A DNA stretch of 64,000 nt, taken from positions 1 through 64,000 of the forward strand of contig CABYSJ010000007.1 in assembly GCA_902521615.1 (NCBI GenBank), in the 5' to 3' direction. This DNA comes from an uncultured Pelagibacteraceae bacterium (lineage in GTDB: Bacteria; Pseudomonadota; Alphaproteobacteria; Pelagibacterales; Pelagibacteraceae). A program made the position numbers and the translations under genes. The stretch's first letter is position 1; each line of letters starts with the position of its first letter. Below, one piece after another: positions 1-64,000 of this stretch. The notes beneath the pieces were generated by a model, which was not told the DNA's origin, made no database searches, and worked only from the letters and a program-made list of their open reading frames with translations.

Positions 1-301
1 ATCCATTGTATCTATTCATAAAAGTTCTTTTTGGATGATCTTTTGGTAATGAAAGATCATCCTTTGCATACAAGTAAGCATTTATACTCTCTTTAGACAT
101 ATATACTTCGTCTAATTGTTTTTCTAACTCAGAATTCATTACCGAAAGTGATTTAGGTAAAATAAAATTTGGAATTGTTGAACAACTATATTGATCCAAT
201 TCTTCTTTGCATTTTTTAATTAGATTTTTAATTATTGGTGAATTTAAATCGTGTATTGGATATTTTTCTAAATCTACAATAGTCTTAAGTCTATCCTTCA
301 T
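1..301 (-). CDS. N-terminal 100 residues of a possible HalD/BesD-like 2OG-Fe(II) oxygenase (runs off window)
   Basis: The ATG at 299-301 opens a minus-strand frame with no stop up to base 1, so the C-terminal part lies outside the window. The visible 100 residues have a pattern that I recall from HalD/BesD-type non-haem iron halogenases and related ArpA-like proteins: KYPIHDLNS near the start, then SCSTIPNFILP, a conserved N-A-Y-L, and SLPKDHPKR before a T-F-M-N-R-Y stretch. The iron-binding His motifs would lie downstream and cannot be seen, so both the family and its activity (hydroxylation versus halogenation) are tentative. The gene starts 6 bases after the stop of the nucleotidyltransferase gene and is the last visible member of the operon that begins at 8691. 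Confidence 0.45.
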   Translation of the reverse strand, partial: MKDRLKTIVDLEKYPIHDLNSPIIKNLIKKCKEELDQYSCSTIPNFILPKSLSVMNSELEKQLDEVYMSKESINAYLYAKDDLSLPKDHPKRTFMNRYNG

Positions 302-307
302 TTAAGT

Positions 308-682
308 TTATTTTAACTTTCCCTCTTCTCTCATTTTTGCTCTTATCTTGGTTGCTGATATTTTTTGAGTTTCTTCGTCCAAAACTATTTCCTCAATCTT
401 ATATCCAACACCTCTACCATAACAAATATTTGTAATATTAGGGACTAACATTATTTTAAATTGTCCTTCAAATTCAGGATTTAACCTTTCTTCAATGTTC
501 TTTTTCACTGTTTCAAAATCAAAAGGATTATCTTCAACTCCTTGAACATCTCTAACTTGAATTAAAACCTGTCCTGTTTTTTTTAAAATTTCTTTAAATA
601 AAGTATAATGTCCATCGTGAAAAGGTTGCCACCTTCCTAGCATTTGTGCTGTCGGGTTTTTGTTATCCCATTGATATGTCAT
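308..682 (-). CDS. Small nucleotidyltransferase (NMNAT/cytidylyltransferase superfamily)
   Basis: This 124-residue protein carries the GRWQPFHDGH nucleotide-binding motif (the HxGH class) near residue 16 and a C-terminal ISATKIR motif. Both are hallmarks of the superfamily that includes NMN adenylyltransferase and glycerol-/choline-phosphate cytidylyltransferases. It should transfer a nucleotide from ATP or CTP to a small phosphorylated acceptor; the acceptor cannot be told. The start at 682 is chosen because it forms an ATGA overlap with the upstream kinase stop and has an AGAGGAG ribosome-binding site. An in-frame start at 715 would lie inside the kinase gene. Pairing with an APS-kinase-like gene suggests a two-step activation, which is inference. 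Confidence 0.8.
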   Translation of the reverse strand: MTYQWDNKNPTAQMLGRWQPFHDGHYTLFKEILKKTGQVLIQVRDVQGVEDNPFDFETVKKNIEERLNPEFEGQFKIMLVPNITNICYGRGVGYKIEEIVLDEETQKISATKIRAKMREEGKLK

Positions 683-1089
683 TTTTTTATCTCCTCTATT
701 ATTTTTGGTGCCCAATATTTTGCATCCTGAGTTGTCACATGAAAATCAAAATTTTTAGGATTAACAAACATTTGATTAGTGTCTTCAAATCTTCCTTCTT
801 TGATTGTATCGACCCACACTCTAAAATCTGACGGAAACAAGCTTCTTGCTTTAGGTGTTGGTGCAATGAAATCAGCAATAACATAATGACCTTCTGCTTT
901 TATCTTTAAAGCTGCTTCAGCCATTCTTTTTGCTTGTCTTACCCTTCCTTCCTCTGAAAAATCCCAATCATTTGCAGCTTTTCTTACTTCGTCTGCATTT
1001 AGTCTTTTTGCATTTAAGAGTGGTGACATTTCATTTGCTAGAGTTGTTTTACCAGCTCCAGGCAAACCCATTACTAAAATAATTTTCAT
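679..1089 (-). CDS. Short APS-kinase-like P-loop kinase
   Basis: The 136-residue protein has a Walker A loop GLPGAGKTT at residues 8-16, an N-A-D-E-V-R segment where APS kinases have DGDNVR, a following FSEEGR, and FIAPTPKAR matching the FISPxRxxR segment of adenylylsulfate kinase. It is far shorter than a typical CysC (about 200 residues) and lacks most of the C-terminal substrate lid. It may therefore phosphorylate APS or another small acceptor. Its start overlaps the dddP stop (TAATG), and its stop overlaps the start of the nucleotidyltransferase (ATGA), so translation of the three is probably coupled. No sulfate-assimilation genes lie nearby. Confidence 0.72.
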   Translation of the reverse strand: MKIILVMGLPGAGKTTLANEMSPLLNAKRLNADEVRKAANDWDFSEEGRVRQAKRMAEAALKIKAEGHYVIADFIAPTPKARSLFPSDFRVWVDTIKEGRFEDTNQMFVNPKNFDFHVTTQDAKYWAPKIIEEIKK

Positions 1090-2324
1090 TAAATATCTTC
1101 TAACGGATGATAGGACATTAATTCAAGTCCATTTTCACCTACAAGATACTGTTGTTCAAGTTTTACACCTTCTTTACCACCAACTTTACCAATATAACTC
1201 TCAAGTGTAATTGTCATGTTCTTCTCAAAAGTTCCACCTTCTTCTCCACCATCAGTTGGATATCTTATTTGAGGCCACTCATCACACAACCCAATTCCAT
1301 GAACCATACATGAATACCTATTTCCATAATACTCATCAGGCAAAACCCAAGATTTTTTTATAAATTCTTTAAAACTCATTCCTGGTTTTATTAATCTAAA
1401 ATTATGATCAATTTGATTTCTGGCCATTGAATATAGTTTTTTTTGCTCATCATTAAATTTATGTCCAACTACAAAGGCTCTTGATATGTCAGCACAGTAT
1501 CCATAGGGACCAACCATATCTGTATCAAAAGCAACAATTTCTCCTTGTTGCATAACTTTATTACTACTCTCTTGCATCCATGGATTTGTTCTTTCACCAG
1601 ACGATAAAATCCTACACTCAATCCACTCACCTCCATTTTCAATATTCGTTTTATGTAAAATTGACCACAATTCATCTTCAGTCATTCCTGGCTTAAGATC
1701 TGATCTCATTTTTGATACACCTTTTTCTGCAACTTCTATTGCTGCTTTCATACAAGTCAATTCATCAGGTGATTTTATTACTCTTGCCTGTTCTAAAATC
1801 AATTTTGCATCTACAACTTCAATTCCTTCTTTATTTAAAGCTGTAACCGCAGGACCATTTAAAACATCGATTGCAATTTTTTTAGTTTTAAAATAATTTT
1901 TTGATAAATCTTTAACTTCATTTATCCATTTTAATAATTGATTGTCTGCTTGATCTCCATTGCTAAAATAATCCCATGTAATTGCTGGTCTTATTTCATC
2001 AATTAGATTTAAATGCTTCGATAATATTTCACAATTAAAATACTCATAAAGAATAGTTGGTCCATTGACCGGTACAAAACAATATCTTGTTAAATTATGC
2101 ATATTATAGACACTCATGTTCACAGTATCTAAAGCATAACGAACATTCACTGGATCAAATAGAATACAAGCTTCTAAATTGTTTTTTACTAATTCTTTTC
2201 TAACCCTGTCTAAACGATATGATCTTAATTTATCAAAATCAATCTCGTCTTCTCTTAATCTTTTTTTAGTAATAAAATTTTGTCTTGGTTTTATCTCGGG
2301 AGCTATTTTTCTACTAAATCTCAT
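1089..2324 (-). CDS. dddP: DddP-type DMSP lyase (M24 metallopeptidase fold)
   Basis: The protein has 411 residues with a creatinase-like N-domain and a pita-bread M24 C-domain. It matches remembered roseobacter DddP sequence closely, including GGEWIE at 231-236, SGERTNPW at 242-249 and HGIGLCDEWP at 342-351. All six metal ligands described for DddP have counterparts with nearly the same spacing: D267, D269, D279, H342, E375 and E390. The catalytic Tyr/Asp pair also has counterparts, Y337 and D348. DddP cleaves DMSP to DMS and acrylate. The gene sits in an operon with betaine-demethylating enzymes and overlaps the methyltransferase gene by 4 bases (ATGA). A role as another M24 C-N or C-S hydrolase cannot be excluded, but the residue match argues for DddP. 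Confidence 0.8.
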   Translation of the reverse strand: MRFSRKIAPEIKPRQNFITKKRLREDEIDFDKLRSYRLDRVRKELVKNNLEACILFDPVNVRYALDTVNMSVYNMHNLTRYCFVPVNGPTILYEYFNCEILSKHLNLIDEIRPAITWDYFSNGDQADNQLLKWINEVKDLSKNYFKTKKIAIDVLNGPAVTALNKEGIEVVDAKLILEQARVIKSPDELTCMKAAIEVAEKGVSKMRSDLKPGMTEDELWSILHKTNIENGGEWIECRILSSGERTNPWMQESSNKVMQQGEIVAFDTDMVGPYGYCADISRAFVVGHKFNDEQKKLYSMARNQIDHNFRLIKPGMSFKEFIKKSWVLPDEYYGNRYSCMVHGIGLCDEWPQIRYPTDGGEEGGTFEKNMTITLESYIGKVGGKEGVKLEQQYLVGENGLELMSYHPLEDI

Positions 2325-2947
2325 AATACCCTATATAATCCTAACCATGCGTTGACATCTTTGCTTGCAATATAGTCGGATTTAAAAAATTCTACTTCTT
2401 CCCATTTCTTATTATCTTTTAGTATATCAATTTTTTTATCAAAACCATACTCTTCATGAATTCCTTCATTAATCGTGAAGCAAATTAAACCACCTAGTTT
2501 TGTTATTCTTATAAATTCATCTAATGCATTTGGTTTTACATGCCCAAAAGTAAATGTTCCTACACACATAACTCCACCATAAAAGTTGTCCTCAACCTCT
2601 ATTGGTTTATTTAAATCAACCTTTACTAATTTTTGATAAAGGTCTTTTGGTACAGTATCTAATAAAGTTTGAGATAAATCGGCTCCATGAAAATTTTCGA
2701 ACCCATATTTTTTTAATTCAACACCAACTAGACCTGTTCCACAGCCTGCATCAAAGATTAGTGTGTCTTTATTATCTTCGTGCTTATTGAAAGTTGCTAC
2801 GGTTTCCTTTGGGCCTGTATAGTTCCAATCAACCATATCTTTATTATACTTATCTTTTTCTCCCCACTCATCGTAGTACCTCATAACTTCATCAGTAGTT
2901 TTAAGTTTATAAATTGGAATTTTGTTTCCTACATCTTTTTGTGCCAT
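2321..2947 (-). CDS. Class I SAM-dependent methyltransferase
   Basis: The protein has 208 residues. Motif I is clear (LIFDAGCGTGLVGVEL, about residues 62-77), followed by a GADLS acidic-loop segment and a motif near VMCVGTFTFGHV typical of the post-II region in small-molecule methyltransferases of the WBSCR27-like type. The substrate is unknown. The start forms TAATG with the stop of the dimethylglycine dehydrogenase gene, and its own stop overlaps the dddP start. This placement between a DMG dehydrogenase and a DMSP lyase suggests action on an osmolyte or sulfur intermediate, which is inference only. Confidence 0.78.
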   Translation of the reverse strand: MAQKDVGNKIPIYKLKTTDEVMRYYDEWGEKDKYNKDMVDWNYTGPKETVATFNKHEDNKDTLIFDAGCGTGLVGVELKKYGFENFHGADLSQTLLDTVPKDLYQKLVKVDLNKPIEVEDNFYGGVMCVGTFTFGHVKPNALDEFIRITKLGGLICFTINEGIHEEYGFDKKIDILKDNKKWEEVEFFKSDYIASKDVNAWLGLYRVL

Positions 2948-5352
2948 TAGCTTCTCATTTTTTGACCACTTGGATCATAAAGTGGTTCTTTAATAATTGA
3001 GCAATTAAATAAATCTCCATTTATCTCTACTTGAATTTTATTTTCAGAATTAATGTTTTTTTGATCAACAAAAGTAAACGCCACACTTTTATTTACAAAA
3101 TGAGCAAAACCACCTGAAGTAACGTAACCTATACTTTGATCTCCATTCATAACAGCTTCATTATTTGTTACATCAATATCATTTGTTTCAACAATTAATG
3201 GTATGAGTTTATTTGAAGAATTTTCCTTTTGTGCACTTTCTTTACCAATAAACTCTTTATCCCAATTAATAAAAGCATCTAAACCTGTCTCTTTTGCTGT
3301 AAAATCTGGTCTATAATCTAATGTCCAAGCTCCCCAATTTTTCTCTAACCTCATTGACATTAATGCTCTTCCGCCAAAGGGTTTGATATTAAATTCTTTT
3401 CCAGCTTCCATTAATTCTTCGTAAAGTTTTAATTGATAGTGAGGTGCTACATAAATTTCATATCCGAGTTCGCCAGTAAATGAAATTCTATTTATTATTG
3501 CTGGAACTCCTCCAACAAACATCCTTCTAGAATCTCTAAATTTAAATTTTTCATTTGAAACATCATCTCTTACTATTTTTTCTAAAACCTTTCTTGAATT
3601 AGGTCCTGCAATTGATAATCCATGGAATTCATCAGATCTATTTTTATAATTTAAATTAAATTTATCTAAGTGACTTTCAAACCAACGTCTATGCATTTCT
3701 TGAGCAGCGCCAGAGCCAAATACCATAAATTCATTTTCATCTAAACATGTCACAGTTAGATCACCACATAATTTTCCTCTGTATGATAACATTGGTGATA
3801 AAGATATTCTTCCAGGTTTTGGGAGTCTTCCAGCCATTATATGATCTAAAAATTTTCTAGCATCTGGTCCTTTGAACTCATGCTTTGAAAAATTTGCAAC
3901 TTCGATTAAACCAACATTTTCTCTTACATTAATAACTTCTTTTGATACATAATCATGAGATCTTGATCTTTTTATTGTTGGTTCCTCATGAGCATCTTCT
4001 TTATTATTTGCAAACCACAAAACATTTTCCAATCCAAAGCTATCTCCCATAACAGCACCTTGATTTACAAAACGATCATACAACGCAGTAGTTTTTTGTT
4101 TTCTTCCTTTTGGTAAAGTTTCATTAGGAAATGTCATAATAAATCTTCGTTCATAGTTTTCTGAAGATTTTATTGTTCCATATTGAGGGGATGCATAATC
4201 TCCAAATCTTGCAACATCCATTGCCCAAACATCTATTGATGGTTCACCATCAATAATCCATTCAGCTATACATTTTCCAACACCTCCTCCTTGACAAAAA
4301 CCAGCCATTACACCAACTGCAACCCAATAATTTTTCATACCTGGTACTGGACCAATAAGAGGACTTCCATCTGGACCAAAGGTAAAAGGACCGTTTACTA
4401 TATTTTTTATTCCTGCACGCTCTAATGCTGGCATTCTCTCAAATCCAATTGCCAATCTATCTTCAATATTATCTAACTTTGGCTCCAATAATTCATGACC
4501 GAAATTCATTGGTGTACCTTCAACTTTCCAAGGTGTTGATTTAGGTTCATATGTTCCAAGCAACATCCCTTTTCCTTCTTGTCTAAAGTAAATATTTCCC
4601 TCAAAATCAGTTCCTATTGGTAATCTTTGATCACCCATTGCTTCAATTTCAGGGATGGATTCAGTGATTAGATAATGGTGCTCCATTGGTTGTACAGGAA
4701 GATTTAATCCAGCTAATTGTCCAACTTCTCTTGCCCAAAGTCCTCCTGCATTTATTACTATTTCAGCATTTATATTTCCTTTTTCCGTAAACACATCCCA
4801 AGTTCCATCTTCTTTTTGTTTCGTATCTTTTACGACAGTGTGAGTGTAATATTTTCCACCATGAACTTTTGCAGCTTTTGCAAAAGCGTAAGTAACTCCT
4901 GAAGGGTCAACTTCACCATCGATAGGATCCCATAAGGCTAACAAATATCTAGATGGATCAATTAGAGGATTTTTCTTTTTAACTTCCTCTAGAGAAATAA
5001 ATTCTTGGTCAAGTCCCATGTATCTTGCTTTTGATCTTTCTCTCTTTAAATAATCAGCCCACACTTCATTTGAAGCTAAATAAAAACCTCCACTAGGTTT
5101 AAAGCCTACAGAATGACCTGACTCTTTTTCAATCTCTTTATATAATCCTATTGTGTAAGCCATCATCCGAGAAATATTTGGATCAGATGAAATCACGTGA
5201 ACATTTCCCGCTGCGTGCCAAGACGATCCTGAGGTAAGTTCGTTTCTCTCAAGTAAAATGCAATCCTTTAATCCAAATTTAGATAAATGGTAAAGAATAG
5301 AACAACCAACCACACCACCACCTATGATTACAACTTTAGCATTTTTCTCCAT
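2947..5352 (-). CDS. Dimethylglycine dehydrogenase-type FAD/THF enzyme
   Basis: This 801-residue protein combines an N-terminal DAO-type FAD domain (VVIIGGGVVGCSIL at 7-20) with a C-terminal aminomethyltransferase (GcvT) domain from about residue 420 onward. The segment TSGSSWHAAG at 40-49 matches the dimethylglycine/sarcosine dehydrogenase motif whose His (H46 here) carries covalent FAD. Such enzymes oxidise N,N-dimethylglycine to sarcosine and pass the methyl carbon to THF as 5,10-methylene-THF. The gene lies downstream of betaine-homocysteine methyltransferase, which makes dimethylglycine, so the two would act in series. Sarcosine dehydrogenase is the main alternative. Confidence 0.85.
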   Translation of the reverse strand: MEKNAKVVIIGGGVVGCSILYHLSKFGLKDCILLERNELTSGSSWHAAGNVHVISSDPNISRMMAYTIGLYKEIEKESGHSVGFKPSGGFYLASNEVWADYLKRERSKARYMGLDQEFISLEEVKKKNPLIDPSRYLLALWDPIDGEVDPSGVTYAFAKAAKVHGGKYYTHTVVKDTKQKEDGTWDVFTEKGNINAEIVINAGGLWAREVGQLAGLNLPVQPMEHHYLITESIPEIEAMGDQRLPIGTDFEGNIYFRQEGKGMLLGTYEPKSTPWKVEGTPMNFGHELLEPKLDNIEDRLAIGFERMPALERAGIKNIVNGPFTFGPDGSPLIGPVPGMKNYWVAVGVMAGFCQGGGVGKCIAEWIIDGEPSIDVWAMDVARFGDYASPQYGTIKSSENYERRFIMTFPNETLPKGRKQKTTALYDRFVNQGAVMGDSFGLENVLWFANNKEDAHEEPTIKRSRSHDYVSKEVINVRENVGLIEVANFSKHEFKGPDARKFLDHIMAGRLPKPGRISLSPMLSYRGKLCGDLTVTCLDENEFMVFGSGAAQEMHRRWFESHLDKFNLNYKNRSDEFHGLSIAGPNSRKVLEKIVRDDVSNEKFKFRDSRRMFVGGVPAIINRISFTGELGYEIYVAPHYQLKLYEELMEAGKEFNIKPFGGRALMSMRLEKNWGAWTLDYRPDFTAKETGLDAFINWDKEFIGKESAQKENSSNKLIPLIVETNDIDVTNNEAVMNGDQSIGYVTSGGFAHFVNKSVAFTFVDQKNINSENKIQVEINGDLFNCSIIKEPLYDPSGQKMRS

Positions 5353-5360
5353 AAAATTAT

Positions 5361-6443
5361 TTATAACCTTTCTTTTTCAAAATTTAAAATATTGTCTTCA
5401 AAATAAATATTTTTTAATTTGGATAATCTCTTTTGAAGAATATTTATATTTTTTTTACTAAATGAAACTTTTTTTTGCTCTATTTCAGAAACTTGTCCCA
5501 CATAGTTAATTGCATTCCAGACAGAAAAAATATTATTTAGTGAGAATTCCTTCAAATTGATAGATAAATTATTGAAGGTATATTTTAGTTTTTCTATTTT
5601 TATTTTAAATTTATCTTTTTCTATATTTTTTTTTATTTGAGATATTAATTTTTTAGGTTCTGAATTTTTATAAAAACCATTCCTTGGATAGTAATATTTG
5701 AGAAATGATCCTGTAAAATCCTTTCCTGATGAGTATATAAGGAACATTTTTCCCTTAAAATTTAACAAAGATAAAAGAGGTTTAATAACATTTTTTACAG
5801 TCTGAGTTAAAGGAGAACGAAGCTTAAAACATTGAGATGCAATAATAAAATCATATTTTTTTGGAATTTCACTTATATTTCTAGGTATAAAGTCTTTTAA
5901 TTTTTTTTTTTGATCTTTTCTGTAAATAGTCAAAAAAATTTTTGACTTGGGTTTAATTGAACCATTTTTTTTATTAAAAGATAATTTCCAATTTTTTCTA
6001 ATATAAGGACTTAAACTCATTAAGATCTTAGTAAAATCAATACCTTTTTTTCCAACTAATTCTAATTTTTCAAATTTTATATTGTCAGATGTAGAATTAT
6101 TTATATCTTTATAGCTACAATTTGTAATATTAAAAATTAAAGTTTTATGTTCAGCAAATCTATCCCCTAAAAAACTTAGAAGCACATTAATATCATCGAT
6201 ACTTATTTCTTTACCTACAACAAATATAGGTTTATTTGGCAAATATTTATGCAGACCTGACAAAAAAGTAGATATAATTGTTCCCTCACCAGTACCCGCG
6301 TCTAAAACGTTAAAAATTGGTGACCGAGTACTGATTTTTTCTATTTTTTTAAATAAATAAAAAGCAATTTTTGATTTTTCATTAGTTGAGTTTACAAATG
6401 ATAAATATTTGTCTCTAGAATCAAAAAAAGTTTTTCTCTTCAT
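5361..6443 (-). CDS. Methyltransferase-like protein of unknown substrate
   Basis: The 360-residue, Lys-rich protein has a motif-I-like segment (NVLDAGTGEGTIISTF, about residues 45-60), followed by a region consistent with a Rossmann methyltransferase fold. DFIIASQCF near residue 200 fits the motif IV position, and GKMFLIYSSG fits the following strand. Nothing else identifies its acceptor. It sits 8 bases after bhmT and 8 bases before the DMG dehydrogenase gene, so it is surely in the same transcript. The ribosome-binding site is weak. It may be a lineage-specific protein. Confidence 0.6.
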   Translation of the reverse strand: MKRKTFFDSRDKYLSFVNSTNEKSKIAFYLFKKIEKISTRSPIFNVLDAGTGEGTIISTFLSGLHKYLPNKPIFVVGKEISIDDINVLLSFLGDRFAEHKTLIFNITNCSYKDINNSTSDNIKFEKLELVGKKGIDFTKILMSLSPYIRKNWKLSFNKKNGSIKPKSKIFLTIYRKDQKKKLKDFIPRNISEIPKKYDFIIASQCFKLRSPLTQTVKNVIKPLLSLLNFKGKMFLIYSSGKDFTGSFLKYYYPRNGFYKNSEPKKLISQIKKNIEKDKFKIKIEKLKYTFNNLSINLKEFSLNNIFSVWNAINYVGQVSEIEQKKVSFSKKNINILQKRLSKLKNIYFEDNILNFEKERL

Positions 6444-6451
6444 ATTTATTA

Positions 6452-7492
6452 TTAGAGTTTGATCTCCTTATTTACTTTTTTAAGAGATTTATCTGTTCCA
6501 TGGTGAAAATGTTTGCTCATATCTGGCATATATTTCATTGAAATTGGTTTTTTACCAATTGCAACTGACATTTCTCTTACGTGATGAGCTTCAGCACCAC
6601 AACATATACCAATAAAATTTATTTTATTCTGAACACAATCTTTTGCAAATTCTGCCATTTCAAATCTATTACAAAACAAATTATCTAAAGCTACTGGGAA
6701 TGCATTTCCACCTGGAATACAGTCGCAACCATGATCAGTGATATTTAAGAAACCAGGTTCTTCCTCTGTTGTTCTATAAGGTACTGGAAGTCCTGCAACA
6801 TGACATGAAACTTTTTCTCTAACCTTTTTTAATAATTTCATTGTCATTTCAGGTCCTCTGTAACAATTCAATCCAACAACATCAGCGCCCAGATCCTCCA
6901 TCATCTTACATGCATCCTCAGTACTATGTCCTTCTCTAGTTTTATCCCCTCTAGGAATTGCAAAATTACAAACTGCAATAAGTCCTGCATCCTTAATTGC
7001 TTTTAATGCAATTTTCATTTCATCAGTCCAACTTATTGTTTCTGCTATTACAAAATCAACACCAGCCTCTTTTGCCCAAGCTACTTGTTCTTCATACATT
7101 TGTTGACATTGTTTGTGAGTATTAGGATCCCCTGGATCAAATACATTTGTATTAGCCACGTCTCCGCAAACCATAAGATCTAAATCTTTAAACTCAGCGG
7201 CAGCATCTTTTGCAATTTTAAGAGCACCTTTTTGCATTGGTTCTAACAAATGTTCTTTACCAATTATTCTGAGCTTTTCTCTATGACCGTAATAAGTAAA
7301 TGCTTGAACAACATCAGATCCCGCTCTAATAAATTCTCGATGTAACTGAGTTACTACCTCAGGATGTTCCATAACAACTTCTGGAACAAATGGACCTGCT
7401 GAAAGATAACCCCTTCTTTCCATTGCAAAAAGATAGCCTTCTGCACACATTATTGGACCTTCATTTAATCTTGTAATAAGATCTTTTTTCAT
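6452..7492 (-). CDS. bhmT: Betaine-homocysteine S-methyltransferase
   Basis: The enzyme moves a methyl from glycine betaine to homocysteine, giving dimethylglycine and methionine. The 346-residue protein is a homocysteine-methyltransferase barrel with the three zinc-binding cysteines: C210 in VGLNC and C297/C298 in IGICCG. The N-terminal EGYLFAMERRGYL region resembles BHMT rather than MetH or MmuM. The start has a GAGAGGG ribosome-binding site just after the Rieske stop. Its product feeds the DMG dehydrogenase encoded downstream. SAR11 cells have incomplete sulfur assimilation, so this is also a methionine-sparing reaction (general knowledge of the clade). No SAM riboswitch was recognised directly upstream, because the upstream gene is only 11 bases away. 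Confidence 0.9.
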   Translation of the reverse strand: MKKDLITRLNEGPIMCAEGYLFAMERRGYLSAGPFVPEVVMEHPEVVTQLHREFIRAGSDVVQAFTYYGHREKLRIIGKEHLLEPMQKGALKIAKDAAAEFKDLDLMVCGDVANTNVFDPGDPNTHKQCQQMYEEQVAWAKEAGVDFVIAETISWTDEMKIALKAIKDAGLIAVCNFAIPRGDKTREGHSTEDACKMMEDLGADVVGLNCYRGPEMTMKLLKKVREKVSCHVAGLPVPYRTTEEEPGFLNITDHGCDCIPGGNAFPVALDNLFCNRFEMAEFAKDCVQNKINFIGICCGAEAHHVREMSVAIGKKPISMKYMPDMSKHFHHGTDKSLKKVNKEIKL

Positions 7493-7503
7493 AATTTACC
7501 CTC

Positions 7504-8691
7504 TCATTTAGTTAAATTGGTTGCAACCCACTTATGAAACATCAAAGTAGGAGTATCCATTACAGGTGAAAAATTCCCACCATTGTAAGCTGGAGAATTT
7601 CGCCCGTTTTGCATTCCTTCTATTGCAGTTACATCTTCATTCATGACTTCTTGCCAAAATGCAAAATTTTTTTCTCTTATGTCTTTAAACTCATCACTAG
7701 AGGCACTTTCGTCTCCAACATAATATAATTCAAAATGTTCTTTAGTTTGATTGTTAGAAATTGGCTCTAACCAAAATGCATAGAAATGATCAATATGTAT
7801 TCCTAACATTACGTTTGGATATAATGATACATATTCAGATTTTTCATAAAGTTCAGTAGGCCAGTTAGGAAAGCATTTAAATTTAATGTTTCCATCAAAC
7901 TGTTGTGAATATTTATTACTTCCTTGTCCTGAAAAATTTAAATTCTCATCTTCAATATGATAGTGATCTGAAATATTTGAAACTTTATTTAGTTCTGGAT
8001 GTATCCACGGCAAATGATAACTTTCACAATAATTCTCAATTGCAAATTTCCAATTACTATTTACTGTCATATTAAAATATCCGTTATCAGTCGAATGTCT
8101 TATTAATTTTTGATCTTTTTTAGAAATAAACTTAGACCATCTATCCTCTAGAGGTTTAATAAAATCTTCAAATGGTTTTGCATTAGAATTAATATTAATA
8201 AAAATTAAATCCATCCAAATATTTGATTTAATTTCTTTTAAGTTACTCTTGTTTTTATCGAACCCTTCAACCTCATGTTTTCCTAGTCCTCCTATATGTG
8301 GAGTAACATTTAATTTTCCATTAAAATCATAGGACCAAGAATGATAAGGGCATCTTATTACATTTTTTAATTTACATTCCTGATCAACTAATTTGAAACC
8401 TCTATGACTACAAACATTATGAAAAACTTTTACTTCATTCTCTTTGTTTCTAACTATTAGTATTGGTATTCCTAAAAGATTAAAAGGTTTTGCATCGCCT
8501 GGATTTGGTACAGAGCTTGCAACCCCAATCATAGTCCAATTATTTTTAAATATTTTTTCTTTTTCAAACTCTAAATAATCATTATTCAAATAACATTCGT
8601 TAGGTAATCCATGAGCTTTCTCTATAGGATTTTTAACAACTTCTATTTTATTGGGATCTAAGATGTCTGATAATTTTTTATTTAAATTCAT
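7504..8691 (-). CDS. Rieske oxygenase alpha subunit, glycine betaine/choline monooxygenase type
   Basis: This 395-residue protein is a Rieske non-haem iron oxygenase. The 2Fe-2S ligands are C94 and H96 in CSH and C114 and H117 in CPYH. The mononuclear iron site is in ENYCESYHLPWIH, with E223 as the bridging acid and H226 and H231 as ligands. An ESYH core with N-W-K before it is typical of the choline monooxygenase/GbcA/BmoA branch, which hydroxylates a methyl of a quaternary amine and releases formaldehyde. No reductase partner is encoded in the window, so one must come from elsewhere. First gene of the operon, with an AGGAGG ribosome-binding site. Carnitine or stachydrine oxygenase is an alternative. 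Confidence 0.8.
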   Translation of the reverse strand: MNLNKKLSDILDPNKIEVVKNPIEKAHGLPNECYLNNDYLEFEKEKIFKNNWTMIGVASSVPNPGDAKPFNLLGIPILIVRNKENEVKVFHNVCSHRGFKLVDQECKLKNVIRCPYHSWSYDFNGKLNVTPHIGGLGKHEVEGFDKNKSNLKEIKSNIWMDLIFININSNAKPFEDFIKPLEDRWSKFISKKDQKLIRHSTDNGYFNMTVNSNWKFAIENYCESYHLPWIHPELNKVSNISDHYHIEDENLNFSGQGSNKYSQQFDGNIKFKCFPNWPTELYEKSEYVSLYPNVMLGIHIDHFYAFWLEPISNNQTKEHFELYYVGDESASSDEFKDIREKNFAFWQEVMNEDVTAIEGMQNGRNSPAYNGGNFSPVMDTPTLMFHKWVATNLTK

Positions 8692-8963
8692 AAACCTCCT
8701 TTTTTTTAATTAATTAAAAAATTAATCGAGGCTTAAAATTATCTTTCTCTAATTATGATTTGTTGAAAAACAGTTTTGCAATTTAAAATATAAACAAATT
8801 CTTTGAAAAAAAAATTTGCAGAAAAAATCATACTAAAATTCTAAACAAAAATTTTGGTCAGTTAAAGACAATTTTACTGCAACCAGTAGTTGAATTAAAT
8901 TTGCATTATTATGCTCAATATGTTCAATTTAACTTTTAAATGAATCAAATGTTGGGAGATATA
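8692..8963. promoter_or_regulatory. Divergent control region, betaine operon versus betaine transporter
   Basis: About 270 very AT-rich bases separate two divergent units that both concern quaternary amines, so promoters for both should lie here. On the minus side there is a perfect AGGAGG six bases before the Rieske ATG. On the plus side GGGAG precedes the ATG at 8964. A small dyad ACTG-caac-CAGT lies near 8876-8887. I see no structure rich enough in G+C to be a glycine riboswitch and cannot match a SAM riboswitch by eye. No small gene is supported here. Confidence 0.5.
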
Positions 8964-9974
8964 ATGAAAATTAAAAGAATACTTCTTTCACTAGCTGTTG
9001 TGTTTGGTCTTACTTCTTTTGGAAGTGTTGCAAATGCAGCTTGTGGAAATATAACAATTGCTAATATGAACTGGGCTTCAGCAAACTTTATGGCTGAAGT
9101 TGACAAAATCATATTAGAAGAAGGTTATGGATGTAATGTTGAGCTTGTGCCTGGTGCAACTCAGCCAACTTTTGCATCTATGCAAGAAAAAGGTGAACCA
9201 GATGTAGCCCCAGAATTTTGGGCTAACGCTGCAATCATTGCTTTAAATAAAGCAATTGATGAAGGAAGAATGCACTCACTTAATAAAGCGCCGATAACTG
9301 GTTTGGGTGAAGGATGGTGGGTATTACCTCACACACTTAAAAAACATCCAGAGCTAACAACTGCTGAAGCAATTTTAGCAAGACCAGATCTGTTTCCTCA
9401 TCCAGAAGATCCATCAAAAGGTGGTTTTCATATTTGTCCTCCAGGTTGGAACTGTGAGCTAAGTAATAGAAATCTTTACAAAGCTTTTGACATGGAAGCA
9501 AAAGGTTGGGCTATTGTTGAAACAGGTTCTGCTGCAGGATTAGATGGTTCAATTGCTAAAGCTGCTGAGCGAGGTGAAAACTGGTTTGGTTACTATTGGT
9601 CACCAACAGCTATCATTGGTAAATATGATATGAGAGCTGTAGATATGGGAGCTTGGGGTGGAAAAGATAACTGGGATAAATGTATAGTTTTACCAGAACA
9701 AGAATGTGGAGACCCTAAAGCAACTTCATGGACAAAATCTGAAGTTTACACAATCGTAACTGACAATTTCAAAAATACAGCTGGAAGTGCTGGTATGGAA
9801 TACTTTAAGAAGAGAACATACCCAGGTCCAGTTATGAACGGTATGTTAGTTTGGATGGGTGAAAACCAAGCAGAAGGTGCTGATGCTGCAATTGAATTCC
9901 TAAAAACACAAGAAAGTGTTTGGAGTAAATGGGTTTCAAGTGATGCTGCAAAAAAAATCAAAAAAGCACTTTAA
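8964..9974 (+). CDS. ABC transporter substrate-binding protein, glycine betaine (ProX/OpuAC) type
   Basis: This periplasmic binding protein has 336 residues. The start at 8964 is chosen over the in-frame ATG at 8940 because it has a GGGAG site and leaves a normal signal peptide (basic MKIKR, hydrophobic core, cleavage after SVANA). The mature protein is rich in Trp and carries the ANMNWASANFMAEV opening of OpuAC-type proteins that bind quaternary ammonium compounds in an aromatic box. It is followed by a hairpin terminator and then its permease. It is divergent from the betaine catabolism operon, which supports glycine betaine or a related osmolyte as ligand. Confidence 0.85.
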   Translation: MKIKRILLSLAVVFGLTSFGSVANAACGNITIANMNWASANFMAEVDKIILEEGYGCNVELVPGATQPTFASMQEKGEPDVAPEFWANAAIIALNKAIDEGRMHSLNKAPITGLGEGWWVLPHTLKKHPELTTAEAILARPDLFPHPEDPSKGGFHICPPGWNCELSNRNLYKAFDMEAKGWAIVETGSAAGLDGSIAKAAERGENWFGYYWSPTAIIGKYDMRAVDMGAWGGKDNWDKCIVLPEQECGDPKATSWTKSEVYTIVTDNFKNTAGSAGMEYFKKRTYPGPVMNGMLVWMGENQAEGADAAIEFLKTQESVWSKWVSSDAAKKIKKAL

Positions 9975-9985
9975 TTAAAAATATT

Positions 9986-10011
9986 ATCAAACCCGCTTCG
10001 GCGGGTTTGAT
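9986..10011 (+). terminator. Strong hairpin between binding-protein and permease genes
   Basis: Eleven-base perfect stem (atcaaacccgc, loop ttcg, gcgggtttgat), by far the most GC-rich spot nearby, 11 bases after the binding-protein stop. No clean T-run follows (ttaaataaaa), so it may be a leaky terminator or an mRNA-stabilising hairpin. Either would keep the binding protein more abundant than the permease. Confidence 0.8.
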
Positions 10012-10023
10012 TAAATAAAAATT

Positions 10024-10911
10024 ATGGACTTCTTTAATAAAATTCCTGTAATGGATAGAACGGCTCTTAGGGAGCTGAAAAAGGGTATTGATTTAAGTTT
10101 TAAAGATTTTTCAAGAGCTTATGGAGATGGAATAGAAAGTTTTTTTGATCCACTACTATATTTTTTAATTTGGTTAGAAAAGTTATTAGTAAATAGTCCA
10201 TGGCCTTTAGTAATTGGTGTATTTGCTTTATTAGCTTGGATTGGATCAAGAAGTGTTAAACTTGTAATTGGTACAGTGGTTTGTTTCTTGGTAATTGGCT
10301 ACTTCGGAATGTGGAAAAATTGTATGGCTACAGTTGCTATAATTTCTGTTTCTACATTAGTTTGCATTGTTGTGGGTATTCCAATTGGAGTGTTAATGTC
10401 AAAATCAGCAAGAGCGGAAAAAGCAATTTTACCAGTTTTAGATATGATGCAAACTATTCCAAGCTTTGTATATTTAATTCCAATCATTATGCTTCTTGGC
10501 ATTGGTAAAGTGCCTGGTTTGCTTGCTGTATGTATTTATGCCCTCCCCCCTATTGTGAGATTAACAAATCTAGGGATTAGAGAGGTTGATAAGGAAACTT
10601 TAGAAGCTAGCGAAGCTTTTGGAGCAACACCAATGCAAAAATTAAGGTCAGTTCAAATCCCGCTTTCTTTACCAACAATTTTTGCTGGAATTAATCAGAC
10701 AATTATGATGGCTTTAGCCATGGTGGTAATTGCGTCTATGATAGGTGTAAAAGGCTTAGGAGTGCCTATTTTACAAGCTATTTCAAACCAATATTTAGCA
10801 CTCGGGATGATGAATGGTTTGGCGATTGTAGCATTGGCAATTATTTTTGATAGAGTTACTCAGCAGTACGGACAAAGAATTCAAAAGCACAGAGGTCAGC
10901 TAAAAAAGTAA
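10024..10911 (+). CDS. ABC transporter permease, ProW/OpuAB type
   Basis: The 295-residue inner-membrane permease has an N-terminal extension of about 50 residues, then several hydrophobic helices and the cytoplasmic EAA loop (EASEAFGATPMQKLRSVQIP, about residues 187-206) that contacts the ATPase. It belongs to the glycine betaine/proline importer family. It starts 12 bases after the hairpin and has no obvious ribosome-binding site. No ATPase gene follows, so the pump must borrow one; the TmoW-like protein encoded at 36640-37671 is a candidate. Confidence 0.88.
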   Translation: MDFFNKIPVMDRTALRELKKGIDLSFKDFSRAYGDGIESFFDPLLYFLIWLEKLLVNSPWPLVIGVFALLAWIGSRSVKLVIGTVVCFLVIGYFGMWKNCMATVAIISVSTLVCIVVGIPIGVLMSKSARAEKAILPVLDMMQTIPSFVYLIPIIMLLGIGKVPGLLAVCIYALPPIVRLTNLGIREVDKETLEASEAFGATPMQKLRSVQIPLSLPTIFAGINQTIMMALAMVVIASMIGVKGLGVPILQAISNQYLALGMMNGLAIVALAIIFDRVTQQYGQRIQKHRGQLKK

Positions 10912-10967
10912 ATTACTCTCAATCGAATTTTCTAGACTCATATCTCAAAATAAATAAAGATTTCATT

Positions 10968-11696
10968 ATGAATTTTTCATTGGAAATAGGTCCTAAAACT
11001 GAAGTTGATACAGTTCCAGCATTGTCAGACATATATATTACAATGCTACCTGGAGGTGATTACAGAGAGACTGCTGATAAAGCAGTAGAGCTTGTAAAAA
11101 AAGGATTTAACCCTGTGCCTCATTTTCCTGCTAGATCAATGCATGATGAAAAAGAACTTAAAGATTATGTTTCCAGATGCAAAGATGGAGGAGTAAAGCA
11201 AGCCTTGATTATTGGTGGTGGAAGAGAACCAACAGGTAAATTTGATAGTTCATTTCAACTTTTAGAGACAGGTTATTTTGAAAAAATGAAAATAGGAATT
11301 GCTGGACATCCAGAGGGGAGTCCTGATATATCCGATATAGATTTAGAAAAAGCTATGATTGATAAAAAGCCTTATGCTGACTACATCGTAACTCAATGGT
11401 TGCTAGATCCTCAGCCTATTATAGATTTTATTTCTAAGCAAAGCGTTCCAGTGCATGTGGGAATTACTGGGCCATTAAAAATATCTAGCTTAATTAAATT
11501 TGCTAATATTGTGGGGGCAAAAAATTCCTTAAACTTTCTTAAATCTAATTTTAGTAAGGCATTGGATTTATTGAAACCTAAAGACCCTAATGATTTAATT
11601 GGGAAAGTTAAATCGCATACTGATAACTTCCACATTTATACATTCGGCGGCTTGAAGGAAACTAACAAGTGGTTGAAGGAGAATAGTTATGTCTAA
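10968..11696 (+). CDS. Short methylenetetrahydrofolate reductase-like protein (MetF family)
   Basis: This 242-residue barrel resembles MetF: FSLEIGPKTE at the start in place of the usual SFEFFPPK, HFPARSMHDEKEL in the middle strand, GIAGHPEGSP matching GVAGYPEGHP, and a C-terminal FGGL. It lacks about 50 residues compared with typical MetF. It would interconvert 5,10-methylene-THF and 5-methyl-THF. Its stop overlaps the start of the DmdA-like gene by 8 bases. That suggests it re-oxidises the methyl-THF made by that demethylase, as metF does beside ligM-type O-demethylases. A housekeeping role in methionine synthesis is less likely from this context. Confidence 0.78.
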   Translation: MNFSLEIGPKTEVDTVPALSDIYITMLPGGDYRETADKAVELVKKGFNPVPHFPARSMHDEKELKDYVSRCKDGGVKQALIIGGGREPTGKFDSSFQLLETGYFEKMKIGIAGHPEGSPDISDIDLEKAMIDKKPYADYIVTQWLLDPQPIIDFISKQSVPVHVGITGPLKISSLIKFANIVGAKNSLNFLKSNFSKALDLLKPKDPNDLIGKVKSHTDNFHIYTFGGLKETNKWLKENSYV

Positions 11697-13047
11697 AGAA
11701 TTTGACTATACTAAAGTACAACATGTTACTTCTGTTGATCAATCAGACAGAGAAGTACCATATAATTTAAGACAAAGTGGGCCAACTAAAGTTGAATTAT
11801 TAATTTCAACAAGGGTGAGAAAATCACCTTATTGGCATTTATCAATGCAGGCAGGTTGTTGGAGAGCAACTGTATACAATCGAATTTATCACCCAAGAGG
11901 TTATGTAAAACCTGAAGATGGTGGAGCAATGGTCGAGTACGATGCAATCGTTAACCACGTAACAATGTGGAATGTAGCTGTTGAAAGACAAATAAGAGTT
12001 AAAGGTCCAGATGCAGAAAAATTTACTAACTACGTTATCACTAGAGATGCAACAAAAATTTCTCCTATGAGAGCAAGATATGTAATATTATGTAATGCTT
12101 ACGGTGGAGTTTTAAATGATCCAATTCTTTTAAGAATTTCAAAAGATGAATTTTGGTTTTCATTGTCAGATTCTGATATTGGAATGTATTTACAAGGTGT
12201 AAATGCAGATGGAAGATTTAATTGTACAATTGAAGAAATAGATGCATGTCCAGTACAAATTCAAGGTCCTAAATCAAAAGCTTTAATGCAAGATCTTTGT
12301 GGTGACCAAGTTGATTTTGATAATATGCCTTTCTATGGGTTAGCAGAAGCAACAGTTGGGGGAAGAAGTTGTATAATTTCTCAATCTGGTTTTTCAGGAG
12401 AAGCTGGTTATGAGATATATTTAAGAAATGCAACTTTATATGCTGAAGATATGTGGAATGCAGTATTAGATGCAGGAAAAAAACATAAATTGATGGTTAT
12501 TGCGCCTGCACACCATAGAAGAATACAAGCAGGTATTCTTTCTTGGGGACAAGACATGGACCAACAACATAACCCTTTTCAATGTAATTTAGGTTATCAA
12601 GTTTCATTATCTGGTAAAGGTGAATGGAATAAAAAAGCTGATTATGTTGGTAAAGCTGCTTTGGAGAAAATGGGAGCAGACATAAAAGCTGGAAAAAAAC
12701 CCTATAAACTTCAATTAGTTGGAATGGAGTTAGGTGGTAAACCAATTGACGATTATGCGCCAGACTTTTGGCTAGTATCACCAGAAAATGGTGGAGATCC
12801 AGTTGGATTTCTTACCTCGCCATGGTGGCATCCAGAGAAGAAGACCAATATTGCTATGGGATACGTTCCGTTTGATGGAACTTTAAACCCTAATGGATTT
12901 CCAAAAAATAGAGTTGGAACTAAGTTTAAAGTTCATCTTCCAGAAAAATACTCAGATACTCCAGGAACACCTGTAGATGCTGTAGTTGTGGATATTCCGT
13001 TCAAAGAATCTTTCAACGCAAATACTAGAGAGGTTGTAAAGGGCTAA
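11689..13047 (+). CDS. DmdA-like THF-dependent demethylase of unknown substrate (GcvT family)
   Basis: This 452-residue protein is closest in pattern to DMSP demethylase DmdA: WNVAVERQ at 94-101, GVLNDPILLRI at 140-150, SDSDI at 160-164, IQGPKSKALM at 191-200, and the RI..ILSWG.D.D...NPF.C block at 278-299. It differs clearly from canonical Pelagibacter DmdA. It is about 80 residues longer, with insertions near both ends, and has the GcvT-like SGFSGEAGYE (233-242) where DmdA has SGWSKQGGYE. It should move a methyl group from a small substrate to THF. The start has a GAAGGAG site and overlaps metF. The betaine-type transporter just upstream suggests a quaternary amine or sulfonium substrate. 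Confidence 0.75.
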   Translation: MSKEFDYTKVQHVTSVDQSDREVPYNLRQSGPTKVELLISTRVRKSPYWHLSMQAGCWRATVYNRIYHPRGYVKPEDGGAMVEYDAIVNHVTMWNVAVERQIRVKGPDAEKFTNYVITRDATKISPMRARYVILCNAYGGVLNDPILLRISKDEFWFSLSDSDIGMYLQGVNADGRFNCTIEEIDACPVQIQGPKSKALMQDLCGDQVDFDNMPFYGLAEATVGGRSCIISQSGFSGEAGYEIYLRNATLYAEDMWNAVLDAGKKHKLMVIAPAHHRRIQAGILSWGQDMDQQHNPFQCNLGYQVSLSGKGEWNKKADYVGKAALEKMGADIKAGKKPYKLQLVGMELGGKPIDDYAPDFWLVSPENGGDPVGFLTSPWWHPEKKTNIAMGYVPFDGTLNPNGFPKNRVGTKFKVHLPEKYSDTPGTPVDAVVVDIPFKESFNANTREVVKG

Positions 13048-13055
13048 AATTTAAT

Positions 13056-13083
13056 AAGGGGAGTTAATTTAAGCTCCCCTTTT
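13056..13083 (+). terminator. Rho-independent terminator
   Basis: Perfect 8-base stem aaggggag / ctcccctt (13056-13063 and 13074-13081) with a ten-base loop and a short T-run, 9 bases after the stop of the DmdA-like gene. It closes the transporter-metF-demethylase unit. Confidence 0.82.
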
Positions 13084-13091
13084 CAATTTTA

Positions 13092-13202
13092 ATGACTAAA
13101 AGTTTTCTAATAGCAGTTTGCATTATCATCGCTATTGCTTTAATAATATTTCCATTAATTGTTTCATATAAAGCTCAAAATAATAAAAATAAAAAAAATT
13201 AA
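13092..13202 (+). CDS. Small single-span membrane protein (36 aa)
   Basis: A 36-residue frame begins MTKSF, continues with about 22 hydrophobic residues (a single membrane helix) and ends in a basic Asn/Lys tail. Its TAA overlaps the ATG of the next membrane-protein gene by one base (TAATG), which supports translation and coupling. No family is recognised. The missing ribosome-binding site and the short length keep confidence moderate. Confidence 0.5.
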   Translation: MTKSFLIAVCIIIAIALIIFPLIVSYKAQNNKNKKN

Positions 13203-13747
13203 TGTTTGCTGAATTTTTAAATATAATTTTTAAGTCAATAAAATTAGACAAAACTCTTTATTCGGATAATAAAAATTTTGGAGAAGCATCAATATACTTT
13301 GCTGGGATTATAATGATACTGGATGGTATCGCTGGAGCAGTAGCGGCAAATACTATAATTAAAACTGCTATCGCGATGTCTGGACTAACTGCGATAATTA
13401 CTTGGCTTACATGGGCAATTTTTATTTTTGTTATTGGAGTTAAATTATTTCCTGATAAACAAACCAAAGTTTCTTTCAAAAAAGTTTTAACGGCAGTTGG
13501 TTTTGCGCATGCGCCAGGTTTGCTAAGATTTTTTGCTGTAACACCAGATTTAATGATACCAATAATTTTTCTTACCCAGTTTTGGATTTTTGCAGGTTTA
13601 ATAATTTCAACTAAACAAGTATTGAGTTTAAAATCTAATTTTAAATCCTTTGGAATAATACTTTTATCATTTTTAATTATTGCTTTTTTATCTATCTCAT
13701 TTGTTATGAGCAGAATGAATATGCTTCCTGTTAGTCAAATTAGTTAA
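13202..13747 (+). CDS. Yip1-domain-like integral membrane protein
   Basis: The 181-residue protein has about five hydrophobic segments, with a short acidic/basic N-terminal part. The arrangement (helix pair, loop with FKKVLTAVGFAHAPGLLRF, then three helices) fits the YIP1 family of bacterial membrane proteins, in which the A-H-A-P motif is common. Function is unknown. It follows the 36-residue membrane protein with a TAATG overlap. Its stop shares a TTAA with the stop of the convergent zinc-ribbon gene. Confidence 0.68.
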   Translation: MFAEFLNIIFKSIKLDKTLYSDNKNFGEASIYFAGIIMILDGIAGAVAANTIIKTAIAMSGLTAIITWLTWAIFIFVIGVKLFPDKQTKVSFKKVLTAVGFAHAPGLLRFFAVTPDLMIPIIFLTQFWIFAGLIISTKQVLSLKSNFKSFGIILLSFLIIAFLSISFVMSRMNMLPVSQIS

Positions 13748-13911
13748 AGTGGAAAAATAGTTTTTGATAATCTACAAGATTCACATAGTTTAAATCCAGT
13801 AAGTATCAAATTTTGAGTAACACTTTCGTCCTCCTGTTTGCATTCGTCACAAATATTATTTAATTCTTCGGTATCTACCTTAAAGTTTTTATCTTCAGTT
13901 TCATCAATCAT
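13744..13911 (-). CDS. Small zinc-ribbon protein (55 aa)
   Basis: A 55-residue acidic frame contains two CxxC pairs (C21/C24 in ICDEC and C43/C46 in LCESC), a classic four-cysteine zinc-binding layout. Its ATG lies 8 bases inside the end of the DUF3726-type gene, so the two are probably co-translated. Its stop shares TTAA with the convergent membrane-protein gene. It could be an accessory to the DUF3726/large unknown pair upstream. No named family is recognised. Confidence 0.62.
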   Translation of the reverse strand: MIDETEDKNFKVDTEELNNICDECKQEDESVTQNLILTGFKLCESCRLSKTIFPL

Positions 13912-14512
13912 TATCTGTTAAACCAGCACCTGCTGCACCCTCTTTTAAACTATCACTTTCTTCAACAAAAGTATCTTCAGATAACTTGTATAAATTATTC
14001 CATTCATCATCTGTAAAATTGTCTTCATTTTCAAGTAGATTAACCTCAATTGCATTCGCTATCTTCGGAAATTCTTGATTGATAAAATTTGAACTAATAT
14101 TTACATTTAAATTTAGTAAAATTTTGTTTTCGTCTATTTTCACATGGATTTTTTTTCCAATAATTTCTGATGAACGACTTACAAAGGAAATGAAAATAAT
14201 TGGATAAGCAACATTTTTAAATTCAATTTTTTTTAAATTTTCTAAAACATTTATTTGATCTAAAAAACTTACTCCTAAATTAATTGGACAATAAGGGTTT
14301 GATGAAGAGTTATTTTCACTAATTAAATTTAAATTTTCAAATTTGGTTTTATTTTTTTTACTAAAATATTCATTAATATGCTTAATACCCGGTAAACCAA
14401 ACAGCTCTAACAACCTTATACCTTTTGCAGTTTCCTCAGAAACTCCCCAAGAATATCCTGCTGCTTTTGATGCTCTTTTTACAGTAGTTTCAATTTCACT
14501 CAGTGATTTCAT
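13904..14512 (-). CDS. DUF3726-type protein
   Basis: The 202-residue protein begins SLSEIETTVKRASKAAGYSWG, followed by SEETAKGIRLLE. This opening is what I recall of the DUF3726 family of marine and alphaproteobacterial proteins. The remainder alternates short strands with Asn/Lys-rich loops and ends in an acidic, Gly/Ala-rich tail. No catalytic motif is visible. It starts 2 bases after the 553-residue unknown gene, suggesting a two-protein unit with it, plus the small zinc-ribbon protein. Confidence 0.65.
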   Translation of the reverse strand: MKSLSEIETTVKRASKAAGYSWGVSEETAKGIRLLELFGLPGIKHINEYFSKKNKTKFENLNLISENNSSSNPYCPINLGVSFLDQINVLENLKKIEFKNVAYPIIFISFVSRSSEIIGKKIHVKIDENKILLNLNVNISSNFINQEFPKIANAIEVNLLENEDNFTDDEWNNLYKLSEDTFVEESDSLKEGAAGAGLTDND

Positions 14513-14514
14513 TA

Positions 14515-16176
14515 TTAAATATTGGTTTTATATACCCACTGCTCATCATAATTTTTTAGCTCATTTGGAAGTGGAGCTCCTTGGAACATACAAATTCTTA
14601 ACCATTTGTCAGATCGTGGATCAAATTTTAATGCCCCAAAAAAAGATAATTTCAATCTAAGCATATCAATTGGCATTAAATCTTTACCAATTGTATTATC
14701 TTGTATTTCTGAATAAGGAAATTTTTCCACAATGAACGCTCTCCTTACAACATGTCTTAATTCAGAATTTGAAGTTAAAAACTCAGCAATAGTTAAACTA
14801 TTTTTTGAGACTAATAATTTGTCATAAAGTTTTTTTATGTCTCTCGCTATTGCTAAAGGCTGTTCTAGTTCAGATCCATGCTCTTCAAAACGATCAGCCA
14901 ATCTAGGCTCTTCTTTATTTTTTGAAATAAACCAAAAATTTTTATTATTTTCTTTTTCCTCAAAATTAATATCTAGAATATTAGGATACTTTGCTTCGAT
15001 GATATTCCGTAATTCTTCAACTTTTCTATATGTTGGAATATTAAAATATTTTTCTTCATCTGAGCTCATTTCTTTTACTAAAGGATTTACAATATTGTTA
15101 TATGGTTCCATCATTATTGAAACAATGTATTCAATACATTCCTCACAAGTATTATCCTCTAACCATTGATATATTATATTAAAAGGATATTCGGTCTCAA
15201 AATTAAAATCTTTATCTATAAAATTTAAGAATTTTTCAACATCCTTTAATAACGAAGAAATTTTTTTTTGTTGATATTCACTATCAGTATTCCAACTTGT
15301 AATGTTTCTTAATGACTTTTTAACACAATATATAAACAAATTTCTATCTTGACTTTTTACATCTTTAATTTCTCTAATTTTTTTAAGTGCCCTTTCTCTA
15401 CTTAAAATCCAATTATTTAGTAGAGTTGGGTGATTAACTATAAAAGGAGCCATACCTAGGCCTGTGGAATTACCAATTCCCAAGTTTTTACAAATATTAT
15501 CATCTAGCTTAACAGCTGTTTTTGGATTTTTATGATAAGCAACATGATTAACTTGATCAAAAGTAAATTGTCTTACCAAATAAACCAACATCATTTCTAA
15601 TCTAAATGGACCATTAATTTCTTCACGATTTTTTATTCTAAACCGATCTGCAAGACCAAATTTACCCGAGCCATATACTGCTGTAGTCCTATATAAATAG
15701 CCTACTTTTGATAATAAGTTTAAATCTGGTTGCTGACCTTTGCTCAAACTTTCAACTACGTGATTATAAATTCTTACTGATTTGTTTGCTCTAGATAAAG
15801 TTAATTCTTTATAAGAAAGTCTACCAACCTCTTGTTTTGGAACTTCATTTTTTAATCTTTCAATATCTTTTTTTGTAGGAACTCCATCATGTAATGTAAA
15901 AGCTGCATCCCATTTTGTAGCGATAACTCTATCTGATCTTTCTTCATCTTTGATCTTATTTGCAAAACAAATTAAAGAATAAACTCTTTTACTTTTTTTA
16001 AATGAATAAACAGCTTCTCCAATACCATTTTCATTTAAATTAAATAAATCTCTTTTATATTCCCATTCTTTAAATTCATTAAGGAAACTTCTTAAAAAAG
16101 ATAATTTTGATTGATGAAAAGATCCTAGCCTTGATAATTTCATTATCTTGTTTGGGTCTCTTAATTCAACTTTCAT
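14515..16176 (-). CDS. Conserved protein of unknown function (553 aa)
   Basis: I do not recognise this 553-residue protein. It is mostly charged and helical and has no signal peptide or membrane segment. It contains a W-D-A-A-F-T-L-H-D-G-V segment near residue 90, a YRTTAVYGSGKFGLADR stretch near 162-178 and two cysteines in NTCEEC near 346-351. It lies 2 bases from both neighbours: an M19 dipeptidase upstream and the DUF3726-type protein downstream. The tight linkage suggests a shared but unknown pathway, perhaps processing a small amino-acid-derived compound. Confidence 0.6.
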   Translation of the reverse strand: MKVELRDPNKIMKLSRLGSFHQSKLSFLRSFLNEFKEWEYKRDLFNLNENGIGEAVYSFKKSKRVYSLICFANKIKDEERSDRVIATKWDAAFTLHDGVPTKKDIERLKNEVPKQEVGRLSYKELTLSRANKSVRIYNHVVESLSKGQQPDLNLLSKVGYLYRTTAVYGSGKFGLADRFRIKNREEINGPFRLEMMLVYLVRQFTFDQVNHVAYHKNPKTAVKLDDNICKNLGIGNSTGLGMAPFIVNHPTLLNNWILSRERALKKIREIKDVKSQDRNLFIYCVKKSLRNITSWNTDSEYQQKKISSLLKDVEKFLNFIDKDFNFETEYPFNIIYQWLEDNTCEECIEYIVSIMMEPYNNIVNPLVKEMSSDEEKYFNIPTYRKVEELRNIIEAKYPNILDINFEEKENNKNFWFISKNKEEPRLADRFEEHGSELEQPLAIARDIKKLYDKLLVSKNSLTIAEFLTSNSELRHVVRRAFIVEKFPYSEIQDNTIGKDLMPIDMLRLKLSFFGALKFDPRSDKWLRICMFQGAPLPNELKNYDEQWVYKTNI

Positions 16177-16178
16177 AA

Positions 16179-17144
16179 TTAAATTGATTTATAAAAATTG
16201 TACCAGTTATTTCCAAGTATTCCATGTGTCTCGGTATCTGAAAAACCTACTTTTTTAAGACCTTTTTCAATATTGGTGAAGCCTCTTGCATCAAGAAACC
16301 AATCGGGTTGTTTTGGAAAACCTGGTTTTTTTTTTGAGCCTTCACCAAAATTTTTACTTTTAGACCAAGAACCATTTCTCATCCATTCAACAACTGTGTC
16401 TGGATGATCTAAACAAAGATCAGATCCTATTCCAATTTTGGTTACATCCATTATTTCAGCTGTTTTTGCCACCATTTGACAAAAACTATCTAGAGTACAA
16501 TTTGTGTTATCTTTTAAGTGATGAGGATATAATGATAGCCCTAACATACCACCATTTTCACTTAAAATTTTTAATAATTCTGAAGATTTGTTTCTTTTAG
16601 CTGGATGCCAAAAAGAAGGATTGGCATGAGTAATTGCTATTGGTTTTTCACTGAATTCGATTGCATCTAGAGTACTTTTTTCTGCAGAATGTGACATGTC
16701 AACGACGAGACCAACTCTATTCATTTCTCTTATAACCTCACGTCCAAAATTGGTAACTCCACTATCTACTTTTTCATAACAACCTGTTGCTAGCAAAGAC
16801 TGGTTATTATAAGTAAGCTGCATAAATCTGCATCCTAATTGATGAACCTTTTCAACAAGATTTATGTCATCTTCAATTGGTGAACAGTTTTGAAAACCAA
16901 AAAATATTGCAGTTTTGTTTTCTTTATTAGCTTTATCAATATCTTGGAAATTCTTGCCAAGAAAAATTAAATCAGAATTTTCTTTAAATAATTTTTTCCA
17001 TTTTTTAATTTCAAGTTGTAATTCATCAAAATCTTCATGGTATACAATGGTAACATGTACAGCATCTAATCCGGCAGATCTATTGATCTCAAAGATTTTC
17101 CTAGACCAATTACAATATTGAAGATTATCGATTTTATAATTCAT
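16179..17144 (-). CDS. Membrane dipeptidase-like amidohydrolase (peptidase M19)
   Basis: The 321-residue protein belongs to the renal dipeptidase family: GFQNC with an upstream strand, LTYNNQSLLATGCYE (similar to LTHNxxNxxadgc), VVDMSHSAEKSTLDAI for the DxSH metal motif, ITHANPSF for the ITHS(N) motif, and GIGSDLCLDH for the GSDFDG position. It would hydrolyse dipeptides or related amides at a zinc pair. The usual N-terminal HxD is replaced by the sequence around AVHVTIVYHED, as in proteobacterial M19 variants. I chose the ATG at 17144; an upstream TTG at 17165 is possible. It leads the minus-strand unit with the unknown pair. Confidence 0.8.
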   Translation of the reverse strand: MNYKIDNLQYCNWSRKIFEINRSAGLDAVHVTIVYHEDFDELQLEIKKWKKLFKENSDLIFLGKNFQDIDKANKENKTAIFFGFQNCSPIEDDINLVEKVHQLGCRFMQLTYNNQSLLATGCYEKVDSGVTNFGREVIREMNRVGLVVDMSHSAEKSTLDAIEFSEKPIAITHANPSFWHPAKRNKSSELLKILSENGGMLGLSLYPHHLKDNTNCTLDSFCQMVAKTAEIMDVTKIGIGSDLCLDHPDTVVEWMRNGSWSKSKNFGEGSKKKPGFPKQPDWFLDARGFTNIEKGLKKVGFSDTETHGILGNNWYNFYKSI

Positions 17145-17238
17145 AGTATGCTTAACTTTAATCAATATGTATTTTAAATACTATTAATTTTATTGAAATT
17201 TTAAGTTAATTTTGAAATAAACAGATTGATCAATTTTC

Positions 17239-17730
17239 ATGAAAAAAAATAGTAAATTAAAAGTTTCAATCATAATGGGAAGTCAATCTGACCATAAAGT
17301 AATGAAACTAGCCGAAAAAACCTTAAAAAAAATTGGAGTTTCATTTGAAACAAAAATTATATCTGCTCACAGAACACCACAAAGAATGTATGAATATGCT
17401 GCAAAAGTTGAGCAAAATAATATAGGAGTAATTATTGCAGGTGCTGGAGGATCTGCTCATCTTCCAGGTATGGTATCAGCACTTACACATGTGCCAGTAC
17501 TTGGTGTTCCTGTTGAAAGTAAAAAACTAAAAGGTTTAGATAGTTTGTTATCAATTGTACAAATGCCTAAAGGAATTCCTGTAGGAACGCTTGCTATAGG
17601 AGAAGACGGCGCTATTAATGCTGCTTTATTAGCAGCAGCAATAATTGCTAATAATAATTCAAATGTTCGAAAAAAACTTAAAAATTTTAGAACATCACAA
17701 ACTAAATCTGTAAAGAAATCTCCAAAATAA
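17239..17730 (+). CDS. purE: 5-(Carboxyamino)imidazole ribonucleotide mutase PurE
   Basis: The 163-residue class I PurE has the [10 protein letters not shown] phosphate-binding motif, SAHRTPQRM and the [12 protein letters not shown] loop of the active site. It converts N5-CAIR to CAIR in purine synthesis. The basic C-terminal tail is slightly extended. purK begins one base after its stop. There is no clear ribosome-binding site in the AT-rich 94-base divergent gap upstream. Confidence 0.96.
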
Positions 17731-17731
17731 A

Positions 17732-18778
17732 ATGTCAGAAATTACTCTTGGTATAATTGGGGGTGGTCAACTTGGGAGTATGCTTGCAATAGCAGCTAAA
17801 AAATTAAATGTTAACACTGTTGTTTTTTGTGATGATATAAATGCGCCAGCACAAAATTTTTGCAATCAATTTGTTACAGGAAGTTATGATAATAAAGAAA
17901 AAATATTAGAATTTATAAATCAAGTTGATTTAGTAACCTATGAATTTGAAAATATTCCATTTGAAACACTAAATGAAATAAACAAATTTAAACCTGTTTT
18001 GCCAAAGCCTTCAGTTAACAGATTAATTCAACATCGATTGGCTGAAAAAGATTTTGTTAATAATTTAAATATTAGAACAACAAGATATGTTTCAATTGAA
18101 AAAAAATCTGACATAGATGCTTTAGAAGATTTTTTACCAGGAATATTAAAAACAACAACATTAGGTTACGATGGTAAAGGTCAATATCCAATTAAATCTG
18201 GCGATGAACTTAATTCATTGAATATTGATTTTTCAAAAGGATATATTCTTGAAAAACTTGTTAAATTAAAAAAAGAAATTTCAATTATAATTACAAGGTT
18301 TAGTAATAATAAATATGAAATTTATGAACCAATAGAAAATTCGCACGAAGATCAAATTTTAAAATATTCAAAAATACCTGCTGAGATTAATGAAAAGATT
18401 TTTAATCAATCTAAAGATTGGGCAATACTAATTGCTGAAGAGCTTAAATATATAGGAACTTTATGTGTAGAATTTTTTATTGACAGAAATGATAATCTCT
18501 ATGTTAACGAGATTGCACCTAGAGTACATAACTCAGGACATTTAACAATAAATGCTTTTAATGTGAGTCAATTCGAAAATCATGTAAGAGCTGTATGTGG
18601 TTTAGAGCAAATTCCTTTAAAAAAAATATCTAATGCTAAAATGATGAATTTGCTTGGCAATCAAATTACTCATTATAGAAATATACAAAAGTTTAATGAA
18701 AATGAATTTTTCTTTGATTATTTAAAAAAAGATATAAAAGAAAAAAGAAAAATGGGCCACATCACAACTTTAATTTAA
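17732..18778 (+). CDS. purK: N5-carboxyaminoimidazole ribonucleotide synthase PurK
   Basis: The 348-residue ATP-grasp enzyme has the N-terminal IIGGGQLGSML motif, the Y-E-F-E-N-I segment, GYDGKGQ in the grasp domain and NEIAPRVHNSGH near the metal site. It makes N5-CAIR from AIR, bicarbonate and ATP, the substrate of PurE encoded just upstream. The GNAT gene begins immediately after its stop. Confidence 0.96.
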   Translation: MSEITLGIIGGGQLGSMLAIAAKKLNVNTVVFCDDINAPAQNFCNQFVTGSYDNKEKILEFINQVDLVTYEFENIPFETLNEINKFKPVLPKPSVNRLIQHRLAEKDFVNNLNIRTTRYVSIEKKSDIDALEDFLPGILKTTTLGYDGKGQYPIKSGDELNSLNIDFSKGYILEKLVKLKKEISIIITRFSNNKYEIYEPIENSHEDQILKYSKIPAEINEKIFNQSKDWAILIAEELKYIGTLCVEFFIDRNDNLYVNEIAPRVHNSGHLTINAFNVSQFENHVRAVCGLEQIPLKKISNAKMMNLLGNQITHYRNIQKFNENEFFFDYLKKDIKEKRKMGHITTLI

Positions 18779-19246
18779 ATGTTAAAATCAATAGAAGGCA
18801 ATTTTGATAATCCTGAAGTTAATGAGCTTCTTACTAAACATTTTGTTGAGCTTAGAGCCGCTTCTCCAGAGGGAAGTGCTCACGTCCTGGATATTCCAGG
18901 TTTAAAAGTACCGTCAATTAAATTTTGGAGTTTATGGGATAATGAAAAACTAATAGGTTGTGGTGCTTTAAAATTTTTAGATAAAGAACACGGAGAGTTT
19001 AAATCTATAAGAATTCACGATAATTTTAGAATGCAAGGCAAAGGTATTAATGTAATCAATCTTTTAATTAATGAAGCTAAAAAGCTTAAAATAAAAAGAT
19101 TAAGTATTGAAACAGGAGCAGGTGATTTTTTTATACCAGCAAGAAAACTTTTCAAAAAAACTGGTTTTACAGTATGCGAACCTTTTGCACACTATAAAGA
19201 AGACATCAATTCTGTTTATTTAACTATGCTTATTGACGATATTTAA
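18779..19246 (+). CDS. GNAT-family N-acetyltransferase
   Basis: The 155-residue protein has a GNAT fold: LIGCGALKFL strand pair, then IRIHDNFRMQGKGIN as the acetyl-CoA pyrophosphate loop (R-x-Q-G-K-G), and KLFKKTGFTVCEPF near the end. The opening ELRAASPEGSAHVLDI resembles YsnE-type acetyltransferases. The substrate is unknown. It starts directly after the purK stop and is probably co-transcribed with it. Confidence 0.85.
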   Translation: MLKSIEGNFDNPEVNELLTKHFVELRAASPEGSAHVLDIPGLKVPSIKFWSLWDNEKLIGCGALKFLDKEHGEFKSIRIHDNFRMQGKGINVINLLINEAKKLKIKRLSIETGAGDFFIPARKLFKKTGFTVCEPFAHYKEDINSVYLTMLIDDI

Positions 19247-19311
19247 AAAATTATTTTTAATTATTGATCTATTTTGTTGACAAAACCCAATAAATTCTAA
19301 AGAAAGCCAAT

Positions 19312-19331
19312 ATTACTTAATTATAAGTAAT
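19312..19331 (+). promoter_or_regulatory. Hairpin in the 5' leader of the cold-shock gene
   Basis: Perfect 8-base inverted repeat attactta-atta-taagtaat, 32 bases before the csp ATG. A TTGACA at 19277-19282 upstream could be a -35 box. Cold-shock mRNAs often have structured leaders; a thermosensing role here is a guess. Confidence 0.4.
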
Positions 19332-19363
19332 AATTAAACATAACAAAAAGTAAGAAGATAAAT

Positions 19364-19570
19364 ATGAGTCTACAAGGTAAAGTAAAGTGGTTCAATCCAA
19401 CCAAAGGTTTTGGTTTTATTGAAAGAGAAGATAAAGAAAAAGATGTGTTTGTACATGTTTCGGCAGTAAGAGATGCTGGTATGAACGGTTTAGATGAGGG
19501 TCAAGCTTTGACTTTCGATGTTGAAGATGGTCCTAAAGGTCCTTCAGCAGTTAACTTAAAAACTGCATAA
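19364..19570 (+). CDS. Cold-shock protein (CspA family)
   Basis: The 68-residue single cold-shock domain opens [16 protein letters not shown], with RNP1 KGFGFIE, followed by RNP2 VFVHVSAV and a C-terminal [11 protein letters not shown]. It binds single-stranded RNA/DNA and acts as an RNA chaperone. It stands alone, with a 117-base leader containing a hairpin and a very long hairpin directly after the stop. Codon and residue choice suggest a well-expressed gene. Confidence 0.95.
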
Positions 19571-19583
19571 TTTCACAACTTCC

Positions 19584-19634
19584 TATTGGCTGAAAAATTT
19601 ATTTAGCTTAAATAAATTTATTATTCAGCCAATA
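19584..19634 (+). terminator. Long 22-bp hairpin after the cold-shock gene
   Basis: An outer perfect stem tattggctgaa / ttcagccaata (19584-19594 and 19624-19634) encloses an inner 11-base stem aaatttattta / taaataaattt, with a 3-base loop and a 4-base bulge. It begins 13 bases after the csp stop. There is no T-run after it, so it may protect the mRNA end or terminate weakly in both directions. Confidence 0.65.
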
Positions 19635-19717
19635 CCTTATTTAAATTTAATAACAATCTTTAAACACAATTATTAATTATAGATTTAAGATAAAAAATTA
19701 ATAAATTAATCAAAAAT

Positions 19718-20464
19718 ATGATTGGAATTTTAGGTGGAATGGGAACTCAAGCAGGTCTTGATTTTTGTAACAAACTTGCAGTTTTAAATAGAGGGAAAAT
19801 TGATCAAGAGTATCCATTATTTATACTTTATAATAAATCAAATATTCCTGGAAGACCTGAGTCTATTGGCTCTCAAACTAAAAATCTTTCAGACAAATCT
19901 ACAAATAAAACAAGTAGAGCAAAATATAAGAATGTTTTAAAAAGTTTGCTTAAGGGCTGTAAACTTCTGGAAAAGAATAAATGTAAATTTATAGTCATAC
20001 CTTGTAATACAGCTCATTATTGGTTTGATGATTTACAAAAAAAAATCAATATTCCAATAATCAATATGCCAAAAGAAGTTTTCAAATTTACAAAAAAAAA
20101 ATGCAAGAAAAACTCCAAAGTTGGACTTTTAGCAACCGAGGGTACTCTTAAAACTGGAGTTTATAAAAAATTTTTTGAAAAAGATTATCAATTAATTGAG
20201 CCATCTCAAAAAATACAAAAAATGTCAGTTAATAAAGCAATTAAATTAGTTAAAATGGGTAATGTAAAGGCAGCAGCAGAAGCAATTAAACCTGCAATTG
20301 ATTCCTTAATTAAAATGAATTGTAAAAAAATCATTTTAGGTTGTACAGAGCTCCCTATTGCAATTTTTGCATTTAAATCATTTAAAAATGTTAAATCCTC
20401 AAAAGTTTTCTTGGATCCTAACTTAATTTTGGCTCATTCAGCTATGTTTAAGCATAAAAACTAG
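19718..20464 (+). CDS. Aspartate/glutamate racemase family protein
   Basis: The 248-residue protein has the paired catalytic cysteines of the family: IPCNTAHYW and LGCTELP. It begins MIGILGGMGTQAGLDF, the phosphate/carboxylate-binding opening of aspartate racemases. It should racemise aspartate or glutamate, or act as a hydantoin- or maleate-like relative. It is followed after 3 bases by an unknown gene and then a DMT exporter, forming a small plus-strand unit. Confidence 0.88.
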   Translation: MIGILGGMGTQAGLDFCNKLAVLNRGKIDQEYPLFILYNKSNIPGRPESIGSQTKNLSDKSTNKTSRAKYKNVLKSLLKGCKLLEKNKCKFIVIPCNTAHYWFDDLQKKINIPIINMPKEVFKFTKKKCKKNSKVGLLATEGTLKTGVYKKFFEKDYQLIEPSQKIQKMSVNKAIKLVKMGNVKAAAEAIKPAIDSLIKMNCKKIILGCTELPIAIFAFKSFKNVKSSKVFLDPNLILAHSAMFKHKN

Positions 20465-20467
20465 TTT

Positions 20468-20902
20468 ATGTCTAACAAGACTGAAAAGCCATATGTCTTA
20501 AGAGCTGCTGAATTTGTTTATTCAAATATAATTAAAATTAAAAAACAAAATCCTGAAATCAATAATATACAAGCTTTTGAAATTTTTATGACTTCTAAGG
20601 AATATGATATTTTAAGTTCTGGAGAATTTCATGATAAATGGTTTTTAGAACTTAAGAATAATAAATTTATTGACCAAATAACTAAAAAAGAAATAAATCA
20701 AGAAACTTTAAGACTTTTAGAACTACAAAAAGACTCTATGGTAAAATTTTTAATGAAAATCCCTAAGCTTTATTATACTAAAAGTCATTTTCCCTTAGAA
20801 ATTTCACAGCGAGCCTTTGATCATTTATGGAGAGTTTGTGAGAGTTATGAATTGTGGTGCAAAGAAACTCATCAAGAAAATCTTATAAAACTTAATTTAT
20901 AA
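20468..20902 (+). CDS. Hypothetical protein (144 aa)
   Basis: I do not recognise this protein. It is soluble, helical and Lys/Glu-rich, with FDHLWRVCESYELWCKETHQEN near the C-terminus as its most distinctive stretch. It lies 3 bases after the racemase and 5 bases before the DMT transporter, so it is probably co-transcribed with both. Confidence 0.6.
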   Translation: MSNKTEKPYVLRAAEFVYSNIIKIKKQNPEINNIQAFEIFMTSKEYDILSSGEFHDKWFLELKNNKFIDQITKKEINQETLRLLELQKDSMVKFLMKIPKLYYTKSHFPLEISQRAFDHLWRVCESYELWCKETHQENLIKLNL

Positions 20903-20907
20903 AAAAA

Positions 20908-21756
20908 ATGGTTAAAATATTTCCATTTGTTTTTATTTTACTTTGGTCCTCAGCTTTTATAACAACAAAACCTATTATAGATTATAGTGATCCATTTGCT
21001 GCTCTAGCTTTTAGATTTGCTTTAGTTGCTTTAGGTTTTTTTTTATTTTCTATTTATTCAAAACAAAAAATTCTAGTAAGCAAAAGAAATTTTTTTGAAT
21101 CCTTTTTTAGTGGTATTTTATTTCATGGTTTTTATCTTGGGGGTGTCTTTTACTCAATTTCAATAGGCATGCCTACAGCAATTGCAGCGTTAATTGTAAC
21201 CCTTCAACCAATTCTTACCAATGCATTAAGTGGCCCCATTTTAAATGAAAAAGTATCTAAAAAACAATGGATAGGTGTTTTGTTAGGATTTGCTGGTGCA
21301 GGACTTGTCTTGGGATTTGATATTGGTTCTAAAATACCAGCAGCAGGATTGGTCGCAACAATAATAGCTTTGTTAGCAATTACATTTTCAACTTTATGGC
21401 AAAAAAAATTAAGTAACAACTTACCTTTGTCTGTAAGTAATATGAATCAAGCTCTTGGTGGGTGTTTGTTTCATTTATCAATAATTATTTTGTTTGTTGA
21501 TCCATACATTGATTTCTCACAAACATTTGTCATTGCAATGAGCCATCAAATATTTTTAGTATCATTTGGTGCATTTACAATATTGATGTTTTTAATAAAA
21601 AATAATTCAGCTAGCAAAACTGTTTCTATATTTTTTTTAATTCCAGCAACATCTGCTTTTATGGCATGGCTTTTCTTAAATGAAAGTTTAACTAATTTAG
21701 ATTTAATTGGATTTCTAATTACTTCTATAGGTGTTTATATTGCTACAAGAGATTGA
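20908..21756 (+). CDS. EamA/DMT-superfamily transporter
   Basis: The 282-residue membrane protein has ten predicted helices in two EamA repeats. The opening VFILLWSSAFITTKP and the repeat-end motif LNEKVSKKQWIGVLLGFAGAGLVL (mirrored as LNESLTNLDLIGFLITSIGVYI) are typical of DMT-family exporters of amino acids or metabolites. The substrate is unknown. Being next to an Asp/Glu racemase suggests an amino acid, which is inference. It converges with soxG at a 10-base gap. Confidence 0.88.
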   Translation: MVKIFPFVFILLWSSAFITTKPIIDYSDPFAALAFRFALVALGFFLFSIYSKQKILVSKRNFFESFFSGILFHGFYLGGVFYSISIGMPTAIAALIVTLQPILTNALSGPILNEKVSKKQWIGVLLGFAGAGLVLGFDIGSKIPAAGLVATIIALLAITFSTLWQKKLSNNLPLSVSNMNQALGGCLFHLSIIILFVDPYIDFSQTFVIAMSHQIFLVSFGAFTILMFLIKNNSASKTVSIFFLIPATSAFMAWLFLNESLTNLDLIGFLITSIGVYIATRD

Positions 21757-21766
21757 AAACTTTAGT

Positions 21767-22354
21767 TTATATAGTTTCAAAACCAAACTCTAGAGATGCA
21801 TCTGTTATAGAGTGATATAAAGACTCTCCAAAGCTTCTTAGCACAAATATCCTTACTTTGTCTGGATCATTACTCAACCTATCTACAGTAAAAGCTATTC
21901 CATTATACGTTGAGTTAATTGAGTTGTTTTTATCCAATTTATTAAAATTAAAAGGACATCCTTTTTTCAAAACTTCTATCGTATCATTTCCTTCGATTTC
22001 TATAATAGCTCTAGAATGAGATAAATCTGTTACAGCAAAATCTATATCTTTAAAATTATCTGATACATTTTTTATTAAATCTTTTTTTGTAGAAACTAAA
22101 AGCCAGTTTTTTGGTCCATTCCACATAATCCTTGTAGTTTCATTAAATACTACGGCCAAAGGTTCATTTTTTAATTTTAAACCATCAATATCAATACCCT
22201 CAAATGAAACCGAAGAATTTTTGTACTGTACTATTTGAACAATTAATAAATTTTTAATTTCAGATATTTTAAGTATATCATTTTCATTTTTACCCTTATA
22301 ATCTCCGAATTGACCTTGGGTATGAACATTTGATAAAGCTGAAATTAATGTCAT
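21767..22354 (-). CDS. soxG: Sarcosine oxidase / N-methylglutamate dehydrogenase gamma subunit
   Basis: The 195-residue protein is the small GcvT-like gamma subunit of heterotetrameric sarcosine oxidase (MgdD in the N-methylglutamate pathway). The pattern [15 protein letters not shown], then [27 protein letters not shown], is characteristic. It helps hold the THF-binding side of the complex. Its start overlaps the soxA stop by four bases. It is the last gene of the soxBDAG operon. Confidence 0.88.
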
Positions 22355-25347
22355 GATCTAACTCTTTCACCTTTTGGGTCTACATAATGTGATGAAACTA
22401 TCTCAACTGGTATTACTTTGTTTTTAAGTGGCGACATCGCAAAAAGCTTTTGACCGATCATGTTTTTTCCATCTTTCAAAATTGCCAAAGAAAAAGGATT
22501 GTCATATTCAACACTCCAACAAGATGCAGAGATATGACCTAATTTTGGATTTGGTAACGGTGCTTTATCATCTTTAACTAAGTGAGAGCCTTCTGGTATA
22601 CTTGTTTGTTTATCTAATGGAACTACGCCCACTATTCTTTGTCTATCTTCGGCTATAAATGCAGATCTTTGTAATGATCTTTTTCCAATAAAATCCTTCT
22701 TTTTACTAACTAGACCCTCTAAGGCGTTGTCGAATGGAATTGTTCTACCATCAAGTTCTGATCCAGCAACATGTCCCATTTCAATTCTAAGAGTTGATAA
22801 TGCTTCAGTTCCATATGGTTGAATATTAAATTCTTCACCAACTTCAATTATTTTTTCCCACATAAAATTTCCATAATCAGACTCAACATTTACCTCATAA
22901 GCAAGCTCGCCTGAAAACGAAATTCTATATATTCTTGCTTTAACACCAAATAAATCTCCCTCCATATAGCCCATAAAAGGTAAGCCTTCATTTGATACAT
23001 CAGAGTTTGGAAATAATTTTTGTAATAAATCTCGAGATTTAGGTCCAGCGATAGCTGCTCCAGCCCACTGTTCTGTAGTTGAAACTACATTTACATTTAA
23101 TTCAGGCCAAACGAGTTGCAAATAATATTCTAAATGCGAAAGAACGTTTGCTGCTTGAGCTGTTGTCGTTGTCATATGATAATGATTTTCAGAAATTCTT
23201 GTAGTTGTTCCGTCATCCATCACAATTCCATCTTCTCTTAACATTACACCATATCTAGCTTTACCGACTGGTAGCTTCAACCATGCATTTGTATAGACTC
23301 TATTTAATAACTCCGCTGCATCTGGTCCTTTAATATCTATTTTACCTAATGTAGTTACATCGCAAACACCTACATTTGTTCTTACATTTTTTGCTTCTCT
23401 TTTTGATCCCTCAAATAAATTTTCATTTCCTCTTTTATAATACCTGGGTCTTAACCAAACACCTGCATCAACAAAGACTGCATTATTTTTTTCATGCCAT
23501 GAATGCATTGGAGATTTTCTTGTTGGTTTTGAATGTTTTCCAACCTCTCTTCCCACTATTGCTCCAATAGAAACAGGAGTATATGGAGGCCTAAAGGTCG
23601 TATGACCTACTGCAGGAACAACTTTATTTTCAATTTCGGATACTAATTGTAATCCATTTAAATTACTTGTTTTTCCTTGGTCTGTTGCCATTCCTAGAGT
23701 GGTATATCTTTTAACGTGTTCAATTGATCGATACCCTTCTCTTAAAGCTATTTCTACATCAGATACCGCTACATCGTTTTGAAAATCTAAAAATCTTTTA
23801 TAATTTTTACCTTTTGGCAATGGAACACACCAAAACTTATCATGCTGAGAAGATTTCTTTTCAACAACATTTGGAATAGCTATCTTATTATCATTTTCAG
23901 TAATTTTTTTTGATAATTCACTTCCTACTGTAAATGACGTTTTTAAAGTTTCCTCTAGTGAAAATACTCCACTAGCTGCACCTAAAGTAATTTCATTTTG
24001 TTTCGATTGTCCTGGAACAAATGCATCAATTTCTTCTTTAAACTTTGTTTTATTTCCTGATTGTGAGGCTAAATGAATAGTTGGTGTCCAAAAACCTGAA
24101 ACACAAATACAATCGCATTGTATATTTTCTATTTTACCAAGTAGTTTTTTGTCTTCAGAAATACTTGCAATATCTGCCGATTTTACTTTTTTGTATCCTT
24201 GTGCTGCAACTACAACGTATGAATTTTTAATATTAATTCCTAAATTTTTTGCTTCATCAATTATTTCTGACTCAGGATTTTTTCTTGAGTCTAAAACAAC
24301 TGGATCTACTCCATGTTTTTTAAATTCAATTGCTGTTTCGTATCCACTATCGTTATTTGTAAATACCAATGGTTTTCTTCCAACTAAAACACCATATACT
24401 TTTAAATATTCTTTAGCAGCTGAAGAAAGCATTACTCCTGGTGTATCATTATTTCCAAAAACTATTGGTCTTTCAATTGATCCAGAGGAAATTAAAACTT
24501 CTTTTGCACGAATGTACCATAATCTTTTGTTAGGGTGATATTTTTTAGTTGATGGTAAATGATCACTAACTTTTTCCGACATCACAAGCATGTTGTGATC
24601 ATAGTATCCAAAAATTTGAGATCTATTTTTTACAACAACATTTGGCATTGTTTTAAGTTCTGCAATTATTCCTTCAGCCCAATCTTTTCCTGATTGATTT
24701 CCAATAGTGACATCACTAGTTAGTAAAGATCCACCAAATCTTGGTTTATCTTCAGCTAAAATTACTTTAGCTCCATTTTTTGCTGCAGCATACGCACCTG
24801 CTAATCCCGAAGGTCCTGAACCTGCAATTAATAAATCGCAATATTCGTATTTATGTTCATACCTTTCTTTGTCATGTTTAGTTGAAGCCACACCTAAACC
24901 AGCTGCTTTTCTTATGAAAGGCTCATAAATTCGATACCAAAAACTTTTTGGCCACATAAAAGTTTTGTAATAAAAACCTGCTGGTAAAAAAATTCTCAAA
25001 AAATTATTTATTGCACCAATATCAAAATTAACACTTGGCCAACAATTCACACTTTTTGCTTCTAAACCTTCAAATAGTTCCTGCTCTGTTGCTTTAATAT
25101 TAGGTTCTGTTTCACCATTTCTATAAAGTTGAACAACTGCATAAGGTTCATCTACACCTGCCCCAAAGAAACCTCTGGGTCTGTGATATTTAAAACTTCT
25201 TCCTACTAAATGAACTCCATTTGCCAATAAAGCTGAGGCTAATGTGTCACCCTCATAACCTAAGTAAGTTTTACCATTAAATTTAAAAGATAATTTTTTA
25301 TCTTTATTTATTAATCCCCCATTTTCAATTCTAAAAGCTTGGGTCAT
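22351..25347 (-). CDS. soxA: Sarcosine oxidase / N-methylglutamate dehydrogenase alpha subunit
   Basis: The 998-residue protein has, in order, a ferredoxin-like start ([19 protein letters not shown]), a central dinucleotide-binding domain ([18 protein letters not shown], about 172-189) with a second nucleotide site, and a C-terminal GcvT domain ending with [15 protein letters not shown] and DFIGKRSL. It is the large subunit that takes the imine from the beta-subunit flavin and passes its methylene to THF. MgdC is the name when the substrate is N-methylglutamate. Both GMA and betaine pathways occur in this window, so the true substrate is open. Confidence 0.92.
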
Positions 25348-25616
25348 TAAGCAACTTCCTCATCAGCTTTAAAAGTTCTAAAAATTTCATGGGTTGCAGT
25401 ATCTCTCTCAACCTTTATCCATTGTCTACATCCAGAAATATGTTGCCATAGCTCTAAATGCTTTCCTCTTAAACTTTTTCTATTGTAAACAAAATTATCC
25501 CATTCTTGATCAGAAACTTCTTTATTAAGTTCTGGTCTTTTAACGCTTGCATCACCACCGTATGAAAATTCATTCTGAGATCTCATTCCACAGTGTGGGC
25601 AATTTATGTAAAGCAT
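25347..25616 (-). CDS. soxD: Sarcosine oxidase delta subunit (zinc protein)
   Basis: This 89-residue protein binds zinc through C6 and C9 (CPHCG) and the HISGC pair near residues 59-63, exactly as in SoxD. Its middle contains W-D-N-F-V-Y-N-R-K-S and LWQHISGCRQW, strongly conserved in the family. Its start follows the soxB stop without a gap, and its own stop overlaps soxA. The N-methylglutamate dehydrogenase counterpart is MgdB. Confidence 0.93.
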   Translation of the reverse strand: MLYINCPHCGMRSQNEFSYGGDASVKRPELNKEVSDQEWDNFVYNRKSLRGKHLELWQHISGCRQWIKVERDTATHEIFRTFKADEEVA

Positions 25617-26873
25617 TTATGATATCCAGGTTTTTGTTCCAAGTCCCTTTTCATCAATAAGGTGGCCAGTACTAAATCTATTTAAACTGTAACCAGCGTT
25701 TAATTCATGAACTCTATCTTGCGCAATAGTATGAGCAAATGTCCAACCCGATGCAGGTGTAGCTTTAAATCCTCCGTAGCACCATCCACAATTTAAATAC
25801 AAACCTTCAATATGAGTTTTATCAATAATTGGTGAACCGTCCATTGACATATCCATAATACCACCCCAAGTTCTAAGCATTTTTAATTTACTTAAAAATG
25901 GCATCATGGCTATTCCTTCAGTTAAAACGTGTTGTAATGTTGGTAAGTTTCCTCTTTGAGCATAACTATTATAACCATCAAGATCACCGCCCATTACCAT
26001 CTCACCTTTGTCAGATTGACTTACATAAAAGTGTCCTGCACCAAACGTAACTACATTATCTAAAACTGGTTTAACTGGCTCAGAAACACATGCTTGAAGT
26101 AAATGAGTTTCAATTGGTAATGTCATATTTAATTTTTCTGCTAAAATATTTGTGCTACCAGCAACACATAAACCAACTTTTTTTGCTTTAATATTTCCTC
26201 TTGAAGTTCTAATGCCATTTATTTTTCCTGCTGAAACATCAAATCCAATTACTTCACAATTCTGAATAATATCTACCCCCATGGAGTCTGCCTGACGTGC
26301 ATAACCCCATGCAACAGCATCATGTCTTGCTGTACCTGCACTTGGTTGCATCAAACCACCAAAAATTGGAAATCTTACGTTTTCAGAAAAATCAGCCATT
26401 GGAATAATTTCTTTAACTTGCTCTCTGTTTAAAAGAACAGCATCTATTCCATTTAATCTCATAGAATTTCCTCTTCTCGCGTATGCATTCATTTGTGCAT
26501 CAGAATGCGCAAGATTAATTATTCCTCTTGGAGAAAACATTACATTGTAGTTAAGATCCTGACTCATCTTTCTCCATAAATCCATTCCAAACTCACTGAA
26601 CAAACCATTTTCGTCATGCATGTAATTGGATCTAATAATTGTAGTGTTCCGTCCTACATTTCCTCCACCAATCCATCCTTTCTCAATAATTGCAACTTTT
26701 GTAATGTTATGTTCTTTAGCAAGATAATACGCTGTAGCTAATCCATGGCCTCCACCACCAATAATTACAACATCGTATTCTTCCTTAGGTGTTGGATCTT
26801 TCCAGGCTAAATCCCAATTCTCATGGTTTGAAAAAGCGTTTTTAACAAGGTTAAATATAGAATATTTTTGCAT
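25617..26873 (-). CDS. soxB: Sarcosine oxidase / N-methylglutamate dehydrogenase beta subunit
   Basis: The 418-residue catalytic subunit has a DAO-type FAD domain (DVVIIGGGGHGLATAYYLA), the GNVGRNTTIIRSNY stretch and TARHDAVAWGYAR, where H184 fits the His that carries covalent FMN in SoxB. It oxidises the N-methyl group of sarcosine or N-methylglutamate. It is the first gene of the operon and is divergent from fhs, which burns the released one-carbon unit. MgdA is the equivalent name in the methylamine pathway. Confidence 0.93.
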   Translation of the reverse strand: MQKYSIFNLVKNAFSNHENWDLAWKDPTPKEEYDVVIIGGGGHGLATAYYLAKEHNITKVAIIEKGWIGGGNVGRNTTIIRSNYMHDENGLFSEFGMDLWRKMSQDLNYNVMFSPRGIINLAHSDAQMNAYARRGNSMRLNGIDAVLLNREQVKEIIPMADFSENVRFPIFGGLMQPSAGTARHDAVAWGYARQADSMGVDIIQNCEVIGFDVSAGKINGIRTSRGNIKAKKVGLCVAGSTNILAEKLNMTLPIETHLLQACVSEPVKPVLDNVVTFGAGHFYVSQSDKGEMVMGGDLDGYNSYAQRGNLPTLQHVLTEGIAMMPFLSKLKMLRTWGGIMDMSMDGSPIIDKTHIEGLYLNCGWCYGGFKATPASGWTFAHTIAQDRVHELNAGYSLNRFSTGHLIDEKGLGTKTWIS

Positions 26874-27002
26874 TTAATAATTTTATAACAATCAATTTAA
26901 ATAGTGCTTATTTTTTTTATATATATTTTTTAGAAGTTTCCAAAAATAGCAAAAAAGGATAAGAAGTCACAGATAAAAAACTTTTAATTTATTTGATTAT
27001 TT
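26874..27002. promoter_or_regulatory. Divergent promoter region soxB / fhs
   Basis: A 129-base, very AT-rich spacer between soxBDAG and fhs must hold promoters for both. Long T-runs (tattttttttatatata) and an AAAAAAGGATAAGAAG stretch are visible, but no operator dyad stands out. The pairing itself suggests co-regulation of one-carbon release and its oxidation. Confidence 0.45.
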
Positions 27003-28685
27003 ATGGCCGAAGTAAAATCTGACATTCAAATAGCTCGAGAAGCTAAGATGCAACCAATAAAAGATATTCTTTCTAAGGTTGGTGTCCCTGATGAAAATTT
27101 TGCTTTTAGTCCAATGGGAAGACACATAGCCAAAATAAATCTGGAATATTTAGAAACTCTTAAAAAAGAAAATGGTAAATTAATTTTAGTTACAGCAATC
27201 ACTCCCACTCCTGCTGGTGAAGGTAAAACTACAACTTCTGTTGGTTTAAATGATGGTTTAAATAAAATTGGAAAAAAATCTATTGTTTGTCTAAGAGAAC
27301 CAAGTCTTGGTCCATCATTTGGAATGAAGGGTGGAGCTGCTGGCGGTGGTTATGCCCAAGTAGTACCTATGGAACAAATCAATCTTCATTTTACAGGTGA
27401 CTTTCATGCTATTACATCTGCACATAATTTATTATCTGCATTAATTGATAATCATATTTATTGGGGTAACAAACTTAATATTGATGTTAGAAGAGTTGTT
27501 TGGAGAAGAGTAATGGATATGAATGATAGATCCTTAAGATCTATCATTGTTGATCTGGGAGGAGTGGCTAATGGTTACCCTAGACAAGATAGTTTTGATA
27601 TTACAGTTGCGTCTGAGCTAATGGCCATTTTTTGTTTAGCAACAGACCTTAAAGATTTAGAAAATAGAATTGGTAATATTACAATTGGTTATACAAGAGA
27701 TAAGCAATCAATTTATGCAAAAGATTTAAATGCACAAGGTCCAATGACCGTTTTACTAAAAGAAGCGATAAGACCCAATGTAACTCAAACTCTAGAAAAC
27801 AATCCTGCAATAATTCATGGTGGTCCTTTTGCGAATATTGCTCACGGATGTAATTCGGTTATTGCAACTAAAGCTGGACTTAAATTAGCTGACTACGTTG
27901 TAACAGAGGCGGGATTCGGAGCTGATTTAGGAGCAGAAAAATTTCTTGATATTAAATGTAGAAAATCTGATCTCAAACCAGATTGCGTTGTTATTGTAGC
28001 AACAATCAGAGCACTAAAAATGCATGGAGGAGTTGCTAAAGAAGATTTAAAAAAAGAAAATGTATCAGCACTTAAAGAGGGAATGGTAAATTTACGTAGA
28101 CATATAAATAATATTAGAAAATTTGGGTTACCTGTTACTGTTGCAGTTAATCATTTTATTACTGATACAGAAGATGAAATGAAAACATTGTTAGATTTTT
28201 GTGAAACTCAAGGAGTAAAAGCTTCTAAATGTACTCATTGGTCAAATGGAAGCGAAGGAACTATTGAATTAGCTAAAAATGTTACAGAAATTTGCGAGGA
28301 CAAAAAAGATACATTTAAATTTTTATATGAAGATGATCTCCCACTATTCAAAAAAATAGAAAAAATTGCACAAGAAATATATAGCGCCTCTGAAGTAGTG
28401 GCAGATACAAAAGTTAGACAACAGTTAAAAGATTTTGAAGAAAAAGGTTACGGTAAGCTACCTGTTTGTATTGCAAAAACTCAATATAGTTTTTCAACAG
28501 ATCCAAATTTAAAAGGTGCACCCACAGGTCATGTTTTGCCTGTAAGAGAGGTAAGACTTTCTTCAGGTGCTGAATTTATAGTTGTTGTGTGTGGAGAAAT
28601 TATGACAATGCCAGGTCTTCCAAGAGTTCCTGCAGCCGATTCAATAAAATTAAATGATAAGGGTGAAATAGAAGGTTTATTCTAA
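27003..28685 (+). CDS. fhs: Formate-tetrahydrofolate ligase
   Basis: The 560-residue enzyme has the ATP-binding [13 protein letters not shown] at 67-79, followed by [24 protein letters not shown], the best-conserved region of the family. It interconverts 10-formyl-THF and formate plus ATP, and in SAR11 it is thought to conserve ATP while oxidising methyl groups. It is divergent from soxBDAG, which supplies methylene-THF. Its stop overlaps the convergent amidotransferase by 9 bases. Confidence 0.97.
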
Positions 28686-29465
28686 ATTTAGATAGTCTAA
28701 CCAGTTCTCTAATTCTCTCATTCTAGAAGCTTTATCTAATTTATTATTCTCAGTTTCTATATGTTTAATATGATCATTAATTTCATTCTCATCTTTAAAA
28801 GCACCTTTTTCTAAAAGTCTCTTTTTTCTGAAAATAATCAAATTGATCATTTTATTATAAGTAATCTCAGGATGGTATTGAAGTCCCCATATATTACAGT
28901 TACCAACTTTAAAATTTATCCCTTGAACGTTATTTATTGAATTTGAGGCTAATAAAATTGAATCTTCTGGCATTGTTACGACTTCGTCAAAATTAAATGC
29001 TGGTGTGTTAAATTTTTGATCTTTATTTTTATAAAGTGGATGATTTAAACCATTTTCATTAATCTCTATATTTGAGGCAATGCCTCTATGAGATCCTTTT
29101 GTAGCTTTTTTAACCTCCCCTCCTGCTGCTGTTACAGCTACTTGCATGCCCCAACATATTGCTAGAATTTTTTTAATTTTTTTCTGACACTCTTTCATAA
29201 ATTCAATTTGTCTTTTTATTTCTGGAGTATTGTTATAAATATTTAAACTACTTCCGCCCCAAATAAGGCCATCATAGCTTTCAAGTGAATCAATATTTTT
29301 GTCAATATTTTCATCTGAGGAAGGATTAACCACGTGAGTTTTTAATTTATCTGTGAAATAAGCTAAACTATCTTTAAGGCTTTCTGTATGTGTTTGAATT
29401 CCCGCCTCAGAAAAACTTTGATTTTCTTCTCGTAAGTTTCCTTCTACTATCAATATTTTTTTCAT
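28677..29465 (-). CDS. Class I glutamine amidotransferase-like protein
   Basis: The 262-residue protein has a class I GATase fold: GLIWGGSS oxyanion strand, nucleophile Cys in LAICWGMQV, and the His-Glu of LQYHPEI. It is unfused to a synthetase domain, so it could hydrolyse a gamma-glutamyl amide on its own or give ammonia to a partner. The usual nucleophile-elbow glycine before the Cys is Ile (AICWG). It overlaps the iron-ADH stop (TAATG). The 50-residue, charged C-terminal tail is unusual. Gamma-glutamyl compounds are intermediates in the GmaS pathway, so a link is possible but unproven. Confidence 0.8.
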
Positions 29466-30622
29466 TAAAATAATTCTCCAGAAATACTTTTTATATACAT
29501 TTCTTTTAGATCATTTTGACTTAATTTTTTAGGATTTCCTCCTGTTGATGGGTCTTCAAATGCCATTAAGGAAAGTTCATCTAGATTAATATTATTACAA
29601 TCCATTACATCCGACAATTTGTGTGGAATATTTAAATTTTGTCTTAATTCCAAAATCCAATTTAAAAAACTATCAAAATTTTTATTTAAATTAAGATAAT
29701 CACAAATCGATATTATTTTATTTTCAATTGAGTGTTTATTAAATGTCAAAACATAAGGCATAAATATTGCATTTGATAAACCATGGTGAACATTGAATTT
29801 ACCATTTACAGGGTGGCTCAATGAGTGAATTGCCCCCAGTCCCTTCTGAAATGCAGTCGAGCCCATTGAAGCAGCAGAAAGTAAATCCATTCTAGCCTTA
29901 ACATCTTTTCCATTTGTGAATGCTTTAATTAATGAATTTTTAATTAGTTTCATTCCTTCTATTGCCATACCATCAGCCATTGGATGATATCCTGGTGCAC
30001 AAAACGCTTCTAAATTATGTGCAAGTGCGTCCATTCCGGTCGCTGCTGTTAATCTTGGAGATAAATCTAATGTAAGTAAAGGATCTAAAATCACAATCGA
30101 AGGTAACATTTTTGGGTGAAAAATAATTTTTTTTGCACCTGTTTCTTTATTTATTATTGCAGATGCTCTACCAGTTTCGGATCCTGTTCCTGCAGTGGTT
30201 GGAACTGCAATGATTTTTGAAATTTTAGAACTATCAGCTCTTGTCCAGTAATCACTAATATCTTCAAAATCCCATAACGGTCGAGATTGATTAGACATAA
30301 ATGCTATAGCTTTTCCAACATCTAAACCACTTCCGCCTCCTAAAGCTATTACACCATCACAATTCGAGGTATTATAAACTTTAACGCCTTCCTCCACATT
30401 TTCTCCAATTGGATTTCCCGTAAAGTTAGAAAAAGTAGCTAAATTTTGAAAACTTTTTTTTAATCCTAATATTATATTTTTTATTAAATCTAAGTTAATT
30501 AAATCTTTGTCTGTTACAAATAATGGATTTGAAATATTTAACTCTTTGCAGGCTAAGGATAAATCTTCAATTCTATTTTCTCCTATCCACATCGTGGTTG
30601 GATAATTCCAATTGATACCCAT
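29465..30622 (-). CDS. Iron-containing alcohol dehydrogenase
   Basis: The 385-residue group III dehydrogenase has ALGGGSGLDVGKAIA for NAD binding, PTTAGTGSE, and metal ligands in TGMDALAHNLEA, GAIHSLSHP and HHGLSNA. Enzymes of this kind in Pelagibacter are reported to oxidise methanol and other short alcohols. It lies next to tmm and the methylamine genes, so it may feed formaldehyde into C1 oxidation or remove aldehydes. It is the first gene of a two-gene unit divergent from tmm. Confidence 0.9.
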   Translation of the reverse strand: MGINWNYPTTMWIGENRIEDLSLACKELNISNPLFVTDKDLINLDLIKNIILGLKKSFQNLATFSNFTGNPIGENVEEGVKVYNTSNCDGVIALGGGSGLDVGKAIAFMSNQSRPLWDFEDISDYWTRADSSKISKIIAVPTTAGTGSETGRASAIINKETGAKKIIFHPKMLPSIVILDPLLTLDLSPRLTAATGMDALAHNLEAFCAPGYHPMADGMAIEGMKLIKNSLIKAFTNGKDVKARMDLLSAASMGSTAFQKGLGAIHSLSHPVNGKFNVHHGLSNAIFMPYVLTFNKHSIENKIISICDYLNLNKNFDSFLNWILELRQNLNIPHKLSDVMDCNNINLDELSLMAFEDPSTGGNPKKLSQNDLKEMYIKSISGELF

Positions 30623-30699
30623 AACAAAATATAATTTTATTTTTTTAAAAATTTTTAGTAAGATATATTTATAAATTTATTAATGATAGGAAAAATTCT
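30623..30699. promoter_or_regulatory. Divergent promoter region iron-ADH / tmm
   Basis: A 77-base AT-only stretch separates the divergent genes. TAGGAAA about 7 bases before the tmm ATG is its ribosome-binding site. Promoters for both genes must be squeezed here; no operator is obvious. Confidence 0.4.
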
Positions 30700-32031
30700 A
30701 TGTCAAAAGTAGCAATCATAGGCGCTGGTCCATGTGGACTTTCAATTTTAAGAGCATTTGAGCATTTAGAAAATAAAGGAGAAAAAATTCCAGAAATAGT
30801 TTGCTTTGAAAAACAAGAAAGTTGGGGTGGTTTATGGAACTACAACTGGAGAACTGGTTCAGATCAATACGGAGATCCTGTGCCTAACAGTATGTACAGA
30901 TACTTATGGTCTAATGGACCTAAAGAGTGTTTAGAATTTGCTGATTATTCTTTTGATGAACATTTTGGAAAACCAATTCCCTCTTTCCCTCCAAGAGAGG
31001 TGCTGCAAGATTATATTTTAGGAAGAGTGAGCAAAGGAAATATAAAAAGTAAGATTAAATTTAATACAAGAGTTACAAATACTGTTTATAAAAATGATAA
31101 GTTTGAAATTAGCTACCAGGACAAAGTAAATAATAAAATTTTAAATGAAACGTTTGATTATGTGGTAGTCTCTACGGGTCATTTTTCCGTACCTTTTATT
31201 CCTGAGTATGAAGGAATGAATTCTTTTCCAGGAAGAATAATGCACTCACATGATTTTAGAGATGCTGAAGAATTTAGAGGAAAAGATGTAATTGTTTTAG
31301 GGAGCAGTTATTCTGCAGAAGATGTGGCTCTACAATGTAATAAGTATGGCGCTAAAAGTGTAACAATCGGTTACAGGCATAACCCAATGGGTTTCAAATG
31401 GCCAAAAGGTATGAAAGAAGTTCATTACTTAGACAGGTTAGAAGGGAAAAAAGCCATATTTAAAGATGGAACTGAACAAAATGCTGACGTAGTTATTTTG
31501 TGTACAGGATATTTGCATCATTTCCCATTTTTAGATGAAAGCTTAAAATTAAAAACACATAACAGATTATATCCACCAAAACTTTACAAAGGAGTTGTGT
31601 GGCAAGATAATCATAAACTTTTATATTTAGGTATGCAGGATCAGTTTCACACATTTAATATGTTTGATTGTCAAGGATGGTATGCAAGAGATGTGATAAT
31701 GGGGAAAATCAAAATGCCTAGTAATGATGAAATAGATAAAGACATTAATAAGTGGGTTTCAATGGAAGAAAAATTAGAAAATCCTGATCAAATGATTGAT
31801 TTTCAAACGGAGTATACCAAAGAACTTCATGATATGTCCGATTATCCTAAAATTGATTTTGAATTAATTAGGAAACATTTCAAAGAATGGGAACATCATA
31901 AAGTAGAGGATATTCTAACTTATAGAAATAAATCATTTTCATCTCCTGTGACTGGATCAGTTGCACCAATTCATCACACACCTTGGGAAAAAGCGATGGA
32001 TGACTCTATGAAAACTTTTTTAAATAAATAG
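30700..32031 (+). CDS. tmm: Trimethylamine monooxygenase
   Basis: The 443-residue flavin monooxygenase oxidises trimethylamine to TMAO with NADPH and O2. It has the FAD loop GAGPCG (8-13), the FMO fingerprint FPGRIMHSHDF (176-186) and the NADPH motif VLGSSYSAED (199-208). The length and motifs such as SWGGLWNYNWRTG and YRYLWSNGPKE match known marine Tmm closely. TMAO made here would be the substrate of Tdm and the ligand of the TmoXWV-type importer in this window. Its stop faces gpsA across 4 bases. Confidence 0.95.
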   Translation: MSKVAIIGAGPCGLSILRAFEHLENKGEKIPEIVCFEKQESWGGLWNYNWRTGSDQYGDPVPNSMYRYLWSNGPKECLEFADYSFDEHFGKPIPSFPPREVLQDYILGRVSKGNIKSKIKFNTRVTNTVYKNDKFEISYQDKVNNKILNETFDYVVVSTGHFSVPFIPEYEGMNSFPGRIMHSHDFRDAEEFRGKDVIVLGSSYSAEDVALQCNKYGAKSVTIGYRHNPMGFKWPKGMKEVHYLDRLEGKKAIFKDGTEQNADVVILCTGYLHHFPFLDESLKLKTHNRLYPPKLYKGVVWQDNHKLLYLGMQDQFHTFNMFDCQGWYARDVIMGKIKMPSNDEIDKDINKWVSMEEKLENPDQMIDFQTEYTKELHDMSDYPKIDFELIRKHFKEWEHHKVEDILTYRNKSFSSPVTGSVAPIHHTPWEKAMDDSMKTFLNK

Positions 32032-32035
32032 AAAA

Positions 32036-32992
32036 TTAATATTTAATTTTTAATTTTTTGTTTTTAACAATTGCCTCTAATAAAGAGATCATTAACGGAA
32101 CTTTTCGTTTATTAATTTTTTTAAATACAAAAGGAGCAATTTCTATTGCTAAATCAGCACCTTCTACCGTATCATTTTTCATAAACTTTTTCTTTGCCCG
32201 GGTAAAAGTATAGCCTTTTCCAAGATATTCTCCCATTTTACTATTTCTTCCTCCCATTGCACTCACGTATAAATCTCCTAAACCTGCCAGACCATAAACA
32301 GTTTCTTTTTTTCCTTTAAAATAATTTGCAAGATATTTCATTTCATCAATTGATTTTCGGAATAAAGCCGATGATGTATTATGCCATTGTCCAGCTCCAA
32401 TGATCATTGAATAAATATTTTTTATAGCTGATAAAAATTCAACTCCATTAACATCTCTACTAAATTCGGTTTGATAATAATTTGTTGAAATTAATTTTCC
32501 AATTTTTTTTGCAGTATTAATATTTTTGTTCGCAACAACAGTGAAGCTTTTAACTTTTTTAGCTAATTCTTTTGCTAAACACGGGCCTTTCAAAACTGAA
32601 ATATTTAAATTTTTATTATATTTTTTTAATAGGCTAGACATTGAAATTAAATTCCTACCATCTAATTTAAGACCTTTTGTTAATACTAAAATAGGCGATT
32701 TATTTTTAATTTTTGAAAGATTTTTTCCAATTAAGTCTATTCCAACAGAACTCACAGCAATTACAATTAAGTCCCATTTCTGATTTAAGATGTCGCTTGA
32801 AAATTTATATATTTTTAATTTTTGTGGTAAATTTATATTTAATGATGGGTGAATTTTTTTTTTTAAGTTTAATTTTTGTAATAATTTAAAATTATATGGC
32901 TCTGTTAATGTAACCGAGTGACCATTATCTAACAATGGTATCGAGAAAGCAGCTCCCATAGCTCCAGCACCAACAATTAATATTTTTTTCAT
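32036..32992 (-). CDS. gpsA: Glycerol-3-phosphate dehydrogenase (NAD(P)+)
   Basis: The 318-residue protein has the Rossmann opening ILIVGAGAMGAAFS, the SAIKNIYSM helix with the catalytic Lys, and GLGDLYVSAMGGRNSKMG. It interconverts glycerol 3-phosphate and dihydroxyacetone phosphate. It follows glpK by 7 bases. The pair could take glycerol to central metabolism or to lipid headgroups. Sequence is Lys/Asn-rich even for this genome and somewhat divergent from typical GpsA, for example HPSLNINLP. Confidence 0.88.
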   Translation of the reverse strand: MKKILIVGAGAMGAAFSIPLLDNGHSVTLTEPYNFKLLQKLNLKKKIHPSLNINLPQKLKIYKFSSDILNQKWDLIVIAVSSVGIDLIGKNLSKIKNKSPILVLTKGLKLDGRNLISMSSLLKKYNKNLNISVLKGPCLAKELAKKVKSFTVVANKNINTAKKIGKLISTNYYQTEFSRDVNGVEFLSAIKNIYSMIIGAGQWHNTSSALFRKSIDEMKYLANYFKGKKETVYGLAGLGDLYVSAMGGRNSKMGEYLGKGYTFTRAKKKFMKNDTVEGADLAIEIAPFVFKKINKRKVPLMISLLEAIVKNKKLKIKY

Positions 32993-32999
32993 TTTATCC

Positions 33000-34478
33000 T
33001 TATGCTAAGGTTTTTTTAATTGCTTGCTTCCAACCATGCAATATATGATTTCTTAGTTTTTTATTAATTTTCGGCTTAAAAGCTGTATCTTTTTTCCATG
33101 TATTTTTAATTTGATTTAATGATTTAAATTCTCCTACTTGATAACCTGCAAACAAAGCTGCTCCTAAAGCAGTGGTTTCTAAGACTTTAGGTCGTATTAC
33201 TTTTAAATTAATTACATCTGCCAAAAATTGTGAGAACCAATTATTAGCTGCCATACCCCCATCAATTTTAACTATTCTAGGCTTTAAACCATCTTTATTC
33301 ATTGAGTAAAATAAGTCATAACTTTGATAAGCAACAGACTCGACGGTTGCTCTCACTAAAGTTTTCCAATCACTACCTCTTGTAAGTCCTGATATTAAAC
33401 CTCTGGCGTCAGGTCTCCAATAAGGTGCGCCTATTCCACTAAAAGCTGGGACAACATAAACTTCATTATTGCTTTTTGTTGATTTAGCTATTTTTTCAGT
33501 TTCATAAGCATTGTTTATTAATTTAATTTTATCCCTTAACCATTGTACGCCTGCTCCTGCTATGAAAATAGATCCTTCAAGAGCATACGTAGTCTTATTA
33601 TTCAATCGGTAACAAATTGTAGTTAATAACTTATTTTTTGAATTTATTTTTTTTGATCCAGTGTTCATTATTACAAAAGCACCAGTACCATAAGTAATTT
33701 TTATAGATCCTTTTTCAAAACAAGCTTGCCCTACAGCTGCTGCTTGTTGATCTCCTAAAACAGCTAAAATGGGTATTTCTTTTCCTGTAACTCTTTTATC
33801 TGTTTTTCCAAAATTATCTGCAGAATTTTTTACCTCAGGCAAGATACTCCTTGGAATTTTTAATTTCTGTAAAATTTCATTATCCCATTTATTGTTGTTG
33901 ATATTAAACAACATGGTTCTACTTGCGTTGGTAGCTTCGGTTAAATGCTGTTTACCTTTGGTTAATTTCCAGATCAAGAAGGTATCCACAGTACCAAACA
34001 ATAAATTATTAGTTTTTAGTAATTTTTTTGAAACTTTAACATTGTCTAAAATCCATTTTATTTTAGTTGCAGAAAAATAAGGATCTATAAATAACCCTGT
34101 TTTTTTTCTAAAAGTATTTTCATAATTTTTATTCTTTAGAGATTTACAATATTCCTGGGTTCTTCTATCTTGCCATACGATCGCATTATAAATAGGTTTT
34201 CCAGTTTTTTTATTCCACAAAATTGTAGTTTCCCTTTGATTTGTAATTCCAATAGTAAGTATATTACCTTTTAAACTTTTAGCTTTTTTAATTACTTGCT
34301 TTAATGCTTTAAGTGTTGTAGACCAAATTTCATTTGGATTATGTTCTACCCATCCATTTCTAGGAAAGTATTGTTTAAATTCATATTGAGAAATAAATTT
34401 AATGTTACCTTTAGTGTCAAACAAAACAACTCTTGACGAGGTTGTTCCTTGATCAATGGAGACAATAAATTTTTTCAA
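33000..34478 (-). CDS. glpK: Glycerol kinase
   Basis: The 492-residue FGGY kinase opens SIDQGTTSSRVVLFD and has NQRETTILW, VWQDRRT, LGDQQAAAVGQ and the C-terminal DGGMAANNWFSQFLADV, all diagnostic for glycerol kinase. It makes glycerol 3-phosphate. The start is 4 bases after the transporter permease stop, so it is co-transcribed with a TMAO-type ABC importer, an odd partner. No glycerol facilitator is nearby. Confidence 0.95.
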   Translation of the reverse strand: MKKFIVSIDQGTTSSRVVLFDTKGNIKFISQYEFKQYFPRNGWVEHNPNEIWSTTLKALKQVIKKAKSLKGNILTIGITNQRETTILWNKKTGKPIYNAIVWQDRRTQEYCKSLKNKNYENTFRKKTGLFIDPYFSATKIKWILDNVKVSKKLLKTNNLLFGTVDTFLIWKLTKGKQHLTEATNASRTMLFNINNNKWDNEILQKLKIPRSILPEVKNSADNFGKTDKRVTGKEIPILAVLGDQQAAAVGQACFEKGSIKITYGTGAFVIMNTGSKKINSKNKLLTTICYRLNNKTTYALEGSIFIAGAGVQWLRDKIKLINNAYETEKIAKSTKSNNEVYVVPAFSGIGAPYWRPDARGLISGLTRGSDWKTLVRATVESVAYQSYDLFYSMNKDGLKPRIVKIDGGMAANNWFSQFLADVINLKVIRPKVLETTALGAALFAGYQVGEFKSLNQIKNTWKKDTAFKPKINKKLRNHILHGWKQAIKKTLA

Positions 34479-34482
34479 AATA

Positions 34483-36636
34483 CTAAGCTATGCCAAGATG
34501 TTTTTTTCTTTTTCCAACCCAAGTTCTAATCAAATTATCAAAAATCAATCCTATAAACGCAACACAGATACCGAGAGTTAAACCAATTCCTGCTCCATTT
34601 TTATCTGAAAGTGCTTTTAAAATGTATTGACCAAGATCTTCTGTTCCAATGAAAGCTCCAATTATCACCATAAATAAAGCAAAAACTATTGTTTGATTTA
34701 AACCAAGCATCATATGTGGAAATGCTAATGGAAATTCAATTTTTGTTAATCTTTGAAATTTATTTACACCAGACATTGTTGCAGCTTCATGTAAGCCAAC
34801 AGGAACACTTCTAAGTCCTTCTATTGTATATCTAGTTGCAGGAATTGTTGCATAGACAATTACAGCAATTAAAACAGATGTATCTGTTATTCCAAAAAGC
34901 ATCATTACAGGAATTAAATATACAAATGATGGGAATGTTTGAAATATATCGCAAACACCTAGCATAAATGCTGCGGATTTTTTGTTTTGAAAACATAATG
35001 TTCCAACTGTAAATCCTATTAAACAAGAAATAACTACACCAAAAGTTGCCATGTATAACGTTACTAGTGCTCTATCCCACCATGGACTTAATGCTATAAA
35101 TAAAGTCAAAGCAGCAACAACTAATGCTGATCGAACTCCTCCAATTAAATATCCTGCACCAACTGCTAGTACCAATGTAGCTACTGCAGGCATTCTTAAA
35201 TATAAAGCTCTCATCGGCTGAAGCACATCTTGAATTAACCATGTATTGAATGCTTTAATATACACGAAGAAAGTATCAAAAATCCAATCAACTCCTTTAT
35301 TCCAAAAATCTGCTGTTGATATTCCTTTATTATGAGGAATTTCAAACAAGTAATTAAAACTACCTTTGAAAATAAAAGTCCCAACGTATGCAAGAATTAT
35401 TCCAATTACGAATGAAGCTGCAAAAAATATTGCGTTTTTATTTCTTTGGAAAAATGTCAGATTACCAAAATAATCTGTTTGTTTATTTGCCCATGCCAAA
35501 GACATTTTATCAAGTAAAATTGCAATTAAACTAATACATAAACCAGCCTCAAGTGCCAGCCCTATATTGAGCTGATTAAGTGCTAACAACAAATTAAATC
35601 CTAATCCTTTCGCGCCAATGAACGCAGATATAACTGCCATTGAAAAACAAACCATAATAACTTGGTTAACTCCAATTAAAATATCTCTTCTTGCTGTTGG
35701 AATTAGTACCTTGAACATTAATTGCCAATTGGTACAACCACTCATTCTCCCAGCTTCAATAACTTCTGGTGGTATAGCTCTTAAACCTAATATTGTTAAT
35801 AATATCATTGGTGGAACCGCAACAACCATAGTAATAATTACAGCAGCGTGATCACCTACTCCAAATAAAACAAGTGCAGGAACTAATACAGCGTATTGTG
35901 GCATAGTCTGCATTACTAGAAGAATTGGGTACAATGCTTTTTCAACACGTTTACTTTTGTAAGCTGCAATACCTAGGCCTAAACCAAAAATAAATGAAAG
36001 TGGAGCTGCAACAAGTATAAAAGAAAGCGTTTGCATTGATGGTTTCCATTGACCAAATATAGAAATATAGATCATTGTTAAACCTGCAAACAAAGCCAAT
36101 CCTTTTCCACTTAATTTATAAGATAGTAGAGCTGCTCCAGCTGCAACAATGGTCCAAGGTAAACCTGGCAACTCTAACCATGGATAAGCATCAATAAAAT
36201 CCCAACTTGTAAATGCAACAATAGTTTCTAAACCTCCAAGTAAAATTTCCCTAATTAATTCAATTAAAAAAGTCATAAATGAAGTTAAATTTCTACTTAT
36301 CTCTAATAATAATGGTCGAGTTTTAAATTCTTGAGTATCTTCGTTCCAAAACTCCATTGGCATCCATTCATTCATTAAGAAAAATAAAGAGTCGTTTATC
36401 CAAATAGGCAGCCATCCTAGAAGTGGAGGCAATCTCCAAAATACATCAAAGGCATAATACCTAACCTCTTTACCTAGAAAAAAGTAAACACTTTGGTTTG
36501 GATCCTTAACAAATTCAGCCTGGCCTCTTATAAATTTATAAGTTTCAGGGACATCAATTGCAAAACATAAAGCAAAAAATACAATTAATAAAAATAACCA
36601 TTGAAATAATTTTGGATATTTTTTTAAATACTCCAT
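34483..36636 (-). CDS. tmoV: ABC transporter double permease, TMAO transporter (TmoV-like)
   Basis: The 717-residue protein is two ProW-like permeases in tandem, each with its own EAA loop (EVIEAGRMSGCTNWQLMFKV and GLHEAATMSGVNKFQRLTKI). Many hydrophobic helices lie between, and a soluble linker follows the first unit. One such double permease with a single ATPase is the layout of the TmoXWV TMAO importer. It lies 3 bases after the ATPase gene. Glycine betaine or choline import is the alternative, but tdm and tmm nearby favour TMAO. Confidence 0.82.
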   Translation of the reverse strand: MEYLKKYPKLFQWLFLLIVFFALCFAIDVPETYKFIRGQAEFVKDPNQSVYFFLGKEVRYYAFDVFWRLPPLLGWLPIWINDSLFFLMNEWMPMEFWNEDTQEFKTRPLLLEISRNLTSFMTFLIELIREILLGGLETIVAFTSWDFIDAYPWLELPGLPWTIVAAGAALLSYKLSGKGLALFAGLTMIYISIFGQWKPSMQTLSFILVAAPLSFIFGLGLGIAAYKSKRVEKALYPILLVMQTMPQYAVLVPALVLFGVGDHAAVIITMVVAVPPMILLTILGLRAIPPEVIEAGRMSGCTNWQLMFKVLIPTARRDILIGVNQVIMVCFSMAVISAFIGAKGLGFNLLLALNQLNIGLALEAGLCISLIAILLDKMSLAWANKQTDYFGNLTFFQRNKNAIFFAASFVIGIILAYVGTFIFKGSFNYLFEIPHNKGISTADFWNKGVDWIFDTFFVYIKAFNTWLIQDVLQPMRALYLRMPAVATLVLAVGAGYLIGGVRSALVVAALTLFIALSPWWDRALVTLYMATFGVVISCLIGFTVGTLCFQNKKSAAFMLGVCDIFQTFPSFVYLIPVMMLFGITDTSVLIAVIVYATIPATRYTIEGLRSVPVGLHEAATMSGVNKFQRLTKIEFPLAFPHMMLGLNQTIVFALFMVIIGAFIGTEDLGQYILKALSDKNGAGIGLTLGICVAFIGLIFDNLIRTWVGKRKKHLGIA

Positions 36637-36639
36637 ATT

Positions 36640-37671
36640 TTAACTACCGTTTTTTCTTCCTCCAAAAACTGTATCTATTATTTTTGAAGGTTTAATTGAT
36701 CCTACAATATTATTATTTGAGTCAACTACTCCTACTAATTTTTCTTGAGTAAGTATTTTTTCTGCAACATTTTCTATAATTTCATCTTTTGATACTTTTA
36801 AATCTCCTAAATTATCTTTACTTGAAGCATCCATTACATCCTCAATAATCAAAACCTTCTCTCTCGGTACTTCTTCAGTAAACTTTCTGACATATTCAGT
36901 TGCTGGATTTAGCACGATATTGGCCGGTGTATCTAATTGTTCAATTATACCATCTTTCATAATTGCTATTCGATCAGCTAACTTTAATGCCTCATCAAAA
37001 TCATGAGTGATGAACATGATGGTTTTCTGTAATTTTTCCTGAAGTCTTAAAAACTCATCTTGCATTTCTTTTCTAATCAATGGATCTAATGCAGAAAAAG
37101 GTTCATCTAAAAACCATATATCAGGCTCTACTGCTAATGACCTTGCGATTCCTACCCTCTGTTGTTGTCCACCTGAAAGTTCTCTTGGAAAATAATTCTC
37201 TCTTCCATCTAGTCCAACTAGTTTTACCATTTCCATTGCTCTACTAATACTCTCTTCAGTATTAGTGCCTTTTATTTGAAGCGGAAAAGCAATATTTTCA
37301 ACAACTGTTTTATGAGGTAACAAAGCAAAGCTTTGAAAAACCATTCCCATTTTATTTCTTCTAAGCTCAATAAGCTCTTTATTATTTAATTCTAATAAGT
37401 CTTGACCTTCGATAAAAATTTTTCCACCAGTAGCATCCGTTAATCTTGAAATACATCTAAGAAGTGTTGATTTACCTGAACCAGATAAACCCATTACTAC
37501 TAACATTTCTCCTTTTGCAACTTCAAAAGAAGCATTATTTACTCCAACAATACATCCTCTTTCCTGAAAGGTTTTTGCATCTACATTGCCATTAGATTCT
37601 TCAAGCATCTTTTTAGCATTTTCTCCAAAAATTTTATAAACCGACTCGCATTTGATTACAGTCTCAGACAT
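36640..37671 (-). CDS. tmoW: ABC transporter ATP-binding protein, TMAO transporter (TmoW-like)
   Basis: The 343-residue ATPase has Walker A GLSGSGKST at 61-69, the LSGGQQQR signature, Walker B DIWFLDEP and a switch His in FITHDF. The N-terminal 40-residue extension and the C-terminal CBS-like tail (VVDSNNNIVGSI) are as in ProV/OpuAA of osmolyte importers. It is the only osmolyte-type ATPase in the window, so it may also serve the unpaired binding protein and permease at 8964-10911. Confidence 0.87.
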   Translation of the reverse strand: MSETVIKCESVYKIFGENAKKMLEESNGNVDAKTFQERGCIVGVNNASFEVAKGEMLVVMGLSGSGKSTLLRCISRLTDATGGKIFIEGQDLLELNNKELIELRRNKMGMVFQSFALLPHKTVVENIAFPLQIKGTNTEESISRAMEMVKLVGLDGRENYFPRELSGGQQQRVGIARSLAVEPDIWFLDEPFSALDPLIRKEMQDEFLRLQEKLQKTIMFITHDFDEALKLADRIAIMKDGIIEQLDTPANIVLNPATEYVRKFTEEVPREKVLIIEDVMDASSKDNLGDLKVSKDEIIENVAEKILTQEKLVGVVDSNNNIVGSIKPSKIIDTVFGGRKNGS

Positions 37672-37736
37672 AAATTGTTTTAAAGTTATATTAAATTCTA
37701 TAAAATTAAAATGTTAATAATTGTTGCCTTTCCTCA

Positions 37737-38288
37737 TTAAAAATTTTTAATAAAATAAACTCTAGTATCAATTCCAGTACTTAAAAAACTTAAAGCTTCT
37801 CCACTTATAGTAATACTTTCATCAACACCTACATTGTTTCCACTAACTGTAAAACCCGCAAAACATTTGTTTTTTTCTTCATCCCATTTGACAAAAGTCT
37901 CATCAATTTTATTTCCATTAATTGTATATAGCTCATGTGCTCTAAAATTTAAGAAATTAGCACCCATTATTGCTCTTTGAGGAATAAGTTTTGTAGCTTT
38001 ACAAACCTGCTCATATACTTCATCTGTTAATTTGAAGTGATCAGTTCCATCAAATGAGACCAATATTCCAGAGGGTAGTTTAGATATTAACTCACTTAAT
38101 TTTTTTTCTTCAGCAATTCTTTCTTCTTCTAACTTCATTCTTTTTACTAAATCATCACCTTGTCCAAAAATTCCATTTAAAATACTAAAAGATAAAATTA
38201 CTATTAGAGTAATAGATATAAGACCAATAAATTGTCTCAAAGACTCAGGTAAATCTTTTATTTTATTAATATAATTTTCTTTAGACAT
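37737..38288 (-). CDS. Hypothetical membrane-anchored protein (183 aa)
   Basis: One membrane helix (about residues 21-40, FIGLISITLIVILSFSILNG) is followed by a charged coiled-coil stretch (VKRMKLEEERIAEEKKLSEL) and a soluble domain of about 120 residues with several short strands. I do not recognise the family. The start overlaps the MORN-protein stop (TAATG). It is separated from tmoW by 65 AT-rich bases, where a separate promoter for tmoWV could sit. Confidence 0.6.
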   Translation of the reverse strand: MSKENYINKIKDLPESLRQFIGLISITLIVILSFSILNGIFGQGDDLVKRMKLEEERIAEEKKLSELISKLPSGILVSFDGTDHFKLTDEVYEQVCKATKLIPQRAIMGANFLNFRAHELYTINGNKIDETFVKWDEEKNKCFAGFTVSGNNVGVDESITISGEALSFLSTGIDTRVYFIKNF

Positions 38289-38665
38289 TATTCTTGTAAC
38301 TTACCGTTCTTCCAAATACCTGTTTTTTGTTTTCCATCAGCCCAAGTAAATGTTCCTTGACCATTCATAAAACCATTAGCCCACTCCCCCTCATAAGTAG
38401 AGCCGTCAGGAAATGTTAACGTTCCAATTCCACTCCAAACACTATTTTTAAATCCACCTTTATAAATATATCCATTTGGCCAAGTCTCTACACCTTGTCC
38501 TTGTTTTTTTGTTGAAACCCACTCCCCTTCATAAGTGGTTTTATCAGTGTAAACCCACTTACCATAACCATTATCACAATTACCCTCTTTGCAACCGGTG
38601 CTTCGGGCAAATACAGAAGAACTTATTAAAAAGCTTAATGATATAAAAAGTAGAAATTTTTTCAT
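38288..38665 (-). CDS. MORN-repeat protein with signal peptide (125 aa)
   Basis: A signal peptide (MKKFLLFISLSFLISSSVFA) precedes about four MORN repeats of the YEGEW..G...G pattern (for example TYEGEWVSTKKQGQGVETW, then IYKGGFKNSVWSGIGTLTF). MORN proteins form a beta-meander and often bind lipid or act as a scaffold. It probably lies in the periplasm. Its Cys pair (C24/C29) near the mature N-terminus is unusual. It sits after the tmoX terminator and before tmoW. Confidence 0.8.
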   Translation of the reverse strand: MKKFLLFISLSFLISSSVFARSTGCKEGNCDNGYGKWVYTDKTTYEGEWVSTKKQGQGVETWPNGYIYKGGFKNSVWSGIGTLTFPDGSTYEGEWANGFMNGQGTFTWADGKQKTGIWKNGKLQE

Positions 38666-38690
38666 GAATTTATTTTACACAAAATCATAT

Positions 38691-38723
38691 AAAAAAAAAT
38701 CCCCCCCAACAAGTTGGGGGAGA
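38691..38723 (-). terminator. Rho-independent terminator of tmoX
   Basis: On the minus strand, a C/G-rich stem (ccccc and aa paired with ttggggg across a four-base loop) is followed by nine T residues. It lies 23 bases after the tmoX stop and would limit read-through into the MORN, tmoW and tmoV genes, so the binding protein can be made in excess. Confidence 0.85.
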
Positions 38724-38746
38724 TTTTAAATTTTTAACTTTAATCC

Positions 38747-39691
38747 TTATTTAGTAAATGCTTTCCAAACTGACTCGTTATCAGCTAACCATTTTTTAGC
38801 TGCATCTTCGTGAGTCATTTTGTCAACGTCAACTAAAGCTGCCATAGCTCCAATTTGACTTGTAGAGAATGACATTTTCTTAAACGTTGCTGCTGCATCA
38901 GGATGAGTTTTTGGGAAATCCTCATGAACTGCTTTTTTCAAGTATCCATCAGGAGAACCACATTTACCATCTCCACCATCTTCTGGTCTGCAACCAGCTG
39001 TGTATGGAGGGAAGTCAATAAATGTAAAACCAGCACCATCCGTAAAGTTAGGCGTCCAGTTGAATATAATTGTTCCTCTTCCTTCTTTTTCAGCTGCAGC
39101 TAATTCTGCCCAAAGTGCATCAGCACTTCCAGCAAATTTAACCCACCATAAATCACCTAAACCTAGTGCATCAACCCTTTGTGGAATTAAGTCACCATGC
39201 CAAGTTTGTGGACCTTCCAACATTCTTCCTTTTCCATCTGGAGAGTCAGGTGTTGTAAAGTTTTTTGCACAATCTGGATTTTTTAAAGCTGTCCAATCTG
39301 GTAGTCCTGGGCATAATCCTTTTTCAGCAACCCAGTTTGGATATCCCATATCCTCAAGAGTTCTTGCTTCATGATCACCCCAATCTAATAAACCACCTTT
39401 ATCTAAAGCAGTAGTAAAAGATTTACCGAATGCAGATTCCCATACCTCGTGAGATATAGTCACATCTCCAATTCTAATTGACTCATAAACTGCTTGTGAG
39501 TCAGCGTTAACGTATTTTACGTTATTACCCATACTTTCGAAAATTCCACCAATAACATAAGCCATAACAATTTGAGATGACCAGTTATGTGTTGGGATCA
39601 CGATGGGCTTTTTGCTATCAGCATTTGAAATTCCTGCAAAACTTACAACAGAAATAACTAGAGCAGATAGTAAAGATATTATTTTTTTCAT
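38747..39691 (-). CDS. tmoX: ABC transporter substrate-binding protein, TMAO type (TmoX-like)
   Basis: The 314-residue periplasmic protein has a signal peptide (cleavage after GISNA), then IPTHNWSSQIVMAYVIGGIF. Trp residues in NWSS, EVWESAFG, WHGDL and FNWTPNF could build the aromatic cage for a methylated amine. Its gene has a GAGGGG ribosome-binding site and is divergent from tdm, matching a TMAO-uptake role. Glycine betaine or choline is possible. A terminator follows, so it is likely the most abundant part of the transporter. Confidence 0.85.
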   Translation of the reverse strand: MKKIISLLSALVISVVSFAGISNADSKKPIVIPTHNWSSQIVMAYVIGGIFESMGNNVKYVNADSQAVYESIRIGDVTISHEVWESAFGKSFTTALDKGGLLDWGDHEARTLEDMGYPNWVAEKGLCPGLPDWTALKNPDCAKNFTTPDSPDGKGRMLEGPQTWHGDLIPQRVDALGLGDLWWVKFAGSADALWAELAAAEKEGRGTIIFNWTPNFTDGAGFTFIDFPPYTAGCRPEDGGDGKCGSPDGYLKKAVHEDFPKTHPDAAATFKKMSFSTSQIGAMAALVDVDKMTHEDAAKKWLADNESVWKAFTK

Positions 39692-39795
39692 ATATACCCC
39701 TCTATTATTAATATATTAATACTGAAAGTATGTTCCTATTTAAAGTTATAGTCAACTCGTTTTGATTATATTATGGTCTCACTTAAATTTAAAAA
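39692..39795. promoter_or_regulatory. Divergent promoter region tmoX / tdm
   Basis: The 104-base gap must carry promoters for both TMAO uptake and TMAO breakdown. On the minus side GAGGGG serves tmoX. An AT palindrome, attaatatattaat, near 39708-39721 could be an operator, but base composition makes chance likely. The MarR-like regulator encoded behind tdm is a natural candidate to bind here. Confidence 0.42.
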
Positions 39796-42135
39796 ATGTT
39801 AGGCACAAGCAAAGATATCAAATATCCTGGTTTGAATATTTTACCACCTGGAGTTGAAAGACATGTTGTTAATGGTGGTGGTCTAACTGGTTTTCAGATT
39901 TTTCCTGATGATGAAATAGAAATAATCAATAATGAAGGAAATCAAATATGTGAGATTATTTGTTTTGGAAAAGATGGAAATTCAGATCTTGGAATTTTAA
40001 ATCTTAAATCAAACAATGAAAAAAACTTTATAAGAAATATTCTTAATGGGAATGATGAAACAATTTTAGCGACCAACTATCAATTAAAAAAAAGAAATTT
40101 AAAAATTTCTAATTCAAAATCATCAATTATATTTGATCTAGACGCAGAACCTGGTGAAAAAATCAAATTAAAATCAAAAGATAAATGTTACGCAATATTT
40201 TCAGCACCTGGCGAAGATATGGATATTACAAAACAAAATCCACCAACTGATTTAACTATATTTGTTAAAAGAGCTAAAATTGTTAATGATAAGGAATTAA
40301 ATGTAATTCCTGATCCTGTTTTCGAACCTGTTTATGAAGAAAATATAAACAAAGAAACTTCAATATCTTATGAGGTTAAAGAAGGAGATTATATTCAAGT
40401 GATAAGTCCGACTGGCAGACAATGTTCTGACTTTGTGGCTTTCGATACAAGAAAATTAGAAAAAGGAATTGAAAAAGGATTAGACTGGCAAACCACGAGA
40501 ACATTCATGGGTAATACTTTCCCAGGACCAGGTTTGTTCTCTAAATTTTATGATACAGATCATGAGCCACTTGTTGAAGTAATAAGAGATACTGTTGGTA
40601 AACACGATACTTTTAATCTAGCATGTACTTCAAAATATTATGAAGATGCGGGGTATTTTGGTCACCCAAACTGTTCGGATAATTTAACTGAAAGTATGTC
40701 GAAATATGGTGTTCAGAAACAAAAAGGTTGGCATGCAATTAATTTATTTTTTAACACCTCAGCTGGAGGATTGAATTCTGTTATTTCTGATGAGTCTTAT
40801 TCAAGGCCTGGAGATTATGTAATGTTTAAGGCTTTAAAAGATTTAACAATAGGAACAACTGCATGTCCAAGTGATATAGATCCTTGTAATTCATGGAATC
40901 CTACAAATATATTTGTTAGAACTTACGATAAAAATAAAGAATTTAGAAAGTCATTTGGTTTTAGAATGAAAACAGACTCTGAAAATAAACTTACTAGAAA
41001 TTCTGGCTTTTATGAAAAAACTTCAAAATTAACTAGAAACTTTGTTGATGCTAGAGGGTTTTGGCTTCCAAATGATTACACCAAGCATGGCTTGGTAAAT
41101 GAGTACAATGCTTGCAGAAATGATGCTGTATTAATTGATTTATCATCACTAAGAAAATTTGAAATAATTGGTCCTGATGCTGAAGAGTTAATGAATTACA
41201 CTCTTACGAGAAATATAAAAAAACTTTCCGTTGGACAGGTTGTATATTCTGCAATGTGTTACGAAAATGGAATGATGTTCGATGATGGAACTCTTTTAAG
41301 ATTAAGCGAAACAGGTTTTAGATGGATATGTGGAGATGAGTATGGTGGAGAATGGCTTAAGGAAATTGCAAAGAAAAAGAATTTTAACGCTATTGTGAAA
41401 AACTCTACTGATCAAATTAGCAATGTATCTTTGCAAGGTCCAAAAAGTAGAGAAATTTTAAAAAAAATTATCTTTACACCACCTACACAGCCTTCGATAG
41501 ATGAGTTGGGCTGGTTTAGATTTACAATTTGTAGAATAGAAGAGCTTCAAGGTATTCCATTAATTGTTTCTAGGACAGGTTATACTGGTGAGTTAGGTTA
41601 TGAAATTTGGTGTCATCCAAAACATGCTCCTGAAGTTTGGGATAAATTAATGGAAGCAGGTAAAGATGATGGATTGATACCAGCAGGGTTTGCTGCCTTA
41701 GATAAACTAAGAATTGAGGCAGGTTTAATTTTATTTGGCGCAGAGTTTGATGGAGAGCAAGATCCTTTTGAAGCTGGTATTGGTTTTGCCGTTCCACTGA
41801 AAACAAAAGAAGAAGATTTTATTGGTAAAGAGGAATTGATTAAAAGAAAAGCTAACCCACAAAAGAAATTGGTAGGCCTAGAACTTAATGGAAAAGAAAT
41901 AGCAGGCCATGGAGACTGTGTTCATATTGGAAGATCACAGGTTGGTATAGTTACTAGTGGATGCTTGTCTTCTACTTTGAATAAAAATATTGCTCTTTGT
42001 AGAATAGATGTTCAATGCTCAGAAATCGGTACTGAAGTTGAAATAGGTAAAATCGATGGTCATCAAAAAAGGATTGGTGCTAAAGTTGTTGGTTTTCCAT
42101 TCTACGATCCAACCAAATCAAGAGTCAGAGCTTAA
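39796..42135 (+). CDS. tdm: Trimethylamine N-oxide demethylase
   Basis: The 779-residue protein splits TMAO into dimethylamine and formaldehyde and is thought to pass the C1 unit to THF. The N-terminal half is a DUF1989 (urea-carboxylase-associated) domain, with GRQCSDFVAFD at 207-217. The C-terminal half, from about residue 405, is a GcvT domain ending in QDPFEAGIGFAVPLK and FIGKEEL. C277, C293 and C357 have exactly the spacing (16 and 64) recalled for the zinc-binding cysteines of Methylocella Tdm, and D212 matches its essential Asp198. Divergent from tmoX. A GcvT-only demethylase would lack the DUF1989 half. Confidence 0.92.
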   Translation: MLGTSKDIKYPGLNILPPGVERHVVNGGGLTGFQIFPDDEIEIINNEGNQICEIICFGKDGNSDLGILNLKSNNEKNFIRNILNGNDETILATNYQLKKRNLKISNSKSSIIFDLDAEPGEKIKLKSKDKCYAIFSAPGEDMDITKQNPPTDLTIFVKRAKIVNDKELNVIPDPVFEPVYEENINKETSISYEVKEGDYIQVISPTGRQCSDFVAFDTRKLEKGIEKGLDWQTTRTFMGNTFPGPGLFSKFYDTDHEPLVEVIRDTVGKHDTFNLACTSKYYEDAGYFGHPNCSDNLTESMSKYGVQKQKGWHAINLFFNTSAGGLNSVISDESYSRPGDYVMFKALKDLTIGTTACPSDIDPCNSWNPTNIFVRTYDKNKEFRKSFGFRMKTDSENKLTRNSGFYEKTSKLTRNFVDARGFWLPNDYTKHGLVNEYNACRNDAVLIDLSSLRKFEIIGPDAEELMNYTLTRNIKKLSVGQVVYSAMCYENGMMFDDGTLLRLSETGFRWICGDEYGGEWLKEIAKKKNFNAIVKNSTDQISNVSLQGPKSREILKKIIFTPPTQPSIDELGWFRFTICRIEELQGIPLIVSRTGYTGELGYEIWCHPKHAPEVWDKLMEAGKDDGLIPAGFAALDKLRIEAGLILFGAEFDGEQDPFEAGIGFAVPLKTKEEDFIGKEELIKRKANPQKKLVGLELNGKEIAGHGDCVHIGRSQVGIVTSGCLSSTLNKNIALCRIDVQCSEIGTEVEIGKIDGHQKRIGAKVVGFPFYDPTKSRVRA

Positions 42136-42140
42136 AAATA

Positions 42141-42491
42141 ATGCCAAAAGAAAAAAAGACGTTATTAGATTTTTGGGAAGATCAAATGAGACAGTCGCAT
42201 ACAGCTAGCAACTATTTTTTTAGAAAATCTCCTTCTCACTATCATATGATGTTATTAGTAATGTCTGCACATAAAGAAAATAAAAAACTATCTGTTGAGG
42301 AACTTAAAACTAAATTATTTAAAACATCTAGACCTAAATCTGCATTAATTATTACTGAAGCTTGTGAAAAAGGATTCTTTCGTCTTGAAAAAACATCAAC
42401 AGACCAAAGGGTAAAAAATATAATACCTAGTGACTCTTTTATTAAAGAATTTAATGAATACCTGAATACCTTAAAAAATATAAGTTATTAG
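42141..42491 (+). CDS. MarR-like winged-helix regulator (116 aa)
   Basis: The 116-residue protein has a helix-turn-helix region (LSVEELKTKLFKTSRPKSALI, about 52-72) and a wing of the MarR type (CEKGFFRLEKTSTDQRVKNI, where D-x-R-x-K is the typical wing motif). The N-terminal 35 residues would form the dimer helix. It starts 5 bases after tdm, so it is co-transcribed, and may sense a methylated amine or formaldehyde and control tdm, tmoX or the mgs genes. The ligand and sites are unknown. Confidence 0.68.
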   Translation: MPKEKKTLLDFWEDQMRQSHTASNYFFRKSPSHYHMMLLVMSAHKENKKLSVEELKTKLFKTSRPKSALIITEACEKGFFRLEKTSTDQRVKNIIPSDSFIKEFNEYLNTLKNISY

Positions 42492-42592
42492 CGACAAATT
42501 TCACAAAAATTGAAATATCTAAATTATATATATAATTTTTAGTTCTATAAAAAATTATATTAATTACTATTTGCAAAAAATAATGTTTTTAT

Positions 42593-43921
42593 ATGACGAC
42601 ATTACCTCCGAAAGCAAAAGTAGTTATCATCGGTGGTGGAATTCACGGTCTTAGTACTGCTTGGAAACTTTCTGAAACATATAAAAATCCTGGCGACATA
42701 ATTGTATTAGAAAAAAAAGATACTGCAGCTGGTGCAAGTGGAATTGCTTGTGGTGTTGTAAGAAATAATTATTTCCAACCAGCAATGAGAGAGCTTATGG
42801 CTCACTCAGTTTCTGTTTGGGAGAGTGATCCCAAAGCATTTAAATACAATCCTGTTGGCTACTTACAAATTTCACCTGAAGTAATGCATGAAGATGTTGC
42901 AAGTATTTATGAGCAACAAAAAGCAATTGGTTATGAGTCAGTATTTATTGAAGGTGAAAAAGATTGTTCAAATTATATGAAAGATATTTTTGATGATTGG
43001 CAAGCACAAGGCATCACTTCAATACTTCATGAAAAAAAAGGTGGATACGCATTTAACAAAGATTCAATAAAAGCACTTGAAAGTAAATCTACATCAAACG
43101 GTGTTCAGGTTATGAAAGGTGTAAAAGTAACAGGTTTTAAAAGAGGAAGTAACAGTCAAGCTGTTACAGGAGTGGAGACAGACAAAGGTACAATTGAGTG
43201 CGAACAGGTTGTTATCGGTGCAGGTCCATGGGCGAGAGATTTTTGGAATATGTTAGAGTTACCTAAAACGGCTAACATTAAAGGCAAAGATGGTAAAATG
43301 CATGTAACAGATATGTGGACATACTGGATGCTACAAGAAGGTGTTATTGGTGTTGAGCCAGATTTTCTAAAAACAAATGATGGAAAACAACCTCCTGTAG
43401 TTCATGTGGACTCGACTGCTCCGTTATATTCAGACAAAACAAAAAAATTATTGACAGATAAAATTTGGGGAATTTATTACAAGCCTGACATTGAAGGTTT
43501 AGGTGTACAAGGGGGAACTTCTCCTTACATAGTTAAAAAACATTTTGATCAAGTTAACGTTGATCCTTATGGAATAGAGTCACCTGAATATCAAACAACA
43601 GACGCATTTAGTGAAATGTGGTGTTCAGCTTTAGCTCATTGTCAAAAAAGATTTGAGGGTAAATCTGATTTATATAGAAAAGGACCATCGGGCGGACTTG
43701 GATGTATGACACCAGACTCGTTTCCAATCTTTGATAGATTTTTTGAAAACGTTTACATGATTGCAGATGCCAATCATGGTTATAAAATGATTGGGGTCGG
43801 AGAACTTGTTGCAAAAGAAATTCTTGGTACTGAAAGTGATTTATTAAAACCATTTAGATTCAACCGTTACGAGAAGGGCGAACTTCACCCTACTTCGAAC
43901 AGTCCGTTTCCTTGGAGCTAG
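42593..43921 (+). CDS. FAD-dependent amine oxidoreductase (DAO family), unknown substrate
   Basis: The 442-residue flavoprotein opens KVVIIGGGIHGLSTAWKLS (9-27) and has IVLEKKDTAAGASG (37-50), IGAGPWARDFWNML for the second FAD contact and ADANHGYKMIGVGELVAKEIL at the C-terminus, typical of sarcosine-oxidase/DAO proteins. It is not SoxB (no GNVGRNTT stretch). Standing between tdm and the gmaS/mgs genes, it could oxidise a methylated amine or N-methyl amino acid. Dimethylamine oxidation to methylamine is the step otherwise missing here. That is a hypothesis from position only. Confidence 0.75.
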   Translation: MTTLPPKAKVVIIGGGIHGLSTAWKLSETYKNPGDIIVLEKKDTAAGASGIACGVVRNNYFQPAMRELMAHSVSVWESDPKAFKYNPVGYLQISPEVMHEDVASIYEQQKAIGYESVFIEGEKDCSNYMKDIFDDWQAQGITSILHEKKGGYAFNKDSIKALESKSTSNGVQVMKGVKVTGFKRGSNSQAVTGVETDKGTIECEQVVIGAGPWARDFWNMLELPKTANIKGKDGKMHVTDMWTYWMLQEGVIGVEPDFLKTNDGKQPPVVHVDSTAPLYSDKTKKLLTDKIWGIYYKPDIEGLGVQGGTSPYIVKKHFDQVNVDPYGIESPEYQTTDAFSEMWCSALAHCQKRFEGKSDLYRKGPSGGLGCMTPDSFPIFDRFFENVYMIADANHGYKMIGVGELVAKEILGTESDLLKPFRFNRYEKGELHPTSNSPFPWS

Positions 43922-43990
43922 ACTCTAAGCCTAGACACAAATAAATTTTTCAGCTACGTTTGAATAAATTAAATTCATTGAGGGGTGAAA

Positions 43991-45460
43991 ATGACAGATC
44001 TAGAGAAACACGTTAACCAGCCAGGTAGAGCGAAATTAGTTAAAAAAGTTAGAGAAAAAATTAATGAACTTGGCATCACTTATATTTATTATCAATTCAT
44101 TTCTGTAACAGGTAGAGTTGTTGGTAAAGGTATACCTGCAGATCACTGGGAAAGAACAGCTGAAAAAGGATTTCAATTAGTTTACGGTGCTACAGCAAAC
44201 TTGTTCTTAGATCGTCATAATAATTACATTGGATATGGACCAGAGGCTATGGAGCTTGTTGGAATACCTGATCCTGAAACTTTTGTTCAATTACCATGGG
44301 ATAAAAGAGTTGGAAGAGTATTTGTAACTTGTTTTAGAAACAGAGAAGAAAGAAAAAATCCAGGTGGTCATTTAACTTCGGACTGCAGAGGAAATCTTAG
44401 AATTTTTATGGATGAATTTAAGAAAAAACATGGTCTAGAATTAAGAGTTGGAACTGAGCCTGAAATGATGTGGTTAACAAAAAATGAGGATGGAACTCCT
44501 ACAGGTAAAGGCTTTTCTAAACCGTTCTGTTATCACATTGATCAATTTGAGTCATTAAGACCAGTCTTTATGAAGGTTATTGAGTACGCAAAAGCAATGG
44601 GTCTTGATATGATTCAAGGAGACCATGAAGATGCGCCAGGTCAATTAGAATTAAATTGGACCTATGATAACGTTTTAAGGAACGCAGATAGATTATCAAC
44701 CTACAGACAAATTTGTGCTCAAGTTGCTAGAGAACATAATTTAATTGCCTGCTTTATGACAAAGCCATTTATGGGTGTTTCTGCAAGTGGTTGTCATACA
44801 AATATGTCTTTATGGAAAGGTGGAAAAATTAAACTAAACAAACTTGGTAACAAAACACTTCCGGGTGTTGAAGAAGTATTTAGTTATGTTGAAGGTGGAA
44901 CTAATACTTTCATGCCAGATACAAAAGATATGCAATTACCAGGTAAAATTGGTTTGCAATCAATTGCGGGTATCATGAAGCACTTACCAGCATTGACAGC
45001 TCTTGGATCTTCAACTGTAAATTCTTATAGAAGATTATGGGATCAAGGTTTTTGGGCTCCTGTTTATGCAGACTGGGGATATCAAAACAGAACTTGTGGT
45101 TTAAGAGTTTCTGCTCCAGGAAGATTTGAATATAGATCAGTAGACTCTATGCACAATCCTTATCTATTGGGTGCTGCTTTATTAAAAGCTTGCGATGAAG
45201 GTATAACTAAAAAAATGAAACCAGCAGCCCCAGAATCTAGAAATATTTATGAAGCTCAAAAAGCTGGTAAAGATGTTAAAAAACTTCCATTAAGTTTAGG
45301 TGAAGCTTTGGATAGACTGGCAGAGGATGAGGTCATCAAATCTGCAATGCCAGATGAAATGTATAAAGTTTTCCATTGGTACAAAAACGATGAGTGGGAA
45401 AGATTTCTTGGCGCAACAACGCAATGGGATCTGGATACTTATCTTGATTGTCTACCGTAG
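43991..45460 (+). CDS. Glutamine-synthetase family paralogue (type III/GMAS-like)
   Basis: The 489-residue protein has the ligase active site intact: EPEMMW metal ligands, DHEDAPGQLELNW, KPFMGVSASGCHTNMS (ATP signature) and RFEYRSVD...NPYL. It differs strongly from the GmaS gene at 51101 and has an N-terminal extension and insertions, for example GGTNTFMPDTKDM. It should join glutamate to ammonia or an amine. The ATG at 43991 is chosen for its AGGGG site; a GTG lies 6 bases upstream. It is placed directly before mgsABC, where gmaS is often found, so the true division of labour between the two is unknown. Confidence 0.85.
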   Translation: MTDLEKHVNQPGRAKLVKKVREKINELGITYIYYQFISVTGRVVGKGIPADHWERTAEKGFQLVYGATANLFLDRHNNYIGYGPEAMELVGIPDPETFVQLPWDKRVGRVFVTCFRNREERKNPGGHLTSDCRGNLRIFMDEFKKKHGLELRVGTEPEMMWLTKNEDGTPTGKGFSKPFCYHIDQFESLRPVFMKVIEYAKAMGLDMIQGDHEDAPGQLELNWTYDNVLRNADRLSTYRQICAQVAREHNLIACFMTKPFMGVSASGCHTNMSLWKGGKIKLNKLGNKTLPGVEEVFSYVEGGTNTFMPDTKDMQLPGKIGLQSIAGIMKHLPALTALGSSTVNSYRRLWDQGFWAPVYADWGYQNRTCGLRVSAPGRFEYRSVDSMHNPYLLGAALLKACDEGITKKMKPAAPESRNIYEAQKAGKDVKKLPLSLGEALDRLAEDEVIKSAMPDEMYKVFHWYKNDEWERFLGATTQWDLDTYLDCLP

Positions 45461-45492
45461 GTCACAGAAATAGATAGAAAGGGTATAAATAT

Positions 45493-46437
45493 ATGTGTGG
45501 GATAGCAGGTTTAATTCATAGAGGGAAATCTTCAAATGTTGGAAGTGAACTGCAAGGTATGCTTCAAGCATTAAAGCATAGAGGAGAAGATTCTACAGGT
45601 TACGCTTTATATGGAGATACAGATGGAAAAAACTTCATTATGCGTTTTAAAGTAGGTGAAAACGTAGGAGAAGGAAGTTCATCTGTTATGGAAGATGTGT
45701 CAGTTTACGATGAAAGAAAAAAAATTGTAGATGAAACTTTGGCTGAGATGGGTGCAAAAGTTGTTAAAGAAGAGAGAACTCTTCCTTACTCACTAAGATA
45801 TGAGATTGATTATGATACAAAAGATTTGTTAGACTTTTCACAAAGAATTGAAAGTATTCCAGGGGTAGAAATTCTATCTATGGGAAAATCTTTAGAAGTA
45901 ATTAAAGATCTTGGAAATGCTAAAATGGTCTGTGACAGATATAGTTTAGATAAAGTAGTTGGAACACATGCAATCGGTCATGCTAGAATGGCAACTGAGT
46001 CAGGTGTAGATATTAAGTCTGCTCACCCTTTTTGGGGCTATCCATTTAGTGATGTATCTGTAGTACATAATGGACAATTAACTAACTATTGGAATAACAG
46101 AAGAGTTTTAGAAAACAAGGGAATGAGATTTATGTCTGAATGTGACTCAGAATTAATTGCAGTTTATATTGCAGAAAAAATGAGACATGGAGCAACTTTA
46201 GAGGAAGGAATGAAAGAGTCATTAACTGGTCTTGATGGAGTTTTCACGTACTTTGTTGCAACTAAAGATTCATTAGGTATGGCTAAAGATACAATGGCTG
46301 CAAAACCTTTGGTTTTGTATGAGTCTGATGATTTAGTAGCAATGGGATCAGAGGAAATTGCAATTAGGTCTGTATTACCACAAGAAATTGATACATATGA
46401 TCCATTTGATGGGGAGGTGAAAGTATGGCAAATCTAA
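45493..46437 (+). CDS. mgsA: N-methylglutamate synthase subunit A (class II amidotransferase)
   Basis: The 314-residue protein starts MCGIAG, exposing the N-terminal Cys nucleophile of Ntn amidotransferases, and has HRGEDSTG and IGHARMAT. It would hydrolyse the gamma-glutamyl amide bond and channel methylamine to the synthase subunit. Homologous to the glutamine-amidotransferase part of glutamate synthase (GlxB-type). Overlaps mgsB by 13 bases. Confidence 0.92.
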   Translation: MCGIAGLIHRGKSSNVGSELQGMLQALKHRGEDSTGYALYGDTDGKNFIMRFKVGENVGEGSSSVMEDVSVYDERKKIVDETLAEMGAKVVKEERTLPYSLRYEIDYDTKDLLDFSQRIESIPGVEILSMGKSLEVIKDLGNAKMVCDRYSLDKVVGTHAIGHARMATESGVDIKSAHPFWGYPFSDVSVVHNGQLTNYWNNRRVLENKGMRFMSECDSELIAVYIAEKMRHGATLEEGMKESLTGLDGVFTYFVATKDSLGMAKDTMAAKPLVLYESDDLVAMGSEEIAIRSVLPQEIDTYDPFDGEVKVWQI

Positions 46438-47279
46438 AAACTGTGTCGAAAAAATCAAAAGCCCAATCAATGGGTATGCACACTGAGGTATTAACAGGAA
46501 GAACCCAACAAAAATTCTTTAATCCTGATGAAGCAGAAAACTTTTATTACTTCGGTACTTACGACGTAGATTTCAATAAAAGAACCGAGCTTGATGTTAA
46601 AGACATGACAGCTCCAGAAGCTAATAAAGAAATTGATAACTTAATGAGCCAGGGGTATGGAACAATAGTTATTAAAAACCCACAAGGTAAACATAGTCTT
46701 GGAGTTGGTATTTTAAATAAACTGAATTTAATTTTTGAAGGAAGTTTAGGATACTTTGGAATGGGTTCTTGTGATGGTCCAATAGTCAGAATTAACGGAA
46801 GAGTTGGATGGTCATGTGCAGAAAACTTAATGGCTGGTAAAGTGGTAATTGAAAAAAATGCTGGATCTTGTTTTGGTGCGGCAATTAGAGGTGGAGATTT
46901 AATTTGTAAAGGTAGTGTTGGTGCCAGAACTGGGATTGACATGAAAGGTGGAACTATCATTATTGGAGGGGATGCAGGTGCATTTACAGGTTTTATGATG
47001 CAAAGAGGAAGAATAATTATACTTGGGGACGTTGGAATTAACTTGGGTGACTCCATGTATGATGGGACAATTTTCGTAGGTGGAGAAATTGGCTCGTATG
47101 GTAGTGATGCTGTAGATTCGGAATTAACATCAAGTGACCAAGATTGGCTCAAAAGAAAATTAAAGGTTGCTGAAATAGGTGAAAATTTCGATGTAAGTAA
47201 AATGAAAAAAATTGTAGCGGGTAAAAAACTTTGGAATTACGATAATTTGGAACCTACAGAGAAGAAGGGAGCAATTTAA
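46425..47279 (+). CDS. mgsB: N-methylglutamate synthase subunit B (GXGXG domain)
   Basis: The 284-residue protein is the GXGXG beta-helix corresponding to the C-terminal domain of glutamate synthase: repeated G-x-x-G turns such as GSCDGPIVRINGRVGWSCAE, then GARTGIDMKGGTIIIGGDAG. It is thought to line the ammonia/methylamine tunnel. GGGGAGG precedes its start. The stop is shared with the mgsC start (TAATG), so stoichiometric synthesis is likely. Confidence 0.92.
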   Translation: MANLKTVSKKSKAQSMGMHTEVLTGRTQQKFFNPDEAENFYYFGTYDVDFNKRTELDVKDMTAPEANKEIDNLMSQGYGTIVIKNPQGKHSLGVGILNKLNLIFEGSLGYFGMGSCDGPIVRINGRVGWSCAENLMAGKVVIEKNAGSCFGAAIRGGDLICKGSVGARTGIDMKGGTIIIGGDAGAFTGFMMQRGRIIILGDVGINLGDSMYDGTIFVGGEIGSYGSDAVDSELTSSDQDWLKRKLKVAEIGENFDVSKMKKIVAGKKLWNYDNLEPTEKKGAI

Positions 47280-48691
47280 TGCCTAAGAAAAAAAGTAAAA
47301 AAATTAAAAAAAATGGAAAAGGTGTTGGGGGGAAAGCAGATGTTCACGCTCATGAGGAAGGTAAAAGAAATAAAAGTTTATTAGGACATAATGCTATCTT
47401 CACTCCTGAAGTAATAGACGACATTCATATAAAAGCTCAATTAGGAAGATACAGAATGCGTGGAATGGCATTAATGAAAAAAATTCCTACTTTTGATGAT
47501 TTAGTTTTCTTACCTGGAACACTAACTAGATTTGTAATCGAAGGTTACAGAGAGAAATGTGAAACAAAGACTGTAATTGGTCCTAGATGTGAAAATCCAA
47601 TTGAGTTAGATATTCCAGTTTATATTACGGGAATGAGTTTTGGCGCTCTATCTTACGAAGCAAAAACTGCTTTAGCAAGAGGAGCAACTATGGCAGGTAG
47701 TGCTACATGTTCAGGTGAGGGTGGAATGATACCTGATGAAAGAAGATATTCTGAAAAATGGTATTACCAATGTATTCAATCAAGATATGGTTTTAACCCA
47801 CATCACGCACAATTGGCAGATGGTATTGAGGTATTTATTGGACAAGGTCAAAAAGTTGGAATGGGTGGACATTTAATGGGTCAAAAGGTTACTGACCAAG
47901 TTGCTGAAATGAGATCATTACCATCTGGTATTGACCAAAGATCTCCAGCGAGACACCCTGACTGGTTAGGTCCAGATGATTTAGCTTTAAAAGTAGAAGA
48001 GCTTAGACAGTTAACAAAAAATAAAGTGCCAATACAATTAAAATTAGGTGCATCTAAAGTTTATGATGATGTGCGTATGGCTGCAAAATGTGACCCAGAC
48101 TCAATTTACTTAGATGGAATGGAAGGTTCTACTGGAGCTGGCCCACATATCGCAGCTGCAAACACTGGAATTCCAGGTATAGCTGCAATTCGAGAGGCTA
48201 GAAGAGCGATCGATGATGTTGGTAAGACTGGAAAAGTAACATTAATTTATGCTGGTGGAGTAAGAGACGGTGCAGACATGGCTAAAGCTTTAGCTCTTGG
48301 GGCTGATGCAATCGCAATTGGTACTGGTTCAATGATTGCATTAAACTGTAACAAAGATATTCCAGAAGCTGACTTTGAAAAAGAGATGGGAGTAAAAGCA
48401 GGTGAATGTTATCACTGCCACACAGGACGTTGTCCAGTTGGTGTTGCAACTCAAGATCCTAAATTAAGAGCAAGATTAAACCCTGATGATGCAGCATTAA
48501 GAGTTTACAATTATCTTCACTCAATGACTTTAGAAGCTCAGCTATTAGCGAGAGCTTGTGGTAAAACTAATATCCACTCTTTAGAGCCAGAAGATTTAGC
48601 TGCTTTAACATCAGAAGCATCAGCATTAGCTAAAGTTCCACTGGCTGGAACTAACTACACTGTTGGTGTTGATAATTATCACAAAATATAG
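47279..48691 (+). CDS. mgsC: N-methylglutamate synthase subunit C (FMN/Fe-S glutamate-synthase domain)
   Basis: The 470-residue catalytic subunit has the FMN barrel (LYAGGVRDGADMAKALALGA) and the iron-sulfur cysteines of CYHCHTGRCPVG. It would condense methylamine with 2-oxoglutarate to N-methylglutamate. The first 35 residues are Lys-rich (MPKKKSKKIKKNGKG), which is not part of the usual domain. The neighbouring 136-residue protein begins in the same way. Confidence 0.93.
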   Translation: MPKKKSKKIKKNGKGVGGKADVHAHEEGKRNKSLLGHNAIFTPEVIDDIHIKAQLGRYRMRGMALMKKIPTFDDLVFLPGTLTRFVIEGYREKCETKTVIGPRCENPIELDIPVYITGMSFGALSYEAKTALARGATMAGSATCSGEGGMIPDERRYSEKWYYQCIQSRYGFNPHHAQLADGIEVFIGQGQKVGMGGHLMGQKVTDQVAEMRSLPSGIDQRSPARHPDWLGPDDLALKVEELRQLTKNKVPIQLKLGASKVYDDVRMAAKCDPDSIYLDGMEGSTGAGPHIAAANTGIPGIAAIREARRAIDDVGKTGKVTLIYAGGVRDGADMAKALALGADAIAIGTGSMIALNCNKDIPEADFEKEMGVKAGECYHCHTGRCPVGVATQDPKLRARLNPDDAALRVYNYLHSMTLEAQLLARACGKTNIHSLEPEDLAALTSEASALAKVPLAGTNYTVGVDNYHKI

Positions 48692-48699
48692 AAATAAAT

Positions 48700-49110
48700 A
48701 TGCCAAAGAAAAAAAATAAAAAGTTATCAAAAGCAAAAGAGGTCAAGGGTCAATTAGGTAAAAAAAAAGAGACGGCTAGAGAAAAAATGATTGGTCAGTC
48801 TATTGGTTACAGATATGATGTTAACCTTTTACCTGATTATAGCAAAATCACCCCTTTTCTAAAGAAATACATTGAGGCAATGGGATGGGATGATCTTAAT
48901 TGGCTAGAAGATGTGCATATGGGTTATGAAGAGGATAGACCTGCAGTTTTCTGCAGAAATGCAAATGGTTGGGTTACTATTCCAAGTTCAATAAAGTTAC
49001 CTAACAACCAACAAGATAGAGATATGATTGCAAGAGAGCTTTTAGTTAAGTTTCAAATGTCTCCAAAACATCCCCTTGTTGATTTAAAAAAAGCTTACTT
49101 AAAGTTTTAA
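48700..49110 (+). CDS. Basic unknown protein adjacent to mgsC (136 aa)
   Basis: I do not recognise this 136-residue protein. It begins MPKKKNKKLSKAKEVKG, echoing the mgsC start. A helical body contains WDDLNWLEDVHMGYEED and ARELLVKFQMSP. It lies 8 bases after mgsC, before the ammonium transporter. It could be a small extra subunit or assembly factor of the Mgs complex, or a regulator of the amt; only position supports this. Confidence 0.55.
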   Translation: MPKKKNKKLSKAKEVKGQLGKKKETAREKMIGQSIGYRYDVNLLPDYSKITPFLKKYIEAMGWDDLNWLEDVHMGYEEDRPAVFCRNANGWVTIPSSIKLPNNQQDRDMIARELLVKFQMSPKHPLVDLKKAYLKF

Positions 49111-49237
49111 TATTACAATCAATAGTTGATTATTTTTGTAAATCTGGTGTTCATAACTAGATTTTTCTGATCTCTTTATATTTGTAACGACTCATAAAAT
49201 TTAATAGGCTTTAAATAAACAAATATGGAGAGAGAAT

Positions 49238-50638
49238 ATGACTGATCAGTTAGGTGCTCTTACCACGATATTTACAGAATTTTACTACTGGACAACAGTA
49301 GTACTAATGTTTTTAATTCACGTTGGTTTCTGTATGTATGAGGTCGGAGCTTCAAGATACAAACACCATCAACATACTCTTATGAAAAACACAATGCTGA
49401 TACCATTGGTAACAGTAACTTGGTTTTTGTTTGGTTGGTGGATTTATTGGGCTTTTCCAACTGGACCTGGATTAGCTCCGTCAATAATGACAGAAAGTAC
49501 AGGGCTTGTACTTAGTGGAGGATTTGGAGGAAATGATCTTGCTAATCCTACAAATGCTCTTATGGCAATCAATCTTAACGACCATATAATGGGTGTGTTC
49601 TGGGCAGCATTCCTTTTATTTTCATGGACCGCAGCTTCTATAGTTTCAGGTGCAGTTATTGAAAGAATAACAACTTTTGCATTTGGAGTTTTGGCAATTG
49701 CCATAGGATCTGTTTTCTGGTCAATAGATGCGTCATGGGGATGGCACTTTGATGGTTGGATGCTAAAAATCTTAGGTTATCATGATGCATATGCATCAGG
49801 TGTAATTCACGCTATTGCAGGTGGATTTGCCTTAGGTGTACTTATGGTTTTAGGTCCAAGAATTGGAAAATTTTCATCAAGTGGTGAACCAAGAAACATT
49901 GGTCCAAGAAATCCTTGGCTGGTAACAATTGGATTGTTTTTAATTTACACTGGATTTTGGGGATTTTATGCGGCTTGTAACGTTCCAATATATGATCTTG
50001 GCCCGGAGTATGGCATGGAGGGTATCTCATTCTGGACAGCAACAAATATATATTTAACACCCACTACTTTAAGTGGAATTACAATGAACTTTTTGATGTC
50101 ATTGTCAGGAGGTTTGTTGGCTGGATATGTTATTGCTAAAGGTGATCCTTTCTGGACCTACTCAAGTGGACTAGCTGGCATTATATGTGCATCTGCAGGA
50201 AACGACTTATATCATCCAATTCAAGCATTAGTTATTGGTATGATCGGAGTTGTTATTGCTTACAAACTTCATTACTGGGTTGAACGAAAGTTCAAAATTG
50301 ATGATGCTGTTGGAGCAGTAGCTGTACATGGTTATGCTGGTTTTGTAGGTCTTGTAATTTGCGGTTTCGTCTTAAATGGTTACCCTTCATCTGGTTATAG
50401 TGTTGGGGCTATGTTTGATGGAACAACTTATGCAACAATTAATCCATTAGGACAATTTATTGGAGCAATAATAATGTTCTTTGTTTTAGGATTAATACCT
50501 GGCTATATTATCGCTAAAGTTCTTAATGGTATGGGTAAATTAAGAATCCCACGAGAAGTTGAAATAGCTGGACTAGACTATGAAATGATGGAAAGTGCTA
50601 AAGAAGATGAAAAAGCAGTTTCATCAGCAACCAGGTAA
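49238..50638 (+). CDS. amt: Ammonium transporter (Amt family)
   Basis: This 466-residue membrane protein has 11 or so helices. The two pore histidines have counterparts in GVIHAIAGGFALG and AVHGYAGFVG, and the ASAGND segment is present. The gene has a GGAGAGAG ribosome-binding site. It lacks the usual adjacent glnK (PII) gene. Ammonium is both the product of amine breakdown and a nutrient, so it may recapture ammonia or methylammonium, which Amt channels can also carry. Confidence 0.93.
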   Translation: MTDQLGALTTIFTEFYYWTTVVLMFLIHVGFCMYEVGASRYKHHQHTLMKNTMLIPLVTVTWFLFGWWIYWAFPTGPGLAPSIMTESTGLVLSGGFGGNDLANPTNALMAINLNDHIMGVFWAAFLLFSWTAASIVSGAVIERITTFAFGVLAIAIGSVFWSIDASWGWHFDGWMLKILGYHDAYASGVIHAIAGGFALGVLMVLGPRIGKFSSSGEPRNIGPRNPWLVTIGLFLIYTGFWGFYAACNVPIYDLGPEYGMEGISFWTATNIYLTPTTLSGITMNFLMSLSGGLLAGYVIAKGDPFWTYSSGLAGIICASAGNDLYHPIQALVIGMIGVVIAYKLHYWVERKFKIDDAVGAVAVHGYAGFVGLVICGFVLNGYPSSGYSVGAMFDGTTYATINPLGQFIGAIIMFFVLGLIPGYIIAKVLNGMGKLRIPREVEIAGLDYEMMESAKEDEKAVSSATR

Positions 50639-50649
50639 AGGAGAAAAAT

Positions 50650-50880
50650 ATGGCAACAGTATCAAACTGGATAGATCATCTTAATAAACCAGCTGAAGAA
50701 GTTGGTGGATCGGTTTATCCTGGAGCTGGATCTAGTGAATTTATACTAGTTCTTTTGTTAATTGCTGTGTGGATAGGATGGACTGTAATTACAAGCAAAT
50801 CTGAAAGTGATGAGCTGAACGCATTATCCAGAAAAAGACACGGTGCTAACGACCATAAAAGTAATATTACTGAATGGTAA
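50650..50880 (+). CDS. Small single-span membrane protein after amt (76 aa)
   Basis: The 76-residue protein has a soluble N-part (NWIDHLNKPAEEVGGSVYPG), one helix (EFILVLLLIAVWIGWTVIT, about residues 30-48) and a charged tail. It lies 11 bases after amt with a GGAG-type site, and a strong terminator follows. It could be a membrane partner of the transporter, replacing GlnK-like control, but no family is recognised. Confidence 0.65.
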   Translation: MATVSNWIDHLNKPAEEVGGSVYPGAGSSEFILVLLLIAVWIGWTVITSKSESDELNALSRKRHGANDHKSNITEW

Positions 50881-50890
50881 AATAAAATTT

Positions 50891-50920
50891 GGGCGCTACA
50901 AAATTGTAGCGCCCTTTTTT
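50891..50920 (+). terminator. Rho-independent terminator after amt unit
   Basis: Perfect 10-base stem gggcgctaca / tgtagcgccc with an aaat loop, followed by six T residues, 10 bases after the stop of the 76-residue gene. Ends the mgs-amt unit. Confidence 0.93.
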
Positions 50921-50930
50921 AATGATTTAA

Positions 50931-51083
50931 ATGAGTGAAGACAAAAACGAACAACTAAGACCGAGTAAAATGAGAGGTGTTGCTTTTCCAAAAGCAAAGT
51001 ATGGAGTAATTCTTGCAATTATTCTGATAATTTTAGTTAATTTTATTTATTATAAAGAAACTATCTTTTCATTTTTCAAATAA
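50931..51083 (+). CDS. Small membrane protein upstream of gmaS (50 aa)
   Basis: The 50-residue frame starts MSEDKNEQLRPSKMRG (soluble), then a membrane helix of about 18 residues (GVILAIILIILVNFIYY) and a short aromatic tail. It begins 10 bases after the terminator and ends 17 bases before gmaS, so it could be the first gene of the gmaS transcript. It has no known family. Coding potential is moderate. Confidence 0.5.
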   Translation: MSEDKNEQLRPSKMRGVAFPKAKYGVILAIILIILVNFIYYKETIFSFFK

Positions 51084-51100
51084 TTGTGGTAGCCTTAGCA

Positions 51101-52426
51101 ATGGCTAAAAACTTATTTAAAATAGCTAAACAAAAAAAAATTAAATATTTTTTAATTAGTTTTGTAGATTTGTTTGGTGTATTAAGATCAAAACTAGTAC
51201 CTGCACATGCTATTAAAGAAATGCAAGTTACAGGAGCAGGTTTTGCAGGTTTTGCTGCTTGGTTAGATATGACACCTGCTGACTCTGATATGTTTGGAAT
51301 TCCTGATCCAGATAGCTTAATCCAGCTTCCTTGGAACAAAGAGGTAGGATGGTTAGCTTCTGATCTATGGATGAATGGTAAACCAGTAGATGCGTCGCCT
51401 AGGGTGATGCTAAAAAATCAAATAAAAAAACTTAAAAAACAAAATTTAACAATGAAATCAGGTGTTGAGTGTGAATATTTTTTGATTTCACCTGATGGCG
51501 ACTCAATTGCAGATCCAAGAGATACACAATCCAAGCCTTGTTATGATCAATCAGCTTTAATGAGAAGGTATGATCTAATTAAGGAAATTTGTGACTGTAT
51601 GATTGAAATGGGATGGGGCCCATATCAAAATGATCATGAAGATGCTAATGGACAATTTGAAATGAATTGGGATTATTCAGATTGCTTAAAAACAGCAGAT
51701 AGACATGCTTTTTTTAAATTTATGGTAAAAACAATTGCTGAAAAGCACGGATTGAGAGCAACATTTATGCCTAAACCATTCGAAAATCTGACAGGTAACG
51801 GTTGTCATGCCCATGTATCTGTTTGGCAAGGTAGTAAAAATAAATTCTTAGACAATAAAGATAAACTAGGTTTAAGTAAAATGGCGTATAATTTTTTAGG
51901 TGGAGTAATTAAAAATGCTTCATCTTTATCTGCTTTTTTTAACCCAACAATAAATAGCTATCGGAGAATTAACGCACCACCAACTAAGTCTGGAGCATCG
52001 TGGTCACCAAGTAGTATATCCTATACGGGTAATAATAGAACACATATGATTAGAATACCTGATCCAGGAAGGTTTGAATTAAGATTGATGGATGGTTCTG
52101 CTAATCCTTACTTGTTACAAGCAAGTGTTTTAGCAGCAGGTCTATATGGTTTAAAAAATAAAGTTAATCCAGGTAAACCTTTGAATTGTAATATGTATGA
52201 AGACCATGCAAAGTATCCTGACTTACCAAAACTGCCTGATAAACTTACACAGTCTTTAAATTTATTACAAAATAATAAAGAAATGAATGAGGCTTTTGGA
52301 AAAGAAACAATCAATAGTTATATAAAACTTAGAAAATCTGAAATTGAGGAATTTGATAATAAAGAAAACTTCGATAAGTCCAAACCTGTAACTCAATGGG
52401 AAAGACAAAATACTTTAGACTGTTAA
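51101..52426 (+). CDS. gmaS: Gamma-glutamylmethylamide synthetase
   Basis: The 441-residue GS-fold ligase joins methylamine to glutamate using ATP. It matches remembered roseobacter GmaS along its length: KYFLISFVDLFGVLRSKLVP, GAGFAGFAAWLDMTPADSD, PKPFENLTGNGCHAHVSVW and NRTHMIRIPDPGRFELRL. Metal ligands ECEYF, EDANGQFEMN and the His of GCHAH are present. I chose the ATG at 51101; a GTG lies 15 bases upstream. It is separated from mgsABC by amt and small genes. The start of the lyase gene lies 1 base after its stop. Confidence 0.93.
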   Translation: MAKNLFKIAKQKKIKYFLISFVDLFGVLRSKLVPAHAIKEMQVTGAGFAGFAAWLDMTPADSDMFGIPDPDSLIQLPWNKEVGWLASDLWMNGKPVDASPRVMLKNQIKKLKKQNLTMKSGVECEYFLISPDGDSIADPRDTQSKPCYDQSALMRRYDLIKEICDCMIEMGWGPYQNDHEDANGQFEMNWDYSDCLKTADRHAFFKFMVKTIAEKHGLRATFMPKPFENLTGNGCHAHVSVWQGSKNKFLDNKDKLGLSKMAYNFLGGVIKNASSLSAFFNPTINSYRRINAPPTKSGASWSPSSISYTGNNRTHMIRIPDPGRFELRLMDGSANPYLLQASVLAAGLYGLKNKVNPGKPLNCNMYEDHAKYPDLPKLPDKLTQSLNLLQNNKEMNEAFGKETINSYIKLRKSEIEEFDNKENFDKSKPVTQWERQNTLDC

Positions 52427-52427
52427 A

Positions 52428-53561
52428 GTGAAGAGTTTAAAAAGTATTAAGAACTGGACACTTACAAAATCTTTAAAAAATAATAATTTTGGTTTTAAAA
52501 GAAACTATGTTTTAAGATTTGTCCCGTCATTACTATTAACAAACGCTTTTAAATCAATTTCCAGTTGGAAAAATTATAAAGCAACCCCACTATTAAAGCT
52601 TGAGAAATTACAAAAAAATTTAAAACTTAATAATGTTTTTTATAAAGATGAATCTAAAAGATTTCATTTAAAATCATTTAAAGCTTTAGGTGGAGCTTAT
52701 GCTGTTGAAAAAATATCTAAAGGAAAAAAAAATATAATCATTTCCTCAGCAACTGCTGGGAACCATGGAAGATCCGTAGCATGGGGTGCTAAAAGGTTGG
52801 GTTTAAAATGTAAAATATTTGTTAGTCAATACGTTAGTGACACAAGAGTTAAAGAAATTAAAAAATTCGGAGCCGAAGTAATAAGAGTTAAGGGAGATTA
52901 TGAAAATTCACTTAACGAATGTAAAAAGTTATCAAAAAAAAATAATTGGAAAATTGTTCAAGATGTTTCAACAAAAGAATATAAATTAGTTCCTCAACTT
53001 ACCATGGCAGGGTATTCCATAATGATTAAAGAAATTTCTAAACAAACAAATCAATATATAACCCATATTTTCTTACAAGCTGGTGTTGGTGGTATGGCTG
53101 CTGGTGTAGTTGCTGGTGTTGCAAAATATTTTAAAAGAATTCCAAAGATCATAATTGTTGAGCCTGATAGAGCTGATTGTGTTCTTCAAAGCATAAAACA
53201 CAATAAATTAAAAAAAATTAAAATTAAAAAGGAGAGCATCATGGGTGGTATGTCATGTAATGAAATGTCATATATTCCTTGGCAAATATTGAAAAAAACG
53301 AGCAATTGTTGTGTCTCTGTAAGTGATCGAAATATTGCTAAAACTGTAGCGATGTTGAAAGACAAAAAGCTTAGTAAAAATTCAATAATTGGTGGAGAGT
53401 GCTCTGCACCTGGTATTATAAGCCTGGTAGGTGTTTGTAATAATACTAAAACTAAAAAACTTTTAGAACTTAACGAAAATTCTAATGTTTTGGTAATAGG
53501 ATGCGAAGGTAATGCAGATGTAAAACTTTACAAACAACTGTTATCTAAAGGCAGAAAATAA
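52428..53561 (+). CDS. Diaminopropionate ammonia-lyase-like PLP enzyme (fold type II)
   Basis: The 377-residue protein has FHLKSFKALGGAYA with the PLP Lys, SSATAGNHGRSVAWGAKRLG, GGMAAGV for phosphate binding and VIGCEGNAD near the end. These fit diaminopropionate ammonia-lyase, which splits 2,3-diaminopropionate to pyruvate and ammonia. The start is GTG, one base after gmaS, so it is probably in the same transcript. Other threonine-dehydratase-like roles cannot be ruled out. Confidence 0.8.
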   Translation: MKSLKSIKNWTLTKSLKNNNFGFKRNYVLRFVPSLLLTNAFKSISSWKNYKATPLLKLEKLQKNLKLNNVFYKDESKRFHLKSFKALGGAYAVEKISKGKKNIIISSATAGNHGRSVAWGAKRLGLKCKIFVSQYVSDTRVKEIKKFGAEVIRVKGDYENSLNECKKLSKKNNWKIVQDVSTKEYKLVPQLTMAGYSIMIKEISKQTNQYITHIFLQAGVGGMAAGVVAGVAKYFKRIPKIIIVEPDRADCVLQSIKHNKLKKIKIKKESIMGGMSCNEMSYIPWQILKKTSNCCVSVSDRNIAKTVAMLKDKKLSKNSIIGGECSAPGIISLVGVCNNTKTKKLLELNENSNVLVIGCEGNADVKLYKQLLSKGRK

Positions 53562-53567
53562 ATTCAT

Positions 53568-54989
53568 ATGAAAAAAAATGCAATATTTTGGATTAGGGAA
53601 GATTTTAGAATTGAACATAATCCTGCATTATCTTTTGCGAGTCAAAATCACGATAACGTTGTAGCACTGTTTATTTATAATAAAACTGATTTTGATAAAA
53701 AAAGGGAAGCACAAAAATGGTGGTTATATAAGTCTCTAGAGGAATTTAAATCAGAATTATTTAAATACAAAATCAATCTTCAGATATTAGAGGGAGACGA
53801 GCTAGATGTATTTTCGAAAATTAAAAAAAAAGATAATATTTCTGTATATTGGAATAAAATATATGAACCAGATGTAATTGCTAAAGGAAAAAAAATAAGA
53901 GATGCTTTTCAAAAAAACGAAGTTGAGTTCAAATATTTTAAAGGAAATATTCTTAATGAGTTTCAAGAAGTAACTAAAAATGATGGTACACCTTTTAAAG
54001 TATTTAGTCCATTCTGGAGAAATGCTGAAGAGAAATATCTTAGTTTGCCCCCAAGCAAAAATTATATTGTAAAAAAAAAAGTTAAATTAATTTCTTTTTT
54101 TAAAAACAGTATTGAACCTAAAAACATTTTACCAAAAAAAAATTGGTATAGAAAATTTGAGAAATACTGGAAAGTTTCTGAAAATGATTCGAAAAAAGTT
54201 CTTAATAATTTAATTGAAAAAAAAATTAAAGATTATGGGACAGCTAGAGATTATCCATCAATAGAGGGTACATCAAAATTGTCTCCATATATTAAACATG
54301 GTCAAATTCACGTGAGTACTATTTGGCAAAAATGTAATGAAATAAAATCTAAAGGAATTGGCTATAGGAAATATATCAATGAATTAGGGTGGCGTGAATT
54401 TTCGCATAGTTTAATTAATTATTTTCCCGAATTTTTAAAAGGTAATTATAAAAAAGAATTTGATAAATTTCCGTGGGTAAAAAATGATAAATTTTTGAAG
54501 GCATGGAAATCAGGAATGACAGGCTATCCTATTGTGGATGCTGGAATGAGAGAATTATATGAAACCGGATGGATGCATAACAGAATTCGAATGGTTGTTG
54601 GTTCCTTTCTTGTAAAACATTTAAGAATTAATTGGACTGAAGGTGAGAAACATTTCAGAAATTGTTTATTAGATTTCAATAAAGCAAATAATGTAGCTCA
54701 ATGGCAATGGGTTGCTGGTTGTGGTGCTGATGCTGCACCTTACTTTAGAATATTTAATCCGATTTTGCAGGGAGAAAAATTTGATAAGGAAGGTTTATAT
54801 GTAAAAAAATGGGTTCCTGAATTAAGCAAAGTGCCAAAAAAATTCATTCATAAACCATGGGAAATGGAATTAAAGTATCAAGAAGCTATAAAAACAATTA
54901 TTGGCAAAGATTACCCAGGTCCTATTGTTATTCATGAAAAAGCTAGAGCTGCAGCTCTTGAAGCGTTTCAATCTTTGAAGAAAAAATAA
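53568..54989 (+). CDS. phr: Deoxyribodipyrimidine photolyase
   Basis: The 473-residue protein has FWIREDFRIEHNPAL at the N-terminus, the FAD core with TGYPIVDAGMRELYETGWMHNR and NVAQWQWVAGCGADAAPYFRIFNP, both highly typical of class I CPD photolyases. It repairs UV pyrimidine dimers with light, which suits a sunlit surface cell. Gap to the lyase upstream is 6 bases. It converges with yjbQ across 8 bases. Confidence 0.95.
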   Translation: MKKNAIFWIREDFRIEHNPALSFASQNHDNVVALFIYNKTDFDKKREAQKWWLYKSLEEFKSELFKYKINLQILEGDELDVFSKIKKKDNISVYWNKIYEPDVIAKGKKIRDAFQKNEVEFKYFKGNILNEFQEVTKNDGTPFKVFSPFWRNAEEKYLSLPPSKNYIVKKKVKLISFFKNSIEPKNILPKKNWYRKFEKYWKVSENDSKKVLNNLIEKKIKDYGTARDYPSIEGTSKLSPYIKHGQIHVSTIWQKCNEIKSKGIGYRKYINELGWREFSHSLINYFPEFLKGNYKKEFDKFPWVKNDKFLKAWKSGMTGYPIVDAGMRELYETGWMHNRIRMVVGSFLVKHLRINWTEGEKHFRNCLLDFNKANNVAQWQWVAGCGADAAPYFRIFNPILQGEKFDKEGLYVKKWVPELSKVPKKFIHKPWEMELKYQEAIKTIIGKDYPGPIVIHEKARAAALEAFQSLKKK

Positions 54990-54997
54990 ATTTAATT

Positions 54998-55417
54998 TTA
55001 TTCTCCAATAAAATGATGAATTATAGTTCTTTTTTGAGCCTCTAATCTGTGTTCAAATAAATATATGCCCTGCCAAGTTCCGAGCAACAATTCACTATCT
55101 TTCACACTAAGAGAAATTTGATTATTTGTTAATGCCGATTTAATATGTGCAGGCATATCATCTTTTCCCTCCGTAGTATGAACATATAGTTTGTTGTCCA
55201 TAGGAGCTAATTTATCAAAATAATTTATCAAATCTGTTTGTACATCTGGATCTGCATTTTCTTGAACAATTAATGAGGCGCTTGTGTGTTGAATACTTAA
55301 ATTAAGAATACCATTTTTAAAGTTATTTTGACCAATCCAATGAATTGTATCATTAGTAAACTCATATAACTTTTGACCATTAGTCTTAATTTGAAGATTA
55401 TAAAATTCTTGTTTCAT
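54998..55417 (-). CDS. YjbQ-family (UPF0047) protein
   Basis: The 139-residue protein has LSIQHTSASLIVQENADPDV and the H-T-T-E-G-K-D-D-M-P-A-H-I-K-S-A-L segment, then LGTWQGIYLFEHR, diagnostic of YjbQ/UPF0047 proteins, some of which show weak thiamine-phosphate synthase activity. The in-cell function is unsettled. The ATG at 55417 overlaps the stop of the AFG1 gene by one base (TGATG). Confidence 0.92.
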   Translation of the reverse strand: MKQEFYNLQIKTNGQKLYEFTNDTIHWIGQNNFKNGILNLSIQHTSASLIVQENADPDVQTDLINYFDKLAPMDNKLYVHTTEGKDDMPAHIKSALTNNQISLSVKDSELLLGTWQGIYLFEHRLEAQKRTIIHHFIGE

Positions 55418-56472
55418 CAATTATACTCCTTCGATGTAAGCTCATACAAACGACTAATGGTTCGTTTAAATGGTTTTTCTAACAATCTTGAAGAGGTAAA
55501 TTGATCTAAATTTAGATCAGCTGTAACTGCTAATGAAATATTTTTATCATAAATTACATCTAACAAAGTGATAAAACGTTGTTGTTGATTTGAATTTACA
55601 TCATTAAATTGAGGTATTTGATCTATTACCATAAATTTACAGTTTTTAATTATTTCCAAATAATCTTCCGCTCCTAAATTTTGATCACAAAGTTGATTAA
55701 AGTCACATCTAACAATTCCCTCATAAAAGTTTTCTATTTTAAATTCTCTTCCCTTGACATTAACTGCTATTGAAGATTGTTTTTTATCCTTAGTTATGGT
55801 TCTAAAAAATTTATTAATCTTAAAATTGGTTTCTTGATTAAGTGGAAAAAAATATCTTTGTTTTTGATTATCATTAGATTTTCTATAATCATCCTCAATT
55901 TTTAATTCATGCTCAATTGATTGATCTTCCATTATTTTTATAAAAGGTATAAATTGTTCCCGTTGAAGACCTTCTTTATAAAGTTCTGAAATTTCAGTAT
56001 TTGAGGTAAGAATAATTTTAATATCTTCTTTAAATATTTGTTCAAATAATTTTCCTAAAATCATTGCATCAACAATGTTTGTAACTTGGAATTCATCGAA
56101 ATAAATTAATGAAGCTTTTGATTTTAAATTTTTAACAAATTGATTGATTACATTTTCTTCATTTTTTTCTTTTTGCTCATGGACAAAATCATGAAAACCT
56201 AACATAAATTCATTAAAATGCTTTTTTAATTTTTTTTCTTCAAGATGATCATAAAAGAAGTTTAAAATCATTGTTTTACCAACCCCTACACCACCATACA
56301 AATAAAATCCTTTTTTAGTTTTTTGTTTAGAAAATAATTTTGAAAAAAATGATTTGTAATTACTATTATGGTAATCTTCTAATTTTTTAATAACTTTGAT
56401 TTGATAAGGATTAACTTCTAAATTTTGATTTTCACAATAAGATATGAATTCTTTTTCAAATTTTTTTGGCAT
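55417..56472 (-). CDS. zapE: AFG1/ZapE-like ATPase
   Basis: The 351-residue AFG1-type ATPase has Walker A YGGVGVGKTM, Walker B IYFDEFQVTNI and sensor-like ILTSN. ZapE regulates Z-ring stability at cell division; eukaryotic AFG1 degrades mitochondrial proteins. The chosen ATG at 56472 overlaps the cupin stop by one base; a TTG lies directly upstream. Confidence 0.9.
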   Translation of the reverse strand: MPKKFEKEFISYCENQNLEVNPYQIKVIKKLEDYHNSNYKSFFSKLFSKQKTKKGFYLYGGVGVGKTMILNFFYDHLEEKKLKKHFNEFMLGFHDFVHEQKEKNEENVINQFVKNLKSKASLIYFDEFQVTNIVDAMILGKLFEQIFKEDIKIILTSNTEISELYKEGLQREQFIPFIKIMEDQSIEHELKIEDDYRKSNDNQKQRYFFPLNQETNFKINKFFRTITKDKKQSSIAVNVKGREFKIENFYEGIVRCDFNQLCDQNLGAEDYLEIIKNCKFMVIDQIPQFNDVNSNQQQRFITLLDVIYDKNISLAVTADLNLDQFTSSRLLEKPFKRTISRLYELTSKEYN

Positions 56473-56903
56473 CAATTTTTTTTAGTTTTAAAGTCAATAC
56501 CATACTCTGATCTTGGTCCTTTCCTTAGCCCGAATGGACCTGAGATAAATAAAGTTAATGGTCTGGTTCCTGGTTCCAAATCTACTCGATGCAAATTATT
56601 TGCTGATCTAAAACCAATATACCCTGGTGGACGCCAAAACTTGCCAGTGCTTAATGTTTCCCAATAACCGCCTCTTAAAATTATAGTGATATAAGGAAAT
56701 GTGTGATTATGAACTCCTTCTCCATGGTCATCTGCTAGCATCTCATGAATTAATATATTGAATGGAAACCATTTAGGTCGATACCTCATCAAAACATAGT
56801 AACGGTTCATCCAAGGCTTTGCTTCTTTAAAATTAGGATGTGAAGGTCCTCTATCTAATACAACTTTTTTTCTACCAATCTTTTCTAAAAATTTTAAGAA
56901 CAT
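56472..56903 (-). CDS. Cupin-like protein
   Basis: The 143-residue protein has a cupin signature GEGVHNHTFPYITIILRGGYWE, with PPGYIGFRSANNLHRV later, giving possible metal ligands H-x-H, an acid and a second His. The substrate is unknown. It lacks the overall pattern of the cupin DMSP lyases (DddK, DddQ, DddW). It lies between bamB-like and zapE genes. Confidence 0.65.
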   Translation of the reverse strand: MFLKFLEKIGRKKVVLDRGPSHPNFKEAKPWMNRYYVLMRYRPKWFPFNILIHEMLADDHGEGVHNHTFPYITIILRGGYWETLSTGKFWRPPGYIGFRSANNLHRVDLEPGTRPLTLFISGPFGLRKGPRSEYGIDFKTKKN

Positions 56904-56905
56904 GT

Positions 56906-58204
56906 TTAGTTATATTGTACAATTGAACCATTTCTTACTACATATAAATTCTTATTAAATATAAATGGTTCAGAGACTAATCCACCAGAAACTTTTTCAA
57001 TTTTTATTATTTTTCCATCTTCAATCCCGGCTATAATCATTTTACCATCTGAGTTAGTTAAAAAAACGTTTTTGTCTCCAATAACAAAACCAATTGGATA
57101 AATATTTTTTCTTTTTTTATCTTTGTAATTCATAAATAGATCTGTAATTCGAACTATATTGCCTTTATTTTTGTCAATTAAATATAAATAACCTTCGTTA
57201 GATATTGTAAAAATTAGATTTCCAACCAAAATAGGTTTTACATTAGAATTAACTTCATTTATCCAGTTTGTTGTTCCTGTTTTTAAATCAATTGAATAAA
57301 ACTGATTTTTATTATTTGAAAAAAATACTGAGTTTCCATCTGATACTAGTTTAGAAGTCTTAAAGTTATAAGTTTCATTTATTATCGAGCTACTCTGTGT
57401 AGGTAGTTGCCATGTAATTAAACCTGTTTCAATATCTACAGCTGTAATATCTCCTATAGAATTATTGAAAATAACATTGTCGTTTAAAATAATTAAAGAA
57501 TATTTAATATTTGAAATTGTAAATGAGTCCTCTGTTTGCAAATTCCAACATTCAGAACCATCTTTAATTTTAAAACATCTCAACGTATTTTTATAATCAA
57601 TAACAAATATTTTATCCTTATGCTTTTTAATATTTGAATTAAACGGATAATCATTATTATTTGACCAATTTAATTCTCCAGTACTTATATTTATAGAATA
57701 ATATTTTGCTATGCTATCAGTTACTAAAAGATTTTGACCATCTACTAAAAAATTAAGTTTTGGATTTAATTTTTTTTCAGATTTTGAATAATGATTTTTT
57801 TTCCAAATAACTTTCTGATTATTGTCATACCTTACAATTGTACCTTTTTTATCGAAAAATATTATTCCATTTTTCAAAAAAATTGGTTCGAAATCTAATT
57901 GATTAATTTCCTCTAACTTTGAAAATTTAAAGTTACCAATCTTTGCTAATTCACCTTTGTAATTTTGCAAACCAAGATTATTTTGATTTTCATTTTTTTT
58001 ATTATTTATTTTTATTGAGGATAAATCTAATTTTAAATCTCTATTAAATTCTGAAACACTTAGATTTTTCTCAGCAAAAACTTTTGTTATTTTTTTATCT
58101 GTTTCTAATTTATTTCCTTTATCTTTCCAAATTCTGGAGTTTTCATTAAATGAACAGTTATTAAGAAAAAATAATGCAATGAAAGTAAAAATTAATTTAT
58201 TCAC
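56906..58204 (-). CDS. BamB-like outer-membrane lipoprotein (PQQ/beta-propeller)
   Basis: The 432-residue protein has a lipoprotein signal (FFLNNC, C17) and PQQ-type repeats (GELNWSNNNDYP, GLITWQLPTQSS, GTTNWINEVNSN) that form a beta-propeller, as in BamB of the outer-membrane protein assembly machine. Start is GTG, overlapping the TPR gene by 8 bases. In alphaproteobacteria a TPR protein is a usual neighbour. Confidence 0.85.
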   Translation of the reverse strand: MNKLIFTFIALFFLNNCSFNENSRIWKDKGNKLETDKKITKVFAEKNLSVSEFNRDLKLDLSSIKINNKKNENQNNLGLQNYKGELAKIGNFKFSKLEEINQLDFEPIFLKNGIIFFDKKGTIVRYDNNQKVIWKKNHYSKSEKKLNPKLNFLVDGQNLLVTDSIAKYYSINISTGELNWSNNNDYPFNSNIKKHKDKIFVIDYKNTLRCFKIKDGSECWNLQTEDSFTISNIKYSLIILNDNVIFNNSIGDITAVDIETGLITWQLPTQSSSIINETYNFKTSKLVSDGNSVFFSNNKNQFYSIDLKTGTTNWINEVNSNVKPILVGNLIFTISNEGYLYLIDKNKGNIVRITDLFMNYKDKKRKNIYPIGFVIGDKNVFLTNSDGKMIIAGIEDGKIIKIEKVSGGLVSEPFIFNKNLYVVRNGSIVQYN

Positions 58205-58841
58205 TCAAGTCTCTGTTCAATCTTTTCTCTGCTTGAAGTCTTATATCTGGATTTGAATTTTCTAAAGTTATTATTTGGTTGAAAAATTCTTTAGCTTTTT
58301 GTTTTTGATTATTTGCATAAAAATATTCTGCCATTAAATATAAAGAATGTGATTTCCAGACACTTTTTGAATTAATCAGTGGATTTAACATATTTAGAAG
58401 ATCACTCTCCTGAGCGTTATCTGCATTGTAGAGTGCCTTCTTGTATATAATTAAGTTGTTAATCTCACTGTCTAACGAAGTATCGTTTATCAATATATCA
58501 AATAATGAATTAATTCTAGACTGATCACTTACAAGATTATTATCAATGATGAAATAAAGGGATAAAGGTGAATAAGTTGGATCTTTCTTGTTTACAATTT
58601 CAATCAGGCTGCTAACTGTTTTTTCTTTTGTTTTTTCTGAATAATCAATGATTATTGAATTATAACTATCTGAGATATCTTTTTTTTTATTAATTAAATA
58701 TTTATCGTAACTAAAAACACCAACTATAATAATTATTAAGATAATTATACCTGAAATTATTTTATTTTTATTATTTACAAAAAAATTCTTAATTTTTTCA
58801 TTTCTAGTATTGGTATTTATAATTGATAAATCTTCATCCAT
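58197..58841 (-). CDS. Membrane-anchored TPR-like protein (YfgM-like)
   Basis: One membrane helix (about residues 27-45, with IISGIIILIIIIVGVFSY) is followed by helical repeats including SLYLMAEYFYANNQKQKAKEFFNQII, a TPR unit. The layout and position before a BamB-like gene match YfgM-type proteins that help the Sec/BAM pathway. Start 2 bases after acnA. Confidence 0.8.
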   Translation of the reverse strand: MDEDLSIINTNTRNEKIKNFFVNNKNKIISGIIILIIIIVGVFSYDKYLINKKKDISDSYNSIIIDYSEKTKEKTVSSLIEIVNKKDPTYSPLSLYFIIDNNLVSDQSRINSLFDILINDTSLDSEINNLIIYKKALYNADNAQESDLLNMLNPLINSKSVWKSHSLYLMAEYFYANNQKQKAKEFFNQIITLENSNPDIRLQAEKRLNRDLSE

Positions 58842-58843
58842 AA

Positions 58844-61513
58844 CTAAATCATATTCCTTAAAACGTACTGCAGAATACCTCCATTTTTATAATACTCTAA
58901 TTCATTTTTTGTATCAATTCTGCATAAAGTTTTAATTTTCTTTATTTCGCCTGAAGCATATTTAATTTCAACTGTCACTTCATCTGAGGGATTAACACCC
59001 TTTTCTATATTTAGAATACTAATTAATTCAGAACCAATTAATTTTAGATTTTTTCTATTTACATCTTCGATAAATTGTAACGGTAATATTCCCATTCCAA
59101 TCAAATTAGATCGGTGGATTCTTTCAAAACTCTCTGCGATTACTGCTTTTATCCCAAGTAATTTTGTTCCTTTAGCTGCCCAATCTCTAGATGATCCAGT
59201 TCCATACTCTTTTCCACCAATTACAACCAAATCTGTTCCTCTTTTTTTATATTCAACAACTGCATCATAGATAGGAAGAACTTTTTCTTCTGGATATAAC
59301 TTTGTAAAACCACCTTCTGTACCAGGAGCCATTTCATTTCTAATTCTTATATTTGCAAAGGTCCCACGCATCATTACTTCATGGTTACCTCTTCTTGAAC
59401 CATATGAGTTATAATCTTTAGGTAAAATTTGGTGTTCCATAAAATATTCACCAGTTGGACTATCTTTTTGAATACTGCCGGCTGGCGATATATGGTCAGT
59501 GGTAACCATATCACCTAAAATTAATAATGGTCTTGCGTCCTTAATTTCTTTAAATCCTTCTGGTTTATCTGGCAACGAATCAAAAAACGGAGGTTTTTTT
59601 ACATATGTTGATCCCTCATCCCAATTATAGATGCTGCTTTTATCGGTTTTAATGTTTTGCCATTGAGTTGGGCCCTCTGAAACATTTGAGTATCTTTGTA
59701 TAAACATCTCAGCATTAAGTGAATCTTTTAAGGTTTCTTCTATCTCTTTATTTGAAGGCCAAATATCTTTTAAAAATATATCTTTTCCTTCTTTATCTTT
59801 TCCCAATGGATCTTTGTACAAATCAACTTCCATATGCCCAGCTATTGCATATGCAACAACAAGTGGAGGTGAAGCCAAATAGTTAGCTTTTATATGTGGA
59901 GAAATTCTTCCTTCAAAATTTCTATTTCCAGATAAAACAGAAACCGCATAAATATTTTCTTTTTGGATAGCTTCTACAATATTTTCTGGAAGTGGTCCTG
60001 AATTTCCAATGCAAGTTGTACAGCCATACCCAACTAAATTAAAGCCAAGCTGATCTAAATAAGTGTTTAATCCAGCTTTTGCCAAATAATCTGTAACTAC
60101 TTGAGATCCAGGTGCTAAAGAAGTTTTTACCCAGGGTTTAACCTGCAAACCTTTTTCAATAGCTTTTTTAGCTAATAGTCCAGCCCCAATTAGAACATTT
60201 GGATTAGAAGTGTTCGTACAAGAGGTTATTGCAGCAATTAATATTGAGCCATCTTTAATTTCGTAATCTGTATTTGATACTTTCGAAATTGATTTTTCAT
60301 TTTTATTTGTAGCTTCCTGCAATACTTTTTGAAACGAACCAGGTGCATCTGTTAAAAGAACTTTGTCTTGAGGTCTTTTAGGTCCTGAAATAGTTGGTAC
60401 AACTGTAGACATATCTAAAGACATAATGTCAGTAAATTCTATTTCGTTACTCGCCCATAAACCTTGTTCCTTGGCATAATTTTCTACGATATCAACAGTT
60501 TGTTGATCTCTTCCAGAAAATTTTAAATACTTTAATGTTTCCTCATCGATAGGAAAAAAACCACAAGTAGCACCATATTCTGGTGCCATGTTTGCAATTG
60601 TTGCTCTATCCGCAAGTGTTAAATTTTTTAAACCCTCACCATAAAACTCAACAAACTTACCAACTACTCCTTTATCTCTTAACATTTTAACAACAGTTAA
60701 AACTAAATCTGTTGCCGTGGTTCCTTCTGGCAATTTGTTTTTCATTTCAAATCCAATTACTTCTGGTATCAACATAGAAATTGGCTGACCTAACATTCCT
60801 GCTTCAGCTTCAATTCCTCCAACACCCCATCCTAAAACAGATAAGCCATTTACCATTGTTGTATGACTGTCTGTACCAACTAATGTATCTGGAAAAAGAT
60901 ATTTTTCTCCTTTAAATTCTTCTGACCAAACAACTTTTGATAAATACTCTAGATTTACTTGGTGACAAATTCCTGTTCCTGGTGGAACTATTCTAAAATT
61001 ATCAAATGCCTGTTGTCCCCATTTTAAAAAAGAATATCTCTCACCATTTCTTTCAAATTCTATATCAACATTTTTTTCAAAAGAATCTGCTTTTGCAGAT
61101 TGATCGACTTGTACAGAGTGATCAATTACAAGATCAACTGCAGATAATGGATTGATTGTATTTGGATCTTTATTTTTTTCTTTGACTGCTTCTCTCATTG
61201 CAGCTAAATCTGCAACCGCAGGTATTCCTGTATAATCTTGAAGCAAAACTCTTGCTGGTCTATATGCAATTTCAGTTTTAGATTTTTTTGTCTTTAGCCA
61301 GTTTTTAATCGCTTCTATTTGAGATTTCGTCACACTTAAATCGTCTTCGTATCTTAATAAATTTTCTAGTAAAACTTTAAGAGATTTTGGAAGTTTATTT
61401 ATTCCTTCAAGTCCATTTTTTTCTGCTTCATTTAATGAGTAATAATTATACTCCTTGTCATTGACTGTGATTTTTTTTAGTGATTTATAAGAATTTTTGT
61501 TTCCTGGGGTCAT
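58844..61513 (-). CDS. acnA: Aconitate hydratase A
   Basis: The 889-residue TCA-cycle enzyme has the 4Fe-4S ligands in TSCTNTSNP and GYGCTTCIGNSG, and the GSSRDWAAKG active-site loop. It interconverts citrate and isocitrate. It starts 1 base before the LysE gene's stop region and is followed by the TPR/BamB pair. No IscR-type site was seen. Confidence 0.97.
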   Translation of the reverse strand: MTPGNKNSYKSLKKITVNDKEYNYYSLNEAEKNGLEGINKLPKSLKVLLENLLRYEDDLSVTKSQIEAIKNWLKTKKSKTEIAYRPARVLLQDYTGIPAVADLAAMREAVKEKNKDPNTINPLSAVDLVIDHSVQVDQSAKADSFEKNVDIEFERNGERYSFLKWGQQAFDNFRIVPPGTGICHQVNLEYLSKVVWSEEFKGEKYLFPDTLVGTDSHTTMVNGLSVLGWGVGGIEAEAGMLGQPISMLIPEVIGFEMKNKLPEGTTATDLVLTVVKMLRDKGVVGKFVEFYGEGLKNLTLADRATIANMAPEYGATCGFFPIDEETLKYLKFSGRDQQTVDIVENYAKEQGLWASNEIEFTDIMSLDMSTVVPTISGPKRPQDKVLLTDAPGSFQKVLQEATNKNEKSISKVSNTDYEIKDGSILIAAITSCTNTSNPNVLIGAGLLAKKAIEKGLQVKPWVKTSLAPGSQVVTDYLAKAGLNTYLDQLGFNLVGYGCTTCIGNSGPLPENIVEAIQKENIYAVSVLSGNRNFEGRISPHIKANYLASPPLVVAYAIAGHMEVDLYKDPLGKDKEGKDIFLKDIWPSNKEIEETLKDSLNAEMFIQRYSNVSEGPTQWQNIKTDKSSIYNWDEGSTYVKKPPFFDSLPDKPEGFKEIKDARPLLILGDMVTTDHISPAGSIQKDSPTGEYFMEHQILPKDYNSYGSRRGNHEVMMRGTFANIRIRNEMAPGTEGGFTKLYPEEKVLPIYDAVVEYKKRGTDLVVIGGKEYGTGSSRDWAAKGTKLLGIKAVIAESFERIHRSNLIGMGILPLQFIEDVNRKNLKLIGSELISILNIEKGVNPSDEVTVEIKYASGEIKKIKTLCRIDTKNELEYYKNGGILQYVLRNMI

Positions 61514-61514
61514 A

Positions 61515-62108
61515 TTATAAATAAAAAGTTATTATGCTTGTTAAAAGAAGCAGTGACATAGCATAATTAAAGTAATTAATAAATTTCTGATTTGTCGCAA
61601 ATTTCCTGAAAAATTTACCTAAGAAGGTCCACAGAGTTATACTGGTCACTGAAACAATTAAGGCCATAATGATAATTTGAGTCGTATAACTTACAAAGGT
61701 TTCTCCTGGATTAATATAAGTTGAAACAAGAATAATTGATGCAATAACGCCTTTAGGATTTAAGAATTGAAAAATAAAAGTTTCATGAAACTTAATTGGA
61801 TTTTTGTTTTTATTTTCCTGATCAGAAGGTCCTGAAAAAGAAATTTTGTATGCTAAATAAATTAAAAATAGAGTTCCTAAATATTTCAATACCTCTTGAA
61901 TTAAAGGATAAAGTTTAAAAATATTTATCAACCCTAGAGCTAAACATAATAACAAAAATGGAAATCCTAAAGTTACACCAATTATATGTGGCAGTGTTCT
62001 AAGAATACCAAAATTGAAACCAGAATAAAAAGCAACGAAATTATTTGGTCCAGGAGTAAATGCTGCAACAATTCCAAATAAAGTTATAGAAAGAATTTCA
62101 GGATGCAT
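61515..62108 (-). CDS. LysE-family amino-acid exporter
   Basis: The 197-residue protein has about six helices and the family opening FTPGPNNFVAFYSGFNFG, followed by TLPHIIGVTLGF and FQFLNPKGVIAS. It belongs to the LysE/RhtB exporters. The substrate is unknown. Gaps of 1 to 2 bases link it to acnA and the CsaA gene. Confidence 0.92.
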   Translation of the reverse strand: MHPEILSITLFGIVAAFTPGPNNFVAFYSGFNFGILRTLPHIIGVTLGFPFLLLCLALGLINIFKLYPLIQEVLKYLGTLFLIYLAYKISFSGPSDQENKNKNPIKFHETFIFQFLNPKGVIASIILVSTYINPGETFVSYTTQIIIMALIVSVTSITLWTFLGKFFRKFATNQKFINYFNYAMSLLLLTSIITFYL

Positions 62109-62110
62109 TA

Positions 62111-62455
62111 TTAAGCAATAGGTAATCCGTTTTCTGCTTTTTGAGAAGGATGAACAAGTGTAACTTTGCCATCGGCATCAATTGCTCCTAAAACCAATAC
62201 TTGAGAAACTATTCCAGCAATATTTTTTTCAGGAAAATTACAAACAGCAATAACCTGTTTTCCTTTTAAATTTTCCTCATTATAATAATGGGTAATTTGA
62301 GCCGAAGATTGTTTAATGCCAATTTCGCTTCCAAAATCAACTTCAATAACTAATGAAGGTTTCCTGGCTTTTTCATTTTTTTTTACAGAAATTACAGTAC
62401 CAATTCTAATATCTACTTTATCAAAATCATTATAGGTAATTTGCTCTTTAATCAT
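62111..62455 (-). CDS. csaA: CsaA-type tRNA-binding-domain protein
   Basis: The 114-residue OB-fold protein has DKVDIRIGTVISV, DFGSEIGIKQSSAQIT and VCNFPEKNIAGIVSQVLVLGA, the fingerprint of CsaA (a dimeric chaperone-like protein). It is the first gene of the unit that includes lysE, acnA and the envelope genes, and is divergent from the deacetylase gene. Confidence 0.92.
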   Translation of the reverse strand: MIKEQITYNDFDKVDIRIGTVISVKKNEKARKPSLVIEVDFGSEIGIKQSSAQITHYYNEENLKGKQVIAVCNFPEKNIAGIVSQVLVLGAIDADGKVTLVHPSQKAENGLPIA

Positions 62456-62479
62456 AATATAATATAGTGTTTTAAGTTT

Positions 62480-63658
62480 ATGAGTATAGATAACAATTTA
62501 TATGAAAAATCAATCAAGATTTTAACTGACTTAATCGCATTTAAAACTATCTCAGGTCAAGATAACAGTAATTTAATTGATTATTGTGAAAAAATTTTAA
62601 ATAACATCGGGATAGATACTTTCAAAGTTTATGATGATGATAAAAAAAGAGTAAATCTTTTTGGAACTCTAAAAGCAAAAAATCAAAGCATAAAAAAACC
62701 AATTATATTATCTGGTCACACTGATGTGGTTCCCGTATCTAAAGGTTGGAGCAGTGATCCATTCGTTGCAACTATTAAAAATGATAAATTATATGGAAGA
62801 GGCTCATGTGATATGAAAGGTTTTATTGCATGTACACTTGCTTATGCACCTATCTTCAAAGAAAGTAATTTAGATAGAGACTTACATTTCTGTTACACAT
62901 TTGATGAAGAGACCGCATGTATTGGAGCCCCTTTATTAATAGAGGAATTAAAAAAAAGAGAAATCAAAAATGGAATTTGTATAATTGGTGAACCAACTAA
63001 AATGAAAATTATTGACGCCCACAAAGGTATGAATGAATACACAGTTCACTTTGGAGGACTTGCGGGACATAGTTCTAAACCACATTTAGGAGTAAATGCA
63101 GCTGAATATGCTACTAGATATGTTGGAAAACTTTTAGAAATTAGAGAAGAATTAAAAAAAAGAGTTCAAAAAGATAGTATTTTTGATCCTCCACATTCAA
63201 CTTTATCAATTGGTGGAATTAAAGGTGGTATTGCTCATAATGTCATTGCAGATAAATGTAGTGTTGAATGGGAAACAAGACCAGTTGTTAAAGAAGATGG
63301 AGAATTTGTTACGAAAGAAATTGATAAATATGCAAATGAAGTACTTCTGCCAGAGATGAAAAAAGTTTTTCCAGATTCATATATTAAAAAAGAAGTGATA
63401 GGTGAAGTTGTTGGTTTTAACAGATTAGATGAGTCTGAAGCATGTGAATTTGTATCAAATATAACTGGTGATAATTCTAGAGAAGTAGTTTCTTTTGGAA
63501 CAGAAGCTGGTTTATTTCAAGAATTAGGTATCAGTACAGTTGTTTGTGGACCTGGATCCATAGAACAAGCTCACAAAATTGACGAGTTCATAGAATTAAA
63601 TGAAATGAAAAAATGCCTTAAGTTTTTAGAGGGTGTAAAAGATAAGTCAGTAAATTAA
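62480..63658 (+). CDS. ArgE/DapE-family deacetylase (acetylornithine deacetylase-like)
   Basis: The 392-residue M20 metallohydrolase has the first metal motif [10 protein letters not shown], then [19 protein letters not shown] and IGEPT, plus the dimerisation region [11 protein letters not shown]. It is closest to ArgE, which removes acetyl from acetylornithine. Its stop shares TTAA with the aldehyde dehydrogenase stop. Other N-acyl amino-acid substrates are possible. Confidence 0.87.
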
Positions 63659-64000
63659 CTCCAACCACCTACGGCTTTTACTTCTAAAAACTCTTCTAAT
63701 CCGTGTTCGCCTGCTTCACGACCTATTCCGGAATGTTTAAAACCACCGAAAGGTGCATCAACAGCAATTCCAGCTCCATTAACATCTACCATTCCAGATC
63801 TTAATTTTCTTGCAACTCTTTGTACCTTTTTAGAGTCTTGGGTTTGGATATAGTTTGTTAATCCATAAGCAGTGTCATTTGCGATTTTTATTGCTTCTTC
63901 CTCAGTTTCAAATGGAATAACTGACAAAACTGGTCCAAAAATTTCTGTTCTTGCAACATCCATATTATTATTTACGTCCGCAAAAACAGTTGGTTTAACA
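63655..64000 (-). CDS. Aldehyde dehydrogenase, C-terminal part (runs off window)
   Basis: The last 114 or so residues of an aldehyde dehydrogenase: [20 protein letters not shown] continuing to FGPV, then [21 protein letters not shown] and [20 protein letters not shown]. The frame is open through base 64000, so the catalytic Cys and the start lie outside. An ATG at 63961-63963 is internal, not the start. The enzyme would oxidise an aldehyde with NAD(P). Betaine aldehyde or an aldehyde from amine breakdown would fit the region, but the substrate cannot be told. Confidence 0.9.

Follow-up and report, generated by a model that had tools for sequence, protein, structure and literature searches.

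The window analysed here, a stretch of 64,000 nucleotides, is contig C7 of genome G000 (1.2 Mb in total) and was assigned to SAR11, as near-identical named loci belong to Pelagibacteraceae. It contains two ORFs that overlap by 8 bases, encoding a short MetF-like protein and a 452-residue protein of the GcvT/DmdA type, referred to here as AMT-452 (Table 1). The first-pass annotation of this DNA had described such a pair, with DmdA-like blocks and a GcvT-like SGFSGEAGYE in a GcvT-family protein some 80 residues longer than DmdA, downstream of genes for a quaternary-amine binding protein and permease. These descriptions were borne out: the ORF coordinates give the pair and its overlap, the translation of AMT-452 contains WNVAVERQ, SDSDI and NPFQC as well as SGFSGEAGYE, AMT-452 exceeds DmdA of structure 3tfh (369 residues) by 83 residues, and the two upstream genes encode an OpuAC-type binding protein and a ProW-like permease.

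Table 1. Genes at and around the metF/AMT-452 locus of the window.
Feature	Coordinates	Strand	Remarks
Dimethylglycine-dehydrogenase (DMGDH)-like protein	2947-5352	-	Human DMGDH 5l46, E = 5.3e-174; predicted next step
BHMT-like betaine-homocysteine methyltransferase	6452-7492	-	Human BHMT 1lt7, E = 1.2e-43
Rieske oxygenase	7504-8691	-	GbcA model (NF058607), 126.9 bits; cut-off, 670
DmpX-like onium-binding protein of an ABC importer, OpuAC-type	8940-9974	+	7yle, E = 5.9e-58
ProW-like permease of the DmpX-like importer	10024-10911	+	ProW model, 267 bits; below cut-off of 439
Short MetF (MetF-like, S6MTHFR-like)	10968-11696	+	242 aa; predicted 5-methyl-THF oxidation
AMT-452 (GCV_T; GcvT/DmdA-fold)	11689-13047	+	452 aa; predicted THF-dependent glycine betaine demethylase

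Two other ORFs of this region had no match to Pfam or NCBIfam models. The one at 5361-6443 (360 aa), between the DMGDH-like and BHMT-like genes, was present in some SAR11 loci and undetected at the same place in others, while the one at 13202-13747 (181 aa), downstream of AMT-452, is hydrophobic by eye and occurs in many SAR11 loci. Moreover, the genome has nine GCV_T matches in its 1.2 Mb, and four of them fall within the window (3274-41790), a notable set of genes for folate-linked demethylation.

AMT-452 scored 136 bits on the Pfam GCV_T model, which is over the cut-off, and with its T-protein-like fold it belongs to the GcvT superfamily of THF-dependent aminomethyltransferases and demethylases. 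Its best NCBIfam model was that of DmdA (NF009133), at 223 bits against a cut-off of 410; the scores on this model ranged from 223 to 275 bits among the AMT-452 matches listed, none of which reached 410. The true DmdA of the same genome (C9:19578-20681) scored 581 bits. On the models of GcvT (TIGR00528) and LigM (NF047885), AMT-452 scored 127 and 34 bits, below the cut-offs of 235.85 and 580, respectively. The first of two quick trees comprised 93 proteins and united all of the 27 AMT-452-type rows in a single group (98), with 35 DmdA and 26 intermediate proteins outside it. The second had 49 rows, among which 20 AMT-452 proteins (five of them haloarchaeal) clustered together (100), ten DmdA proteins made up another group (100), and GcvT together with the C-terminal domains of DMGDH and SoxA a third (99); L001, a GcvT-like protein of the window genome, clustered with the DMGDH and SoxA domains, away from AMT-452. 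Support in both trees is SH-aLRT only. The earlier annotation had put forward phylogeny as a check, and AMT-452 fell neither in the DmdA clade nor with GcvT. Membership in DmdA was rejected by the sub-cut-off score and the separate clade in both quick trees, membership in GcvT by score and by grouping apart from L001, and membership in LigM by score. In the second tree, LigM was represented by untrimmed open frames with very long branches, which makes its position unreliable. The two trees also conflict in whether one subgroup of the intermediate proteins is nearer to AMT-452 or to DmdA, and L310, which was labelled intermediate, sits within the DmdA group of the first tree. Left out of the first tree and of the residue counts were L210 and L307 (truncated extractions), L002 (no alignment) as well as L120, L143-L146 in part and L166 (five near-duplicates or repeats). 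SAR11 rows had mostly been thinned away before both analyses, and L137 (50% identity) was excluded from the AMT-452 counts.

Among the DmdA-like proteins, L308-L326 scored about 336-410 bits on the DmdA model, were mostly 370-410 residues long and were frequent in the alphaproteobacterial sample. They lay outside AMT-452 and, save one row, outside DmdA, and comprised several groups rather than one.

Across 26 AMT-452 proteins, 181 alignment columns were invariant. Within the N-terminal extension, a core is invariant (V16, D17, Q18, D20 and R21; N26, L27, R28, Q29, S30 and G31) and recurs with small changes in the haloarchaeal orthologs. DmdA was the nearest solved structure by sequence and, with 3tfh ranking first and T-proteins next, also by fold comparison of a moderate-confidence AlphaFold model. 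The mean pLDDT of this model was 65 and its N-terminus was unresolved, so no pocket was read from it; similarly, the sites at which AMT-452 departs from DmdA are too numerous for the substrate to be read from residues.

The best solved relative of the MetF was S6MTHFR (7xg9, E = 1.8e-31), the canonical MTHFR 1v93 giving E = 0.0059, and by these matches the MetF is closer to S6MTHFR than to canonical MTHFR. The MetF had at first been taken as truncated. It is short rather than broken, as the match to S6MTHFR shows a short MTHFR class, and a broken gene was therefore rejected. Its Pfam MTHFR score was barely over the cut-off (24.1 vs. 24; 22.2 in the whole-genome search). It was the sole PF02219 match in its genome, although this model can miss the short class, as in genome G012; when the MetF itself was used as query, it was again the only match. 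S6MTHFR of Sphingobium SYK-6 oxidises the 5-methyl-THF made by LigM (PMC12585457), and from this kinship the MetF is predicted to run toward 5-methyl-THF oxidation. In the cited part of PMC12478193, SAR11 is reported to be without MetE and MetH, which leaves the MetF without evident use in methionine synthesis.

AMT-452 was found in 70 of 81 genomes of the order, in some as fragments. These included 39 of the 49 genomes of the window's genus and 31 of the 32 of another family (f2); some of the ten genomes of the window's genus in which it was not found are only 55-92% complete. Two near-complete genomes (100 and 99%) from another genus of the family were without AMT-452 (E ≤ 1e-40), short MetF (E ≤ 1e-8) and FAO_M, the DMGDH-type domain. 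As for gene order across SAR11, the other check put forward earlier, 80 named loci were compared, the best ones among at least 593 relatives; MetF adjoined AMT-452 in 78 of them, and the two misses were at contig edges. This adjacency and the 181 invariant columns show that the pairing is beyond chance. In the two f2 loci examined (L164 and L165), the pair is divergent from the gene for formate-THF ligase. By description, although not by sequence comparison, the same pair is SAR11_1264/SAR11_1265 of Pelagibacter HTCC1062, a metF and a DmdA-related aminomethyltransferase for which a role has been proposed (Sun et al., 2011; PMC3160333, in part). By our own reading of the column placement, Table 1 of PMC5069961 gives mRNAs of SAR11_1264 and SAR11_1265 that fall together to 0.1-0.2 in stationary phase, and protein values of 1.3-1.5. 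These values support joint expression of the two genes and not a substrate.

Upstream genes were compared in the 66 SAR11 loci with over 4 kb of upstream sequence. The Rieske gene was divergent within 4.5 kb in 61 of them. Its best solved relative was carnitine monooxygenase, and its score on the GbcA model was far under the cut-off (Table 1). The binding protein and permease were found in 48 loci and not found in 18 (tblastn, >45% identity). Moreover, no ATPase gene was found beside them (8940-10911) among the ORFs and domains of the window. The self-contained uptake module of the first-pass annotation was therefore not upheld: the importer was rejected as a fixed part and is an exchangeable neighbour of the pair. 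Two allele sets of the Rieske protein, binding protein and permease were recognised, with about 62, 62 and 77% identity between sets. Among the 44 loci with all three genes, 21 were entirely of the window type, 20 entirely of the other type and 3 mixed, indicating that the Rieske/importer cassette is mostly swapped in one piece, with MetF and AMT-452 kept in place; the SAR11 neighbourhoods flanking the exchanged cassette (7504-10911) are otherwise closely similar.

The binding protein keeps 7 of the 8 pocket residues of RnDmpX, the exception being the Ala153 site, which is Asn in the allele of the window and Gly in its counterpart. The family of its nearest solved relative is described in the cited part of PMC10030565 as binding DMSP and little betaine, a point against betaine as the substrate of AMT-452. 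A role of AMT-452 as second DMSP demethylase, supplied by the DmpX-like importer, would accord with this pocket, as well as with DmdA as the nearest solved structure of AMT-452 by sequence and fold. Such a role is nevertheless very improbable, given the true DmdA in the same genome, the sub-cut-off scores of the AMT-452 matches listed, their different clade and the 18 loci in which the importer was not found. In addition, the site of one DmdA tryptophan reported as DMSP-specific (PMC7487153, in part) is an invariant Phe in AMT-452 by our own alignment, at least one DmdA row (L198) having Tyr there.

At ≥65% identity, AMT-452 occurred in 19 of 386 sampled alphaproteobacterial genomes, three of which are of the window's genus; one further genome at 50% identity was set aside. 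Short MetF was found in 16 of these 19 genomes vs. 60 of the 367 others (counts uncorrected for kinship), and the remaining three (G138, G187 and G310) have other MTHFR matches. By coordinates, the short MetF was directly adjacent in 8 of the 19 (families f1, f30 and f15), in both gene orders. DmdA was over its cut-off in 9 of the 19 and not in 10, with G448 falling short by half a bit. In six of the 19, AMT-452 was the only DmdA-like match at E ≤ 1e-60, and DmdA was over the cut-off in none of the f2 genomes. These distributions bear on the suggestion, drawn from DmdA relatedness, that SAR11_1265 demethylates methylmercaptopropionate, which would be the second demethylation of the DMSP pathway (Sun et al., 2011; PMC3160333, in part). 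As AMT-452 is present where DmdA is missing, and as most of the haloarchaeal orthologs examined sit with MetF and dimethylglycine oxidase, this second DMSP demethylation was rejected and has hardly any probability left.

Gene neighbours were counted for 15 of the 16 non-SAR11 AMT-452 genomes (G311 was left out) and for hand-picked comparison loci, i.e., 20 of the 33 DmdA matches over the cut-off and 20 intermediate ones among the sub-cut-off matches listed; some regions in all three sets were shorter than 20 kb. Because longest-frame calls were partly on the wrong strand in high-GC loci, the counts were made by tblastn. DMGDH was near (within about 10 kb) 11 of 15 AMT-452 loci, compared with 0 of the 20 for DmdA and 2 of the 20 for the intermediate proteins (uncorrected for kinship). 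The 11 loci span 6 of 10 families, and at one locus (L152) the match is partial and lies at the very edge; in the other four AMT-452 loci DMGDH was not near. Similarly, SoxA/SoxB were near 7 of 15, 0 of 20 and 0 of 20, respectively, and MetF and formate-THF ligase also recurred near AMT-452. For instance, in three f67 genomes (L157-L159) AMT-452 lies directly before SoxB and SoxA, with DMGDH divergent; SoxB and SoxA exceed their model cut-offs, and the DMGDH neighbour matches rat DMGDH at E = 2.3e-194 (range for rat and human, 2e-194 to 2e-192). In two f15 genomes (L155 and L161), the order is AMT-452, MetF, formate-THF ligase and DMGDH. FAO_M was found in all 24 AMT-452 genomes tested, including G094, which has only a 50% relative, and in one of 14 named control genomes. 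SoxBDAG can also be N-methylglutamate dehydrogenase, which counts against betaine as the substrate.

Close linkage with DMGDH and Sox might also be expected if AMT-452 helped these enzymes, either by loading formaldehyde or iminium onto THF or by demethylating dimethylglycine or sarcosine to methylene-THF. It is in line with this that E238 of AMT-452 corresponds to a GcvT-like Glu where DmdA has Gln. A helper is, however, improbable: one DMGDH neighbour bears its own GCV_T domain, the C-terminus of SoxA matches GcvT models, a methyl-THF-oxidising MetF would have no use, and DmdA, the nearest characterised relative, yields 5-methyl-THF by redox-neutral transfer (PMC5395565, in part).

A protein search of a plasmid collection gave 17 records, 16 from haloarchaea (51-57% identity) and one from Phaeobacter (34%). 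Query coverage of the haloarchaeal orthologs was 96-98% in 15 and 91% in one. Eleven of the 16 haloarchaeal regions were examined, the other records being further Haloarcula, some of the same species. MetF was near AMT-452 in 9 of the 11 regions, a dimethylglycine-oxidase-like protein in 7 and a Rieske gene in one. One of the seven oxidase-like proteins is only 35% identical to that of Haloarcula marismortui, which matched dimethylglycine oxidase 1pj5 of Arthrobacter at E = 2e-174. The Salinigranum MetF matched S6MTHFR at E = 1.2e-30, with no other MTHFR match stronger than 1e-11. By annotation, individual islands include FolD, formate-THF ligase, formate dehydrogenase, GlyA, threonine ammonia-lyase, folate-synthesis genes and a BCCT transporter, the latter scoring 523 on the betaine model, below the cut-off of 650. 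The megaplasmid islands of L329-L332 and L335 carry, again by annotation, varying sets of folP, pabB, DHFR, FolD, formate-THF ligase and formate dehydrogenase. L334 and L339 (51%; Haloarcula sp. GH36 and H. halophila) lie away from MetF and dimethylglycine oxidase, beside an MFS transporter and a regulator, and are perhaps a paralog with another substrate. In the passages of Anderson et al. (2011) cited here, haloarchaeal dimethylglycine oxidase is reported near BCCT transporters and betaine use is raised, no first demethylase is named, and two species are mentioned that either did not grow on betaine or drew no benefit from it for growth (PMC3102087).

For the aerobic conversion of betaine to dimethylglycine, the cited part of PMC12478193 names three routes, GbcAB, BHMT and MtgBCD. 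GbcA was over its cut-off in none of the 24 AMT-452 genomes, G351 being near (635.6 vs. 670). Weaker sub-cut-off Rieske relatives were found in 22 of the 24, including G145 and G337, and one such protein could be a betaine monooxygenase, which counts against AMT-452 acting on betaine. MTTB matches were found in three genomes (G351, G302 and G408, the last with a 117-residue edge fragment) and none in 21. S-methyl_trans was found in 23 of the 24 genomes and not in G187, but in G145, G337 and G408 only within MetH-sized frames of 1242-1425 residues (1242 in G145 and G337). Thus, the family searches gave none of the three known routes in G145, G337 and G187 (completeness 97, 93 and 100%, respectively). 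G145 and G337 carry the AMT-452/DMGDH/Sox cluster, and G187 has DMGDH-type genes elsewhere. In SAR11 itself, the BHMT-like gene suggests a possible parallel route from betaine to dimethylglycine, so in the window genome AMT-452 would be a second one. SAR11 BHMT is described as experimentally unvalidated in the cited part of PMC12478193.

From this gene context we infer that AMT-452 is probably a stand-alone, cobalamin-independent, THF-dependent glycine betaine demethylase whose methyl-THF is re-oxidised by MetF. With betaine and THF bound in its GcvT/DmdA-type fold, AMT-452 would transfer one methyl without redox change, giving dimethylglycine and 5-methyl-THF. The overlapping short MetF would convert 5-methyl-THF to 5,10-methylene-THF, which FolD, formate-THF ligase and formate dehydrogenase may carry on to CO2, and dimethylglycine would be demethylated further by DMGDH and sarcosine oxidase. 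The chances are somewhat better than even that, as a direct cobalamin-free glycine betaine:tetrahydrofolate methyltransferase, AMT-452 supplies the missing first step of a pathway that oxidises betaine by way of THF only, continues with reverse MetF, DMGDH, sarcosine oxidase and formate-THF ligase, and is present in SAR11, scattered Alphaproteobacteria and haloarchaeal megaplasmids. Of the earlier proposal, a demethylase that passes methyl groups to THF with a methyl-THF-oxidising MetF is still the best reading, and its unidentified methylated osmolyte is narrowed by gene context to glycine betaine; the self-contained uptake was not supported, and calling the pathway undescribed goes too far in view of the pair and role given in the cited part of Sun et al. 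(2011; PMC3160333).

Collectively, OpuAC-type binding proteins accept many onium compounds. Demethylation of another onium (proline betaine, carnitine, choline, homarine or a non-DMSP sulfonium) by the same THF mechanism would fit this breadth, the neighbouring Rieske protein with carnitine monooxygenase as its nearest solved relative, and the creatininase- and aspartoacylase-family genes that the haloarchaeal islands also carry. Dimethylglycine is the product of betaine demethylation, and the recurrent partners, DMGDH or dimethylglycine oxidase with sarcosine oxidase in Alphaproteobacteria and dimethylglycine oxidase in haloarchaea, thus speak against another onium, which we regard as unlikely but as deserving some weight. 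A homarine pathway was set aside, as nothing among the matches listed was tied to the MetF/AMT-452 pair.

Glycine betaine is an abundant marine osmolyte. BHMT consumes one homocysteine per betaine and yields methionine, and a THF route would burn the methyl group without that tie. If glycine betaine is the substrate, the MetF/AMT-452 pair of most sampled SAR11 becomes a marker for the oxidation of betaine and also accounts for the folate and C1 islands on haloarchaeal plasmids. According to the cited part of a 2025 paper, the mechanism of the first glycine betaine demethylation had remained elusive (PMC12478193). Among openly licensed PMC papers, subscription papers and preprints being outside this scope, no published enzyme of the kind proposed for AMT-452 was found.

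The gene pair itself is not new, and the glycine betaine reading differs from that of Sun et al. (2011), whose substrate, in the cited part of PMC3160333, was a guess at a second DMSP demethylation. Similar to DmdA, AMT-452 has the same fold, many shared residues and, by inference, THF as acceptor; different from DmdA, it forms a separate, sub-cut-off clade, has an N-terminal extension with the invariant VDQ-DR core and keeps other gene neighbours. LigM and S6MTHFR of Sphingobium SYK-6 likewise combine a THF demethylase with a short MetF of the same class running in reverse (PMC12585457), but LigM is an aryl O-demethylase, on whose model AMT-452 scores little. BHMT also converts betaine to dimethylglycine, although its acceptor is homocysteine and its family is unrelated. 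MtgBCD reaches the same overall result, moving a betaine methyl to THF and then to a MetF paralog, but needs three proteins and cobalamin; in the cited part of PMC12478193, MtgC is reported absent from Pelagibacteraceae, and MTTB was unmatched in most AMT-452 genomes, as given above.
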